Below, piece after piece: positions 1 through 64,000 of a DNA stretch of 64,000 bases. The notes beneath the pieces are model-generated. The model saw only the letters and a list, made by a program, of their open reading frames with translations, did not search any database and was not told the origin of the DNA. Each line of letters starts with the position of its first letter. The first letter of the stretch is position 1. The translations under genes and the position numbers were made by a program. The DNA lies in NCBI GenBank assembly GCA_032622095.1, contig CP136061.1:14833287-14897286 (forward strand), read 5' to 3'. This stretch comes from Siphonodentalium dalli. Lineage: Eukaryota; Mollusca; Scaphopoda; Gadilida; Siphonodentaliidae.

Positions 1-655
1 ATACAATAAATAAGTTGGTGGCAAACAAAGCCAAATATTACTCTTTTGAGTCGCAATCATTGGGGATAATAACATAACGTGTACATATGCAATACGTTGC
101 AGAAACATACATGCATGCTGGTTATCTTTGTCTCCTTAATAACGGTTTATTACGTATAAGTTAATCTGAGAAAGTTAATATTCCCACAATACCCATATAG
201 TGGCTTCTATAGACACGTATATATGTATATCAATATAGTAACAAATGAGTGGCATACAAAACAAATATAACACTTTTGAGTTGTAATCTTTAAGGACAAT
301 AACCTAACATGCATATGCAATGCGTTGAAATCCGTCAATAGGGAGACACATATAACCAGCATGTACGTGTCTCCCTAATCATGGTTTATTACATATCAGT
401 TAATTTGAGAAAGTTAATATTCCCACAGTGTCCACTATGTGGCTTCTATGGACACGTATTTATACCTATACAATAACAAATTGGGTGGCATACAAAGTCA
501 AATATAAGTCTTTGAGTTGTCATCATTAGGGACAATAACCTAACGTGTATATGCAATGCGTTGAAAACAGTTATTGGGGAGACATATATAACCAGCGTGT
601 ACGCGTCTACCTAATCACAGTTTTTTACCTATCAGTTATCATTTATTATATTAAC
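1..655. repeat. Three diverged tandem copies of a ~235-bp unit
   Basis: The same succession of motifs recurs with starts near 20, 252 and 487: ACAAAGYCAAATAT, then TTTTGAGTYG, then GGGACAATAACCTAAC, then ATGCAATGCGTTG, then GTGTCTCCCTAATCA. The spacing is about 232-235 bp. The copies differ by many substitutions and small indels, so this is an old array, and the first copy may continue beyond the window edge. A related phrase, TGTCTCCCTAATGTGGCTTC, recurs at 12,247-12,266. No coding signal. Confidence 0.75.
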
Positions 656-1119
656 TCGCCACGTTATAGTACGGGGGGGGGGGAAGTCATATTGTACTCC
701 CAAATGTCATATTGGACTCCAGAGTGTACAATGCCACGTTATATTGGGACTCTGTGGCGTAACGAATTACCTATTGCGAAATAAACTGGTGAAATTGTGA
801 TGCGCGTACAACAGATTTAGCAAACGTTTCACTTCCGCGTTGAGTATTTTGTATTGCCGTGTTTACTGTTCCAAATCAAATCATGCATACTGTGTGTTTC
901 GTCATCACGGTTTCTACAAATAAAATGCGAGCGCACAATATCCATGTAACTTGTTAGTTTTTTATCATTCTACATTTATATTTATCTGATTTAAAAAATA
1001 AAACGATGAAAATACTAGGCACACACACATAGTAACATACTGGTATATAAGCCTTTTATCAAAGTCAGAATGTCATTTTGAAAAGATAAGAGATCACCCA
1101 TGACTATCTGTAAACGATT
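656..1119. other. Intergenic, no gene seen
   Basis: AT-rich DNA with an 11-base G run at 673-683 and a short imperfect duplication around GCCACGTTATA (656 and 732). No ORF with coding character, RNA gene or TIR was seen. Confidence 0.6.
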
Positions 1120-1920
1120 TAGAATTTGGAAAGTTGACGCATAATTTGGTCGCCTATTATAAAAAATAACCAAAAACAACCATGTCATCGATGACCTTTC
1201 ACCTATTAAATGGCGATCGCGATCTTTAAAAAAAATCGTATTAGTAGCGAAAACAGGAATGCATGTTTACATAGCACGTGTCTAATTATGCCAGCTAATG
1301 GGATTTTATATTCGAGAACAGTTGAAGCTGCTTTCACAGACCTGCGGCGGACGCACAAGGCCAACGCTATCGGGTTTGTGGCTGACCACTGGCACTGCGC
1401 ATAAACCGATAGCCGCAGACACTGCACGCATGCGTCAGCCGCAGGTCTGTGAAATCAGCTTTAACTTCAGACAGACAAAATTGCGACTACGACCTCCAAG
1501 TCATCTGGCCATGTGAACGGGTTCCAAACAATTATGTTTCGAGTGAAAAGGTCAGAGGTAGCAAAATACTCTAAATGACGCGGAACGTGAAATGTTGACG
1601 CATCATTTTGTCGTATATTGCAATTTTAGAAGATATGAACACTTCAATTAAAACAAGTTGTAAATTTTCAATGATCTTCCCACAACAATCATGTGATCGA
1701 TTTTGCAAAAAAAATGTATTGGTAATCGCATTAGCTCAAATATGACTGTACGATTACACACCACATGTCCCAATTAGGCCAGATAAAGGGATTTTATAAT
1801 CGACAACGGTTAAACCACAAGACAGACCACCACACTGTTGGTCCAACCAAATTGCGACCACGCCCTTTAGGCCATGTGTACGTGTGAACGGGTCCCAAAC
1901 CATATTCTTGCATATGGCGA
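1120..1920. repeat. Two diverged direct copies of a ~330-bp unit
   Basis: Copy 1 (about 1,120-1,545) and copy 2 (about 1,586-1,920) share ordered motifs: GTTGACGCATmATTTkGTCG, then ATCATGTGATCGAT-like, then GGGATTTTATAwTCGA, then AAATTGCGACnACG, then GGCCATGTGnACG followed by GAACGGGTyCCAAAC. Copy 1 is longer because it holds the hairpin at 1,321-1,465, which is largely missing from copy 2. Confidence 0.6.
1321..1465. mobile_element. Hairpin MITE-like insertion
   Basis: An imperfect palindrome: GTTGAAGCTGCTTTCACAGA with CCTGCGGC at the left is matched by GCCGCAGG with TCTGTGAAATCAGCTTTAAC at the right. A second nested pair (GCTATCGGGTTTGTG and CATAAACCGATAGC) lies inside. The diverged neighbouring copy at 1,586-1,920 has only a short sequence at this position, which supports insertion. 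No transposase. Confidence 0.5.
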
Positions 1921-2175
1921 AGTCCACCCGTTATGTGTGTACACCTCCTTTGGTAAGAAATACTGCTGACCTTGTGATTTTGATTGCGAATTATAAATGT
2001 TATACCTAAACAGAATACAACCAAAGCATATTATGCAATCTGATTGTTAACATTTATGAGGCCTGATAACCCTGACTAGATCACAGGACGTATAACTGTT
2101 ATATTTATATATTTACATACACCTGATATCTCTTCCGATTTCACCATAGCGTTACGGTAGACACGCCCCCTTATT

Positions 2176-2243
2176 CAATGCGTTCATAAATCTATGAACG
2201 TAACGTCACGTTCAATGTCGTTCATAGGTTTATGAACACATTG
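2176..2243. repeat. Short inverted repeat
   Basis: CAATGCGTTCATAAATCTAT on the left pairs with GTTCATAGGTTTATGAACAC plus ATTG on the right around a short loop. The arms also contain internal TTCATAxxxxTATGAA palindromes. The flanks from 1,921 to 2,447 show no gene. Confidence 0.55.
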
Positions 2244-2447
2244 TTCCCGGAAATCACCGGGGATTGTCGGACATTACCGACTGCTTGAGTATCTAGTCAG
2301 CCAATACGCCAAGGATTTGATAGCAAACAATATGTAATCGAGGTTCACGATTGGATGGCTTGTGGCATCTGATCGCGAGCACGGGTGGCACAAGATGTTC
2401 GGTTGACTATCAGAATGTTGGTTATCATATAATTCCATAATATGTCA

Positions 2448-2595
2448 AATATAGCGAATTATCGAAATATGAAATACAACGAAAAAGCGAAATATGAAAA
2501 TACAGCGAAATAGCACGAAAAATCGAGATAGGAAAATACAGCGAAATAGCGAAATAGGGCGAAATATAGAGCAAAATATAGAAATAGGAAATTAT
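2448..2595. repeat. Degenerate GAAATA-rich simple repeat
   Basis: Purine-rich low-complexity tract built from variants of GCGAAATA, GAAATATGAAAATACA and ATAGCGAAATAG. The 76-codon minus-strand reading frame across it is composition-driven and is not a gene. Confidence 0.7.
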
Positions 2596-2703
2596 TTTTA
2601 TAAACAAAATAACGGACATATTTGAAAAAAGTGTTTTTGACTTAATAACGGACATATTTGGAGAAGTGTTTTAAAGAGCGTAAGTATATAAATATGAATA
2701 ATA

Positions 2704-2811
2704 AACGGCGGACTCAACGTGGTCATGGGTTTTGACTGCGATAAAAAATCAGCAAACTCCGCATGAACCCCTTTGGGGTCAAAATCCCATGACCACATTG
2801 AAACCGCCGTT
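2704..2811. repeat. Hairpin with 30-bp arms
   Basis: AACGGCGG and CAACGTGGTCATGGGTTTTG on the left are mirrored by CAAAATCCCATGACCAC, TTG and CCGCCGTT on the right, with a loop of about 40 bp. Probably a small MITE remnant. No gene is seen between it and the foldback element that starts at 3,425. Confidence 0.6.
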
Positions 2812-3424
2812 CATTTCTTATATAAAACAAAGTGCACCATTCCAAATTTCATGCATATTCCACACCGAGATGCCAGGCCAGATGGCACTGAGTAAAATTT
2901 TATTCCATAAAATTATATGGATAGCATACACACACTGTTTACATTTAAAACAATTACATGTTTCTGAAATACGCTCAAATTCTTTCATCCTATCTGTGGT
3001 TCTACGTAACTCTGGGTGAGAATTTCACACTATATGTGCCATGAATCTGAATGAGCTAAGATCGCATGTAGTAACATCATGATTTATAATGGAATATGCA
3101 ATGGTTTGAATGTAATCAATTTCAATTGGGGGAGGGTCCGGGAGGGTGCGCGAGATCTTTTTTTGGATTTACAGCTGGGAGTTACCGTTCAAATATCGAG
3201 ATTAACGGGGTCTTTATTGGTGTTATATGGTGCTGACAGGTTCATTTAATGACAAAATTACGATTAGCCAATTAAGCTGGATAAACAACACATGTGGCGG
3301 CACACGTCGGTTTCATTTGCGGCCCAACCAAATATACCACATGTAATTTCATTAGGTTGTCGCTTGAGGGACCTAGCAGCAATAATACGCATCGTAGCAT
3401 TGATCTTGGTTACGAGCACTTTTG

Positions 3425-6400
3425 GGGTCCGTGAAGTTGGATCGAAGTTCGAAGTTCGAAATTCGGTGGAGATTCGACCCCCACTTTTGTTTGCCTCAAA
3501 TGCATTGTTGTGTTCCAATTCGTGCTCCCCTGCTCGAATTTTGGGTCAAAAGTGATTTTTTTTCACTTTTTCTGAGATACTGCTGGACTTGGAAAATTTA
3601 GCCACGGCGCTGGACTTATTTATGGCTGGATTGAGCTGAAATTTGGTATGTTTGATACTTTCCATAAGAGAATCAAGCAAACTAACGCTCAGCTTCGAGA
3701 AATTACTCGATCTATAGGTTTGAATTTCAATCTGGGCGAATTTCGATCTGGATTGAAGTTCGAAATTCAGATTGAAATTCGACCCCCACTTTTGTTTGCC
3801 TTAAGTGCATTGTTGTGTTCCAATTCGTGTTCCCCTGCTCGAATTTTGAGTCCAAAGTGATTTTTTTCACTTTTTCTGAGATACTGCTGGACTTGGAAAA
3901 TTTAGCCACGGCGCTGGACTTATTTATGGCTGGATTGAGCTGAAATTTGGTATGTTTGATTCTTTCCATAAGAGAATCAAGCAAACTAACGCTCAGCTTC
4001 GAGAAATTACTCGATCTATAGGTTTGAATTTCAATCTGAATTTTAATCTGGGCGAATTTCATTCTGGATTGAAGTTCGAAATTCAGATTGAAATTCAAAC
4101 CTATAGATCGAGTAATTTCTCGAAGCTGAGCGTTAGTTTGCTTGATTCTCTTATGGAAAGTATCAAACATGCCAAATTTCAGCTCAATCCAGCCATAAAC
4201 AATGCCACTTCCCTTCGGCACCTTAATATTGAAGGCCAAATTTTCTACGTCCAGCGTCGTGGCTAAATTTTCCAAGTCCAGCAGTATCTCAGAAAAAGTG
4301 AAAAAAATCACAAAAAAAGTGGGGGTCGAATTTCAATCTGAATTTCTAACTTCAATCCAGATCGAAATTCGCCCAGATTGAAATTCAGATTGAAATTCAA
4401 ACCTATAGATCGAGTAATTTCTCGAAGCTGAGCGTTAGTTTGCTTGATTCTCTTATGGAAAGTATCAAACATACCAAATTTCAGCTCAATCCAGCCATAA
4501 ACAATGCCACTTCCCTTCGGCACCTTAATATTGAAGGCGAAATTTTCTAAGTCCAGCGCCGTGGCTAAATTTTCCAAGTCCAGCAGGGGGGGGGGGGGGG
4601 GTCGGAAAAAAATTCCAGGCGCGTATGATGGGGTGGGTGGGTGGGTGTCTCTCGGGTCCAAAAAGCTGTTTTTTCCATGTGCCAAATTTTTTTTCCATTC
4701 CTGCTATTGAGTCTTATTTTGATGTGTTTTGAACAGAACCAGGTCATATATAGTTAATAGTAATGCTATACTATATATAGAGGTTATCAGTAGTTGGATC
4801 AGTTGCACAATGGCCAACAATAACCCAAATTCAACTTGATAGAACTAGAAACTGCGCTATTGGAAAATTAAATTTAATCAGGATTCCATCTACTGATACA
4901 ACAAAATAAGAATAACTATGCAGAACTCAGCTGAAAATAAGCAATAAAATGAAAGCACATTTGACCATATGAGACATGGAAATAAAGATATAATAAATAA
5001 TGGAATAAAATAGACTTTTGACAACATAAAACATAAAATCTTAACAAATAAATTGAAGGCCAGCCGGGCCAGCTTGAACAATTTCAAATTGTTTTCCAAG
5101 TTAATGTGGATCAGCTTGTAATGTTGATCACAGTAACAAAGATTTTATCGTCACTGATATCGTGAGCAAAAAAGAAGTGAGATTGGGCTATCCATCCATA
5201 GTATTCCCAATTATTACGAAGCCTATTACTTCAAGCAGTGGCTACCAGCCTGCCATTACACGCTATAACATGTTTCCTCAGTTCTGGTTTCTGAGATGCA
5301 CCAAGAAGAGTCACGCGGGTATATCATGGTTGTGTTTGGTATTAGCATTATTCTTCAAACTGGGATAAACTGGGATGAACAGTTGTATTTCCACATGTTT
5401 TGATAAACAATTTGGTTCCAGCAATACAGTAATGAACTAATTAAACGACTCCATAACCACAGCAGAATAATGGGTAATTTTTTCAGGGGAGAGCTTTCCG
5501 ATGAATGACAACAAGCCATATTTCCAACTAAATCCTGAAAAATTACCCATTATTTTGCTGTGGTTATGGAGTCAATTAATTAGGGCATTACTGTATATCA
5601 CATAGCAAATATCAAAATATCAAATAATCTGAAATTTGTTGTACCGGTACCATGTATTCTGTAGAATACTCAAATGTGATTATGTGACTAGATCATGTGA
5701 CTATATATTATGAAAATGAATGTTAATACAAACTTTGGCACTTTGCCTATATATCCCTAGAAATGTGATTATGTTGACACATTTCTTGATTAATGACACT
5801 TATATGATAAATTCAAATAGTATCGTTATCTCATTATGCACTGTTCTATTCAAATATCGCGCAATAAATTATGATAATGCAGGATAATCAGCTATTTGGT
5901 TGCTCAGTTGATAATTTTCTCAAATTTAAGGGGGGTGGGTATCCAAAACTGACCGGAAAAAAATTCCTGAAACGGAAAAAAGAGGGTGGGTGTCCAAAAT
6001 TGCCTGGAAAAAAAGGCCGGAAACGGAAGAAATTGGGTTGGTGGGTCCCCCGATGCCGGAAAAAATTAAAATGATACGTGCCTGGAAAAAAATTCCGACC
6101 CCCCCCCCCCTGAGTCCAGCAGTATCTCAGAAAAAGTTAAAAAAAATCTCTTTTGACCCAAAATTCGAGCAGGGGAGCACGAATTGGAACACAACAATGC
6201 ATTTAAGGCAAACAAAAGTGGGGGTCGAATTTCAATCTGAATTTCGAAGTTCAATCCAGATCGAAATTCGCCCAGATTGAAATTCAAACCTATAGATCGA
6301 GTAATTTCTCGAAGCTGAGCGTTAGTTTGCTTGATTCTCTTATGGAAAGTATCAAACATACCAAATTTCAGCTCAATCCAGCCATAAACAATGCCACTTC

Positions 6401-6674
6401 CATTCGGCGCATTGATATTGAAGGCGAAATTTTCTAAGTCCAGCGCCGTGGCTAAATTTTCCAAGTCCAGAAGTATCTCAGAAAAAGTGAAACAAATAAC
6501 TTTTGACCCAAAATTCGAGCAGGGGAACACGAATTGGAGCACAACAATGCATTTGAGGCAAACAAAAGTGGGGGTCGAATCTCCACCGAATTTCGAACTT
6601 CGAACTTCAATCTAACTTCACGCGAATCTCCACCGAATTTCGAACTTCGAACTTCGATCCAACTTCACGGACCC
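3425..6674. mobile_element. Foldback element with 9-bp TSD (Mutator-like, non-autonomous)
   Basis: The termini are exact inverted repeats: GGGTCCGTGAAGTTGGATCG at the left and its complement at the right, ending at 6,674. Both ends are flanked by the same 9 bp, GCACTTTTG (3,416-3,424 and 6,675-6,683), a perfect target-site duplication. Long TIRs with a 9-bp duplication are typical of Mutator-like elements (family knowledge). The arms carry a unit of about 310 bp (motifs CGACCCCCACTTTTGTTTGC, TTTTTCTGAGATACT, CGCTCAGCTTCGAGAAATTA). It runs forward at 3,425-4,078 and inverted at 4,079-4,590 and 6,100-6,674. The core (about 4,690-6,060) is AT-rich with G-rich patches near 4,580-4,650 and 5,930-6,050. 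No transposase was found, so movement would need an enzyme supplied in trans. Confidence 0.85.
5424..5596. mobile_element. 173-bp MITE nested in the foldback element
   Basis: ATACAGTAATGAACTAATTA at the left and its imperfect complement ending GGGCATTACTGTAT at the right enclose arms that share CGACTCCATAACCACAGC and AATAATGGGTAATTTTT. The arms are about 65 bp and the loop about 45 bp. The ends fit TA + CAGTAATG, so a Tc1/mariner-type TA target is plausible (inference). It lies inside the core of the 3,425-6,674 element, so it is a nested and probably later insertion. Confidence 0.7.
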
Positions 6675-6844
6675 GCACTTTTGAGGAGCTTTCTTAATCT
6701 TCAAGTATTTTTCGCAAATTGCCCAGACCATCTGGTGTGTTAAACTCTTCCCTAAACCGAAATGAGGCCAGTCCGTCCCATTTAAATCGCGCGAGGTGGC
6801 TTCGCGCGCAACGGAAACGTCTCATGCTGTGAACCATGTATGAA

Positions 6845-8613
6845 TAGCGCTTTTCAGCATAGCGAAATGATGCTATTTATAGAACAGCGAGAGCACGTGG
6901 CATTGTTTATAAACAGAGGGTCGGACATTCTCCGGTATTGCAATACGTTGTCCTAACTTGTGCAATGTAAACATGTCATCACATAAAACAGTGATTGTAG
7001 GTCTTATAATAAAAAATGGGCCACCACAATTATTGGTATGGCTTATGCAACAATGGCAGAAGAAATGTGGGGAAAATCACTTGGAAAAATTAACTTTGAC
7101 GCCCTTTCCTAAGCTAAAATCAAACAGATAAAATATGTGATTTATGGATTAATTATTTGTTGCTAATACGAGAAATTAACTGTGTATACCGTTAAATTTG
7201 TGCAGTAAATATTTTGTTCGTGTCCGTAGCCCCACTAAGGAGTTCCCGGACCCAATTCCTGTCACATGCGGTAAACTTCCGAGCAAATTATGACATATTT
7301 GTATAGACGTCAAAATACGACTGGATTCACAAAATTCGAACTGTACTACTATAGTGTCAAGTGATATTGTACTATATGCATATGTACAATGTATAGGTGC
7401 ATGCAAAGCACGAGAACATGTAGGCCCTATAGGGAACGTGATGCCACAGAAACGGTTATATGTCGCCAGATTCCCTTGGTTATTTTAGCTATGTCAATTA
7501 CGCGTGGAGAGTAATACAGGGACCAAAGATGCCGTCGATGCATTACTGATTTGTGAAGAATAAACATGTATTTTGTGAACTAAGAACTGGTGTTGATGGC
7601 AAAGCTGAAAGGCAACATCACCATAAATATGCTTTCGTTATATAATCATGGATCAAGTGAAAAAGTGATTCGATAATATGACAAATCACCACAAAATATG
7701 ATATAATTGATTTGGTCGAGTATCAAACACCTGCATGCATGCAGGGGGACGCTTGCTGTTGACATTTCTTATTATAACATTGTCCTACGTGTTATAAATA
7801 GCCTTATATAATGTTTGACAATTTTGGCTTGAGAACACCATGCTTTCAACTATGTGCAACATTTTACAGTACTTTATCGTTCATATATCGCAGACATTTT
7901 CAAATCAGTTTGTATTTTACATATATAGGTGGCAGTTAATTTACATATTCAGGATAAGACAGGCCTACTGCAAAACTGGATCTTGATATTTACAAGATTA
8001 ATGTTTCAGGGATGTGTATCTTGTTACGCGCGTTGTTGTTGTTGTTGTTAAAATGAAAATAAAATATTAAATAATCCAATGTATACATGCACCCATTGAG
8101 TTTTACAACCTGTGACATGTGTGACAGTTTCAAGAATGCCACCGTGACCCTTACAAATTGGCATGTTTACATTCCGACGGCCACGAAAGGGTCCAAATAA
8201 TCACGCGACATGACATAAATTGTATTACTCTAAATGTTCAAATCTCAATATAGGGCGCCGACTAATGAATTTTATGCATGTCATACGTCCGTAAACAGTA
8301 GAAACCCTTGTGTCCAGGTGCAGACCTGACCACATGCAGTAACAGGCGTTCTGTTGTAAGATAATATACCTAACATCTGGTAAATTATTCCGATCGTTTT
8401 TACAATTTATATAGGCCCTAATTGTCATTGATTGTTTCACTGCATGTTGAAATTTAGCGCCGGGCACTTCACCCTGCATCAATTTTGAGTTTAAAACGGA
8501 CGACCGGGCATTGTTTCTATACAGAGATATGAATACTGGCTCCAATGAATGTCCGACCCTGATGCTAAATTGGCTCCGCCCACATATGATGACGTCTATG
8601 CTGAAAAGCGCTA
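6845..8613. mobile_element. Non-coding TIR element, 1.77 kb
   Basis: TAGCGCTTTTCAGCATAG at 6,845 is repeated in inverse orientation at the right end (CTATGCTGAAAAGCGCTA, ending 8,613). A second inverted pair, GGGTCGGACATTC / GAATGTCCGACCC, lies 60-70 bp inside each end. The outer bases suggest a TA target, but no longer duplication is visible. The interior shows only a perfect palindrome CCTGCATGCATGCAGG (7,731) and a short (GTT)n near 8,029. No coding region. Confidence 0.5.
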
Positions 8614-10690
8614 TTTACCAGTATTACTAAACTGAATTCCAAGATAATTTTATTCATTAACAGCTTCTGACACTTGGGAGTAATGGGAGCCAAATCTGAC
8701 TGGTTACACAAATCAGTACAATCATATATATAATCTTACTACCGGCTCTGGTGTACTTCCGTACACAAAACTACACAATAATTGTTTAAATACAAGCACC
8801 ATCGGTCTCTATTGGCACAATTCAAGTACAATTGCATTTTAGATTGGAATTTACGAAACTATTCATACATATAAAGCTGGACATCAATATTGGAACACAC
8901 ACAGGATACATTTCTATCAGGCTAATTGATAACCTTATATCGAGTTACAACAAACGAGGCCGCATCGACAAGTTCGTGGCATCTGTGCACTGGCTGATTT
9001 ATTACCTCTTGCGCGATGAGGTGAAATCAAAGAGATACCGATACCGGATATGGCATTAATTTGTCCATACATTAGGAAGAAAATTCCAGGGATATACATG
9101 TACGATGGGTTCTTCTCAGAAGATAGCAGTCATTCTACTTACATATTTGGGACTGGCCACGACTGCTACAGTTACCATTCTGTAGTCGATCCCAGTCTAT
9201 CTGCTATATTTTCATGGCAATTACTTTACTTAATGCGTGTTAATCGTCGATAATCGTTCTTGGCTGCGTGGTATTCTCGTGGTGATTCCTTTGTGCGATT
9301 GGCAGCATCATTTTATTTAACGGAAATTTTATCGAAATTCAACCCGTCGATTGTAAAAATTGGCCCAAAGAAAGTAAAGATACCAATATACCGCGATTAC
9401 TCATAAAAATATGTTATATTGTGTGTGCTATAAAATATGCATATGTGCATATATATGAAATTACTTTGATACTAACAATTCTTGAAAATTTTATTAATTG
9501 TTGAAAATGAGCAATTTAAATTAAATTTGGAAAAACTAAATTTTATTTATATAAATTTTGATCCCAGTTTTCAAAACAAATTAATTTAAATTTAAAACTT
9601 TAGTTACGTTTTTGACATTAAATTCGATATTTTAAAGTGATCTGAAACACTCCGGTAGGGTGATGAAATAGAAATGGAGAATATCTTGCTGAAAGTAGTT
9701 ATTTTTACAAATATTATATCCAAATTGACAGAACACACCGTAATTCTTATATATATATATGCATTAAATACAGTGACCCCCCGATGGCGAAATCATTTGT
9801 GTTAATTTACCGCCGATAGTTGGGTCCCGAATCGGGAAGTAAATATTTACAATTGAGCGTATAATATAGTAGTTCAGACGATGTTTTCTATGAAGTGGTA
9901 CGGTCGATTTGTTTGAGATTTTCGGCAATGTTAGTAGAATTCATACATCCCCTCGTGGCATAGCGCATGCATACTAACTAATCAGTTTCACGCGTCCGAA
10001 CAAGTGCATAATATGTCTTTAACTTATGAATTTTTGTAATGTTATATCCAATTTGTCACCCATTTGTTAGAACACGATATCGCCGCACAAACTACCGAAA
10101 CCATTTGCGTACATGTAATATGAACAAACACAAGAAAATAGTAATGCCAACTAAAATAAAATGCGACAACAAAACATGACATGGATATAAAGGCCATAGA
10201 CACAGATAAACAAATATGATATATATATATAATTCAATATATGAAATTGTTTTTTATTATAAAAGATTTTATCTGACAATTCTGTATTCATTGACGCTAA
10301 GACCACGTGCGATTTTTCCGTGTTTTTTCCGTGTTAAAATGTTGGCCACGCGTGGTTTTGAAAACACCACGGGCCTTGTATACTGTGGTTGACACATCTT
10401 GACTTCTAGAATATACCGTGGCGCATCCATTCTAACAATACCCCTCTCCCAATCATGTTGACTTGCTATAGTGAACAGTCATTGAAGTTTTAACTAATCT
10501 AGCCGAAATGTAGGCTAAGCGTTTTTTGGAATGCGTAACCGTCTATGACGTGTCATCGGTCGACCCCATTCATGACTGATTTGATGGATACGCTCACAGT
10601 ATGTAGCCCACCACGCATGTGTACCGTCATGTATCAATCACCATAACGAATGCAAATTTAGCCCTCCCCGGTTCTTGTAATTTAACAGAA
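8614..10690. other. Intergenic, no gene seen
   Basis: AT-rich sequence with short (AT)n tracts near 9,749 and 10,218. Reading frames here (67-75 codons) have no recognisable domain or splice context. No TIR pair or tandem array was recognised. Confidence 0.5.
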
Positions 10691-10699
10691 CCCAGCTGT

Positions 10700-11580
10700 T
10701 CGAAGCCAAAGTTAAACTATCTCTTAATTGCTGATTATTAGTGCCTCTTCAAAACCATTATAGGTAAACAAAACCAATCCCGTGACATTCCCTGCGTCAT
10801 GTCACTTTTTTGCATCAATTTCTCCACATATCTCCATGAAATAATAATAAACGCTCTTTAATGATTGTATATCAATGAAATCATCTGAGGTCAAAGACGC
10901 CTAGATCAACGGCATCCGGATAGAGTTAATTTTTTTCTTTTAATTGCTAATTATTAGTGCATCTTTAAATCGTGTGAGGTCAACACACCCAATCCTTTGA
11001 CACGCCCTGCGTCATTCCAGTTTTGTCACAAATTTCCCCCACTCATCTTCAGGAATGAAAATAAACGCTCTTTATTGATTATATGACCATGTAAGTCATC
11101 TGAGGTCAAAGACGCCTATCGCGTGACAACCACCTGGTCGGGTGATTCATCTGTACCAGTTTCCCTACATATACTTTGAGCCTATAACTAACGCTCTTTA
11201 TTGCTCATATTTGTCCATTAAAATCGTCTGAGATCAGCGGCATCCGGATAAAGTTACATTTATCTTTTAATTTCTTATTATTAGTGCATCTTTAAATAAT
11301 TTGAGGTCAACAAACCCATTCCCTTGACATGCCCTGCGTCATTCGACTTTTGTCACCAATTTTCTCACATATCTTCTGGAATGATGATAAACGCTCTTTA
11401 TTGATTATATACCCATGTAAGTCATCTTGGGTCGAAGATGCCTATCGCGTGACATTCATCAAGTTGGGTGGTTCATTTGTACCAATTTTCCTACAAATAC
11501 TTAAAACTTATAAAGAACGCTCTTTATTGTTCAAATTTGACCCTTAAAGGCGTCTGAGGTCAACGGCATCTATACCACAC
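10700..11580 (+). repeat. Degenerate tandem array with AACGCTCTTTATTG motif
   Basis: Five subunits of about 110 bp share AACGCTCTTTATTG (near 10,850, 11,066, 11,190, 11,390 and 11,517), CATCTGAGGTCAAAGACGCC and GACATKCCCTGCGTCAT. Longer blocks sharing AATTATTAGTGCATCTTTAA begin near 10,730, 10,948 and 11,275, so the array has a two-level structure. The AACGCTCTTTATTG motif also occurs alone at about 56,365, which suggests a dispersed family. Confidence 0.7.
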
Positions 11581-12520
11581 TATATGGGTCATCCCCGTGT
11601 TTAAACTTACACCGACCAGATTGCAACCATTTTTGGTCTATAATCAATTAGTTAGTTAAATGCGTTGTTATTGCCCCTTTAGGACATCTAATGTCAATGG
11701 GACCTATCTAATAATATTTTCCGGGCCAAATTACCCATATATCAAACCTCATTAGTAACTGACCAATGTGGTTGTCTACTTAATGCATGGTTTATTCAGA
11801 TGTAATTCTATATCTCCTGTGTCGTAGAAAATATCACCGCAAAATACGTAAATCGAAATATATCTCAGGATTTTGAATTTTAAAAGTTGATATCGAGTAA
11901 GCGGTTTTAATTATAAGATATAACCCATAATCAGTCTTCGTCATGCAAACATATTCCCAAATTAACAGTATTTATCACAATAAAACCAGGTCCCCCTAAT
12001 GTCGGTCTGTAACACTGTCAGATATATACTACCGATAATTTAATTGCATATATCTATTAAAATATTCATTCCGCGCAAAAACTATCGACAGTTGGTGAAT
12101 AATAGTGTCACAGAGATCACACATGACAGGAAAAATATATAAATTTGCATGTTAAATTCACTTAAAAAACACGCTAAACATTAGGGGGACACACAAAAAG
12201 TCGCCCTAATGTAAAAGTCGCCCTAATGTGGGTTATTTACACACAAATGTCTCCCTAATGTGGCTTCCGCGAACATATACATATATACATGCATATACAT
12301 ATGTATATACATATACACACATGTATACATACACATGCACATACATACACATACATATATATACCCGCGTACATACACATATATGCACATACATACATAT
12401 ATATGGGTAACATGATAATAATTCATCTCCGACTTGGTCAATTCAGCGCTGTGTGTGTGAGGGCGACTGATCTGGGCTCGGTGTGGGGAAACCCACGAGA
12501 CACCGGTCCGTCTCCCACTT
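11581..12520. repeat. Gene-free stretch with CATATA/CACATA microsatellite
   Basis: 11,581-12,177 shows nothing recognisable. At 12,178-12,266 the phrase GTCGCCCTAATGT or TCTCCCTAATGT is repeated three times. At 12,278-12,405 there is an interrupted microsatellite of TACATA, CACATA and TATATA units. Open frames on both strands across it come from the repeat and encode Tyr/His/Ile runs only. Confidence 0.65.
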
Positions 12521-13130
12521 TCAGACGCGCACAGTCGTCAGGTATGTTCTTTATCATATCAGACGCACACAGTCGTCAGGTATGTTCTTTATCATATCAG
12601 ACGCACACAGTCGTCAGGTATGTTCTTTATAATATCAGACGCACACAGTCGTCATGTATGTTCTTTATCATATCAGACGCACACAGTCGTCAGGTATATG
12701 TTCTTTATCATATCAGACGCATACAGTCGTCAGGTATGTTCTTTATAATATCAGACGCACACAGTCGTCAGGTAGGTTCTTTATAATATCAGACGCACAC
12801 AGTCGTCAGGTAGGTTCTTTATAATATCAGACGCACACAGTCGTCAGGTAGGTTCTTTATAATATCAGACGCGCACAGTCGTCAGGTAGGTTCTTTATCA
12901 TATCAGACGCACACAGTCGTCAGGTAGGTTCTTTATAATATCAGACGCGCACAGTCGTCAGGTAGGTTCTTTATCATATCAGACGCGCACAGTCGTCAGG
13001 TAGGTTCTTTATCATATCAGACGCGCACAGTCGTCAGGTAGGTTCTTTATCATATCAGACGCGCACAGTCGTCAGGTAGGTTCTTTATCATATCAGACGC
13101 GCACAGTCGTCGGGTAGGTGCTTTATAATA
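12521..13130 (+). repeat. 38-bp minisatellite, ~16 copies
   Basis: The unit begins CAGACGCACACAGTCGTCAG and continues GTATGTTCTTTATCATAT. It repeats with a 38-bp period from about 12,521 to 13,130, with one 40-bp unit near 12,690. Variant positions (GCACAC/GCGCAC, GTATG/GTAGG, ATCATAT/ATAATAT) are clustered: GCGCAC units predominate in the distal half, as expected from local unit exchange. There are no spacers, so it is not a CRISPR array. Confidence 0.93.
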
Positions 13131-16100
13131 CAACAATATCATCACACAATGGTGTATGTCCTCCCCGAACTTTCAGTATACATGATTTATATTTTTGTTT
13201 CTGGTGCACACAATGATAATTTGAGCCAGAAATAGCAATCAAACAAGAGCTTATGTTACTAAGAAATAATAGTTTCTGCAATAAAGTTCTATGTACATGT
13301 ACTTTGATACAATATGTGGCAATATTTAGAGCATTACATAATAAAATTTGCAAAACTATGTTTTAAAACATTATTGTTCTCTTGTATGTTGGTGGGAATA
13401 ATAATTGAATCGTGACTTGGAAAGGAGTTTTATAGAATGTTGTTTCTTGTACATACCACGTTGTTCGTTTGATTAGCATCGCTTGCCATACACAAAATTG
13501 CAAAAGCGGATTTGAAGGCAAAATTATGTTACGCAACAACAACAATTATATAACGAGATTAGTGTTTCTTTATATTTCCATTGCGTCACGTTCTATATGT
13601 TCTTGTTGAATGATAATAACTAATTAATTAAATCTCGGTTTGTGAAGGAAGGGCAATCTATTTTTCGTATTGCTATATTAAGCGAAAAGGGTATCTATGC
13701 ATATGCTAAATCTTATAAAAAGTAATCAATTCACGAATAAATGGCTTTTTGTAAGACAGCTTTGTAACTTGATTGTTTCGCACAACCATTGGCTTTGCTT
13801 TGATTCGTTTGATTAGCCACATATCCGAACAAGACAAATGGATATAACTAAATAGCATAAGCTTGTCCTACCAGGGTCATAGCAATACAGTAGGAACCCA
13901 ACATCATATAGCAGCTAACAGGACCACTTGATTGTTTGGTATTTTCCCCAAGATTAACTTAGGTCTTCTGAATTGCATGTAACAGTTAAGACAACATAAT
14001 AACTTAACGTTAATAAACCATAATGCCCGATGAAATCATGTTATTACTATTATTACCACAGTTTTGGACATTTGACCCATTTGAGGATTTAGTGGAATAA
14101 TGAAGTAGATTAAGAGAGAAATATTTTTAAGAACATTTAAGTTTGATATCATTTGACTTGTCAGCTGACACGGACTGACGGAGTCTCGAAAATAGGACAG
14201 GGGAAAACCCAGCATTGGAGACGAGTAACAACCAATGAGAGGTTGACAGCTAAAAGTATCAATGCATACTTACGCTTGATACAATAATTCAATCATATAG
14301 CGTGAATTCCAATCATAAAACCACTTTTGTGTCGAGGAAATCGGATACATCTTCCCATTATTTTCTTGAAATAAACACGCCATAATAATCGGAAGTTGAA
14401 GGGACGTAACTCTCGCGATAATAAACGAGATCTATAGTTTCCGGGCGGCGGGCCGATATTGAACTAGGCTTCTCATTATCGGCCCGCGGCCCGCTGTTTT
14501 GGTAACAATACGCTATTTGGAACGCCCCGAAAAACATTATCAATGGCCTAGAGAACGCCCTATACAGTGGTAATAATAACCAATAAAACATGGTAATACG
14601 GAACATAAATTAATAACATAATGTGGTGCGTGAAATCAGCACGGCGATTCAAAACATTTCACGGACAATTAAAGATGTAAGATGTGGAATATAATTGAAT
14701 GCAACACCGCCGAATAACATGTTGAACGCCTGCGTGTTATATGACATTTAATCGATATCTGATTGTCAGATAATAGACAGTTATGATGCCACTTTCTTCA
14801 AAATGATAAATCAATAAATAAGTAAAATAAAATAATATTTTCCTTACCATTAACGGAAAAAAATGTACTTATCATTCAATGTGTTTATTATGTGCCACTT
14901 CTTGTTTCAATTTTGTTATTGTGTATACTGGAGACTTAAATTTCTGGATCCCTTAATACGTCTTTAACGTGTAAATAACATACTTAAAATTTTAAGGATG
15001 CAAATCAACATTACCATAAATATCTCCTTATATAAGGGAGGGCTGCTAGTATGGACACCATAGCCGTAGACTTACATGTACACATATTCATGCATTTCAA
15101 TTACGGGGTTACTCCATGATTACACATTACATACACGTACATACATACATAAGATCTAGACATGTCATTCATGTAAATATTTTATTTTTATTTTTAGGAA
15201 AAAGACGGAGTAATATAACAGTGAGTATCCTCTCTCCGACTTGGAGAGTTCCTCCTATACTATATCGAACACCCTTATTGTCATATTTTATGTCAAATTC
15301 ACAGCACCACGTTACGGTCTTGGAACCGCATGGAACCCAGTGTTGTGTTCAGTATTACTGTTGCCGAACCAACCAATTATTTTGAATACAAGTACAAAGG
15401 TCCCACATAATATCCGCTAACGACATCCCTTAAACAAATATATGACGTCGACCTTACCTGACTTACCACTAAAGGTGCACACTGGTTTACCGATAAAACG
15501 AGGTGAGTAAATAAAGACGATAGTTATAGTCCAGGCACATTAGGGTTCACTAGGGAGAACAATTGTTCATGGATTAATAAGAACATGTTTATGAACAACA
15601 TATATATAGCAAAAATCCGAGTTGAGCTTTTTGAGATATCACGATTCTTCGGAATGGTTCAAATTCAAACGAAATTTCACCAGGCCATATTGCGAATGTT
15701 GTCAAATGTAGACTAATTTACAGACTCTATCTTCACACAAACCCATCTATTGTGGATGAGGTGTCGCTCGATGTGTGCAATTGATAGAGCTTACTGGCAG
15801 CCGATATTCGGTAACTGCGATCAAAATAATACTGAAGAGAGCAATAATATCGCATGACTATTCGAAATGTTTCCCCATGAAAGAGGACGAGCAAATATGT
15901 GCAGATGACAATGAGCTGAAATACGAACTATTATACTAAGACAGAGGTTAATTCAGAAAATTAAAGTCTGAAGATATATTGAAACATCTCCACTCTTAAG
16001 ATTTTATAACCGAAATCAGACTGGATATATACATGGGCTTCAATATATATAGCGACCGGTGTCTTTTTCCGAGCTGTATAGTGGTTCCACACGGTATATC

Positions 16101-16486
16101 TATAGTGGCTCCATCCTACAGGGCGTTGTTCGAATATTTGTACGTGCATGGTGTGCATATAGAGACGTGGGTCATTGCACCTATGGGGTATTTTGGACCA
16201 CAACTTACATGTACACAATGTAACAGTCTTAGCCTGTTGTCCATGCGTCCCATACAAGGTATATATGTGGCTGAGTCCATTGCCTATTTGCATAATTATA
16301 TATGTGGGTCTATGACCTGTATAATGATGCTGGCTCCGTGGCTTGGAGCTAGCTAAGCTCATGCCCTATATATGTGCATCTGTACCCAACGCATCCCAAT
16401 GGGATACTCGCATATATACGAACATGCCTTGGCACACGATCCTTAATGCTGCTCCAGCGAAACTCCCGCCATGAACTGCGCGACAT
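13131..16486. other. Intergenic, no gene seen
   Basis: 3.3 kb without a supported feature. A GC-rich hairpin lies at about 14,446-14,493 (GGCGGGCCGATA facing TATCGGCCCGC). Overlapping open frames on both strands at 15,961-16,362 have no recognisable domain and look like chance. No TIR pair was recognised. Confidence 0.5.
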
Positions 16487-19400
16487 GATTAACAGTGCAT
16501 TGGTGTGAACGTCACACGCCCGCCAAGGACCCCACGGCAGGATTAACAGTGCATTGGTGTGAACATCACACGCCCGCCATGAACCCCACGGCAGGATTAA
16601 CAGTGCGTTGGTGTGGACACCACACGCCCGCCAAGGACCCCACGGCAGGATTAACAGTGCATTGGTGTGAACATCACACGCCCGCCATGAACCCCACGGC
16701 AGGATTAACAGTGCGTTGGTGTGGACATCACACGCCCGCCATGATCCATACGACATGATTAACAGTGCATTGGTGTGAACATCACACGCCCGCCAAGGTC
16801 CCCACGGCAGGATTAACAGTGCATTGGTGTGAACATCACACGCCCGCCATGATCCCTACGACATGATTAACAGTGCATTGGTGTGAACATCACACGCCCG
16901 CCAAGGACCCCACGGCAGGATTAACAGTGCGTTGGTGTGAACACCACACGCCCGCCAAGAACCCCCACGGCAGGATTAACAGTGCATTGGTGTGAACACC
17001 ACACGCCCGCCATGGACCCCACGACAGGATTAACAGTGCATTGGTGTGAACACCACACGCCCGCCATGAACCCCACGACAGGATTAACAGTGCATTGGTG
17101 TGAACACCACACGCCCGCCAAGAACCCCCACGGCAGGATTAACAGTGCATTGGTGTGAACACCACACGCCCGCCATGAACCCCACGACAGGATTAACAGT
17201 GCATTGGTGTGAACACCACACGCCCGCCATGATCCCTACGACATGATTAACAGTGCATTGGTGTGAACATCACACGCCCGCCAAGTACCCCACGGCAGGA
17301 TTAACAGTGCGTTGGTGTGAACATCACACGCCCGCCATGATCCCGACGACATGATTAACAGTGCATTGGTGTGAACATCACATGCCCGCCATGATCCCTA
17401 CGACATGATTAACAGTGCATTGGTGTGAACATCACACGCCCGCCATGAACCCCACGACAGGATTAACAGTGCATTGGTGTGAACATCACACGCCCGCCAT
17501 GATCCCTACGACATGATTAACAGTGCATTGGTGTGAACATCACACGCCCGCCAAGGACCCCACGGCAGGATTAACAGTGCGTTGCTGTGAACATCACACG
17601 CCCGCCATGAACCCCACGGCAGGATTAACAGTGCATTTGTGTGAACACCACACGCCCGCCATGAACCCCACGACAGGATTAACAGTGCATTGGTGTGAAC
17701 ACCACACGCCCGCCAACACCCCATGGCAGGATTAACAGTGCATTGGTGTGAACACCACACGGCCGCCATGAACCCTACGACAGGATTAACAGTGCATTGG
17801 TGTGAACACCACACGGCCGCCAAGAACCCCCACGGCAGGATTAACAGTGCATTGGTGTGAACACCACACGCCCGCCATGAACCCCACGACAGGATTAACA
17901 GTGCATTGGTGTGAACACCACACGCCCGCCATGAACCCCACGACAGGATTAACAGTGCATTGGTGTGAACACCACACGCCCGCCATGAACCCCACGACAG
18001 GATTAACAGTGCATTGGTGTGAACACCACACGCCCGCCATGAAACCCCACGACAGGATTAACAGTGCATTGGTGTGAACACCACACGCCCGCCATGATCC
18101 CCACGGCAGGATTAACAGTGCATTGGTGTGAACACCACACGCCCGCCAAGAACCCCACGACAGGATTAACAGTGCATTGGTGTGAACACCACACGCCTGC
18201 CATGAACCCCACTACAGGATTAACAGTGCATTGGTGTGAACACCACACGCCCGCCATGGACCCCACGACAGGATTAACAGTGCATTGGTGTGAACACCAC
18301 ACGCCCGCCATGAACCCCACGACAGGATTAACAGTGCATTGGTGTGAACTCCACACGCCCGCCAAGAACCCCACGACAGGATTAACGGTGCATTGATGTG
18401 AACACCACACGCCCGCCAAGGACCCCACGGCAGGATTAACAGTGCGTTGGTGTGAACATCACACGCCCGCCATGAACCCCACGACTGGATTAACAGTGCA
18501 TTGGTGTGAACACCACACGCCCGCCAACACCCCACGGCAGGATTAACAGTGCATTGGTGTGAACGTCCCACGCCCGCCAAGGACCCCACGGCAGGATTAA
18601 CAGTGCGTTGGTGTGAACGTCCCACGCCCGCCATGAACCCCACGGCAGGATTAACAGTGCATTGGTGTGAACACCACACGCCCGCCATGAACCCCACGGC
18701 AGGATTAACAGTGCGTTGGTGTGAACACCACACGCCCGCCATGAACCCCACGGCAGTATTAACAGTGCATTGGTGTGAACATCACACGCCCGCCAAGAAC
18801 CCCACGACAGGATTAACAGTGCGTTGATGTGAACACCACACGCCCGCCATGAACCCCACGACAGGATTAACAGTGCATTGTTGTGAACATCACACGCCCG
18901 CCATGAACCCCACGACAGGATTAACAGTGCATCGGTGTGAACATCACACGCCCGCCAAGAACCCCCACGGCAGGATTAACAGTGCATTGGTGTGAACACC
19001 ACACGCCCGCCAAGAACCCCCACGGCAGGATTAACAGTGCATTGGTGTGAACACCACACGCCCGCTAAGAACCCCCACGGCAGGATTAACATTGCATTGG
19101 TGTGAACACCATACGCCCGCCATGAACCCCACGACAGGATTAACAGTGCATTGGTGTGAACACCACACGCCCGCCAAGAACCCCCACGGCAGGATTAACA
19201 GTGCATTGGTGTGAACACCACACGCCCGCCATGATCCCCACGGCAGGATTAACAGTGCATTGGTGTGAACACCATACGCCCGCCATGAACCCCACGACAG
19301 GATTAACAGTGCATTGGTGTGAACACCATACGCCCGCCATGAACCCCACGACAGGATTAACAGTGCATTGGTGTGAACACCACACGCCCGCCAAGAACCC

Positions 19401-19935
19401 CCACGGCAGGATTAACAGTGCATTGGTGTGAACACCACACGCCCGCCAAGAACCCCCACGGCAGGATTAACAGTGCATTGGTGTGAACACCATACGCCCG
19501 CCATGAACCCCACGACAGGATTAACAGTGCATTGGTGTGAACACCACACGCCCGCCAAGAACCCCCACGGCAGGATTAACAGTGCATTGGTGTGAACACC
19601 ACACGCCCGCCATGATCCCCACGGCAGGATTAACAGTGCATTGGTGTGAACACCATACGCCCGCCATGAACCCCACGACAGGATTAACAGTGCATTGGTG
19701 TGAACACCATACGCCCGCCATGAACCCCACGACAGGATTAACAGTGCATTGGTGTGAACACCACACGCCCGCCAAGAACCCCCACGGCAGGATTAACAGT
19801 GCATTGGTATGAACATCACACGCCCGCCATGATCCCCACGACAGGATTAACGGTGCATTGGTATGAACATCACACGCCCGCCATGATCCCCACGACAGGA
19901 TTAACAGTGCGTTGGTGTGAACATCCCACGCGAGT
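16487..19935. repeat. 54-bp minisatellite, about 64 copies
   Basis: The unit starts GGATTAACAGTGCATTGGTG, continues TGAACACCACACGCCCGCC and ends with a variable ATGAACCCCACGACA, AAGAACCCCCACGGCA or ATGATCCCTACGACAT segment. Most units are 54 bp; units with AACCCCCACGG are 55 bp. Two blocks of 381 bp (seven units, three of them 55 bp) starting near 19,140 and 19,521 are the same, indicating recent block duplication. Because 54 is a multiple of three, long frames stay open on both strands with an 18-residue period. They break at the 55-bp units and have no gene context, so they are not genes. Confidence 0.96.
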
Positions 19936-20405
19936 TGACAGAGACGTCCCCAATATACCGGATATTAGACCGGAACCTTGGCACAGTAGGTCGCTGAGAA
20001 TCGTCTGAAGTAATTCTGTCATAACTCGTTGCTTCCGACTTTAGCACGCACTATATATATATAAGGTGAATATATATCGACATGGTGGTCATCTCCGCGC
20101 TAATATTATGCACACTCACATGCAGTGTTTACAACTATATTTATTACACGCTTGTTCCCCGAAGTAGAGTGCTTTTGCTGTTCCATATTTACAAATATGT
20201 ATGGAACGTGCGTTCCATGCGCATCTCGTTGACGTAAAATGACGTACATGACGTTCGCCTCAACCATGAAACCGGAACTATAAAATAAAAGCATCATCAC
20301 ACATGACAACACACGCCCTCTATGTGCCTAAATAAAAATAAACCTTCTAAGTCTGTATTTTAATGCACAGATTATAGGACGCGAAGCGTGTAATAAACCC
20401 AGAAC
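19936..20405. other. Intergenic, no gene seen
   Basis: Unique-looking sequence between the minisatellite and the hairpin. It has a short (AT)n at 20,053 and a small inverted motif GTATGGAACGTGCGTTCCAT near 20,197. Nothing else supported. Confidence 0.5.
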
Positions 20406-20544
20406 GACACGATGTGTCAGTGGGTTTGTCGATACGGCACTCGTGCTGTGGCGGAGGATAGAACTCGAGGCGCAAGCGCCTCTCGGTCTAACCCTCCGCG
20501 ACAGCACTCGTGCCGTATTGACAAACCCATTTACACATCGTGTC
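20406..20544. mobile_element. 139-bp near-perfect palindrome
   Basis: GACACGATGTG at the left faces CACATCGTGTC at the right. Inside, GGGTTTGTCGATACGGCAC faces GTGCCGTATTGACAAACCC, GTGCTGTGGCGGAGG faces CCTCCGCGACAGCAC, and the tip is GAGGCGCAAGCGCCTC. The arms are about 68 bp with few mismatches and almost no loop. Probably a hairpin MITE or foldback remnant; no clear target duplication. Frames across it are palindrome artefacts. Confidence 0.8.
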
Positions 20545-20651
20545 TCACTGTGTATATATGTAGATGTAAGCATTATCACCGCCCACAATACCTCCCCCGT
20601 AAGGTACCAAGATCTCCACATCTCCATGTCCGTGCATTTGTCACGTTATAT

Positions 20652-20712
20652 TTCATCATAATCATCATCGCCATCATCATCATAATCCTCATCAACATCA
20701 TCGTTATCATAT
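20652..20712. repeat. Interrupted (CAT)n microsatellite
   Basis: A run of CAT/ATC triplets with scattered changes (ATAATCATCATCGCCATCAT and onward). No flanking gene was recognised between 20,545 and 20,959. Confidence 0.8.
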
Positions 20713-20959
20713 ATTTCACGGAACTTAGTTCCGGTGCTCACTCATTTCAAAATCACGTCAACTATAAAATATTACGGGACGACTGGTGGCGTATGGCGTA
20801 TATATAACACAGTGTAAAGTCCAACAATTCCTTGAACTGCATGGTTTAAAGTTTCAGCAACAACGACTTAATTGTAACTCATTTGGCAGCCGTTACCACA
20901 TTGGTAGAACAATATGTGTAGAAAATATTTTCTTACATCTTTATTAATGCTTTCGAGCA

Positions 20960-21636
20960 ACATTTCAATCAGTGTCATGGTGTCAGCCATTTCAATCAGG
21001 GTCATGGTGGTCATACATTTCAATCAGGGTCATGGTGGTCAGACATTTCAATCAGGGTCATGGTGGTCAGACATTTCAATCATGGTCATGGTGGTCAGAC
21101 ATTTCAATCAGCGTCATGGTGGTCAGACATTTCAATCAGGATCATGGTGGTCAGACATTTCAATCAGGGTCATGGTGGTCAGACATTTCAATCAGGGTCA
21201 TAGTGGTCAGACATTTCAATCAGGGTCATGGTGGTCAGACATTTCAATCATGGTCATGGTGTCATACATTTCAATCATGGTCATGGTGTCAGACATTTCA
21301 ATCAGGGTCATGGTGGTCAGACATTTCAATCAGGGTCATGTTGGTCAGACATTTCAATCAGGGTCATGGTGGTCAGACATTTCAATCAGGGTCATGGTGG
21401 TAAGACATTTCAATCAGGGTCATGGTGGTCAGACATTTCAATCAGGGTCATGGTGGTCAGACATTTCAATCAGGGTCATGGTGGTCAGACATTTCAATCA
21501 GGGTCATGGTGTCAGACATTTTAATCAGGGTCATGGTGGTCAGACATTTCAATCATGGTCATGGTGGTCAGACATTTCAATCAGGGTCATGGTGTCAGAC
21601 ATTTCAATCAGGGTCATGGTGGTCAGACATTTCGTC
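20960..21636 (+). repeat. 28-bp minisatellite, ~24 copies
   Basis: The unit is CAGGGTCATGGTGGTCAGAC followed by ATTTCAAT. A few units lack two bases (ATGGTGTCAGAC). Since 28 is not a multiple of three, a frame passes through all three phases and happens to stay open, giving a 254-codon frame rich in repeated VMVVRHFNQGH-type peptides. This is a property of the repeat, not evidence for a protein. Confidence 0.93.
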
Positions 21637-21718
21637 AAACAAATACTAAGTAATAGAGACAATTTATCATATAAATGAACGACGACAAATAATTATTTCT
21701 AATGGGGTACTATGCCAC

Positions 21719-22175
21719 TATATGTGACCCGCCATATCAAATCCAGTCGTATGTCGGGATTTTTTTTACCCTGTGCCAATGCATTCTATTATATATGCGA
21801 GTCGACCATAGTTCGCCTCGCATATATAAGAGAATGCATTGGCCTAACAATTTTTTACAATTTTAATAATTTTTTCTTGTATTCTTTAACAATTTTATAA
21901 TTTCACCCATACAGAGCCCCAGACAAACACGAGCAGACGACACTCTTCTATATGCTTCTATATATGTGTGGGGCTCCCTGCAGTGTAATGGATGTTTTTT
22001 TTATTTTATGTCCTAAAAATTGTAAGAAAATTTATTTTTAAAACATTGTTAGGCCAATGCATTCTCTTATATATGCGAGGCGACCTATGGTCGACTCGCA
22101 TATATAAGAGAATGCATTGGCACAGGGTAAAAAATCCCGACTTACGACTGGATTTGATATGGCGGGTCGCATATA
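21719..22175. mobile_element. MITE family 1, copy A (TATATGTGACCC ends)
   Basis: The ends are TATATGTGACCCGCCATATC and its complement (with one change, GGGTCGCATATA). Each TIR continues through AAATCCAGTCGTA and a T-run into CCCTGTGCC and a 69-bp hairpin whose arm begins GCCAATGCATTCTMTTATAT and whose tip is GTCGACCATAGTTCGCC (left) or GGCGACCTATGGTCGAC (right). The centre holds an inverted pair AGAGCCCCAGACA / GTGTGGGGCTCCC. Target TA or TATA is ambiguous because the ends are palindromic. Non-coding. Confidence 0.85.
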
Positions 22176-23795
22176 TATAATTAATGTTTTTTTATATTCG
22201 TTTCGTTTTTCTCTATTCGCTGCTCCGATTACAGGTTCGGATGTTCAACAAAACTCACAAATACATGATAATTATAGTAATAAGTTCGCGATCGTCGTTT
22301 CTCAGCTCCTCAGTGTTGGAGATGACCATGAGATTATGTCCTTAAGTTGTGATCGCCATATGGCCTTACTTATTTATCTATAAGTGGCAATCAAATCATC
22401 CATCGTCGTGAAATTCGAGACGCGTGCGAAACACAAAGCGATAAGCAACGACCTGATAAGAGCATAATTAAGTACACAATAATCACGATAGGCTGTCACG
22501 TAATCCCCTTACTGTCCCGTAGGCTGCCCCTTAATGTCACAGAGTAGCAAGCACGATCGTCTCACAAACAGTCTCGTTGTCATCAATTCTGCGAAAAGGT
22601 TTTTGTATCGTCTGAACATTAGGAGTGAATAGTCATTTATTACGCCATCTATGATGTTTTCTGTGATCGTGTTCTGGAGATATCAGTGGAGACATGGATG
22701 TTCTATTTATAGAAATGTGTTTTAAAAGGTACATACTAGCAATTTCCGTACCGGTTAGACTTTTGCAGGATATATGTATTCGCCGATGTCTCATTGTTGC
22801 AGTATGTAAATTTATGACAGCGTAATTACTTTCGATATTTTGGACAACTCTTGACGAGTTTATTGCGGGAATACAATGCATAATATAATGTTAAGGTACC
22901 GTTATTTTTGTTGAATGTGTCTTTTTCGCGATGTTCCGATAATCAGAACATATCCAGTAAAAGCCAGTATTAGTTGTTGAAAGTCAACTATAATCAAGGT
23001 GGTTATTCATGTCCTTTTCCAAACACCAGCGCAGGCATTATTCTATTTTTCAAAAATATATTTTTCAAAAATATATATGTTCTTGAATGTGTCATATATA
23101 CACACAAAGTATTCTCAAATCGCTTGGATTAGTCAGACACCTCGAAAATGACAACTTTAGAACAACAATAACGGTACTGTTTCGGAACGGCATCAGTTTG
23201 CCCTACCCGTGTCACATAAATTCAACAGGACCAATTGGCCAGGGATGATAACCGGGAGTAATACGTAACACCCCGGGCGAGTATATCCCAATATAGGCTG
23301 TGAAATCACAGGATATTGAACCAGCGCTGACTGATCGATTTATTATCATGTACGCTTGGCACACTCCGTTGCCCCTTCCATCGCGGTGTCAATGGTCCCA
23401 TACATTAGATATATAATCACATACACTAAGTATTGGCACACTTAGTCCGTCTTCAGCCGCGGGGTCAGTGATTCCCTATATTAGATTTACATTAAACGAT
23501 TCGTCAATTATGACGCGAAATATCCGATTAATTTCCGCCATGATTTAATAGAACGAGGACAGTTCCCTGGTTTCGAAGCAAGATTGATGAATGTCGCCCC
23601 ATCCATACATCAACGACCAAATAAACACATATTACATGTAATCATTGACCAAATACACACACATATAATAATGTTTCCCTCGCATATCGGAGAGGTTTAG
23701 AACGATAACAGCTCCCTGGTTTCGGAACAGAATAGCAAGGGTAACAATGATCAAATACACGCCTAGAATTAATTATCCCAACACATCCCTTCACA
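22176..23795. other. Intergenic, no gene seen
   Basis: 1.6 kb with no supported feature. There is a short direct repeat of TTTTTCAAAAATATAT at about 23,047 and an imperfect repeat of CATACATTAGATATA / CTATATTAGATTTA near 23,400-23,480. The reading frames have no recognisable domains. Confidence 0.5.
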
Positions 23796-23939
23796 TAATA
23801 GAGACCTTTCGCAAAATCACTATTACGATTACGGATATGAACTAGTGTCCATATCCGTAATCGTGGCCATATCCGTAATCGTGTCCATATCCGTTATCGT
23901 ATTCATAATTTTGCGAAAGGTCTCTATTACTCCTAATAC
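23796..23939. mobile_element. 144-bp MITE with TIR TAATAGAGACCTTTCGC
   Basis: TAATAGAGACCTTTCGCAAA with ATCACTATTACGATTACGG at the left mirrors CATAATTTTGCGAAAGG with TCTCTATTA at the right. The right arm carries three 18-bp repeats of CCATATCCGTAATCGTGK. The same ends and the same ATTACGATTACGGATA motif bound and build the 45-47.6 kb satellite element, so the two are relatives. Confidence 0.8.
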
Positions 23940-23983
23940 GCACGCGATTGAAAATAGAGAAAAATTGTTAATCTCGATTGGCG

Positions 23984-24195
23984 ATTAGATAGATATTGTT
24001 ATTGAGTCTAGCTGGTGTCACGTGATGTTAGGATTGTATTAGATAGATATTGTTATTGAGTCTAGCTGGTGCCACGTGATGTTAGGATTGTATTAGATAT
24101 ATATTGTTATTGAGTCTAGCTGGTGCCACGCGATGTTAGGATTAGATATATATTGTTATTCAGTCTAGCTGGTGCCACGCGATGTTAGGATTGTA
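23984..24195 (+). repeat. 54-bp tandem repeat, 4 copies
   Basis: The unit is ATTAGATAGATATTGTTATT followed by GAGTCTAGCTGGTGYCACG and YGATGTTAGGATTGT, starting at 23,984, 24,038, 24,092 and 24,141. The third interval is 5 bp shorter because of an internal deletion. It is unrelated in sequence to the 54-bp array at 16.5-19.9 kb. Confidence 0.9.
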
Positions 24196-24228
24196 TTTTG
24201 AAATGAGTAACGTGAATTCGTCGGAAGG

Positions 24229-24500
24229 GGGATAACCCAATACAGAACGTACTAGCGACTAAATAAGGGAGATAACCCAATACAGAACGTACTACCGACT
24301 AAATAAGGGAGATAACCCAATACAGAACGTACTACCGACTAAATAAGGGAGATAACCCAATACAGAACGTACTACCGACTAAATAAGGGAGATAACCCAA
24401 TACAGAACGTACTACCGACTAAATAAGGGAGATAACCCAATACAGAACGTACTACCGACTAAATAAGGGAGATAACCCAATACAGAACGTACTACCAAGG
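24229..24500 (+). repeat. 40-bp satellite, ~7 copies (first site)
   Basis: The unit AAATAAGGGAGATAACCCAA plus TACAGAACGTACTACCGACT repeats seven times, nearly identical. It holds GGGAGATAAC, a motif common in molluscan repeats (family knowledge). The same satellite recurs at 27,912-28,015. An inverted pair CTACCAAGGATC / GATCCTCCTGGTAG lies just after the array (24,491-24,575). Confidence 0.93.
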
Positions 24501-24575
24501 ATCATAAATAACAGGATGGCTCACCCAATCATATTTGTGTAATCGTCTTGGTAGAGTTATCGATCCTCCTGGTAG

Positions 24576-25735
24576 GACAGGCGCCGTATTTGAAATGGTA
24601 AATACACGAGGAATACAGAAATCGAATGAATGTTTTTTGTATCAAATGACTCACCGGCCACCTAGACCATGTAGAGGTAAACTGAAGTGATCTATATATT
24701 CACCGAGTATTAATCTTGGTGATTGTTACGTTTATTTCATTTTAATAACGGTTGTTGACTTTATTCTGATTTATTTTAATCGGTCTGTCAGTGTCAAATT
24801 CCGACGAATACGAGTGAATGGAAATACTGGTACATCGTTTTTGGTCAACATTCTCAACCAAAAGCAAGGAAAACTACCCAGCCACTTTTATAACTGAGAA
24901 AATACGTCGTTTATATTCAATCCTTGCGTACTACAGTTGTTATTTTTGTTTTGTTGCAACTTTTAAAGAATGTTTTTAACTTTTATTTTTGTTTACATTT
25001 TTACGTTGTCTTTAAATTTATCTGCAGTCTGTGTCAGCGTGTGTGTGGGCGCAGTGTGCCTGCATATGTGGCACTGTGACTATTGGTTTAGTACATGGAA
25101 ATTTCAAATTCGTCCTTTCACTTTTTATCTATTTGTAGAACTCATCTATTGGGATCACAAATCTGAAAACCTTTTTTTTTCAGTTTAGTTAACTTAATAG
25201 GCTAATTATTGTTTGAGTTATAGACATTTTTGTACCTAAAAAAATGTCATCAAATTCAGATGGGCACTCCATTTGTATTTATTCAACCTGAATCTTCCAC
25301 TTTTACATGGTAGTGTTCCCCAAATCAACACAATTCATATTATCTACATGCAGTTGCAATAGAGCATTTCTAAAGTTATGTGTTCAATTGTCCAATCAGA
25401 AATATTAGGCCATGTCAAATTATATGGTGATATTCTCAGCTGGAGAACATGTCCCCCCCCCCCCAAATATGTTGATTCTTTCATGCAGTACAGCCTACCG
25501 GTATGGTCAACTTAGTAAAATTTGTCATTGTTACATGGGCATCGCATTAATAGGAATTGTCATATTTGATATCTTGTAACTCAGTCAGTATATTCATCCC
25601 CTCACACCTTGATATTTGCACAACATATTAATTCATATGACACATTAATGATTAAGTTGATTAACTGTTGATCTGTTGTGAAGCAATTTCTCTTATTATA
25701 TGTAAAATATTTAAAATGATTGCCCTATCATGACA
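24576..25735. other. Intergenic, no gene seen
   Basis: AT-rich DNA with a long C run at about 25,453-25,464. One 72-codon frame (24,970-25,188) has a hydrophobic stretch but no recognisable family. No TIRs or arrays. Confidence 0.5.
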
Positions 25736-26090
25736 TGCATGGTATGATAAGCCAAATTGACATTTAATAAATAATTGAGCTCAGGCGCAATAAGGAATCC
25801 CTTAAGGAATCTCTTATTGCGCTTAAGGCTTAAGCGCAATAAGGAATTTCTTATTGCGCTTAATTAATTAAGCGCAATAAGGAATTTCCTTATTGTGCTT
25901 AAGCGCAATAAGGAATAGTCTTATTGCGCTTAATCTTATTGCGCTTAAGCGCAATAAGGGAAGATCTAATTGCGCTTAAGCGCAATAAGAATATTCCTTA
26001 TTGCGCTTAAGCGCAATAAGAAGATTCCTTATTGCGCTTAAGCTCAATTATTTATTAAATGTTAATTTGGCTTCCCATAGCATGGGTCCT
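25736..26090. mobile_element. Large palindrome filled with CGCAATAAGGAA hairpins
   Basis: The outer arms are GCCAAATTGACATTTAATAA + ATAATTGAGCT (from 25,751) and their complement ending AATTTGGC (26,071). The pairing extends outward through GCATGGTATGA / CATAGCATGG. Between the arms the palindromic word TTAAGCGCAATAAGGAATT and its reverse TTCCTTATTGCGCTTAA alternate about seven times, giving many nested hairpins. It looks like a foldback element whose interior is itself a tandem array of palindromes. No coding. Confidence 0.75.
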
Positions 26091-26661
26091 TGGAATCCAC
26101 TTATTTTGACATTTGTTAAAATGTATTGATCAAGTTTTTTTTTATAGCATTTTGTTCTAGTTTCTGTATGTACTATTAGTCTTTCACTATAAATTCATTG
26201 ATATATATATCATATAATGACATATGAGGCATTAATTACCCTTCAAATAATGGTATGCTTAATAAGTGTAGATTGACATCTGTCATTTGGGAGTATTTCA
26301 TCATTTACAATATACTTATTTAATTTAATGTAATGCTATTGCACATTTGCACCGGTACATGTATTCATAGTAATTTTTTTTTATCAAAATGCAAAATGGG
26401 AGTTATGGGAGACAAAATTCAAATTTTCAGTAATGACAATCAACATGCGCGATTCCATCACAGGAATCCGGGAATTTTGTTTTAAATTTTATTATATTAT
26501 TTTATATAAAAATAATATATAAATAAAAAAAATACCCGGGGGTGGTAACTTAATCTAATTTAATTATGGTTAAGTCAAGAAGTGCAATTCATTTGCACTT
26601 ATAGTGTACGGTAAATCTATAAATCCATAATTGTGTGGTGGGATGCCAAATTCCATTAGGC

Positions 26662-26916
26662 TTAAGGAGGCCCCCACCCTCTCTTTTCGTACGCCGTATT
26701 CCATGCCCTGTTATGCGGTACGCCGTATTCCGGCCCTCTGTTAGGAGGTATTCGGTATTCCAAAAATACAGGTATTCGTACGCCGACCTTCCAAAAAATG
26801 GAATTTTCATATATTTTTATGTATTCCATATGGCTGTTAACTGGTATTCCGTATTCCACCATCTGTGTTAAGTGGTATTCCGTATTCCACGGGGGGTGGG
26901 GTGGGGGCCTCCTTAA
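26662..26916. mobile_element. 255-bp MITE with TTAA ends
   Basis: TTAAGGAGGCCCCCACCC at the left mirrors GGGGTGGGGGCCTCCTTAA at the right. The TTAA at both ends fits a TTAA-targeting element such as piggyBac or Kolobok (inference). The interior repeats GTACGCCGTATTCC and GGTATTCCGTATTCCA. Upstream, 26,091-26,661 is AT-rich with no gene. Confidence 0.65.
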
Positions 26917-26929
26917 GTGTAATGGAAAT

Positions 26930-27025
26930 CTGAATTACACTTAAGCGTAATATTAATAAGATATTAAATATGAATTACGCCTCCTACATATCTGAAATAT
27001 GCTTAAGCGTAATTGAGATATAAAT
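26930..27025. repeat. CTTAAGCGTAAT palindrome cluster
   Basis: ATTACACTTAAGCGTAAT, then ATTACGC and ATGCTTAAGCGTAATTG occur within about 90 bp. The words resemble the TTAAGCGCAATAAG units of the 25,736-26,090 palindrome with CGCAA changed to CGTAA, suggesting a related degraded element. Confidence 0.45.
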
Positions 27026-27911
27026 GCTTAAAAATAATTGGGTTTTCTGATCTTCATACATGTGCATTGAATAAAATGTTGTATAATCTAAAATGGTATC
27101 ACTGTGAGCGATGCCTGACTAGACCTAGATCATTTTGAGGAATTATTTTTGAGTCAATTTAATGACATGAGATATGTAAAAGTTTTCCAGTGTGTCAGCT
27201 GGACTTTGAAGTGTAGCACTTGGTTAATAATAGACTTACTAGTAATAATAGGCCTATATTAGTTATATATACTCTATTATATTAGTTCATGATTGATCTA
27301 TCCAGTTTTCCAGCCTGGTAAATGGTTAATTGGGATGGTAGAACTGCAAGTAAAGTTAGTAATGTCACTAATGAATAATGGTAATATGGTACTGGTACTA
27401 GTGGTAGGCCTATATTATAATATGTCCCTATGGCCTGTTCATAAAATTTAAACAAAAACTATTTAGGCTAAATTTTGATTTAAGTTCTATAAATGACTGG
27501 TCAATGCCATATATTATAATTCAGATACGCATGTAGTTATATATTATAGTACTAAACAAATACAAACACAAAAAGTTCAGTTGTATACAAATTGACTGAT
27601 TGACAGCGAATTTGGGTGATGCTTTTCATCGTTTTAACTGGACATTAGTAGTAACTTTCACCAGAAAGTTCAATATAGTGTAGGTCAATGCGTATTGTTT
27701 ATGGAAATATCGACAAAATAGGGAACATTTCGTTTAAATGTTGTTTTAAAATGATTTTTGGACGGGAGAAATGAGCAACTCTATATAATTCTATAGTGTA
27801 TCCATAGACGCATTTCTCGGTTTAACCTACCGACCGCAAGAGGGCGCTGCGGCGATACGCATTACAATAGAACCAATGGGAAGTGAACCTTCCCGTTATT
27901 TAAGTTCCCTG
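27026..27911. other. Intergenic, no gene seen
   Basis: AT-rich, without arrays, TIRs or coding signal. The only item noted is the CTCF-like word at 27,834-27,848, listed separately. Confidence 0.5.
27834..27848 (+). promoter_or_regulatory. CTCF-like motif
   Basis: CCGCAAGAGGGCGCT matches the bilaterian CTCF core consensus (CCASYAGRKGGCRSY) at 13 of 15 positions by eye. It lies in a short GC-rich island in otherwise AT-rich DNA, about 65 bp before the second 40-bp satellite. A single motif match is weak evidence; occupancy is unknown. Confidence 0.25.
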
Positions 27912-28015
27912 GTACTACCGACTAAATAAGGGAGATAACCCAATACAGAACGTACTACCGACTAAATAAGGGAGATAACCCAATACAGAACGTACTACCG
28001 ACTAAATAAGGGAAA
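27912..28015 (+). repeat. 40-bp satellite, ~2.5 copies (second site)
   Basis: Same unit as 24,229-24,500 (ACTACCGACTAAATAAGGGA, GATAACCCAATACAGAACGT), same orientation, 3.4 kb away. The array begins and ends abruptly. The two sites could be sister arrays within one larger element or independent insertions of an element carrying the satellite. Confidence 0.9.
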
Positions 28016-30036
28016 TTTATCTGAAACGGTTTACAACACCACAATTGATCGACTTTGGTCGCACATAAGTCGAATTAACCTATTCTTGATGGGACTTGGA
28101 CATAATAATTATAAACACTACTTGGCACTCCAAACGTTCAGAGACACACCAACCAACACAGTCTGGCTTCAGCTGCTTCCTCGTCCGCGACTGCACTACA
28201 CAACCAGGTCAACGGGTTCTGACACTCGCACGGGAGTGGAAGGCGGGCATTGCACCATCAATAGTTGAGGAGCTCTAACCGACCTTAAGTCAACCGGCTG
28301 GCATTGCACCCTCTTCCTAGAGTTGAGCCCGTACTACAAGCCCGGAATACAACAGACTAAGGCAACTGGAGTCCAAGCAAGCACTAAATAGGACAATATG
28401 TACAACTATTCACAACTCAAAACAATATATATATCAACACACAAAACTCACACAGATAAATCACGGTAAGTCTTCTCCGCCGGTCCCGGTTCGGAATGGG
28501 GTGGGGCTTTGCTTCTTGCTTTGGTGGCATTCACCACATGCACAGTAGGCAAACACCTACTGTGCATGGGTGTATATCAATCTCACAAACCCTAAAAACG
28601 CTCTTCAGTGGAATTACGGCATTCAAACGTGGGTTGTAGGAGAGGGCCGACGGCCCTTTCAAATCTTCCCGGGTATCACCCCCAAACTCCAAACTTTTTG
28701 GTGGGACTTGGTGAAGATTTGTGTCGCTCTTTAAGATCACTTCTTCTTCGATCAAAAAACGCTCTTAAAAACGCTCTTTACAAACAGTTCTCCGCTGCAC
28801 AATTTTTTATTTCTGAGTACCTCAGTTATTTTGTAAATATAATCAGTCCAAAATATTTAGTAGTGGCTAGCTGGCTCCGGTTACCCGTGTTACCCCCATC
28901 GCTTACACGTGTTACGCAGATTGAATCACAATCAATATCTAATCGTGACCCCAGATTATATACAGTTTGTTATAGAATCGTTAATTGGCTTAATGGCTGC
29001 ATATTGGAAAGTTTTAGATTGGATAACACAGACGTGGCAATTTAAACAATGGAAGCATTATATCAGTCCATATGAGTGGCGGGAATATTTGTTCAATAGT
29101 AGTTGAACTATAACATGCCAATATGCTTACAGTGATACCCACTCTATACTCGTTTGGCACGAGTATACAGCGGTCTATTAATTGTAATAAGTTGTGTGTA
29201 CTGTCGTATCCCACTTTCCACCGGTGAAAACTTGCATGGACCTCGTTCGGAAATACATGCACATCATTGTAAACGGATTCTGATATAACGCGTACGCTTG
29301 CACAGAAAAGACTAAGACCAGGCTTCTCAAAATACCGACGGTACCAGACCTATCGGTACCGGTTCCGGACTGACAGTCTGAGTTCATAATATTGTATGTG
29401 GCTGCTCGGATTTCCACGAGTTATATGTGCAATGTGGCAGGTACGAAATGCAGGTTGATCTTACGGCTGGAAGTAGATAACAATGTGGATTTAGATGAAT
29501 TTAAATAATGAATTTCGCCAATTGACCAATCATTTGTTTTCAATACATGCAAATTTCAGTTGGCAATTGTTCGTTTGAACGTGTACTTGAACAATGAGTG
29601 AAAAGTTCCATCTTACAAAGAAGCATCGCTAACTGATCGATGATCGCTTTGTTTTTGGAGAGGTAAACTATAAAGCCGATGAGTCGATGATACATACGTA
29701 CACTATGCGTGACTTGAATTAAGGTGACTGTAATAAATATTGTGATCGAATGGGTGTAGATGACGTAGTCGCCATAGCTGTAATTGATTTGATATCCAAA
29801 TTGGCAACAGGCAACGTCATTCATATGTATGAATATGATATGAAGCGAAGATTCAATATGGTTGGCGGGTCGGTAAACTTGTCTGCTTTGGTATTTTTAC
29901 AAAGCGGTTGAATAATCTTCCTCATCGATCGAATATAATTACTGATGAACAATTTATATTCACGAACATAGCTTCACTCAACTTCACTGACTATTGAAAT
30001 TGTGACTGTGGAAATGTAAGACTGATAAACGGCAAC
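28016..30036. other. Intergenic; perfect 12-bp hairpin at 28,538
   Basis: 28,016-28,480 is CA-rich, ending near a donor-like CGGTAAGTC at 28,464. At 28,538-28,567 ATGCACAGTAGG faces CCTACTGTGCAT across six bases. A 145-codon plus frame (28,608-29,045) has no recognisable domain and no supported splice context, so it is not called. TATACTCG / CGAGTATA at 29,144-29,166 is a short palindrome. No gene supported. Confidence 0.5.
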
Positions 30037-30358
30037 TTAAAGGGGTACTGTACACTAAATCCGGCCATTTCGGGGCCATATCCTAGTATACTCAATAGAA
30101 GATATGCAACAAATGACTGCATTTGAGCCATCTGTGAGTGCAAAATACAACCGCTATATTGGTGGTAAGTGTAATGACAATGAGTTAATGACTCCAGTCG
30201 TAAACTCATTTGCATTATAATTATACTATGTTGGTTTACATCGTTCTCAAAGTAAATGGGTGTATTTTACACTCATCCATGGCTCAAATTCATTCAATAT
30301 CTTCTGTTGAGTATAATAGGAGATGGTCCCGAAATGGCCGGATATATTCACCCTTTAA
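30037..30358. mobile_element. 322-bp TIR element with TTAA target
   Basis: TTAAAGGGGTACTGTACACT at the left and its diverged complement ending TATTCACCCTTTAA at the right. The arms share CCGGCCATTTCGGG, TATACTCAATAGAAGATAT, TTGAGCCAT and GAGTGCAAAATACA in mirrored order for about 110 bp each. TTAA at both ends fits a piggyBac-like non-autonomous element (inference). Non-coding. Confidence 0.75.
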
Positions 30359-30536
30359 ATCTGCGAAGTTTTTCGTTTTTGGTGGCGCTTCGTCGAAATG
30401 ATAGGACACATGTGGCGATGCCGAACGCAACATAATAGGCAAATGTGAACGTTTTTAAACTGCTTCACTTGTTCAATTTGCTTTTTCTTCCAATGGACGT
30501 GTCACGACGGGACCTGAACAATGATAAGCCACGAAG

Positions 30537-31135
30537 CATGCACGTAATCCGTAGCCAGTAAATCATTGCTATACATGCACGTAATCCGTAGCCAGTAAAT
30601 CATTGCTATACATGCACGTAATCCGTAGCCAGTAAATCATTGTTATACATGCACGTAATCCGTAGCAAGTAAATCATTGTTATACATGCACGTAATCCGT
30701 AGCCAGTAAATCATTGTTATACATGCACGTAATCCGTAGCCAGTAAATCATTGCTATACATGCACGTAATCCGTAGCCAGTAAATCATTGCTATACATGC
30801 ACGTAATCCGTAGCCAGTAAATCATTGCTATACATGCACGTAATCCGTAGCCAGTAAATCATTGTTATATATGCACGTAATCCGGAGCCAGTAAATCATT
30901 GCTATACATGCACGTAATCCGTAGCCAGTAAATCATTGCTATACATGCACGTAATCCGTAGCCAGTAAATCATTGCTATACATGCACGTAATCCGTAGCC
31001 AGTAAATCATTGTTATACATGCACGTAATCCGTAGCCAGTAAATCATTACTATACATGCACGTAATCCGTAGCCAGTAAATCATTGCTATACATGCACGT
31101 AATCCGTAGCCAGTAAACCATTGTTATACATGCAC
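30537..31135 (+). repeat. 37-bp minisatellite, ~16 copies
   Basis: The unit is ATGCACGTAATCCGTAGCCA followed by GTAAATCATTGCTATAC, with very few differences between copies (GCTATAC/GTTATAC, one CGGAGCC, one CGTAGCA). High uniformity suggests recent expansion. 30,359-30,536 between this and the MITE holds nothing recognised. There are no spacers, so it is not a CRISPR array. Confidence 0.94.
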
Positions 31136-31374
31136 GCTGCACCCATGCAAATTGGTGATTCTCAGCTCTCCTTGATAAACAAACCTTCGTCGGAATATCT
31201 CGATTGTGAAGAACGTTTACTGACATGCACGTCTCCTTTGATTGAGATAAACAAATAGTTTGATTGGAATTTGCGTGGAAACATTTTACCCCAATATGCC
31301 GCCTTTGACGGCACATGAATTGGCCGGAAACTGCATTAACCGACTGGTGAAAGTTCGTGACTCACATAATGGTT

Positions 31375-31705
31375 CTAAAGTAGACACTGCACGAGCCCCG
31401 TCAATTCGACGTGACGGCCTAAGTAGACGGTACACGAGCCTCGTCAGTTCGGCGTGACGGCCTAAATAGACGGTGCACGAGCCCCGTCAGTTCAGTGTGA
31501 CGGCGTAAAGTAGACGGCACATGATTTCCGTCAGTTCGGTGTGACGGCCTAAAGTAGACGGCTCACGATCCCCGTCAGTTCGGTGTGTGTACGGCACATG
31601 ACAGTGAGGTATTGTCGAATAGCATATGCTGATGGATTACGGTCAGTTCGGTGAGTGTACGGCACATAACAGTGAGGCCTCATCGGATAGCATATGTTGA
31701 TGGAT
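31375..31705 (+). repeat. 43-44-bp degenerate repeats followed by ~84-bp repeats
   Basis: Five units of AGTAGACGGCACACGAGCCC + CGTCAGTTCGGYGTGACGGCCTAA run from about 31,379 to 31,590. Two longer units then share GTACGGCACATRACAGTGAGG, ATAGCATATGYTGATGGATTACGG and CAGTTCGGTGWGTGTACGG. The shared CAGTTCGGTG indicates the second type grew out of the first. Confidence 0.8.
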
Positions 31706-33068
31706 TACGGGACCCGAATTCTTGCACTGGTTTAATTGTGTGGGCGGGGCGCTCGTAAGATCAAAATCATGCAGAAAGGTACGTGTTTCCAACAATAGCT
31801 AGGTATAGATATCATTACACCAGGGACATGACTAGAGAGTCTTTGTTGTGGTGTCCAGCTTTGAGTTTCCAACTGCACTATCATTAACCGGACAGAAATT
31901 GCCAACTACATTGGACACTAATCGGTAAACATCTACAACACACCAAATGGGGACAATGGGTGAATACAAGTCGGAAAAATAATCGACTTTTTATTTGAAA
32001 TAAAACAAATAAAATGAACGAATATGATTATGGGACAGAAATATCCAGGGCATATTTCAATGTGTATTACACGTTTAGTTTAAGTTTAAGTTGTGCTGTT
32101 GATTGTCAGCATGAGTAAGTCATTACATTTCTGGAATCCTTTGCCGAGACAAAGTATATTTTAGAATATATGGACCAACAATATAGTCATATCACTATGT
32201 AGACTATGTATTAACGATAGCTCCGCATATTGTGATATATGCTTACTGTATTCTTATAAATTGTTATGTTATACCCATAGGTCCCTGACACAAAATTGGT
32301 ACGAACGTACCTTTTTTGTGGAAAACTGTCCCCAGATATTTATAACTATTAACTATCTCAATTGGAAGATTATCTAGTATGAAACCTGGTGTCGTTTTTT
32401 TGCATGTGTGCCAAATTGCCGGACATTGTCTATACATAAACGGGTGGGGGTGACCGGTGATATGTATATATGTTCAACTTGTTTTGGTAGTCATGTTGCT
32501 TTGCCATTATTTTTCAGTCTAATATCATGTGGGAGATGGGTACCCATAAATGAGTCAGCACTTGTCCTCCAATCACATTGTCTGTATAAACAAATATATG
32601 TGATATATATCATGTGTTATATAAATTAGACAAATAAATATGTTCAAACAAAATATAAAAGAGTAGGATCTGTCTGGCTATATGTCTGCCTGTTCGGAAT
32701 TTTCTCCGTACCGCTGGACAGATTTCAACCAAACTGGGCGTGGTGACTCGGGGTATCACGGCAGAGGTCACAGCGTCGTTAGTTTATCAAATATTTATTT
32801 GAAAAGAGGATATTTTGAAGTAGATTTTCTATATATATATAATAGTATGACGCACGCCCGCCCCCCCCCCCCCTCCCGGTGAGAACCTGTTTCAGCTAGT
32901 TGTATTACGTATAATTCAGGACATAATATTGAATATTGAAGATCACCTCATAATGACGATGTAAACGTGTACTCACAACAGAGAATAATTCACAATCATG
33001 GGCATCCTTGGAATATACACCGAATATAAAGTATCTGATGTTAAATTGTACACTTGTGTAGGGAAGTA
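31706..33068. other. Intergenic; one dispersed GATTTCAACCAAACT-type module
   Basis: No gene. At about 32,665-32,765 the sequence TCTGTCTGGC...CCGCTGGACAGATTTCAACC + AAACTGGG resembles the CGGCTCAACCGATTTTGACG + AAACTTGG module seen at 52.1, 53.8 and 54.4 kb. An AT run (32,830-32,842) and a 13-base C run (32,861-32,873) follow. Confidence 0.5.
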
Positions 33069-33537
33069 TATATGTGACCCGCCATATCAAATCCAGTCGT
33101 AAGTCGGGATTTTTTTACCCTATGCCAATGCATTCTCTTATATATGCGAGTCGACCATATGTCGCCTCGCATATATAAGAGAATGCATTGGCCTAACAAT
33201 TTTTTATCATTTTTTAAAAAATAAATGTTTCTTACAATTTTTAGGACATAAAATAAAAAACATCCATAACCCTGCAGGGAGCCCCACACATATATAGAAG
33301 CACATATAAGAGTGTCGTCTGCTCATGTTTGTCTGGGGCTCTGTATGGGAGAAATTCTAAAATTGTTAAAGAATACAAGAAAAAAATATTAAAAATGATA
33401 AAAAATTGTTAGGCCAATGCATTCTCGTATATATGCGAGGCGACCCATGGTCGACTCGCATATATAAGAGAATGCATTTGCACAGGGTAAAACAAATCCC
33501 GACTTACGACTGTATTTGATATGACGGGTCAGATATA
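33069..33537. mobile_element. MITE family 1, copy B
   Basis: The ends are TATATGTGACCCGCCATATC and a decayed complement (GACGGGTCAGATATA). Both internal hairpins (arm start GCCAATGCATTCTCTTATAT) are present, with a central inverted GGGAGCCCCACAC / TGTCTGGGGCTCTG pair. The layout matches copies A and C. A (GA)n microsatellite (33,826-33,850) follows 290 bp later and precedes the coding transposon. Confidence 0.85.
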
Positions 33538-33825
33538 GACAATTTACTGTATTCTAATGTGATGTTATAGTTGTATGTATACTATTTATGTCTTGGTTGT
33601 TAACTTTGATTTACGTTTACTCCAGACATATATTTTATTACAATTATGTCCAGCAATATACCATGGCATGAATTGAAACAAACTCTTCATATGACAAAAA
33701 ATACAATGTATTTGCCCGACAATTGCCCGACGGAAGTCCTGCCTGGAGTATTTTAGGGGGTTGACACACACCCTACACCCCCATAATTTACGTCCCTGTA
33801 TATATACGCGTTCTTCAGAGTTCTA

Positions 33826-33850
33826 GAGAGAGAGAGGGAGAGAGAGAGAG
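33826..33850. repeat. (GA)n microsatellite
   Basis: GA dinucleotide run with one GGGA interruption, about 55 bp outside the left end of the coding transposon. Confidence 0.85.
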
Positions 33851-33903
33851 TGATATAACCAATTATTGATGAGCACTCTGCTTGATAGCTTCACTTTCAA
33901 TAA

Positions 33904-34061
33904 TTAGTGGAGCAGATATGTGAATAATCGTTACCGTTAATGAATAAATTGTGAAATTTGGCCCAGACGTTCCTGGTTGGGTCCTTTGAAAATATTTCTG
34001 GTAGGCAACTGGATCGGACAATTTTTAGGGTGTTTTGGGGGTTTCCATAGCAACGAACCCC
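33904..34061 (+). repeat. Left terminal inverted repeat of the coding transposon
   Basis: In order: TTAGTGGAGCAGATA, AATCGTTAC, TGAATAAATT, GAAATTTGGC, GGTAGGCAA, TTTAGGGTG and CCATAGCAACGAACCCC. Each word has a counterpart in the same order in the complement of 40,669-40,836. Overall identity is moderate, with small indels. Confidence 0.8.
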
Positions 34062-34788
34062 ATTTCAGCCTACTTTTCTCAGAAAAATGTATACAAGACC
34101 GGAGATTGTGGGTAGATCGGAGTTATTTTTTACTCAAAATACCACGCTAGTGACAGAAGTCTTACCCGACAACTTTTAGGCAACTAGAAGCACGGGTTGG
34201 TTGCTATGGGGACCAACTATACCAAGTCACGTGACCAATATACGTTGATGAATGGAACATGTGTATTCGAAGAGATGGACTTCAAATCAATATATATTTA
34301 GAACTAATTCGTGGGTATTATTCCCAGAATCTACTCATATTAAGTATTGTTAGACATTAAACTGTTGTATTAACGAAAACCATTTCAAATTGGGATTACT
34401 TATTATACCCAAAATACTCTCGAAAAGTGGAAATTTCTCGAAATAAGTTTGCCACCCATATGTCGTTATCAACACACTTGCGCTAGATTATGCTGGTTAA
34501 TATGACCATCTTACATGTACATCAATTAGATATATATGTAACGTGTCTAATAGTGTGTAGATTTACATTGGTCATAAGGGATGGCTGCCAAAATGGTCAC
34601 AACATATGACCGAGTCGCCCATTTTGTTAAAGTTCAAAACAGGCTATTTCAATATGGAAAATTCAGGTTTTATATCAAAATAAACACATACTATAATGTT
34701 ATCAGAGAGCTCTTCTAATCAAATTGAATTAACCGATTGATGAAAATAGTCTTCATTGTACAGTTTCTGTTGATGAGCTCATGCATAC
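34062..34788. other. Non-coding left arm and 3' flank of the transposon gene
   Basis: Lies downstream of the gene's TAG stop. No canonical AATAAA polyadenylation signal was seen on the minus strand here, so the 3' end is undefined. It holds one X-box-like word, GTTGCTATGGGGAC at 34,200-34,213. Confidence 0.5.
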
Positions 34789-37700
34789 CTAATGGGCTCC
34801 CTTCCGTTCACAACTTTCACCGCACAAGCAAATGTCAGTACACTGTAGACCATGTTTTCCACACGAGCAATGCATGCATTTAGCACCCACTTTCAAGCAT
34901 TTACAGTGAGAGAGTTCTTGACACGACTTAGCTATTTGGTCAAGATTTGTCCATGTTGGGTTCCACATATTTCTCTCGGATGATTCCCAACCCCAATCAG
35001 AAGGATCAGGGGGTTGGTATGATATGTCTAACGAATTTTCCCATATCCGTGCTTGGTAGACACTCCGCCTGATATGCTGGAGGAGAGCAGCTCGTGACGG
35101 GGGCAGTCGGTCAAAAGCTTTCCCTTTTTTTGTGAACATGTCTCGTCGCGTTGCGTCAATGTTGTTCCCTTCGCTGGTACGATCAAACAGAAACATAACA
35201 TATTTTTCAATACTACAAATGTCTTCATAACTGACTCTTTCAAGCGTGCGGAGAGATATGAACTGTTCTGTTACGTCGGTGAACCCATTCCAACATTTAA
35301 TGCAACTCTTCTTTCCGTGGTTGGCAAATCCCGAGCAGGTGTCGCATCCCGTGAAGGCATGAAAAAAGGGAAGAGCTGATGATCGGTCTGGTCCAAGACC
35401 GTCGCTAATTTCACGCACGGATATCACGCGCTCAAACTTTCCTGTGCCGAACATGATATACAGATTGTCGAGAGTGAGTTGTCTCACCAGAGAAATGGCT
35501 ATCACGACCACGTCAGAGTCTACAGTATAAATTGTTATATTCCTTAATCCAGCGTCTGTCGCATGTTTTACATGTAGGAGCAACCTTGTGTCTGCTTCCT
35601 CTTGATTGCAAGGAGAAATAGTATCAACATGGAACGTGTCTGAGCTCGACACCACTGTCTCGTTCAATGTCGCAACAAGCACCCCACATACGGGTGTCAC
35701 ATTTACAATATTTTTTGCCAGAAAGTTGAAAAGTTCTGATTTATTTGTTGAGCAACTGAGGAAGTTTTTCCACTTATTGCCTCTTGGGACTTTTGCGCTG
35801 TCAGTTACACGAATTCTCGTACCTTCACCAAGTCTTGCTCGCGTTGCATTTTTCAGGCTATTTGGAACATAGACATCAAACACAACATCCACACGCACAC
35901 ACTTCTCACCGAGATATGAACACAATTTCGGGATAAAAACGTCGTGAGCGTAGTCTGAAAATGTGGCTGTAGTTGCATACGGAACGGTCATATGAACCAT
36001 GGCAGCTCCATCTATGATGACGCAGTCACTCTCTGGAACTACATCACGTTCACAAAAGCTCTCCAGAAATGGTAAAATGTCAGACTTTTTGTTCACGAGC
36101 ATATCCCCGTTATCTGATATAGAAGGTGGGCATGCTTGATTTTCATGCATAAAGAAATCCAACATGTCAACACCGCGAATTATGGCAATGGTGAATAGCT
36201 TTGAGAAAAGTTCTAAGTCATTTCTCAACATTTTGATAGTGTTTTTTGCTTTATTTTTGTTGCGTGATCTATGCTGGAACAAAAGAAAGTTATTCCGAGT
36301 CATGGGTTCCCAGAATGCACACTGATTGAGGTTTTTGGTATATGTGCTAACACTTTCTAGTCCTGTGCTCTCTATTCGAAAAACATTGGCATTCATAACA
36401 GTGTCAGCCAAAACGTTTGTACTTATATTCATTAGTTCTGAGACAAGGAACGGATTTGACAAGTCATTCAATTTCGAGGTCAATGCAGCAACTTCCGCAC
36501 TGTAAGATATTATAACTGCTTTGGTGCTTTCATGGTGGGATAAGTAGCCCTGGATTGGCGCGTTGGTATTGCTCTTAAACGAGTCAAGAAGCTTGGCCAC
36601 TTCTGGTCCCGCAATCAACCATCTCAGCAGAATTCCCGGATCCTCGCTCAAGCCCACTGATCCACTACCGGCCTTAATCAACGCGTTGTTCTGTTCATGG
36701 GCCTGGTCCAGACCCATTGCAGAGAACTTTCTCAGAGATTTCCGTACAACGAAGTTCCCCATGACAAATTCGGAATACACGGATGGGTGTTTGCTTTCCA
36801 AATCGAGCATGTCCTTGATGTGAACTAGTAGCATTCGCGCATAATTAGGCATGTCCATGGCATGAACGAAATGAACAATGGAGCACATACTCTGGACGTA
36901 TAGATCGAAATCTCCAACGCGCACAGACCGAATGAATGCAAGTACGTGGATAATCAAGTTCAGAATCATGTGCCAGAATTTAAACATGGGATTGTCACTT
37001 GATTTCTGTTTGATCCAATCCTTGATGTCACAAATACTGTTGCTAGTATTATCGGTGTACTCGTTGTAAGCAGCAACCATTTCGTGATACATGACAACGG
37101 CAGTTATTTCGTGATAGTGACGAGCTTTCTTAATGGACGCAACTTTTAGTAAAGAATCAGCGGTACCAGACCCGACAAGTCCTGCTTCCGACAATAGCTC
37201 ACACCAGCCGCTTGAATTTAAGAGTTTACCCGTTACTGCCAATAACTCTTTCTCGATGTGTAGGGGACCTAGCATTACAACGAATTTACTCTCCCCGAAC
37301 TCATTGGGCAATAACCACTGCACTGTCTTTGCTGGTGCATATAGTGGACAATCTGCAGCAATAATGGGCGTCTGTGTCGGATTTAGATGGTGAGTTGCAA
37401 CTTTAACAATATCCATGGAATGCTTTGTCATTGCAAATGTGGCAGATTTTTGTGAGAACAGAGGTAATAGAGCGGTAAGAGTTAAATTCAATGTCTCGGG
37501 ATCCCCATATTGTTTCTCTTGCGAAAGAGCCCACGGAACGAGGGTCTCACCCGTGTAATCACCTTTACCGGTCACGTTCTCTTGAAGCCAAGTTAATTCT
37601 GGTTGAATTAGTTTTTCTGATTCAATATTTCGTTTTATGAATTGAAACAGCTTTTCACCGTCATTCTCCTCATTTCTATCGCAGAACGATGAGTCCACCG

Positions 37701-38076
37701 AAACACCAGGAAATGGCACGGGATCACGTTTTGTGGATTTACACGGTTTAATGAAAGCATAGTGGTCAGGAAGAGAGCTAACCTTTCTCGAACTTTTCTT
37801 ACGTGGTTCTCTGGAGGGGATACTCAACGAACGCTCGATCCCCGGATTTGATTGTGTTGGATATTGAAATAAAGATATGCCGGTTCCATGAAAGGACTCC
37901 TTAGCCGTTGCTGATGATGGATCTAAATCTATGTTATCGAATGCACCAACTGTGAATAGGTTTCTCCTCATATTAGTTGGACATACGACACCCTCATCGC
38001 GGAATTGCTCTACTGCTGAATCTGCCATTGTTGTCGTGATCTCCATAACACGGTCATACGATATACTGAGGCCCAT
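34789..38076 (-). CDS. Transposon protein, C-terminal part: FEN1/XPG-like nuclease + CXC cluster
   Basis: A 1,095-codon frame. The true coding frame is open further upstream, to 38,205 and slightly beyond (in-frame stop near 38,229), and joins the N-terminal ORF through a frameshift. Residues 1-75 are a family-typical block (GLSISYDRV, ATAKESFHGTGISL). Residues 236-295 and 452-464 carry conserved IAADCPLYA, KFVVMLGPLHIE and GLDQAHEQNNA; D242 and E461 could belong to an RNase H-type transposase core (inference). Residues 685-925 fit a FEN1/XPG fold: D689 (IIDGAA), D734 (VVFDVY), E827 and D829 (QEEADTRL), D853 and D855 (TVDSDVVV), D912 (TGCDT). Residues 1058-1089 hold nine cysteines spaced like pre-SET/CXC Zn3Cys9 clusters and probably bind DNA. 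Products of this family are usually annotated as uncharacterised or CXC-domain proteins. The likely role is transposition of its own element in the nucleus. Confidence 0.85.
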   Translation of the reverse strand: MGLSISYDRVMEITTTMADSAVEQFRDEGVVCPTNMRRNLFTVGAFDNIDLDPSSATAKESFHGTGISLFQYPTQSNPGIERSLSIPSREPRKKSSRKVSSLPDHYAFIKPCKSTKRDPVPFPGVSVDSSFCDRNEENDGEKLFQFIKRNIESEKLIQPELTWLQENVTGKGDYTGETLVPWALSQEKQYGDPETLNLTLTALLPLFSQKSATFAMTKHSMDIVKVATHHLNPTQTPIIAADCPLYAPAKTVQWLLPNEFGESKFVVMLGPLHIEKELLAVTGKLLNSSGWCELLSEAGLVGSGTADSLLKVASIKKARHYHEITAVVMYHEMVAAYNEYTDNTSNSICDIKDWIKQKSSDNPMFKFWHMILNLIIHVLAFIRSVRVGDFDLYVQSMCSIVHFVHAMDMPNYARMLLVHIKDMLDLESKHPSVYSEFVMGNFVVRKSLRKFSAMGLDQAHEQNNALIKAGSGSVGLSEDPGILLRWLIAGPEVAKLLDSFKSNTNAPIQGYLSHHESTKAVIISYSAEVAALTSKLNDLSNPFLVSELMNISTNVLADTVMNANVFRIESTGLESVSTYTKNLNQCAFWEPMTRNNFLLFQHRSRNKNKAKNTIKMLRNDLELFSKLFTIAIIRGVDMLDFFMHENQACPPSISDNGDMLVNKKSDILPFLESFCERDVVPESDCVIIDGAAMVHMTVPYATTATFSDYAHDVFIPKLCSYLGEKCVRVDVVFDVYVPNSLKNATRARLGEGTRIRVTDSAKVPRGNKWKNFLSCSTNKSELFNFLAKNIVNVTPVCGVLVATLNETVVSSSDTFHVDTISPCNQEEADTRLLLHVKHATDAGLRNITIYTVDSDVVVIAISLVRQLTLDNLYIMFGTGKFERVISVREISDGLGPDRSSALPFFHAFTGCDTCSGFANHGKKSCIKCWNGFTDVTEQFISLRTLERVSYEDICSIEKYVMFLFDRTSEGNNIDATRRDMFTKKGKAFDRLPPSRAALLQHIRRSVYQARIWENSLDISYQPPDPSDWGWESSERNMWNPTWTNLDQIAKSCQELSHCKCLKVGAKCMHCSCGKHGLQCTDICLCGESCERKGAH

Positions 38077-38089
38077 GTCATGAAATATA

Positions 38090-39355
38090 TCAATGAGTTC
38101 TCGACTTCGCGTCTTTGCGTGAAGTAAGAGTCCTATGTATATAGGTAACGGTGGCTCTCGTTTTCTCGAATGTCGCGCTGCTGCACTTTTTGCATCTTTC
38201 TTGCGTTTTTTTGTAAGAATTGAAAAGAATCAATTGGGCAACAGATAAAACATATTTTGATATCCTCGTTTCGCAGTTGACTAATGTAAGTAGAGAATCG
38301 GGAAGTGATTCCTCTTGCGTTTTACTATCCAGTGACTCAATATTATCTGATATTCTTGGTTTAAAGTTGAAAATTTCCTGGCGAATTTTTCGTACCGTCC
38401 TCGCAAGGCGATAGCACTCGGTGTCTGAGTCAACCATATCTAACGCTGTAGCAATTTCGTCATCGAACGCAAACACAATTTCTCTTCCGGACTTGTAGGA
38501 CCGCATTCCTGGAACCTGTGTGAGAATGCGTGCTTTTAGTCTGCTCGGATTTATATTCGTCCGCTTACCATAAAATTCAGAACGTTCTTCGTACATCTTA
38601 CGGAGATAAGAAAGTTTGAATGTTGTACCGCCAGTGCCGGAATGAGACTCCTCCATCCACATCATGATTTCAGTCAATATGATTGGTTCATAATTGCTGA
38701 TGGGGAGATGTTCCAAAAGTCGACGATTCGTTTCACTTCTTGCTCTGTTATAGAGAGAAAGCATGCACCCCGTGTGGTATTTTGCCTCTTGACTAATTAA
38801 ATCGCCTGCACTCAAAACTGCTAAAAGTTTCTCATCTTGCAACAGAGTCGCACAATCTTCAACCATTCGGCACTTCGAAAATGATTCCACTGTACAAACA
38901 TCTGAGTCAGTCAATCGTGCAAATTTATCACAAATGAAGCACTGATCACCAGGAGAGCTAAGACTTCCTGTCGAAGAATCATGGCGACCACCAAGTGAAG
39001 AGCGGAGAAACTTCTTAGCCGAATCCGGTGTTTCCAATGCTTTGCGTTTTGATGCTATCTTTGACTTTAATCTATCCGAACTTACATTCCGTTTACAGTT
39101 TTTATGGATCTTCGCTTTATTTCGATTCAGAACGTCAGCTATATTACCATCGTCGCCGAGAGTCCCAAGCTCAGTTGTATATATACCATTGTCCAGAAAC
39201 ATCTTAATTCTGTCGCCAACATCTTGAAAATCAGTCGGATACAACACAGGATTAGACGGCATATCAGCATCACCCTGACAGAAGTAACATTTGTTCCAGT
39301 CAATTTCCCTTGTATGTACACTTTGACTCTTTACCAGTGGTGGAGCATCACTCAT
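38090..39355 (-). CDS. Transposon protein, N-terminal part: two zinc-finger-like pairs, frameshifted
   Basis: A 421-codon frame. The start ATG (39,355) lies 22 bases after a predicted splice acceptor and is followed by family-like sequence. C23/C26 with H84/C87 and C139/C142 with H194/C197 form two CxxC...HxxC pairs (YFCQ...IHKNC; FICD...YHTGC), probably zinc-binding. A charged region and a conserved LRKMYEERSEFYGKR segment follow. Up to residue 383 the sequence is in frame. After seven A's (38,212-38,206) the last 38 residues are out of frame. The alternative frame from 38,205 continues with KKDAKSAAARHSRKREPPLP and IYIGLLLHAKTRSR, the normal family continuation into the C-terminal ORF. Joined length is 1,521 codons. 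Causes: a decaying copy, an assembly error in the homopolymer, or slippage during expression. Confidence 0.85.
   Translation of the reverse strand: MSDAPPLVKSQSVHTREIDWNKCYFCQGDADMPSNPVLYPTDFQDVGDRIKMFLDNGIYTTELGTLGDDGNIADVLNRNKAKIHKNCKRNVSSDRLKSKIASKRKALETPDSAKKFLRSSLGGRHDSSTGSLSSPGDQCFICDKFARLTDSDVCTVESFSKCRMVEDCATLLQDEKLLAVLSAGDLISQEAKYHTGCMLSLYNRARSETNRRLLEHLPISNYEPIILTEIMMWMEESHSGTGGTTFKLSYLRKMYEERSEFYGKRTNINPSRLKARILTQVPGMRSYKSGREIVFAFDDEIATALDMVDSDTECYRLARTVRKIRQEIFNFKPRISDNIESLDSKTQEESLPDSLLTLVNCETRISKYVLSVAQLILFNSYKKTQERCKKCSSATFEKTRATVTYIHRTLTSRKDAKSRTH
38206..38212 (-). other. A7 homopolymer at the frame break
   Basis: On the minus strand, TAC followed by seven A's and CGC. With six A's the zinc-finger ORF reads straight into the nuclease ORF. 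The two frames overlap between about 38,229 and 38,090, and this run is the only homopolymer there that also restores the family-like peptide. Confidence 0.75.
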
Positions 39356-39377
39356 TGTGGATTTTCAGCTTCCAATC

Positions 39378-39802
39378 CTGTAAATAGAAGAAGTCAGGAG
39401 AATTAGAAACGTAATGACACAAAAAAGAACGAGAGAGAACAAGATATGTCATACAATTGTGGATGCATACTGAAACGCAATCATTGCAACACTAAAGAAG
39501 GGATCCGCAATTGTTAACATATCGGCTTTCCGTAGTTTTTTATCCATGTGCGTGACGTTTAACATGGAGTGAAAATCACCATAGTTCATATATTTGTGTT
39601 ATAATATTCAATTTGATAAAGATATGCACCACGTATCAAGCATGTGAAAAGGGGTTGGTTGGCTGAACGGGAAAACAAATAATCACCGCCGTCATGTATA
39701 GTTAGTCAACATAAATATTTCCACTTTCATCACAAAATATTTCACTCAAATCTTGATTTTATTCTGGTGAACCGTTGTGCTATAAAACAATAGTAGACTT
39801 AC
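39378..39802 (-). other. Predicted 425-bp 5'-UTR intron
   Basis: Donor on the minus strand CATGTG/GTAAGTCTAC (G of GT at 39,802). Acceptor TTCTTCTATTTACAG/GATTGG with a pyrimidine tract (AG ends at 39,378). Splicing leaves a 22-base leader before the start ATG, and a five-codon upstream ORF (ATG at 39,807 ending TGA in exon 2). Both sites match metazoan consensus well. No transcript evidence. Confidence 0.55.
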
Positions 39803-39900
39803 CACATGAAATATCTGGTTCTGTTACTTTCTCTTTTAGTCTTCAGTTTTAGAAAGTGAATCCGATCGAAGATGTTTTTTTGAACGCACGCGGTTCTGAA

Positions 39901-39908
39901 ACTTCCGG
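39901..39908 (-). promoter_or_regulatory. ETS-like site, possible promoter element
   Basis: CCGGAAGT on the minus strand, about 100 bp upstream of the predicted donor and so near where a transcription start would lie. ETS sites are common in TATA-less metazoan promoters. No TATA box was found close by. Suggestive only. Confidence 0.25.
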
Positions 39909-40668
39909 CTTAAAAAATGTATGGAAGGCCAGATGCACAACAACAAACTTAGGGAACGTGAGGCGGAATAATTATAAATATTTATGATTTTAGACATAAG
40001 TTATCTTGTGATTGAATAATTGTTCAAATTTACTCGCTACCATTTGTTGTCTACCGGGAATCCGGGAAGAGACGATTTCCAGTGTAACCATTGTATTGGC
40101 ACAGTTGGGGAACGCTTGTTTCCATGACAACTAGGACCTAAATGTGGGTATAGCGAAACCAGCTTTGAGGATATATATAACATTTTAAGAGCTGCGAAAA
40201 TGTAATCTTATAGCGGGAATTCCAATTCTTAACATGTTCACCAAAGCTACTACCGGAACATCATTTTTTCAACAACCAATCTCGAAACAGCTAATTCGCG
40301 CCAACTGGTGTTCATATAAATCTTCGTTTATTGTGGTCAATCACTAACTAAATCCGGAAAATCTGTTATATTGTCTTTATGGAATACCGATGATGATATA
40401 ATCTTAAATTGAAACATATTACATAAAATTTGTGCGTACTGGTATAAACTAAATACAAATTTTATTTTTTTTAACTCAATTTTTTAAGAAAATCCACTCG
40501 TTTCCATGACAACAAACAAAACTGTGCTGACCTGGACCCAATTTTTACAGTCTGTTGTATAGAGTGGCCCTTCCTCTATTGGACAAAGAAACACCTACAT
40601 CGATATTGCTGATAATGTTCACATAGCTGTCCGTCAAAATTAACTGCCCTATACCGTAAATTATAACA

Positions 40669-40836
40669 GGGGTTGGTTGCTATGGCAACAGCTTAATCAC
40701 CCTAAATAAGCTCGGAATTTTTTGCCTACCGAATTATTTTAACCGCGACATACCAAAAATTAAGTGTGCAAAATTTCGTAATTTATTCACAAAGTGTAAC
40801 GATTCGCTATTTTCTGGCACTTATCCGCTCCACTAA
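40669..40836 (-). repeat. Right terminal inverted repeat of the coding transposon
   Basis: Complement of the left TIR in word order, ending GCTCCACTAA next to ATAA. It is about 10 bp longer than the left copy because of small insertions. The arm between 39,803 and 40,668 is non-coding. Confidence 0.8.
40676..40689. promoter_or_regulatory. X-box (RFX-type) palindrome in the transposon right TIR
   Basis: GTTGCTATGGCAAC fits the RFX consensus GTNRCC(N)RGYAAC in palindromic form. Similar words occur only in the element's arms: GTTTCCATAGCAAC (34,041-34,054, mirrored TIR position), GTTGCTATGGGGAC (34,200-34,213), GTTTCCATGACAAC (40,118-40,131 and 40,500-40,513). Repeated subterminal palindromes could be transposase-binding sites or recruit a host RFX factor (inference). 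Confidence 0.4.
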
Positions 40837-41257
40837 ATAAGCGAGGTAACTCTATATCGACACAGATTGGTTTTCTGCCGTGCATATTGACTATTTGTGT
40901 GATACAATGATGAATGCCATTGCTCGGTCCCAACGGTTATACAGACAAATGCAAAATACATGGACTGGCTAAAGAATCACATAAAGAACCACTATTCGGT
41001 TGGTGGTGGCTATTTTCGCTCTCAGTTCATGTGTAGAATTATATAGCACGCTTCATTAATTAAGCCTACATATATTCATATACAGCTAACTTGTCATAGG
41101 GGGCATATATGACCACCAATTAGAGTGTGTACCGGTCAGATACACACGATAAAATAACTTCTGAAAATGTATGATAAAATCGCTGGAAATATATTTTCCC
41201 TAAAATTACGAGTATGCCGGTTAACTTTTAAACTTAATAAATGCTACACTCTTAAAA

Positions 41258-41462
41258 CAGTAGGTACTCTGGAGTACCTACGCAGGTACTCTGGAGTACC
41301 TACGCAGGTACTATACTTCTCATGTGGGGAGTACCAACCTATTGGTACTTTGGAGTGCCTAAACGTTAGGTACTCGGGTTTAGGTACGCTGTATTACCTA
41401 TCCGGGTACTCTGTTGTACCTGTCTATGTACTTTGTAACATCTAAAATTGAGGTATTATGTA
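41258..41462. repeat. Tandem GGTACT...AGTACC palindromes
   Basis: GGTACTCTGGAGTACCTACG is repeated perfectly, then decays through six or seven further GGTACT/AGTACC variants of 22-30 bp. Each unit is itself a palindrome. 40,837-41,257 before it shows nothing recognised. Confidence 0.75.
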
Positions 41463-41465
41463 GTA

Positions 41466-41468
<3 letters not shown>

Positions 41469-41509
<41 letters not shown>
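41469..41509. repeat. (TA)n microsatellite
   Basis: Uninterrupted AT dinucleotide run of about 40 bp between CTAT flanks, directly after the GGTACT palindromes. Confidence 0.9.
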
Positions 41510-41512
<3 letters not shown>

Positions 41513-41729
41513 ATATGAATCGTTATATTTAAGATTGTACCGACATAATAATGTGGTCGCTTGTTTAATTTCGATGTTTTATCATGAACGCGCCCACAAT
41601 TGAACGTGAAATTCGCCGATTTCAAGTTTGTTTTGTGTTCTTATATTTAGCAAGAATGAACATCACGTATAAATTGTTGTTTTCAATTGATATATTAGAT
41701 CTGAATTTAGGAAGATTCTGATTGGATTT

Positions 41730-42616
41730 GATTGATTTAATGGTCGCTTTCCTATACATTAATAAATCCGCAGCGGAAGGCCAACCGGGCGTCGACTAAA
41801 TGGATCAATTAATGACAGCACCGTCACTGTTTTAAATTTGACAAGAAAACACGTTTGATTGCTCTTCCCAATGGTATGCACAGTGCCGAACTTCGAAGCA
41901 AAATTCAGGTCAATGCTGCGTGAACTAAATGGTCTAATTAACGACAGGATAGTTCTGTCTATCTCACTCTATTTATTTATGTGGGCCGTATTCACCAAGC
42001 GAGTTTATTTTATAAACCAGGTAGATTATTTGGTAGCGGCTCATGCGACGTAATCGCAGTAGTGTGTACGTACAAATTGTCGCTGGAAAGACCGCAGGGT
42101 AGTCAATCACATGCTTTACGAACAACCTACGATATCATCATGTACGACGACATCGCAATCGTGTGAGCAAACTATCCACGATCTGGTCGGGCCCGATTCC
42201 TCCACTCACGATTGTATCGTGGTCGTCTGAAAATTCCCTAAATCGCGAGCACTAACCGGCTACAATCCGCGTACAAAGCGGTATTCATGTACATCATAAT
42301 TGTATAGAGACTCGGACTCGGACTGAGAGACTCGGACTGAAGAATGAGTTTTGATGACATGATTGAGATTTATAAATGCACAACGTGAGGAAAATGAAAA
42401 ACCAAGACCACATCTCATTAAAGCTATAATGGATAGGTCCAACCTTCTAGAAGAATCAGTGATGAGGCTAGAGCGTCTCCTTTGCGGGGTACCCAGCACC
42501 TTCACACTCCAACTGCACCACCCTTCAACCAGACCAAACACATGTTTGCGTAATTCGATTTGCACCTTACTATAGAATGGGTTTTCAGTGCAAAGTACGA
42601 TTTTTGTATCAACCCT
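41730..42616. repeat. Diverged repeats sharing CTAAATGGATYAATTAA; otherwise no gene
   Basis: CTAAATGGATCAATTAATGA (41,798), CTAAATGGTCTAATTAACGA (41,925) and CTAAATGGATTAATTAAGGA (44,024) sit in similar contexts (GCGGCGGAGC or GCAGCGGAAG before, ACTGTTTTAA after the first and third). They are remnants of an old dispersed or tandem unit. Short GACTCGGACT repeats lie at 42,310-42,340. No gene recognised. Confidence 0.45.
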
Positions 42617-42768
42617 TATACCCTGTGGCAATGCATTCTCTTATATATGCGAGTCGACCATAGGTCGCCTCGCATATATAAGAGAATGCATTGGCCTAAC
42701 AAATTTTCATCATTTGTTATTATTTTTTTTACAATTTTAATAAATTTTTCTTATATTCTTTAACTCTT
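42617..42768. mobile_element. Partial hairpin-core MITE (copy D)
   Basis: One full hairpin (GGCAATGCATTCTCTTATAT with tip GTCGACCATAGGTCGCC) followed by the AT-rich spacer ending TTCTTTAAC, then truncated. After it, 42,770-42,850 has mirrored GATAAAATCTGGC-type and ATCGGCCCCTGGCACT words (TATCGGCCCTGGCACT / GAGATCGGCCCCTGGC). Confidence 0.75.
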
Positions 42769-42850
42769 TCAATGCCAGATTTTATCGGCCCTGGCACTCT
42801 ACAGACCGTAAATTAGGGCCGATGAGATCGGCCCCTGGCACTAAAATGTT

Positions 42851-43548
42851 AATGAATGGAATAATGGTCAGATCGTGTATATTGCTAGTTCAGTGCCGAA
42901 AGGATTACCATGGCAACCGTTTAGGAAGTCATAAGTCAAGCGCTCGCAACTGATGACGTGTAATACTCCCCAGGTTCTTTTACACTATAAGTTGGCAACT
43001 CTCAGAACAAGTTGATGATATTTATTCATACAAATATTTACAAGTTAACATCATCGCAGGTAGTCACGGAGAATCACATACTAACATCTTCTCACACTAT
43101 ACGTTCGGACCAAGAGAGCGTTCAGAAAACAAGAGAGAGAGAGTGGACTCTGACAGAGTCTATATATGTTGATAAAAATGCCAACGCCCCAGTCAGTTGT
43201 CAGAAGCCGATAGGTTCAACGTGGAGTGGCTCTCCAAATAGGTTGATATAATATATTTTTTATGGGATCACTAGCCCGTGAGCAAATAGCACAGGCCATT
43301 TAATCTCGGGTCAGTTTCCCACGCATATAATATGGACATTTGAGCTAGGGCATTGACTTGTAAATTAACCTTACTTACGCCGTGTAACATACGAAAGTGT
43401 CACAGACGCTCTCCGGTGTCATTTCGACCTGTCCTAAATATGGGAACTCTTTTTTAACTTTTCAAAATTATCTATTTTGGCTATTCAACTTTATGTTGGT
43501 ATGTACGTTCCAAATCTCTTTTCCAAATATATGTAAACCGCTCCTGGA
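42851..43548. other. Intergenic, no gene seen
   Basis: Short GA run at 43,128-43,141 and several unremarkable short frames. Nothing else recognised. Confidence 0.45.
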
Positions 43549-43913
43549 TCATGCCTCACAACATTTATCATGATGAACGAGGAAACCAGTACCTGTACCA
43601 ATTGGGCAACAGAACCATAAAACATCCCCATTTCTTGAATATGTCTTGCAGCTATACGTTCCTTTTCCGCCATGATACGCATACACATATTCTATACACA
43701 TATCACGTCAAAAATTACATGTATGAAGACAGAATGACAGCCATTTTACTATCCTGTATCCTTTGTTGACTTATAGATAGCCGAGGAGTTGACCATTCAT
43801 AATAATATTTTCCTACTAGACCGGGGGCGGTGTGGTATTACGCACCCACTTTGAAGGTATTAGGTCTGACATCAACTTTGCCATGCTGGCATAAACCATA
43901 ACACATATATATA
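43549..43913 (+). repeat. Diverged direct repeat, left copy
   Basis: Shares ordered words with 48,392-48,770: ATGCCTC, GATGAACGRGGAAAC, TACCTGTAC, ACGTTCCTTTTCCGYC, CACATATCACGTSAAAAATT, CCATTTTACTATCCTGTATC + CTTTGTTGAC, ATAGCCGAGG and GCATAAACCATAA. Identity is roughly three quarters by eye. The two copies lie on either side of the 45-47.6 kb satellite element. Confidence 0.7.
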
Positions 43914-44572
43914 TATAAACCTAGTTGTGAATACGGTCCCTGGTGTTGCGGACAAAGTGTTTGCTTTAATGTTTTATTCTCTGTATATTGACGAATTCGC
44001 GGCGGAGCTCAGATTGGCGCCTGGACTAAATGGATTAATTAAGGACAACCTACTGTTTTAATCGCCTGCCATTCGTAGTTACCAGAAGTCGATTGAATGT
44101 CGGCGAGGAACTCTACTGAAGCCTCGCGTCTTTATCGATGCGAACAATTCCGTTTCATTAAAAGCAAATTCGTGGTCGATTATCCAGTCGCGGGTTGTCC
44201 AATCGGGCATGCGTTCAATAATATCCGTTTACGGTGGAGCATACGTTCAATATTATACGTTCTGCTAAAGGTTAAAGGCCTTTTCCGGTTTGGAATCGAC
44301 AACTAACATCTCGCTTTTGTGAAGCAACTGGGTTAGGGTCGTTGCACGACTTCAGAAAAGGGCACAATTTCAGCAAATGTCATGGTTTAAAATAAAAATA
44401 AATTCCCGAGAACCAACGTGAAATTATGAGAATAAAATATAGAAGTACTGGAAGAACGGGAAGTACGGGACATCGAGATATACTGAGAAATTCAGTCGCG
44501 ATTCTGATTCACGTCATAATTTATCTTCTTGAATATACTGTCATAAATGACGAACAAGTTCAATTTTGGTAA

Positions 44573-44790
44573 TCATGCATCATTATAAAGCATTTCTTGC
44601 CATTTTATGAAGATTGAAGGGCACGTTGTGCCCCCGTGCCCCATCCCCCTGGTGGAGTGCATATGGGGGCAAGCCACCCCTTGCTCCGGGGCCCCTGCTT
44701 TTGTAACATTGCTGTTCAGTCCTGGATTCGAACTCGCAATGGTACTATCGTGGTATATATCACTGGATGCTATATAACGTATCTGGACCA
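44573..44790 (-). repeat. Possible SINE-like fragment with pol III B-box-like word
   Basis: On the minus strand GAGTTCGAATCCAGGACT contains a B-box-like GTTCGAATCC. Upstream, TAGCATCCAGTG is a weak A-box candidate, and GC-rich sequence follows (GCAGGGGCCCCGGAGCAAGG). A T-arm stem does not pair, so this is not a tRNA gene. A SINE remnant is possible but unproven. 43,914-44,572 and 44,791-45,043 show no gene. Confidence 0.25.
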
Positions 44791-45043
44791 TAAATTCATC
44801 ACTCTGGTTTAAAATAAGACTACTTTAGACTCAGCATACATGGAGTTATCATGAACTCGCTGTGTGGAGCAATACATTGACTGGTATATGTCGCATTAAG
44901 ATCGATGCTCCCCGTCGTTGTTGTTGTTATTTACTGGAGGTATTGTATACAGACCAGAGCGATCTCGTCTGTGTGTGTTTCACACATAACATCACTTAGT
45001 TCACAGAATACGAGCTCTTTTATCCAATCACGTCAAAATACGT

Positions 45044-47629
45044 TATTAGAGACGTTTCGTTAATATCACTATTACGATTACGGATAGGTTATATTGTCCT
45101 AGTAAGGTGGACACATCACAGTTACGATTACGGTAAGGATATATTGTCCTAGTAAAGTGGACACATCACTATTACGATCACGGATAGGATATATTGTCCT
45201 AGTAAAGTGGACACATCACAATTACGATTACGGATAGGATATATTGTCCTAGTAAGGTGGACACATCACTATTACGATTACGGATAGGTTATATTGTCCT
45301 AGTAAAGTGGACACATCACTATTACGATTACGGATAGGTTATATTGTCCTAGTAAAGTGGACACATCACTATTACGATTACGGATAGGATATATTGTCCT
45401 AGTAAAGTGGACACATCACAATTACGATTACGGATAGGATATATTGTCCTAGTAAAGTGGACACATCACTATTACGATCGCGGATAGGATATATTGTCCT
45501 AGTAAGGTGGACACATCACTATTACGATCGCGGATAGGATATATTGTCCTAGTAAAGTGGACACATCACTATTACGATTACGGATAGGATATATTATCCT
45601 ATAGTAAGGTGGACACATCACTATTACGATTACGGATAGGATATATTGACCTAGTAAGGTGGACACATGACTATTACGATTACGGATAGGTTATATTGTC
45701 CTAGTAAGGTGGACACATCACTATTACGATTACGGATAGGTTATATTGTCCTAGTAAGGTGGACACATCACTATTACGATTACGGATAGGATATATTGTC
45801 CTAATAAGGTGGACACATGACTATTACGATTACGGATAGGATATATTGTCCTAGTATAATGTGGACACATCACTATGACGATTTCGGTTAGGATATATTG
45901 TCCTAGTAAGGTGGACACATGACTATTACGATTACGGATAGGATATATTGACCTAGTATAAAGTGGACACATCACTATTACGATTACGGATAGGATATAT
46001 TGTCCTAGTAAGGTGGACACATGACTATTACGATTACGGATAGGTTATATTGTCCTAGTAGGGTGGACACATCACTATTACGATTACGGATAGGATATAT
46101 TGTCCTAGTAAGGTGGACACATCACTATTACGATTACGGATAGGATATATTGTCCTAGTAAGGTGGACACATCACTATTACGATTACGGATAGGATATAT
46201 TGTCCTAATAAGGTGGACACATCACTATTACGATTACGGATAGGATATATTGTCCTAGTAAAGTGGACACATCACTATTACGATTACGGATAGGATATAT
46301 TGTCCTAATAAGGTGGACACATCACTATTACGATTACGGATAGGATATATTGTCCTAATAAGGTGGACACATGACTATTACGATTACGGATAGGATATAT
46401 TGTCCTAGTAAGGTGGACACATCACTATTACGATTACGGATAGGATATATTGTCCTAATAAGGTGGACACATGACTATTACGATTACGGATAGGATATAT
46501 TGTCCTAGTAAGGTGGACACATCACTATTACGATTACGGATAGGATATATTGTCCTAATAAGGTGGACACATGACTATTACGATTACGGATAGGATATAT
46601 TGTCCTAATAAGGTGGACACATGACTATTACGATTACGGATAGGATATATTGTCCTAATAAGGTGGACACATCACTATTACGATTACGGATAGGTTATAT
46701 TGTCCTAGTAAGGTGGACACATCACTATTACGATTACGGATAGGATATATTGTCCTAGTAAGGTGGACACATGACTATTACGATTACGGTTAGGATATAT
46801 TGTCCTAGTAAGGTGGACACATGACTATTACGATTACGGATAGGATATATTGTCCTAATAAGGTGGACACATGACTATTACGATTACGGATAGGATATAT
46901 TGTCCTAATAAGGTGGACACATGACTATTACGATTACGGATAGGATATATTGTCCTAGTAAGGTGGACACATGACTATTACGATTACGGATAGGATATAT
47001 TGACCTAATAAGGTGGACACATCACTATTACGATTACGGATAGGATATATTGTCCTAGTAAGGTGGACACATGACTATTACGATTACGGATAGGTTATAT
47101 TGTCCTAGTAAGGTGGACACATCACTATTACGATTACGGATAGGATATATTGTCCTAGTAAGGTGGACACATGACTATTACGATTACGGATAGGATATAT
47201 TGTCCTAATAAGGTGGACACATGACTATTACGATTACGGATAGGATATATTGTCCTAATAAGGTGGACACATCACTATTACGATTACGGATAGGACAGAA
47301 AGTCCTAGTATAATGTGGACACATCACAATTTACCTGCGAGGGCTAATTGGTGAGAAGGCATTATGCCCCACTATATTCAGTTACACATATATTTGATGG
47401 ATAAAGTAATGTGTGTCTCTTTCAGATCTCATGTTTGTATCCGTATGTAATACACCACATGGATAATGTTATATAGAGCGTCCCCAAGCAGGACCGGTGG
47501 TACACTATTGACATATAATTAAATATAGTTCGTCTCACATGCCTTTTGCTCTAATTTTGGCCGTATCCTGGCAGGATATTTCCATATCCGTAATCCTAGT
47601 CGTGATTTTGCGAAAGGTTTCTATTGTTA
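45044..47629. mobile_element. Foldback element whose interior is a 50-bp satellite
   Basis: The left end TATTAGAGACGTTTCGTTAA + TATCACTATTACGATTACGG and the right end CATATCCGTAATCCTAG...GATTTTGCGAAAGG + TTTCTATTGTTA are diverged inverted repeats. They match the ends of the 144-bp MITE at 23,796-23,939. The satellite fills 45,067-47,333. A spacer of about 240 bp (47,340-47,580) separates it from the right end. No coding. Confidence 0.7.
45067..47333 (+). repeat. 50-bp satellite, ~45 copies
   Basis: The unit is CACTATTACGATTACGGATA + GGATATATTGTCCTAGTAAG + GTGGACACAT. The first 20 bases equal the inner TIR motif of the 23.8-kb MITE. Common variants: GGATAT/GGTTAT, CTAGTAAGG/CTAATAAGG, CATCAC/CATGAC. 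CATGAC is absent before about 45,665 and common after, showing local homogenisation. Short frames inside are repeat artefacts. Confidence 0.95.
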
Positions 47630-48391
47630 TAACTGGAGGACTGTAATCCTCAATATATAATAACCCGTTATGTACTAAATGAATGTTCCCACTCAGTTAA
47701 AATGTGTATATCGGACTGGTCTATTATTCATTTGGAGGGATTTTAAGGTGATAAAAGCAGACGACAGACAAATAAAAGCGCAGAAGAAGCCCTAGTTATC
47801 GAGAGAAATGTTCAGATAATAAGTTCAACAAACCTGTTATCGTCTGAGCATTTCCTATGGAATAACTACTCATTAATGATGTTCAGTATAGAAAAGAATA
47901 AACTTATTATATGAACATTTCTAAGGGATAGCCGTCTCATATAATAATGGACTCGTTTCGTCCATGATATAACTCATGTGCGCTTCCGATGACCACCGTA
48001 GTCCACTTTTATTTTCTGGCATACCCAACTTTGTAATTGTGACACATTTCGGCCTGGTCGTAGTAATTCTTTCTCTGAAACATTTCACTGTGCGCTCTCA
48101 AAATGCTTAGCGACATTCACAGATCAGAATTACTGTACTTATACTTTTATTTAAACAATAAACTATTTATCTGTACCTATTGTTTGACTACTAAATATCC
48201 TTAACTGTTATCACCCTGTTATCACCCTATGTTAGTAGCCCACTCCCCTCATTTGCGGGAACTCCTATATACACTATAAAATGTTATATTTTAAAGGATC
48301 TGATAAGAAAATATAATTTATAAGCTGCACAGCTAAATCAATTTCATAGCTTGATGCTAAATGAAGATCGGTGACTAAATAATTTGCCGTA
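47630..48391. repeat. Degenerate flanking repeats, no gene
   Basis: 47,865-47,945 holds about 1.5 diverged copies of the 68-bp unit described at 48,776-49,775. CTGGTCTATTATTC, GGAGGGATTTTAAGGTGATAA and AATAAAAGCGCAGAA recur in altered form at 55,040-55,160. The rest is AT-rich without a recognised feature. Confidence 0.5.
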
Positions 48392-48770
48392 TTATGCCTC
48401 GCAAATTTTATACGATGAACGGGGAAACATGTACCTGTACAAATTGGTCAACATAACCATAAGATATCCCCATTATATCTTTAATAAGTCTTACTGTTAT
48501 GTTCCTTTTCCGTCGTGGTATGCATACATTTATTTTATACACATATCACGTGAAAAATTTACATATATGGCGGCAGAATGATCGGCCATTTTACTATCCT
48601 GTATCCTTTGTTGACCTGTATATAGCCGAGGGGTCCCTCTCGGTTACCAGTCGACCCTTCATAATAGTATTTTCCTGCTAGCCCGGTGGACCGGTGTGGT
48701 GCTATTCACCCAGTTTGTAGTTACTAGGTCTGACATCCCCTTTGCCATAATGGCATAAACCATAAAACCT
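48392..48770 (+). repeat. Diverged direct repeat, right copy
   Basis: Counterpart of 43,549-43,913, about 4.84 kb away in the same orientation. It has a 20-bp insertion around GGGGTCCCTCTCGGTTACC relative to the left copy. It ends at GCATAAACCATAAAACCTAT, directly before the 68-bp tandem array. Confidence 0.7.
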
Positions 48771-48775
48771 ATATT

Positions 48776-49775
48776 GGAATAACTACTCATTAATGATGTT
48801 TTAGTGTAGAAAAGAATAAACTTATTATATGGACATTCCTAAGGGATAGCTACTCATCAATGATGTTTTAGTATAGAAAGGGTTAAACTTATTATCTGAA
48901 CATTCCCAATGGGATAACAACTCATCAATGATGTTTTAGTATAGAAACGAATAAACTTTTTTATCTGAACATTTCATATAGGATAACTACTCATCAATGA
49001 TGTTTTAGTATAGATGGTGTTAAACTTATTATCTGAACATTTCCTATGGGATAACTACTCATCGATGGTGGTTTAGTACAGATGGTGTTAAACTTATTAT
49101 CTCAACATTTCCTATGGGATAACTACTCATCAATGGTGTTTTAGTATAGATGGTGTTAAACTTATTATCTGAACATTCCCAATGGGATAACTACTCATCA
49201 ATGATGCTTTAGCATAGAAAGTATTAAACTTATCATCTGAACATTTCCCATAGGACAGCTACTCATCAATGATGCTTTAGTGTATAAAGGGTTAAACATT
49301 TTGTCTGAACATTCCCTGTGAGATAACTACTCACCAGTGATGCTTTAGTTTTGAAAGGGTTGAACTAGTATCTGAACATTTCCTGCGGGGTAAATACTCA
49401 TCAAATGATGCTTTAGTAGAGATGGCTAAACTTATTATATGAACATTTCCTATGGGATAACTACTCATCAATGCTGCTTTAGTATTGAAAGGCTAGAACT
49501 TATTATCTGGACATTTCCTGCGGGGTAACTACTCATCAATGATGCTTTAGTATAAAAAGGGTCAAACTTATATCTGAACATTTCCTATGTAACAATAACT
49601 CATCAATGATGCTTTAGTATAGAAAGGGTCAAACTTATATCTGAACATTTCATGTGGGACAATAATTCACCAATGATGCTTTGGTATAGAATGGGTCAAA
49701 CATATTATCTGAACATTTCCTATGGGACAATAACTCATCAATGATGCTTTAGTATAGACAGGGTTAACTGACTCC
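48776..49775 (+). repeat. ~68-bp tandem array, ~15 copies
   Basis: The unit is GGATAACTACTCATCAATGA + TGTTTTAGTATAGAAAGGGT + TAAACTTATTATCTGAACAT + TTCCTATG. The units are diverged (GATGTT early, GATGCT later; loss of several bases near 49,370 and 49,560). Relatives occur at 47,865 and 55,190. Confidence 0.9.
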
Positions 49776-50823
49776 ATACGAAGCCTGTTCGTTTGCCCCC
49801 ATAAGTTCACCACACCATGTCAAAACTACGTTATTGTTGCAACTAGAGGTATGCAGCCATGAGTACATGTGTAATGATTCCACAAAGAACTGGTTCGTTT
49901 TTTTTCCGGCTATATACATCGCCTCCATAATCTCGAATGCCAGCTTGGTTTGCCGATCATGTCATAGAAATACCATAAGTCCATCAATCTCTTTAGAGCC
50001 CCGCTTAATTTATGTTTAGCATACGGCGGTATTATCTCTGCCTGCCGCGATTGTTCTTCTAATTCTTTCTCCTGATTAGTTTGTTTTCCGGCTCCTGGTG
50101 AATATTAGATCAATGTTGGCGTGATCCTATTAAGTGTTCCGTGCGTTTTGGGAGTTCCCAGCCGGGATCTGTCGTTTCCTGTTTTCTGGAAACCTTCGTG
50201 AATCCGGGATTCTGGTAGCCGGATTCCTTGTTGAATTTCGTGTCTGGAGACCTCGTTCATTAGGCGTGTTTGTTTAATATGAGTAAACCTTGGCATCGGA
50301 GGATATCACTACCACAGTGGGACCGCTCGTCTACTGTTGTGGTATGTTGTGTGGTCCCGCGTGTTGCTTAACCATTTTGATGGCTGAATTATATGGATTC
50401 CCATTCATTCATTTATAGGGATGTTGAGCTAATAATCAGACGACAGTCAAATAAAAACATCGATGGTTAATTGCATGTAGGAATTTCCATTGAGTGCAAT
50501 TTTGTTGTTGAACCTATTAGCTTGACATTCCTACAAACGAATCATTGGGAATCCGTAAACATTCAGCCGTCAAATGGTTAAATAATGCTTCAGTACATTA
50601 GCTTAGACCCTTTAATTAGACGAGTTTGCTTAGTGTTGTAGTAGTGTAGTTTTTGATAATATTAATAATAATAATTTCATTGCCGCAGTAGGAACTCTCA
50701 GACAATACCCTATGGTTCCAAGTATGATAACTATATAACCACAGTAGGAACTCTCAGACAATACCCTATGGTTCCGAGTATGATAACTCTATAACCCTCG
50801 ATGAGTAGTTACTTGATTCCTAT
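49776..50823. repeat. Gene-free stretch; 2 x 56-bp repeat at 50,684-50,797
   Basis: CAGTAGGAACTCTCAGACAA + TACCCTATGGTTCC + AGTATGATAACT occurs twice. TACCACAGTGGGACC...TTGTGGTATGTTGTGTGGTC at about 50,309 resembles two units at 51,420-51,640. A 63-codon minus frame at 50,105-50,296 has no recognisable domain. Confidence 0.6.
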
Positions 50824-50979
50824 GTGTCGTCTGCTCATGTTTGTCTGGGGCTCTGTATGGGTGAAATTATAAAATTGTTAAAGAATACAGGAACAAATTA
50901 TTATGCATTCTCTTATATATGCGAGGCGACCTATGGTCGACTCGCATATATAAGAGAGTGCATTGGCACAGGGTAAAAA
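50824..50979. mobile_element. Partial family-1 MITE (copy E), right half
   Basis: Begins inside the central segment (GTGTCGTCTGCTCATGTTTG, GGGGCTCTGTATGGGTG), passes the AT-rich spacer, and includes the right hairpin with tip GGCGACCTATGGTCGAC to GGCACAGGGTAAAAAC. The outer TIR is absent, so it is truncated at both ends. Confidence 0.75.
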
Positions 50980-51039
50980 CATGGATCATCAAAGTACAGG
51001 CGCAACAGCATAATGTCAGTAGCATTGAGGACAAACCTG

Positions 51040-51310
51040 GGATTCCCTTTATGACCTGGACCTGTCTTGTCCTGTTTTCCTTGGATTCACTGACCGAGAG
51101 CTTTCGGACCCTATTTCCAGGTATTCCCTGATCAGGAGTTGTACGATCTTGTTTCCCCGGTATTCCCTGATCGGGAGCTTTCAGACCATCTTCCCCCGGG
51201 ATTCATTGACCGGGAGATTTTTGATCCTGTTCTCCAGGTATTCCCTGACAGGGAGCTGTCGGGTCCTGTTTTCTGGAATCACGGATTCTGATAGCGGGGT
51301 ACAGCGTTGT
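51040..51310 (+). repeat. Degenerate ~48-bp repeats
   Basis: Four or five variants of GGTATTCCCTGATCGGGAGC + TTTCRGACCMTNTTYCCC. A single related stretch (CGTTTCCTGTTTTCTGGAAA) occurs at 50,171. No gene. Confidence 0.65.
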
Positions 51311-51419
51311 GTGCGGCGTCTGGAATCCTAATTAATTAGACGCCTTGCTTCGGGGTGGGCCAGAAAAATTCCAAATCAAATTATCGGGGTCACTCTGGCC
51401 CATAACAAGTATACATTGG

Positions 51420-51640
51420 CACCGAATGGTTTCATTACCACAGCACAGGTCCCCTAGTGCGAAAACCTCAGTGCTATCGTCTATCGTCTAGTGTTGTGGT
51501 ATGTTGTGTGGTACTTAACCCCTTGATCACTGGGTTGTCGCACCAGGGGACCTGTATACCACAGTGTTATCATTCGTCTAATGTTGTAGTATGTTGTATG
51601 GTCACGGTGGTACTTAACCCTTGATCACTGAATTACATAC
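51420..51640 (+). repeat. Two ~110-bp diverged copies
   Basis: Both copies carry ACCACAGNRYARGT-like starts, AGTGYTATCRTYCGTCTARTGTTG-like middles, GTATGTTGTRTGGT, and GTACTTAACCCCTTGATCAC at the end. A third, shorter relative lies at 50,305-50,385. 51,641-52,002 shows nothing recognised. Confidence 0.6.
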
Positions 51641-52002
51641 ATTCACATTAAATTAATGTGTAGGGATGCTGAACTAAACATCAGACACCAGTCAAAAATA
51701 AAATATTCATCTTTTTTTGCATGCAGGTATTTCTGCCTATATATCACCATTGTGTGTCCTATCTACTTAACATTCCTACAAAAACATCAACGTGAATCAG
51801 CTTAGAAGCAAGTAGTTTGTTATCAGGGTTAACGAGTACTTCCATAGCTTTGACCCATTCCATCAGACATCAGCGCTAGTTCTGTGACGCTCCGGGGAAT
51901 TTAATTGCCGAAGTATGAACGATGTAGCTCATGTTGCGGCCTGTTGTGTTGCCCCGTGAACAATTTCATGGCTGTATCTTCGCTGGGGCAGCATTAATGA
52001 TT

Positions 52003-52105
52003 CCGTGCCAGTGCATTATCTTGTTTGTAAGAGAATTCAATTGCTTACAAGTTAATGTAACTATTGTTAGGCAAATGTATTATCTATTATATATTTGAGG
52101 AAAGT
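52003..52105. mobile_element. Decayed hairpin-core MITE
   Basis: GTGCCAGTGCATTATCTTGT...AAGAGAATTCAATTGC is a worn left hairpin, and TTGTTAGGCAAATGTATTAT + CTATTATATATTTGAGG is the start of a worn right hairpin. The match to intact copies such as 58,911-59,135 is clear in word order but the tips are lost. Confidence 0.5.
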
Positions 52106-52235
52106 TTGTGTGTGTGCGTGTGTGTGTGTCCGCGATGGACTCGAAAACGGCTCAACCGATTTTGACGAAACTTGGTACGGGTATGTAGTTTGACATGAGG
52201 AGTAACATGGGCCGTGCGGCACCCCTTATCCACTC
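52106..52235 (+). repeat. Dispersed GGCTCAACCGATTTTGACG module
   Basis: A (TG)n run, then CGCGATGGACTCGAAAACGG + CTCAACCGATTTTGACGAAA + CTTGGTACGGGTATGTAG and GAGGAGTAACATGGGCCG. The same text, nearly identical, stands at about 53,830-53,915, and weaker forms at 32,665 and 54,380. It is a dispersed repeat of unknown class. 52,236-52,930 is otherwise gene-free but has TCGTTTATCTACTTGAGTG at 52,381 and a near copy at 52,858. Confidence 0.6.
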
Positions 52236-52930
52236 CCCAGTGCTAGAGTCCTTGGCACGGCGTGATGTGACCCGATACAGGAAGGACAATTCTAAATTCA
52301 CACAACGTACACAGCACAACGTCATCGAACGTATATCGTAAAATACACACAGATATTGTCAATGTGCAGGCTATTAAGAATCGTTTATCTACTTGAGTGA
52401 AAATACGGCATTTGCCGGCTCCGTCCCAAAATATAGCATTTACAATTTCTGATATATACATTTTTGTTACAGCTGATATTCTTAAGTCTATTTTGGATAC
52501 ATTTATATGTTTATGCTATTATTTTCCACACCTCACTTAGTGCGAAGTCATGTAAAGTTAGGTGCCGGGTAAATGTTCACTAAATATCATCATCGTTATG
52601 GTCTGGAATCTCATCCATGTATAAAGTGGAGCGAATCCATTGTCTATGTCTCAAATCTGCATTCGGGTAAAAGTCGATTAAATTCATTTACCTGAGATGG
52701 CTTCCAGAATGGCCGAAATTTTGGTTAAAGTTGTGTAACAGATCTTAGCCCTTTTTTTGGCTACACGTTTGGTTTATTTACATTGAAATTGGTTAACTGC
52801 ATCTTTTGAAGCTTCATAATTAATGAGCGTGTGTATATGAGGCGTCGCTATCAAAGAGCGTTTATCTACTTGAGTGGAAATCAAATCGGGTAAAACTGGC
52901 GGATTTCTACGGAGGAAACTTGATACATAT

Positions 52931-53096
52931 GTGTTATATACACAATGTATTTGTATCGATTCATGCATATCGACAAGGCTAGCTTTCGTGGCCATATAGC
53001 GACGAGGCGACCTTGGTCGCCGAGTCGCTATATGGCCACGAAAACTAGCCGAGTCGCGATACATGAATCGTTACAAACACATTGTGTATATAACAC
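52931..53096. mobile_element. 166-bp palindrome with GGCGACC core
   Basis: GTGTTATATACACAATGTAT at the left mirrors ATTGTGTATATAACAC at the right. Inner arms are TTCGTGGCCATATAGCGAC and GTCGCTATATGGCCACGAA. The tip GAGGCGACCTTGGTCGCCGA resembles the tip of the family-1 hairpins (GAGGCGACCTATGGTCGACT) although the arms differ. Frames across it are artefacts. Confidence 0.75.
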
Positions 53097-53824
53097 ATTT
53101 ATCTACCATTTGTGTGACAGAATCCACCGCACAAATTACAGTTTAGGAGTTTCTTAAATGCCAAAACTGTTGAATTTGTGTCCGACGATTAGCTTTCTTG
53201 AGTAAATTCTCCCAACGTGCAAAGGTATCTGTGTCACGCAATTAGCTTGCTTTGCTAAATTCTCACAACCTGCAAGTTTACGAGAATATGCCTAACGGAA
53301 ATTGTATTCAATGCCCAAAATCTCTTACACTTATAATAAATACTGAACAAATACATATTAGTTACTTTGTGATATGTTATACCATAATACCCATGATGGT
53401 ATCCTGGTAGGCAATCAAATAGTGTTAAAACCTTGGAACTATTTGTTTACATTACAGTTTATAGTACGCAAGAATAAACGTTGGACTGTCGTTTTGATTT
53501 TTCACGCGATTGGTGTGACGTCAGTTCATTCATGATTTTGAACCAGTCAACGACGTCACGAGCGCCTTGTATCGCAACTGCAGTAACGATACGGATGCTT
53601 TTATCGCCAATTCGTTATCGCCAATTGTATCAGAGAATTTCGTAGGAAATGGTAGATAAATAGGGTTACTTTTGTCCGGAGAGTGTATTGGACGGGTCAA
53701 ATCGTGACGCCGACCTGACCTTGACATACAAAATGGTCCATTCAAGGTAAATCGGGTCCAATTTCGCATGCGCCCGTGTTCTTGCTCATATACGCTCATA
53801 TACACTCATATAGTCATGCTTCTG
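53097..53824. other. Intergenic, no gene seen
   Basis: A TGACGTCA word (53,516) and CGACGTCACG (53,551) are the only regulatory-looking items. No coding or repeat structure recognised. Confidence 0.45.
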
Positions 53825-54290
53825 GCCTGTCCGCGATGGACTCGAAAACGGCTTAACCGATTTGACGAAACTTGGTACAGGTATGTAGTTTGACCCGAGG
53901 AGTAACATGGGCCGATCCGTTTGCCCGTGCGGCGTGACCTTGACCTTCGGGTGACCTTGAACTCATATATCGGGATCCGCTGAGCCGATTCCCACCTAAT
54001 TTGGTGTGTGGGGGTAGTTTGAGGCGCCGAGCAATTTCGTCACACCCGGATGCCCGTGTGGCGTGACCTTGACCTTTCAAATGACCTTCGATCCGTATAT
54101 CAGTATCCGCTGGGCCTATTTCCACCAAATTTGGTGTGTGGGGGTAGTTTGAGGCGCTGAGCAATTTCGTCACACCCGGATTCCCGTGCGGCGTGACATT
54201 GACCTGTCATATGACCTTGAACCTGTATCTCGGGATCCGCTGGGCCGATTTCCACCAATTTTGGGGTGTTGGTGTAGATGGGGATGTCAA
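53825..54290 (+). repeat. GATTTGACGAAACTTGG module followed by 3 x ~130-bp tandem repeat
   Basis: After the module also seen at 52.1 kb, a unit of 128-130 bp repeats three times: GCGGCGTGACCTTGACCTTY, ATGACCTTGAACYYRTAT, CGGGATCCGCTGGGCCGATT, TCCACCAAATTTGGTGTGTG and GAGCAATTTCGTCACACCCG. Each unit has two or three TGACCTTGA words, which equal ERR/FTZ-F1-type half-sites. Minus-strand frames across it are repeat-derived. Confidence 0.75.
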
Positions 54291-55189
54291 TAAAAAAAAC
54301 AACACAACAACTCTCCCCATCAGGACGGGTACCCAGATAGTCTATTATATATTTTGGAAGTTTTGTCTGTCTCTGTGTTATAGACTCGAAAACTTCTCGA
54401 CCGTTCCGACTCAAATTTGATATGTAGGCCTACTTTGATCCCGGGGACAATATGAGCGTGTACAATTTCACGTGCGACCATGTCCTTGACCTTAACGTTG
54501 ATATCGCCCATATATGTTCATATAGGCATGTTTCTGGACAGATCGAACAATAGTTGTTTTCTTTCTCCTAATACTTTTCAACGTTGTTCGCTCAGTATTG
54601 TTCAAAGTTGTCACTTTGTATTCTGCCCAGACGGAGGCGATCACAAAGAAATTCCTAAATAGCCCGGACGAAGTCTGGCACATATTCGAATCCCCTACGC
54701 AATGGTTTTCGCAAACATTCAGGAAGCTACAGTCATGGAAGAGTTATGCCTTTGGACAACCCAACGATGGGTTATATCTGGGTTACCACTCAATCATTTA
54801 GAGGGATATCCAACCAATACGTTCAACATCTTATCGGCTAAACATGATTTCAAGCTATTCTATAACACGGTGCTTCCTATTGTTGACTAATATGGCTTGG
54901 AAAATGGACATCCATACAAATAAAGATCGAATACGCCATTCAAATGTATAGTATTATAATTTACTGGAAGAATATATTCAGTAATCAAATGTTTAACTCT
55001 TTGTAAGTAAATTGTCATTTCAGTTATACACGTATATATTGGTTATTATTGGAATGGTCTATTATCCGTCGGGAGGGGTTTCTAGGAAAAATAAGCAAAT
55101 GATAGTTAATAAAAGTGCAGAATGTGTCCTGTTTGTTGGAGGGAATTTTAGGGTAATAAGTACACCCGACAAGTTGAACTTATTATATG
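54291..55189. other. No confident gene; two short adjacent frames noted
   Basis: A weak CGAAAACTTCTCGACCGTTC module lies at 54,385. Two overlapping plus-strand frames (54,598-54,801 and 54,702-54,890) are moderately complex peptides, but I recognise no domain and no splice sites that would join them. They could be a decayed exon; left uncalled. 55,040-55,160 repeats phrases from 47,700-47,770. Confidence 0.35.
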
Positions 55190-55345
55190 AACATATCCTA
55201 AAGGAACTACTCGTCAATGAGTATTTAGTATAGAAAGGGTTCATGAGGGAACTACTCATCAATGAGTATGTAGTATACACATGGCTAATAGGGGAACTAC
55301 TCGTGAATGATTATTTATTATATAAATAGTTAATAATGGAACCAC
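55190..55345 (+). repeat. Three degenerate units related to the 68-bp array
   Basis: GGAACTACTCGTCAATGAGT + ATTTAGTATAGAAAGGGTT and two more decayed variants (CTCATCAATGAGTATGTAGT; CTCGTGAATGATTATTTATT). The CTACTC(A/G)TCAATGA core links them to 48,776-49,775. 55,346-55,762 shows no gene. Confidence 0.6.
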
Positions 55346-55762
55346 TCGTCACTTGTTTTTATTATAAAATGATCCAAGTCCCATTCCGACCACATTATAA
55401 ATAAGCCGAAAACTAATAAATAATACCAACACCGGTATTAGAAGATCTCCGTGAATAGACTACGATGACGTCAAAATAGTCTAGCCAATTAAAAACACAG
55501 ATTTTGTTATGCAGAATAAGATTACGTAATCGTAGGCAGCCGATACTAAAATGCGAAAACGGCGTTGTGTGTGCGCAGTGCATAGACAACGTCGCTATGC
55601 GGTGTGCTGTGTAATTAATCAAGATAGTGTGGTTAAATTGGGAAGTTATTCCCGTATATCAGTCTATAATTATATGAATACAGTAGTGTTAAGGCATTCG
55701 CATCAACTTTGACATAAGAAGCACACAAACGTTATAAAAACACTGGGCGTAATAATGTTAAC

Positions 55763-56233
55763 TATATGTGACCCGCCATATCAAATCCAGTCGTAAGTCG
55801 GGATGTTTTTACCCTGTGCCAATGTATTCTCTTAAATATGCGAGTCGACCATATAGGTCGCCTCGCATATATAAGAGAGTGCATTGGCATAACAATTTTT
55901 TATCATTTTTTTTAAATAAATGTTTCTTACAATTTTTAGGACATAAAATAAAAAACATCCATTACCCTGCAGGGAGCCCACAAATATATATATATAAGCA
56001 TATAGAAGAGTGCCGTCTGCTCATGTTTGTATGGGGCTCTCTATGGGTAAAATTATAAAATTGTTAAAGAATACAAGAAAAAATTATTAAAATTGTAAAA
56101 AATTGTTAGGCCAATGCATTCTCTTATATATGCGAGTCGACCTATGGTCGACTCGAATATATAAGAGAATGCATTGGCACAGGGTAAAAAAATCCCGATT
56201 TACGACTGGATTTGATATGGCGGGTCACATATA
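55763..56233. mobile_element. MITE family 1, copy C
   Basis: Intact ends TATATGTGACCCGCCATATC and GGCGGGTCACATATA, both hairpins, and the central GGGAGCCCACAA / TATGGGGCTCTC pair. It is the best preserved termini of the three full copies (A, B, C). Length 471 bp. Non-coding. Confidence 0.87.
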
Positions 56234-57478
56234 ATTAAGTGGTTCATTCGTTGTCTTTATGTAAGTTATTTTCAAATTCTCAATCATTCGTATATTCAAA
56301 TGCCACCATGCCACATACACATCATGCAATACCTCGAAAAAGACAAAACAAGTTATAATTGAGAACGCTCTTTATTGTCTAAAAACGCGAATCGCGATTT
56401 TTTTATTTAACAGTGCATGTGTTTGGTAGTATCTACGGGCAACATTAGTGAGATGATACACGTTTTAGAGCTGACGGTTTAACACTGAGCTAGCGTTATC
56501 AATTGTGATTGATTAATCTCTCTACAATTGAGATCACTGAGTCGCGGCCGTATTGAATTCATTCAGCTCCGTTTCGTGGGTTCAGATATTCATCCATCTC
56601 CGGTTCCGAGGTTTTAGTGCTACCAGTCAAAGATCTGGTGTAGCGTTTCCATACTTGGAGCTTTTAAATAATTATGCATGACTTCCATATATGGAAATGC
56701 TACTCCAGAACATTGACCATATGACCGCGAGTTCGTGACGGGGCGTACTACGGTTAACTATCTATTACTGTACATATACGCTAATGACTTCATGTTGTGA
56801 TGATGTACTGAAATAAATATATATATATATAATTCAAGCTCCAAATAATTTGTATTGCCTATATTAGAAAACTATTGTCCGAGCCACCATCTCATTACGG
56901 TGAATGGAAAGATGTCAATGTCAATTCAAGTCTAACAGCAGATCACGAGGCACCAGTTTACCTTCACATGAAGAGGAACACATATATCCATACATTAAAC
57001 CAATTGGATGTCGATACCATGCATGGAAATATATCTGATTTCATGGAATCAGACCTCTAGTTATTATTATTATTAAACGATCAAAACAGGTCACCAAAAC
57101 AATCTATTCTCTTTCTAAGAAATTTAAACTAACAATTGATATATTCATGAAGTTCCCAGGGGAGTGAAGTGCATCCGTGAGCATCCCGAAGCATCACTGG
57201 CGACATTCGGTCGACCCTTATGCCTATACACCTGCATGCATCTGGTGCAAATCATCCGTATTCTGTCGCTATACTGCTCCTGTCGGGAGAATGAGACGTG
57301 TATATATTCTTGTACTAACATTGGGCGTTTAAACTGGGATCATCATATCAAATAGAACGCGGAAATGTCAATAGGCTAAATAAATATGTGCAATGTCCCT
57401 TTCGTGATAACATGTAAGGATGTATCGCACACATAATGTACGGCTGGTGCATATCGTCGGTGGGTTTCTAAAAAGTTG
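56234..57478. other. Intergenic, no confident gene
   Basis: AACGCTCTTTATTG at 56,365 echoes the 10.7-11.6 kb array. (AT)n at 56,818-56,832. A 61-codon plus frame at 56,875-57,060 has ordinary composition but no recognisable domain and is not called. Confidence 0.45.
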
Positions 57479-57992
57479 TAGATCATGCCATGAATCTCTA
57501 CGCTGGCTAACGCCTGTAGAGATCATATTCCACCAGCCCAAAACCTTGGAACATTTTGAAGTTTTGACAGGGAACCTTATAACTTAGAATAACGCGGGGA
57601 ATATATTTCTTAGTTATTATCTGTTTCTTAATAATGTACTTCATTGTAGGTGAAGGTCCCAACTCTAAATTTCACGATTTAAGTGAATTTGTGAGTGATT
57701 TTGCTTTGCATCGCATACAATTATTGCATTTTTCTTGGGTAATTAATTTGATGTTTATTGCGATATCTGCTCACATACATGAGAGAAAACCATGCAATTT
57801 CGAGTTGTGACCTTCACCTACAGTGATGTACATTATTAAGGAAAAGATAACAACTAAGAAATATATTCCCCGCATTATGTTTTCGACTTTATATGGTTCC
57901 CTGTCAAAATTTCAAAAAGTTCCCAGGTGTTGTACTGGTGGAATATGATCTCTACGGGCGTTAGCCATAGTAGAGATTCATGGCATGATCTA
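57479..57992. mobile_element. 514-bp foldback element, arms ~180 bp
   Basis: TAGATCATGCCATGAATCTC at the left, mirrored to 57,992 at the right. The arms share GGCTAACGCCYGTAGAGATC, ATATTCCACCAG, TTTTGACAGGGAACC, GCGGGGAATATATTTCTTAG and TAGGTGAAGGTC in opposite order. A loop of about 150 bp separates them. A TA target is possible. Non-coding. Confidence 0.8.
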
Positions 57993-58758
57993 AAAAAGTA
58001 GTACCGGAAAATCAAATTGTTCAAGAGACACACAAATCTATTTATCTCTGGAACTAGAATTGTCATATGCCATTAACTTTGCACAATAACATCTTCGATC
58101 ACAATTGTTATAATCGATACAAATTCATATTCAATTATCTTCTAGTTGATGAGAAAACATGATTTGATTGTGTCATGCAACACTTTTGAAGATAAAAATT
58201 GAAATCCTATCTAAGCAACATTTTAGTTTTGACGATTCCCACAACTTCGTTTGTCTCTGTCTCTCAGGATAAGGAGGATATATACGCACTTATTTTCGCG
58301 GGGAACCCAGATACCACATTTTAGAACACCAAATTCCCAGATAAACAGATAGACAAATGACATTTGTACTTGAATTATTGACCGAAATCCGGATGCCTTT
58401 ATTTTCAGTAGACCCCAGATGCCTACTTTCGCTAGATAGTTCACTTTCCTACCGCCGATAGTTTCTGCGTATTTTCAATTAAACGGAAAAGGGCTCCAAT
58501 AGACAAATAATGTGCTTCCTTGATTAAACCATGGGAGTATAATATATAATATGTCTATAGCACCTTATCACAGAGGGCACAACGCACACTAATTCCTCTT
58601 AATACCATGCACTCTCAAGCGTCATATATGTAAACATGAAATATAAACAACAAATACCAGATTTATTGTACAATAACGGCAACATTAACCTTATTAACCG
58701 TAATGTATTCTGAAGAGTTCAGTCTTTAATAGAGTATTAACATCTTCTAAAGAGTTGG
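57993..58758. other. Intergenic, no gene seen
   Basis: AT-rich; short frames only, none recognised. No arrays or TIRs. Confidence 0.5.
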
Positions 58759-59158
58759 TTAACCCTTTACCCAACAAAACGGCCAAAACCGGCCAAATAA
58801 AGCTTCAACAGCCTAAAATATCTTCGGCCTGTCTCAATAGAACCATACAAATATGGATATCATTGGAACCGGCTCCTTGACCACATTGTGATAGTTACAG
58901 TTATGCCCTGTGCCAATGCATTATCTTATATATGCGAGTCGACCATAGGTCGCCTCGCATATATAAGAGAATGCATTGGCCTAAACAAAATCTTGTTTTA
59001 ACACTTTTTACCATTTTTTCTTACATTCTTTAACAATTTTATAATTTTTAATGTGTTAAGCCAATGCATTCTCTTATATATGCGAGGCGACCTATGGTCG
59101 ACTCGCATATATAAGAGAATGCATTGGCACAGGGCACTTCTGCTGGGTAAAGGGTTAA
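58759..59158 (+). mobile_element. MITE family 2, copy F (TTAACCCTTTACCC ends)
   Basis: TTAACCCTTTACCCAACAAA at the left and GCTGGGTAAAGGGTTAA at the right. The TTAA ends fit a piggyBac-like target (inference). The left arm carries ACGGCCAAAACCGGCC and GGAACCGGCTCC. The core from CCCTGTGCC (about 58,906) to GGCACAGGG (59,134) contains two hairpins like those of family 1. Confidence 0.82.
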
Positions 59159-59949
59159 TCTACGGCCTTTTGGCAGTGAGTTCCAGATAGTCGTAGCATA
59201 ACAGTCAAAGTCTATGTTGTCAGATCTCTTAAGTTTCCAACTCATTCGAAGGAAGGAATATCCATCAGTGCAATTGTCTTTGATCTGAGGTCTATGGGCG
59301 GAATTTACTTGGTTATAATTCATTCCAAGCAATTTGGTATCAGACGAATTAGACTATAACTTTACTCAGGTATCTTGTAGCAGTATGGCCCACATGTGTA
59401 GTCAATGGATGCACGTATGGAAGTTAGTACCGATCGTTAATTTGACATGCGATAACTTTGACTTTCGAGAAACAATCTTGGCGGCAACATTAATAACTGT
59501 AATTTATCGAGAAGTTCATTTGAGATGATGGCGAGAATGACGTTACAATAGTCTAATTTTAAAACACAAATGATGATACAAGAGTAGCCATGATGTATGC
59601 GACAGATGTGTATATCATCCGATATACTCAGTACTGTAATGTGTGAAGTTGCAAACACTTTGTGTGCCTTTAGTAACGTGCCATAAATCTTGATATATTG
59701 AATTTATGGACATTACTTCAGCAAATGTGTGAACTGACTTTATCAAAACATGCTGGTTTGTCTACGAAATTATTAAAATATGAACAAGTTTATGCTTTTA
59801 AGCTGCGTACAAGCCTTGTTGTGAATACCTGTTCAAAATAACTATACCACACGAGCTATGCGTGTAGATTCGTGTATGATTTTCTTAATGTAGCAGTGTG
59901 AGAGTGGCCCAAGTGAAATTCACTCGGGAACGTGCACAATTGAGTGCAA
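59159..59949. other. Intergenic, no gene seen
   Basis: Reading frames on both strands (59,334-59,658) overlap and have no recognisable domains. No repeats noted. Confidence 0.45.
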
Positions 59950-60125
59950 TGATATGATATGATATGATATGATATGATATGATATTATATGATATGATAC
60001 GATATGCTATGGTATGATATGATATGATATAGATCAGTGTATCCTTACTCTAATGATATGATATGGATCAGTGTATCCTTACTCTAATGGTATGATATGG
60101 ATCAGTGTATCCTTACTCTAATGGC
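59950..60125 (+). repeat. (GATAT)n microsatellite and 3 x 34-bp repeat
   Basis: TATGA pentamers (59,950-60,031) grade into three units of GATATGGATCAGTGTATCCT + TACTCTAATGGTAT. Each 34-bp unit ends in the pentamer motif, so the longer unit probably grew from the microsatellite edge. Confidence 0.88.
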
Positions 60126-60250
60126 TGTGATTTATGTCTGCCAGTCGATCTGTCTCATCTTGTTATATTTGTTTCATCAATCAAAAACAATGACGATAAG
60201 CCCTGTTGTATAATGCATGAAATGTCTGCATTTAGATTGACATTCTCGGT

Positions 60251-60674
60251 TTAACCCTTTACCCAACAGAACGGCCCTGTGCCAATGCATTCTCTTATAT
60301 GTGCGAGTCGACCATAGGTCGCCTCGCATATATAAGAGAATGCATTGGCTTAACACATATTAAAAATGATAAAATTGTCAAAGGATGTTGAAAAATATTA
60401 TAAAAATTGTTAAAAAATGTAAGAAAAAATTATAAAATTGTTAAAGAATGCATTCTCTTATATATGCGAGGCGACCTATGGTTGACTCGCATATATAAGA
60501 GCATGCATTGGCACAGGGCATAACTGTAACCATCACAATGTGGTCAATGAACCGGTTCCAATGATATCCATATATGTATGGTGTTATTGAGACAGATCAA
60601 AGATAGTTTAGGCCGTTGAAGCTTTATTTGGTCGTTTTTGGCCGTTTTGGCCGGTTTGTTGGGTAAAGGGTTAA
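60251..60674 (-). mobile_element. MITE family 2, copy G (inverted relative to F)
   Basis: TTAACCCTTTACCCAACAGA at the left and TTGTTGGGTAAAGGGTTAA at the right. The asymmetric arm with GGAACCGG-type and GGCCGTTTTGGCCGG words is on the right, so it lies opposite to copy F. The hairpin core from CCCTGTGCC to GGCACAGGG is intact. TTAA at both ends. Non-coding. Confidence 0.82.
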
Positions 60675-61937
60675 TGCCAGCGTCTGTAGAACCCACCGAG
60701 ATGGTAAAAATCTCCCTAGCATGTAACACTTCTCCATGTTTGCCCCAACATTACCATTAATGCAAACTGTTGGTGGTCAAAATAAGATAATGGGTGACTC
60801 AATATAGTTCTGACGATATGTACAAATAGATGTATCGGTCCGCAAAGTACCATCCTTGTGGCAGTACTATATCGCAGTGATAACGTAGAGGGTGCTGTGT
60901 GGAGTTTGTTAAATACTCCGAACTTCCTTCTGGGGAAGGAAGTATCAAACTATGATTTATGATTTTATTTTTGAGGATGTTTTGCCGTATTGAATATTAT
61001 ATTCTTTAAAGTTTTTATCACATTTGTCCTAACAATATTAATGGTGGTATTTAACTGCACATGACAGCATATCTTTTAAAAGGACGGCCGTCATTGTATG
61101 GCTAATGGTCGGGGTTCAAAGCTGCAGAGTCGAGGTGCGTCCAACTGATTGAAGTTATTTACACTGACATTAATTTGTTCCGCCATGGGCTAATACAGCA
61201 TTCTTTCTGATGTTTGATAATGATTGTCCTAATAATATTATAGAGTGGTATTTAAGTGCACATTCGAGCACAGTTATTGGTTTGGCCAATGACTGTGTGT
61301 CAATGTTGCTAAGTTGGGGTGCGGCATGCTTCTCGGGCTTTGATATCAAAGAAATTTCACACCATTTTTGTAAGCGACATTGTACTTTGCATCTGCATAG
61401 GCTGGCTGTTTGCGTTGTTCTCAGCTTCTGGCTAACGATCATACATTGTAAAACACTTGCGTTTTTTATAGTTCTTGGTTCTAGAAATGTAGCTCAAGTA
61501 AGTTATTATTTAAATGAATGGCCCTGGTGGGCGTATCGTTGACAATCAGTAAAATTAAAAAGTACAAATAAAACAAATCTAATTTTAGAACAATTTGGAT
61601 TCAAATGTGCTATTGATCTGGATAAATAAACGCTAGATTTGTCGATACATGTTGAAGTTGTGTACAAAAGATAAATATTGAGTTTGAAATCGACGGCCTA
61701 TTTTTCTCCAGAACTTAAGTGTTTCGACCGTGCCGGTGCTCATCATAATAATGTTTGTTCATTCATCATCTGTGTTATATGTTTTCGAACATTTTATCCT
61801 AGAAATATGTACCATATTTGTAAAACATAGTTTTTATTCGATCGACTGGCGTTGGAATTGTATGATTCGGTTCTGGTGTTTGTGAATTATGATCTTTAGA
61901 AGTGAGGACGTATTCGAATATGCGAACTCCCTTAATT
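60675..61937. other. Intergenic; small diverged duplication
   Basis: TGTCCTAACAATATTAATGG + TGGTATTTAACTGCACAT (61,027) and TGTCCTAATAATATTATAGA + GTGGTATTTAAGTGCACAT (61,225) are about 198 bp apart. A 110-codon plus frame over the second copy (61,210-61,542) has no recognisable domain and is not called. Confidence 0.45.
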
Positions 61938-62577
61938 GTAACGTATTAATACCATTAGCGATGCGTGTATAAGGTATTAATGTCACTAGCGATGTATTTG
62001 TAGCGGATTAATATCATTAGCGATGCGTTTGTAACGTATTAATATCATTAGCGATGCGTCTGTACGTATTAATGTCATTAGCGATGCGTTTGTAACGTAT
62101 TCACATCATTATCGATGCGGTTTTAACGTATTAATGTCATTGGCGATGCGATTGTAACGTATTGCAATTAGCGATGCGATTGTAACGTATTAATGTCATT
62201 AGCGATGCGACTGTACGTATTAATGTCATTAGCGATGCGAATGTACGTATTAATGTCATTAGCGATGCGTTTGTAACGTATTAATATCACTAGCGATGCG
62301 GTTGTAACGTATTAATGTCATTAGCGATGCGTTTGTAACGTACCAATATAATTAGCGATGCGTTTGTAACGTATTAATATAATTAGCGATGCGTCTGTAC
62401 GTATTAATGTCATTAGCGATGTGTTTGTAACGTATTCATATCATTAGCGATGCGATCGTAACGTATTAACACCATTAGCGATTGTAACGTATTACCATTA
62501 GCGATGTGTTTGTAACGTATTAGTGTCATTAGCGATGCGACTGTAACGCATTAATGTCATTAGCGATGCGTTTGTTG
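61938..62577 (+). repeat. ~31-bp degenerate tandem array, ~21 copies
   Basis: The unit is TAACGTATTAATGTCATTAG + CGATGCGTTTG, with length variants from about 19 to 32 bp. The 3' bases alternate GTTTG, GTCTG, GACTG and GATTG. More diverged than the 37- and 38-bp arrays, so older. Confidence 0.92.
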
Positions 62578-63374
62578 AAGTCACGCGCTCGTTTTTGTTT
62601 TATTTCTGTTTTATTGATATTTTGCTCGTTTTAGGGACACGCCCCTGTGGAATGATCATTGAAATTTCAGCCACAATTGGTATGTTTAATTTTTTCAGAA
62701 CAGGATCCCATGGCAACCGAGACCCTTTAAACAGCCCCCACGCAAGTTTTTAAAAGTACATACCACAGCAATTGAAAGTCATACAAAACATGTTCTCCAA
62801 TGGAATGCTAACGCGGTACATGAATATAGTATCTAGTATCATTTACCAACATTTTATATTTAACCACACTTCAACGACGTCACACAAATGGTGAAATTTC
62901 CAGTGAAAATTGTAAAATTAGATGTTTAATAGCTATATCTAGAAGCACTTTAAAAAGTGATAGCCCAAGTAGCAGGTAACGACATTAAGATTATCCTGAC
63001 GCTTCATGGTGAAAGTTGTGTACTGAGAAGCAGGATATATAATAGTTTAATAAGACTCCCAAATATTGATCACAAAATACAGTTAGTTTTTGAACGACTT
63101 TGACCTCAACAAGTTACATTGCAGCGAAGATTTATGACATTGATATCAGTTTCTTCGGAAATATCCAGTATATACATACATGGTCCTACGTTGTTAATAT
63201 AAGACTGTAAGAAAAAATGATAAACATTGTTAAAGAATGCCAAGAAATTGATAGAAGAGTATTATCCTTCTCGGGCGACGATATGTCAATTGTCGGGGTA
63301 TGGCATCACCTGGAATTAAATCGGAGATGACTCTATATAAGCATCTATATCTATATTTGCGAATGTCTGTCTGT
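62578..63374. other. Intergenic; MITE spacer fragment near 63,206
   Basis: TGTAAGAAAAAATGATAAAC + ATTGTTAAAGAATGC at 63,206-63,240 resembles the AT-rich spacer of the hairpin MITEs but has no hairpin. Otherwise no feature. Confidence 0.4.
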
Positions 63375-64000
63375 CTGTGTTCTATATAAATTCACAGGGG
63401 GCCATCTAGATGATACCAAAGGGGTCTACTAGGGGTAACTTTTTACGAGAAAGATAATAGTGTGGGTTAGAATATTCTAAAGTGACGTCGTTGTCAGGGG
63501 CAGAAAAGGGGAGGGGCAGATTTTTTTTGTCGCCGATTGCCACGAAACTTACATGTAATCATCCCCATGTTAAGAAGAATCTAATGGTGCGGTTTAAATA
63601 TGTCAAGAGTGGCGTCGTTCGAGTCAGGGAGGCACGGAAGGGGAGAGGGGCACCAAAATTGATAAAACGGGTTTAGAATGGGTTTAGTCGCCGATTGCCA
63701 CCACACTTATACAAAATCATCCCCATTGTATGAGGAGTCAAATGGTGTGGCTTAAATATGTCAAAAGTGGCCTCATTCGAGTCAGGGGTCCACTGAAAGG
63801 GAGAGGGACACCAAAATTCATACACAATATGTTTAGCGCCAATTTCCACCAAATTGATACATGTTCTTATCCATGATACGAGAAATCTAATCGTGTGATT
63901 TAAAGACGCCATATTGGTCATGTTTTTGTGAGAGATGGAGAGGGGAGGGTGGGCACCAAATTTGACAAACAATTGTTTAGTCGCCGATTAGCACCAAACT
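63375..64000 (+). repeat. Degenerate ~150-bp repeats (CGCCGATTGCCACCAAACT)
   Basis: CGCCGATTGCCACGAAACTT (63,531), CGCCGATTGCCACCACACTT (63,690), CGCCAATTTCCACCAAATTG (63,836) and CGCCGATTAGCACCAAACT (63,982) are spaced about 145-160 bp. Between them TTTAAATATGTCAARAGTGG, TTCGAGTCAGGG and GGGGAGRGGCACCAAAATT recur. The array starts after a GTCTGTCTGTCTGTG run and continues past the window end. Confidence 0.75.

Follow-up and report, generated by a model that had tools for sequence, protein, structure and literature searches.

The question raised by this locus is whether a long gene with cysteine motifs and a FEN1/XPG-like nuclease is a host gene or the gene of a transposon and, if the latter, where the element ends and to which kind it belongs. 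The window (the whole 64,000-nucleotide stretch of DNA that was analysed) holds a complete element with the termini TAGTGGAGC...GCTCCACTA (33905-40835), bounded as follows:

33905-40835, minus strand: complete transposon copy, 6931 bp, its ends taken from 12 paired copies sharing TAGT...ACTA, with a second copy at L029
33902-33904, unstranded: left 3-bp target-site duplication, AAT
40836-40838, unstranded: right 3-bp target-site duplication, AAT
33905-34061, unstranded: left diverged terminal inverted repeat, from inverted-repeat arms and alignment
40669-40835, unstranded: right diverged terminal inverted repeat, from inverted-repeat arms and alignment

The mirrored ends described in an earlier note on this DNA, with diverged inverted repeats of about 160 bp, are borne out by three pairs of arms (I6, 22 nt at 86%; I2, 40 nt at 80%; I1, 62 nt at 73%) and by the alignment. 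The element delimited there is also real, with each boundary placed one base too far out (33904 and 40836 in place of 33905 and 40835); the outermost T of 'TTAG' belongs to the flank. The ATAA words on both sides, which had been taken for a 4-bp duplication, are not the target-site duplication; the flanks of paired copies and the empty sites both give 3 bp, which rules a 4-bp ATAA duplication out in favor of AAT.

Genome copies share both termini, with duplications at differing flanks. Together with the empty sites, and with another, diverged lineage that has terminal inverted repeats of its own, they support the earlier proposal that the family is transposon-borne. The left-end pattern had 59 matches in the genome versus none for its reversed control, a count that leaves out the window's own left end, which is one base off the pattern. 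Perfect 3-bp duplications surround 11 of the 12 paired copies of the window family, the miss being L042, and L029 is 98.6% identical to the window element over its full length. Uninterrupted paralogous target sites, the check suggested earlier, were found for four of the five insertions tested (L029, L032, L038 and L039), and the duplication was exact in all nine sites in which the empty junction was read; the 41 listed matches for the window's own insertion included no empty site. The relative family (L049 and its kin) is 35-40% diverged from that of the window and has perfect inverted termini of its own, TAGTATAGCGG..., with 46 genome matches versus 2 for the reversed control and with 3-bp duplications in 6/6 pairs, at five distinct sites. 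A large repeat formed by duplication of a host gene, its inverted ends having arisen by chance, could draw on the segmentally duplicated loci, whose flanks are identical (L033, L034 and L037, and the relative-family loci at C3:15.30 Mb and C3:17.65 Mb), but independent loci differ in their flanks and have 3-bp duplications and empty sites, so that this reading is refuted and retains practically no probability.

The gene carried by the transposon has the following parts:

38090-39355, minus strand: ORF1, 421 aa, the N-terminal portion of the transposase gene, in one frame with ORF2 in L049-L052
34789-38076, minus strand: ORF2, 1095 aa, with the probable DDE transposase domain, FEN1-like nuclease and CXC-like cluster
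39289-39095 and 38941-38765, minus strand: two conserved C-x2-C ... H-x2-C pairs in ORF1
36694-37938, minus strand: probable DDE-type catalytic region, from conservation in five sequences
35314-36012, minus strand: FEN1/XPG-like nuclease core (D689, D734, E827, D829, D853, D855, D912, then G921), from conservation and profile comparison
34810-34905, minus strand: C-terminal CXC-like cysteine cluster in ORF2

Coding sequence does fill much of the interior, as first described, but not as a single unbroken frame, since it is split into ORF1 and ORF2 at a run of seven A. All 16 other alignments that cover this run (from 13 loci, of which three are segmental duplicates; it is not spanned by two L048 rows) have six A, and in the four relatives read (L049-L052) the equivalent of both ORFs is one uninterrupted frame, of 1533 codons in L049. 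For these reasons a programmed frameshift at the run, whose flanking frames are both open, was rejected. The frame change is private to the window copy, which also has a 27-bp deletion. Among 19 segments of close copies, dN/dS was above 1 in three and between 0.37 and 0.94 in the other 16, the value of 1.69 for the window versus L018 resting on very few changes; this mixed picture may hint at past constraint. Neither Pfam and NCBIfam models nor PDB chains gave a convincing match to the protein, a PDB profile search returning chance-level matches only (E 0.3 and worse). Searches of genome_contigs and viral_contigs for its relatives gave nothing useful, and a literature search of titles and abstract openings found no paper on it.

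The zinc fingers reported earlier correspond to the two Cys2...HisCys pairs at the N terminus. The cysteine pattern previously read as a CXC cluster is present at the C terminus and conserved, while its family assignment fell short: PF03638 (TCR; Tesmin/TSO1 CXC domain) scored E 3.9 on the window protein, with 8.3 bits versus a cut-off of 23.5, and had no match in three relatives scanned. The FEN1/XPG-like nuclease is supported, with seven acidic residues (D689, D734, E827, D829, D853, D855 and D912) invariant in 5/5 sequences and an hhalign score of 37.5 against the FEN1-type profile (P 4e-4), compared with maxima of 26.3 for 100 column shuffles and 29.9 for 60 block shuffles and with 17.8 for the reversed control; the probability of the match was 35%, and P was 0.56 in global mode. 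The conserved carboxylates of human FEN1 are D34, D86, E158, E160, D179, D181 and D233. With the default realignment setting, D853, D855, D912 and G921 are in register with FEN1, and permissive settings bring five or six of the seven carboxylates into register, depending on the reference alignment: six with three references, D689 being misplaced, and five with eight references, the E-A-D segment being shifted by two residues. All seven are matched to the corresponding FEN1 residue by one or both of the two profile alignments, and no single alignment has them all. The acidic residues follow the order and approximate spacing of FEN1, XPG, EXO1 and GEN1, and, just as FEN1 has G242 after D233, a Gly (G921) lies nine residues past the final Asp (D912); unlike those enzymes, the nuclease is embedded in a transposase and has a significant match by profile comparison only. 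A search of genome_contigs for FEN1 gave nothing useful, and single-sequence AlphaFold models were useless for both the nuclease (pLDDT 35.6) and the DDE region (pLDDT 36.2).

In the N-terminal half of ORF2, D47, D242 and E461, invariant in five sequences, are proposed as a DDE triad; the region had no fold or family match in Pfam, NCBIfam or PDB. One could instead take the FEN1-like domain for the enzyme of transposition cleavage and the N-terminal half for a mere DNA-binding or assembly module, given that the nuclease retains seven acidic residues, all invariant and ordered much as in FEN1, and that the proposed DDE domain is without detected homology. However, precise 3-bp duplications and an invariant, spaced D, D, E are the outcome of a DDE integrase, whereas FEN1-type enzymes cut flaps and, to our knowledge, do not perform strand transfer, which makes this assignment very improbable.

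As to its kind, the element quite probably represents a family of class II (DNA) transposons that most likely belongs to the AcademX lineage, with a protein of about 1500 aa that joins zinc-binding pairs, a probable DDE domain, a FEN1/XPG-like nuclease and a CXC-like cluster. The family looks new but of a kind already known, if little studied, the likeness to AcademX being one of description. In Kojima's work of 2020, AcademX is reportedly a lineage of the Academ superfamily of Repbase. Its nuclease is of the XPG type and its termini are 5'-YR, with which the 5'-TA of both our families agrees. The available part of the source describes AcademX with target-site duplications of 3 or 4 bp and a nuclease, and AcademH with duplications of 9 or 10 bp and a helicase (PMC10045372). 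Because the 3-bp duplication (11/12 pairs, 6/6 pairs of the relative family and nine empty sites) and the nuclease (by hhalign with shuffled controls, at weak absolute probability and not significant in global mode) fit that description, membership of AcademX is consistent, and with it the Academ superfamily, rather than proven. Unlike AcademX as presented in that part of the source, which mentions neither, our family has a CXC-like cluster and X-box-like subterminal sites. AcademH, akin by superfamily name, is ruled out by its longer duplications and by the lack of any helicase family among the matches. KolobokE, KolobokD and KolobokP also combine a DDE transposon with an added nuclease, but of other folds, and KolobokP has long terminal direct repeats (PMC9587614, available part). 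Since these lineages carry different nucleases, nuclease acquisition appears recurrent, and the same kind of transposon could belong to an undescribed DDE lineage outside Academ that gained its XPG-type nuclease independently. We hold this alternative to be rather unlikely, given that PMC10045372 ascribes the pairing of a 3-bp duplication with a nuclease to AcademX.

For the AcademX-like element preferred here, the transposase would bind the terminal inverted repeats and subterminal palindromes, pair the ends, excise the element and insert it into target DNA with a 3-nt stagger that would account for the 3-bp duplication. During excision or gap repair, the FEN1-like nuclease might act on flaps or on nicked strands. 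The copy in the window is recent, but its gene is now split. The candidate subterminal sites are five palindromic sequences similar to the RFX X-box (GTTKCCATRGCAAC), a motif picked after the sequence had been inspected:

34041-34054, unstranded: X-box-like palindrome GTTTCCATAGCAAC, starting 137 nt into the left end
34200-34213, unstranded: X-box-like site GTTGCTATGGGGAC
40118-40131, unstranded: X-box-like site GTTTCCATGACAAC
40500-40513, unstranded: X-box-like site GTTTCCATGACAAC
40676-40689, unstranded: X-box-like palindrome GTTGCTATGGCAAC, 146 nt from the right end

The distances of the sites from the two element ends match, at about 140 and 290-320 nt inside the termini, and the sites are seen again in four non-autonomous relatives that were sampled, whose interiors are unrelated. 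RFX proteins drive ciliary and sperm genes. Because the palindromes are so placed and so kept, the ends might be built around a host RFX factor that helps end pairing or times transposition to the male germ line, a reading we consider quite unlikely; they are equally allowed as putative palindromic binding sites of the transposase itself. No such sites were found at the L049-family ends (the right end, and the left end over its first 700-odd bases, where up to two mismatches gave one poor match), which is evidence against a lineage-wide role, and no report linking X-boxes with transposon ends was found among the titles and abstract openings searched. The sites offer a concrete, checkable lead on how the element ends are recognised.

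Exact ends, the 3-bp duplication, empty sites and open-frame relatives are now given for a lineage without a match among the family models used, and with these ends, empty sites and relatives in hand it can be tested directly what a FEN1-like nuclease does in a transposon. In genome annotation, some 'uncharacterised' animal proteins carry the motifs EEADTR, DTDVVV and HALTGCDTTS, and our results suggest that such proteins are often encoded by transposon genes, not host genes.

Part of the family is internally deleted:

38958-39873, unstranded: 916-bp segment with the 5' end of the gene, absent from 7 of the 15 further close loci that were mapped, with breakpoints equal to within 1 base

The seven loci (L032, L033, L034, L035, L037, L038 and L039) break at element positions 5053/5970 and form an internally deleted subfamily that, like the non-autonomous copies, was presumably mobilised in trans. 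L040 has a comparable gap, at element positions 5015/5952.

The element in the window probably represents a new AcademX family, assigned by described features rather than by transposase comparison, and it adds to what is known a precise anatomy, open-frame relatives and X-box-like sites. When its ends were searched for in the genome (2.23 Gb, nine contigs), as the earlier note had proposed, many copies were found, with both termini common to the paired ones; the best 40 of 118 candidate matches to the left end and the best 40 of 122 to the right end were scored, self included. A left-end pattern built from the copies gave 59 genomic matches against none for the reversed control, and the window's own left end, one base off this pattern, hence lies outside the 59. 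Copies in which both ends are known start with TAGT and finish with ACTA. Eleven copies were listed as pairs, and L047/L048, single ends 13.5 kb apart at C1:181.2 Mb, were treated as one further element; of these 12, 11 are flanked by a perfect 3-bp duplication, AAT in the window and TTT, TAT, TTA, ATA, ATA, TAG, TAT, ATA, TGG and TTC elsewhere; the only miss is L042. These shared termini and duplications define the limits of the window element:

33905-40835, the element, with AAT on either side, delimited by the termini of paired copies
34041-34213 and 40118-40689, five X-box-like palindromes, whose distances from the two ends match

A complete TIR-bounded element had been correctly recognised, but its ends had been placed at 33904-40836 and its duplication taken as 4-bp ATAA; the real one is the 3-bp AAT, and ATAA arose by chance in A/T-rich flanks.

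Empty sites, which the earlier note had named as a confirming observation, were found for four of the five insertions searched (L029, L032, L038 and L039), using as queries the flanks joined with a single copy of the 3 bp. In the case of L038, the 40 matches listed comprise 38 that cross the junction and two that are the filled site's own flanks; this insertion sits in a repeat whose joined flanks, by eye, resemble a reverse-transcriptase frame. A combined query for four sites returned 41 matches listed (the best of 2379 candidates), of which 16 span the junction for L029, 19 for L039 and five for L032, and the last is a short stray; none was an empty site of the window's own insertion. In the nine empty sites read, the junction is exact, with one 3-bp copy, at all four loci, and the 3-base length difference seen for L038 is located off the junction.

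The interior had been read as one gene; the window copy is instead split into two minus-strand ORFs of 421 and 1095 aa. The run at the ORF junction is one base shorter than the window's in all 16 other alignments covering it (13 loci, L033, L034 and L037 having common flanks and two L048 rows falling outside the junction), and 27 columns missing from the window are present in full in four of six aligned copies. An ORF2-only query listed 53 matches, and in none of the close copies among them is a frame of about 1500 codons intact; the gene of the copy L029 is split like the window's. In seven relatives, at 35-40% identity, the frame runs for 1507-1534 codons from stop to stop with no internal stop (four read). 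Deletion mapping of 15 other close loci revealed that element positions 5054-5969 are absent from L032, L033, L034, L035, L037, L038 and L039, with breakpoints agreeing within a base, and a similar stretch from L040. Because the seven represent at least five insertions, judged by their flanks, an internally deleted derivative was presumably mobilised in trans. L033, L034 and L037 (C2:123.4-124.0 Mb) share a left flank and an inverted internal rearrangement, with element position 6583 joined to 4850 reversed, apparently a single rearranged insertion multiplied by segmental duplication.

In the protein, D47, D242, H273 and E461 of ORF2 are invariant in the five sequences compared, as are D689, D734, E827, D829, D853, D855 and D912 further along. 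The proposal of a FEN1/XPG-like nuclease is supported by the latter seven acidic residues and by hhalign, in which an eight-sequence nuclease alignment scored 31.8 (P 0.0023) against FEN1, EXO1 and GEN1 and 37.5 (P 0.0004, probability 35%) against eight FEN/XPG-type sequences, the latter score above all its controls (maximum 26.3 in 100 column shuffles and 29.9 in 60 block shuffles; 17.8 reversed); in global mode the match to FEN/XPG-type sequences was not significant (P 0.56). Default realignment pairs D853, D855, D912 and G921 with D179, D181, D233 and G242 of human FEN1 under either reference set. Permissive alignment to the three references also pairs D734, E827 and D829 with D86, E158 and E160, misplacing D689; with the eight references, D689 falls on D34 and D734 on D86, but the E-A-D segment is off by two residues. 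The C-terminal half of the predicted FEN1-like active site is thus firm, and the rest is based on motif order together with permissive alignments. At the N-terminus, all five sequences keep two C-x2-C ... H-x2-C pairs, with the second reading C-x3-C in one of them. As for the suggested CXC cluster, the C-terminal cysteines do resemble a CXC half-domain in their spacing, but TCR, the sole Pfam family listed for the window's tail, reached only E 3.9, and the tails of the three relatives scanned had no match.

The subterminal motif was seen by eye and its statistical test came after. GTTNCC-N0-3-RGNAAC, with at most one mismatch, has 10 strand-wise matches (five sites) in the terminal 1.8 kb of the element, against a mean of 0.69 and a maximum of 6 in 200 dinucleotide shuffles; there are none in the interior and 19 in the remaining 57 kb of the window. 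In six other elements (L029, L032 and L042-L045), left-end sites start 137-138 and 287-298 nt inward and right-end sites lie 145-146 and 320-323 nt from the end, with an additional site near 700 in all except L042 and two further internal ones in L045. The sites thereby recur in all four non-autonomous relatives sampled (L042-L045), elements of 5-8 kb with TAGTTGGGC or TAGTTTGGC termini and ends 81-85% alike, whose interiors are unrelated and gave no match to the transposase protein in any part at E 1e-5; in L042 and L043 the longest ORFs consist of His/Ile-rich repeats, and L043, L044 and L045 have 3-bp duplications. The sequence equals the RFX X-box. Most simply, the sites are putative transposase binding sites; a bolder reading would have host RFX use them.

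A second lineage, the L049 family of 35-40% relatives, showed no X-box-like sites in those end regions that were read; its right end was placed where genomic copies cease to match. Its terminus, TAGTATAGCGGCTAAGACC, has 46 pattern matches in the genome versus 2 for the reversed control, including convergent pairs spaced 8-12 kb. All six pairs examined have 3-bp duplications, five of them distinct, two pairs having common flanks; those at C3:15.30, C3:20.74 and C9:160.9 Mb contain a match to the protein among the matches listed, and the other three were identified by termini alone. The 20-nt end is identical to the window's right end at 14/20 positions and to its left end at 12/20; since the best other TAG-starting 20-mer in the window already reaches 13/20 (1467 compared, one self match left out), the likeness of the termini past TAGT is no more than suggestive of homology. 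Copies at C3:15.30 (L049) and C3:17.65 Mb, 2.35 Mb apart, have identical flanks, apparently through a segmental duplication that took the element along. The left part of the relative element, in L065, carries a G-rich minisatellite (unit roughly 90-100 bp).

The nuclease of AcademX is of the XPG type, and the features tested here, 3-bp duplication and nuclease, fit AcademX, with Academ compared by description only. According to one account, duplication length in Academ seems tied to the encoded helicase or nuclease (PMC10045372), with which both lineages, having 3 bp and a nuclease, are consistent. In the mechanism we propose, a DDE transposase would pair the ends via the TIRs and subterminal palindromes, excise the element and insert it with a 3-nt stagger, and the FEN1-like domain would likely trim flaps or nicked strands, either as the element is excised or as gaps are filled.

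The window is also rich in minisatellite arrays (12521-13130, 16465-19931, 20960-21633, 30537-31136 and 45065-47331), which include 64 copies of a 54-bp unit and 45 copies of a 50-bp unit.
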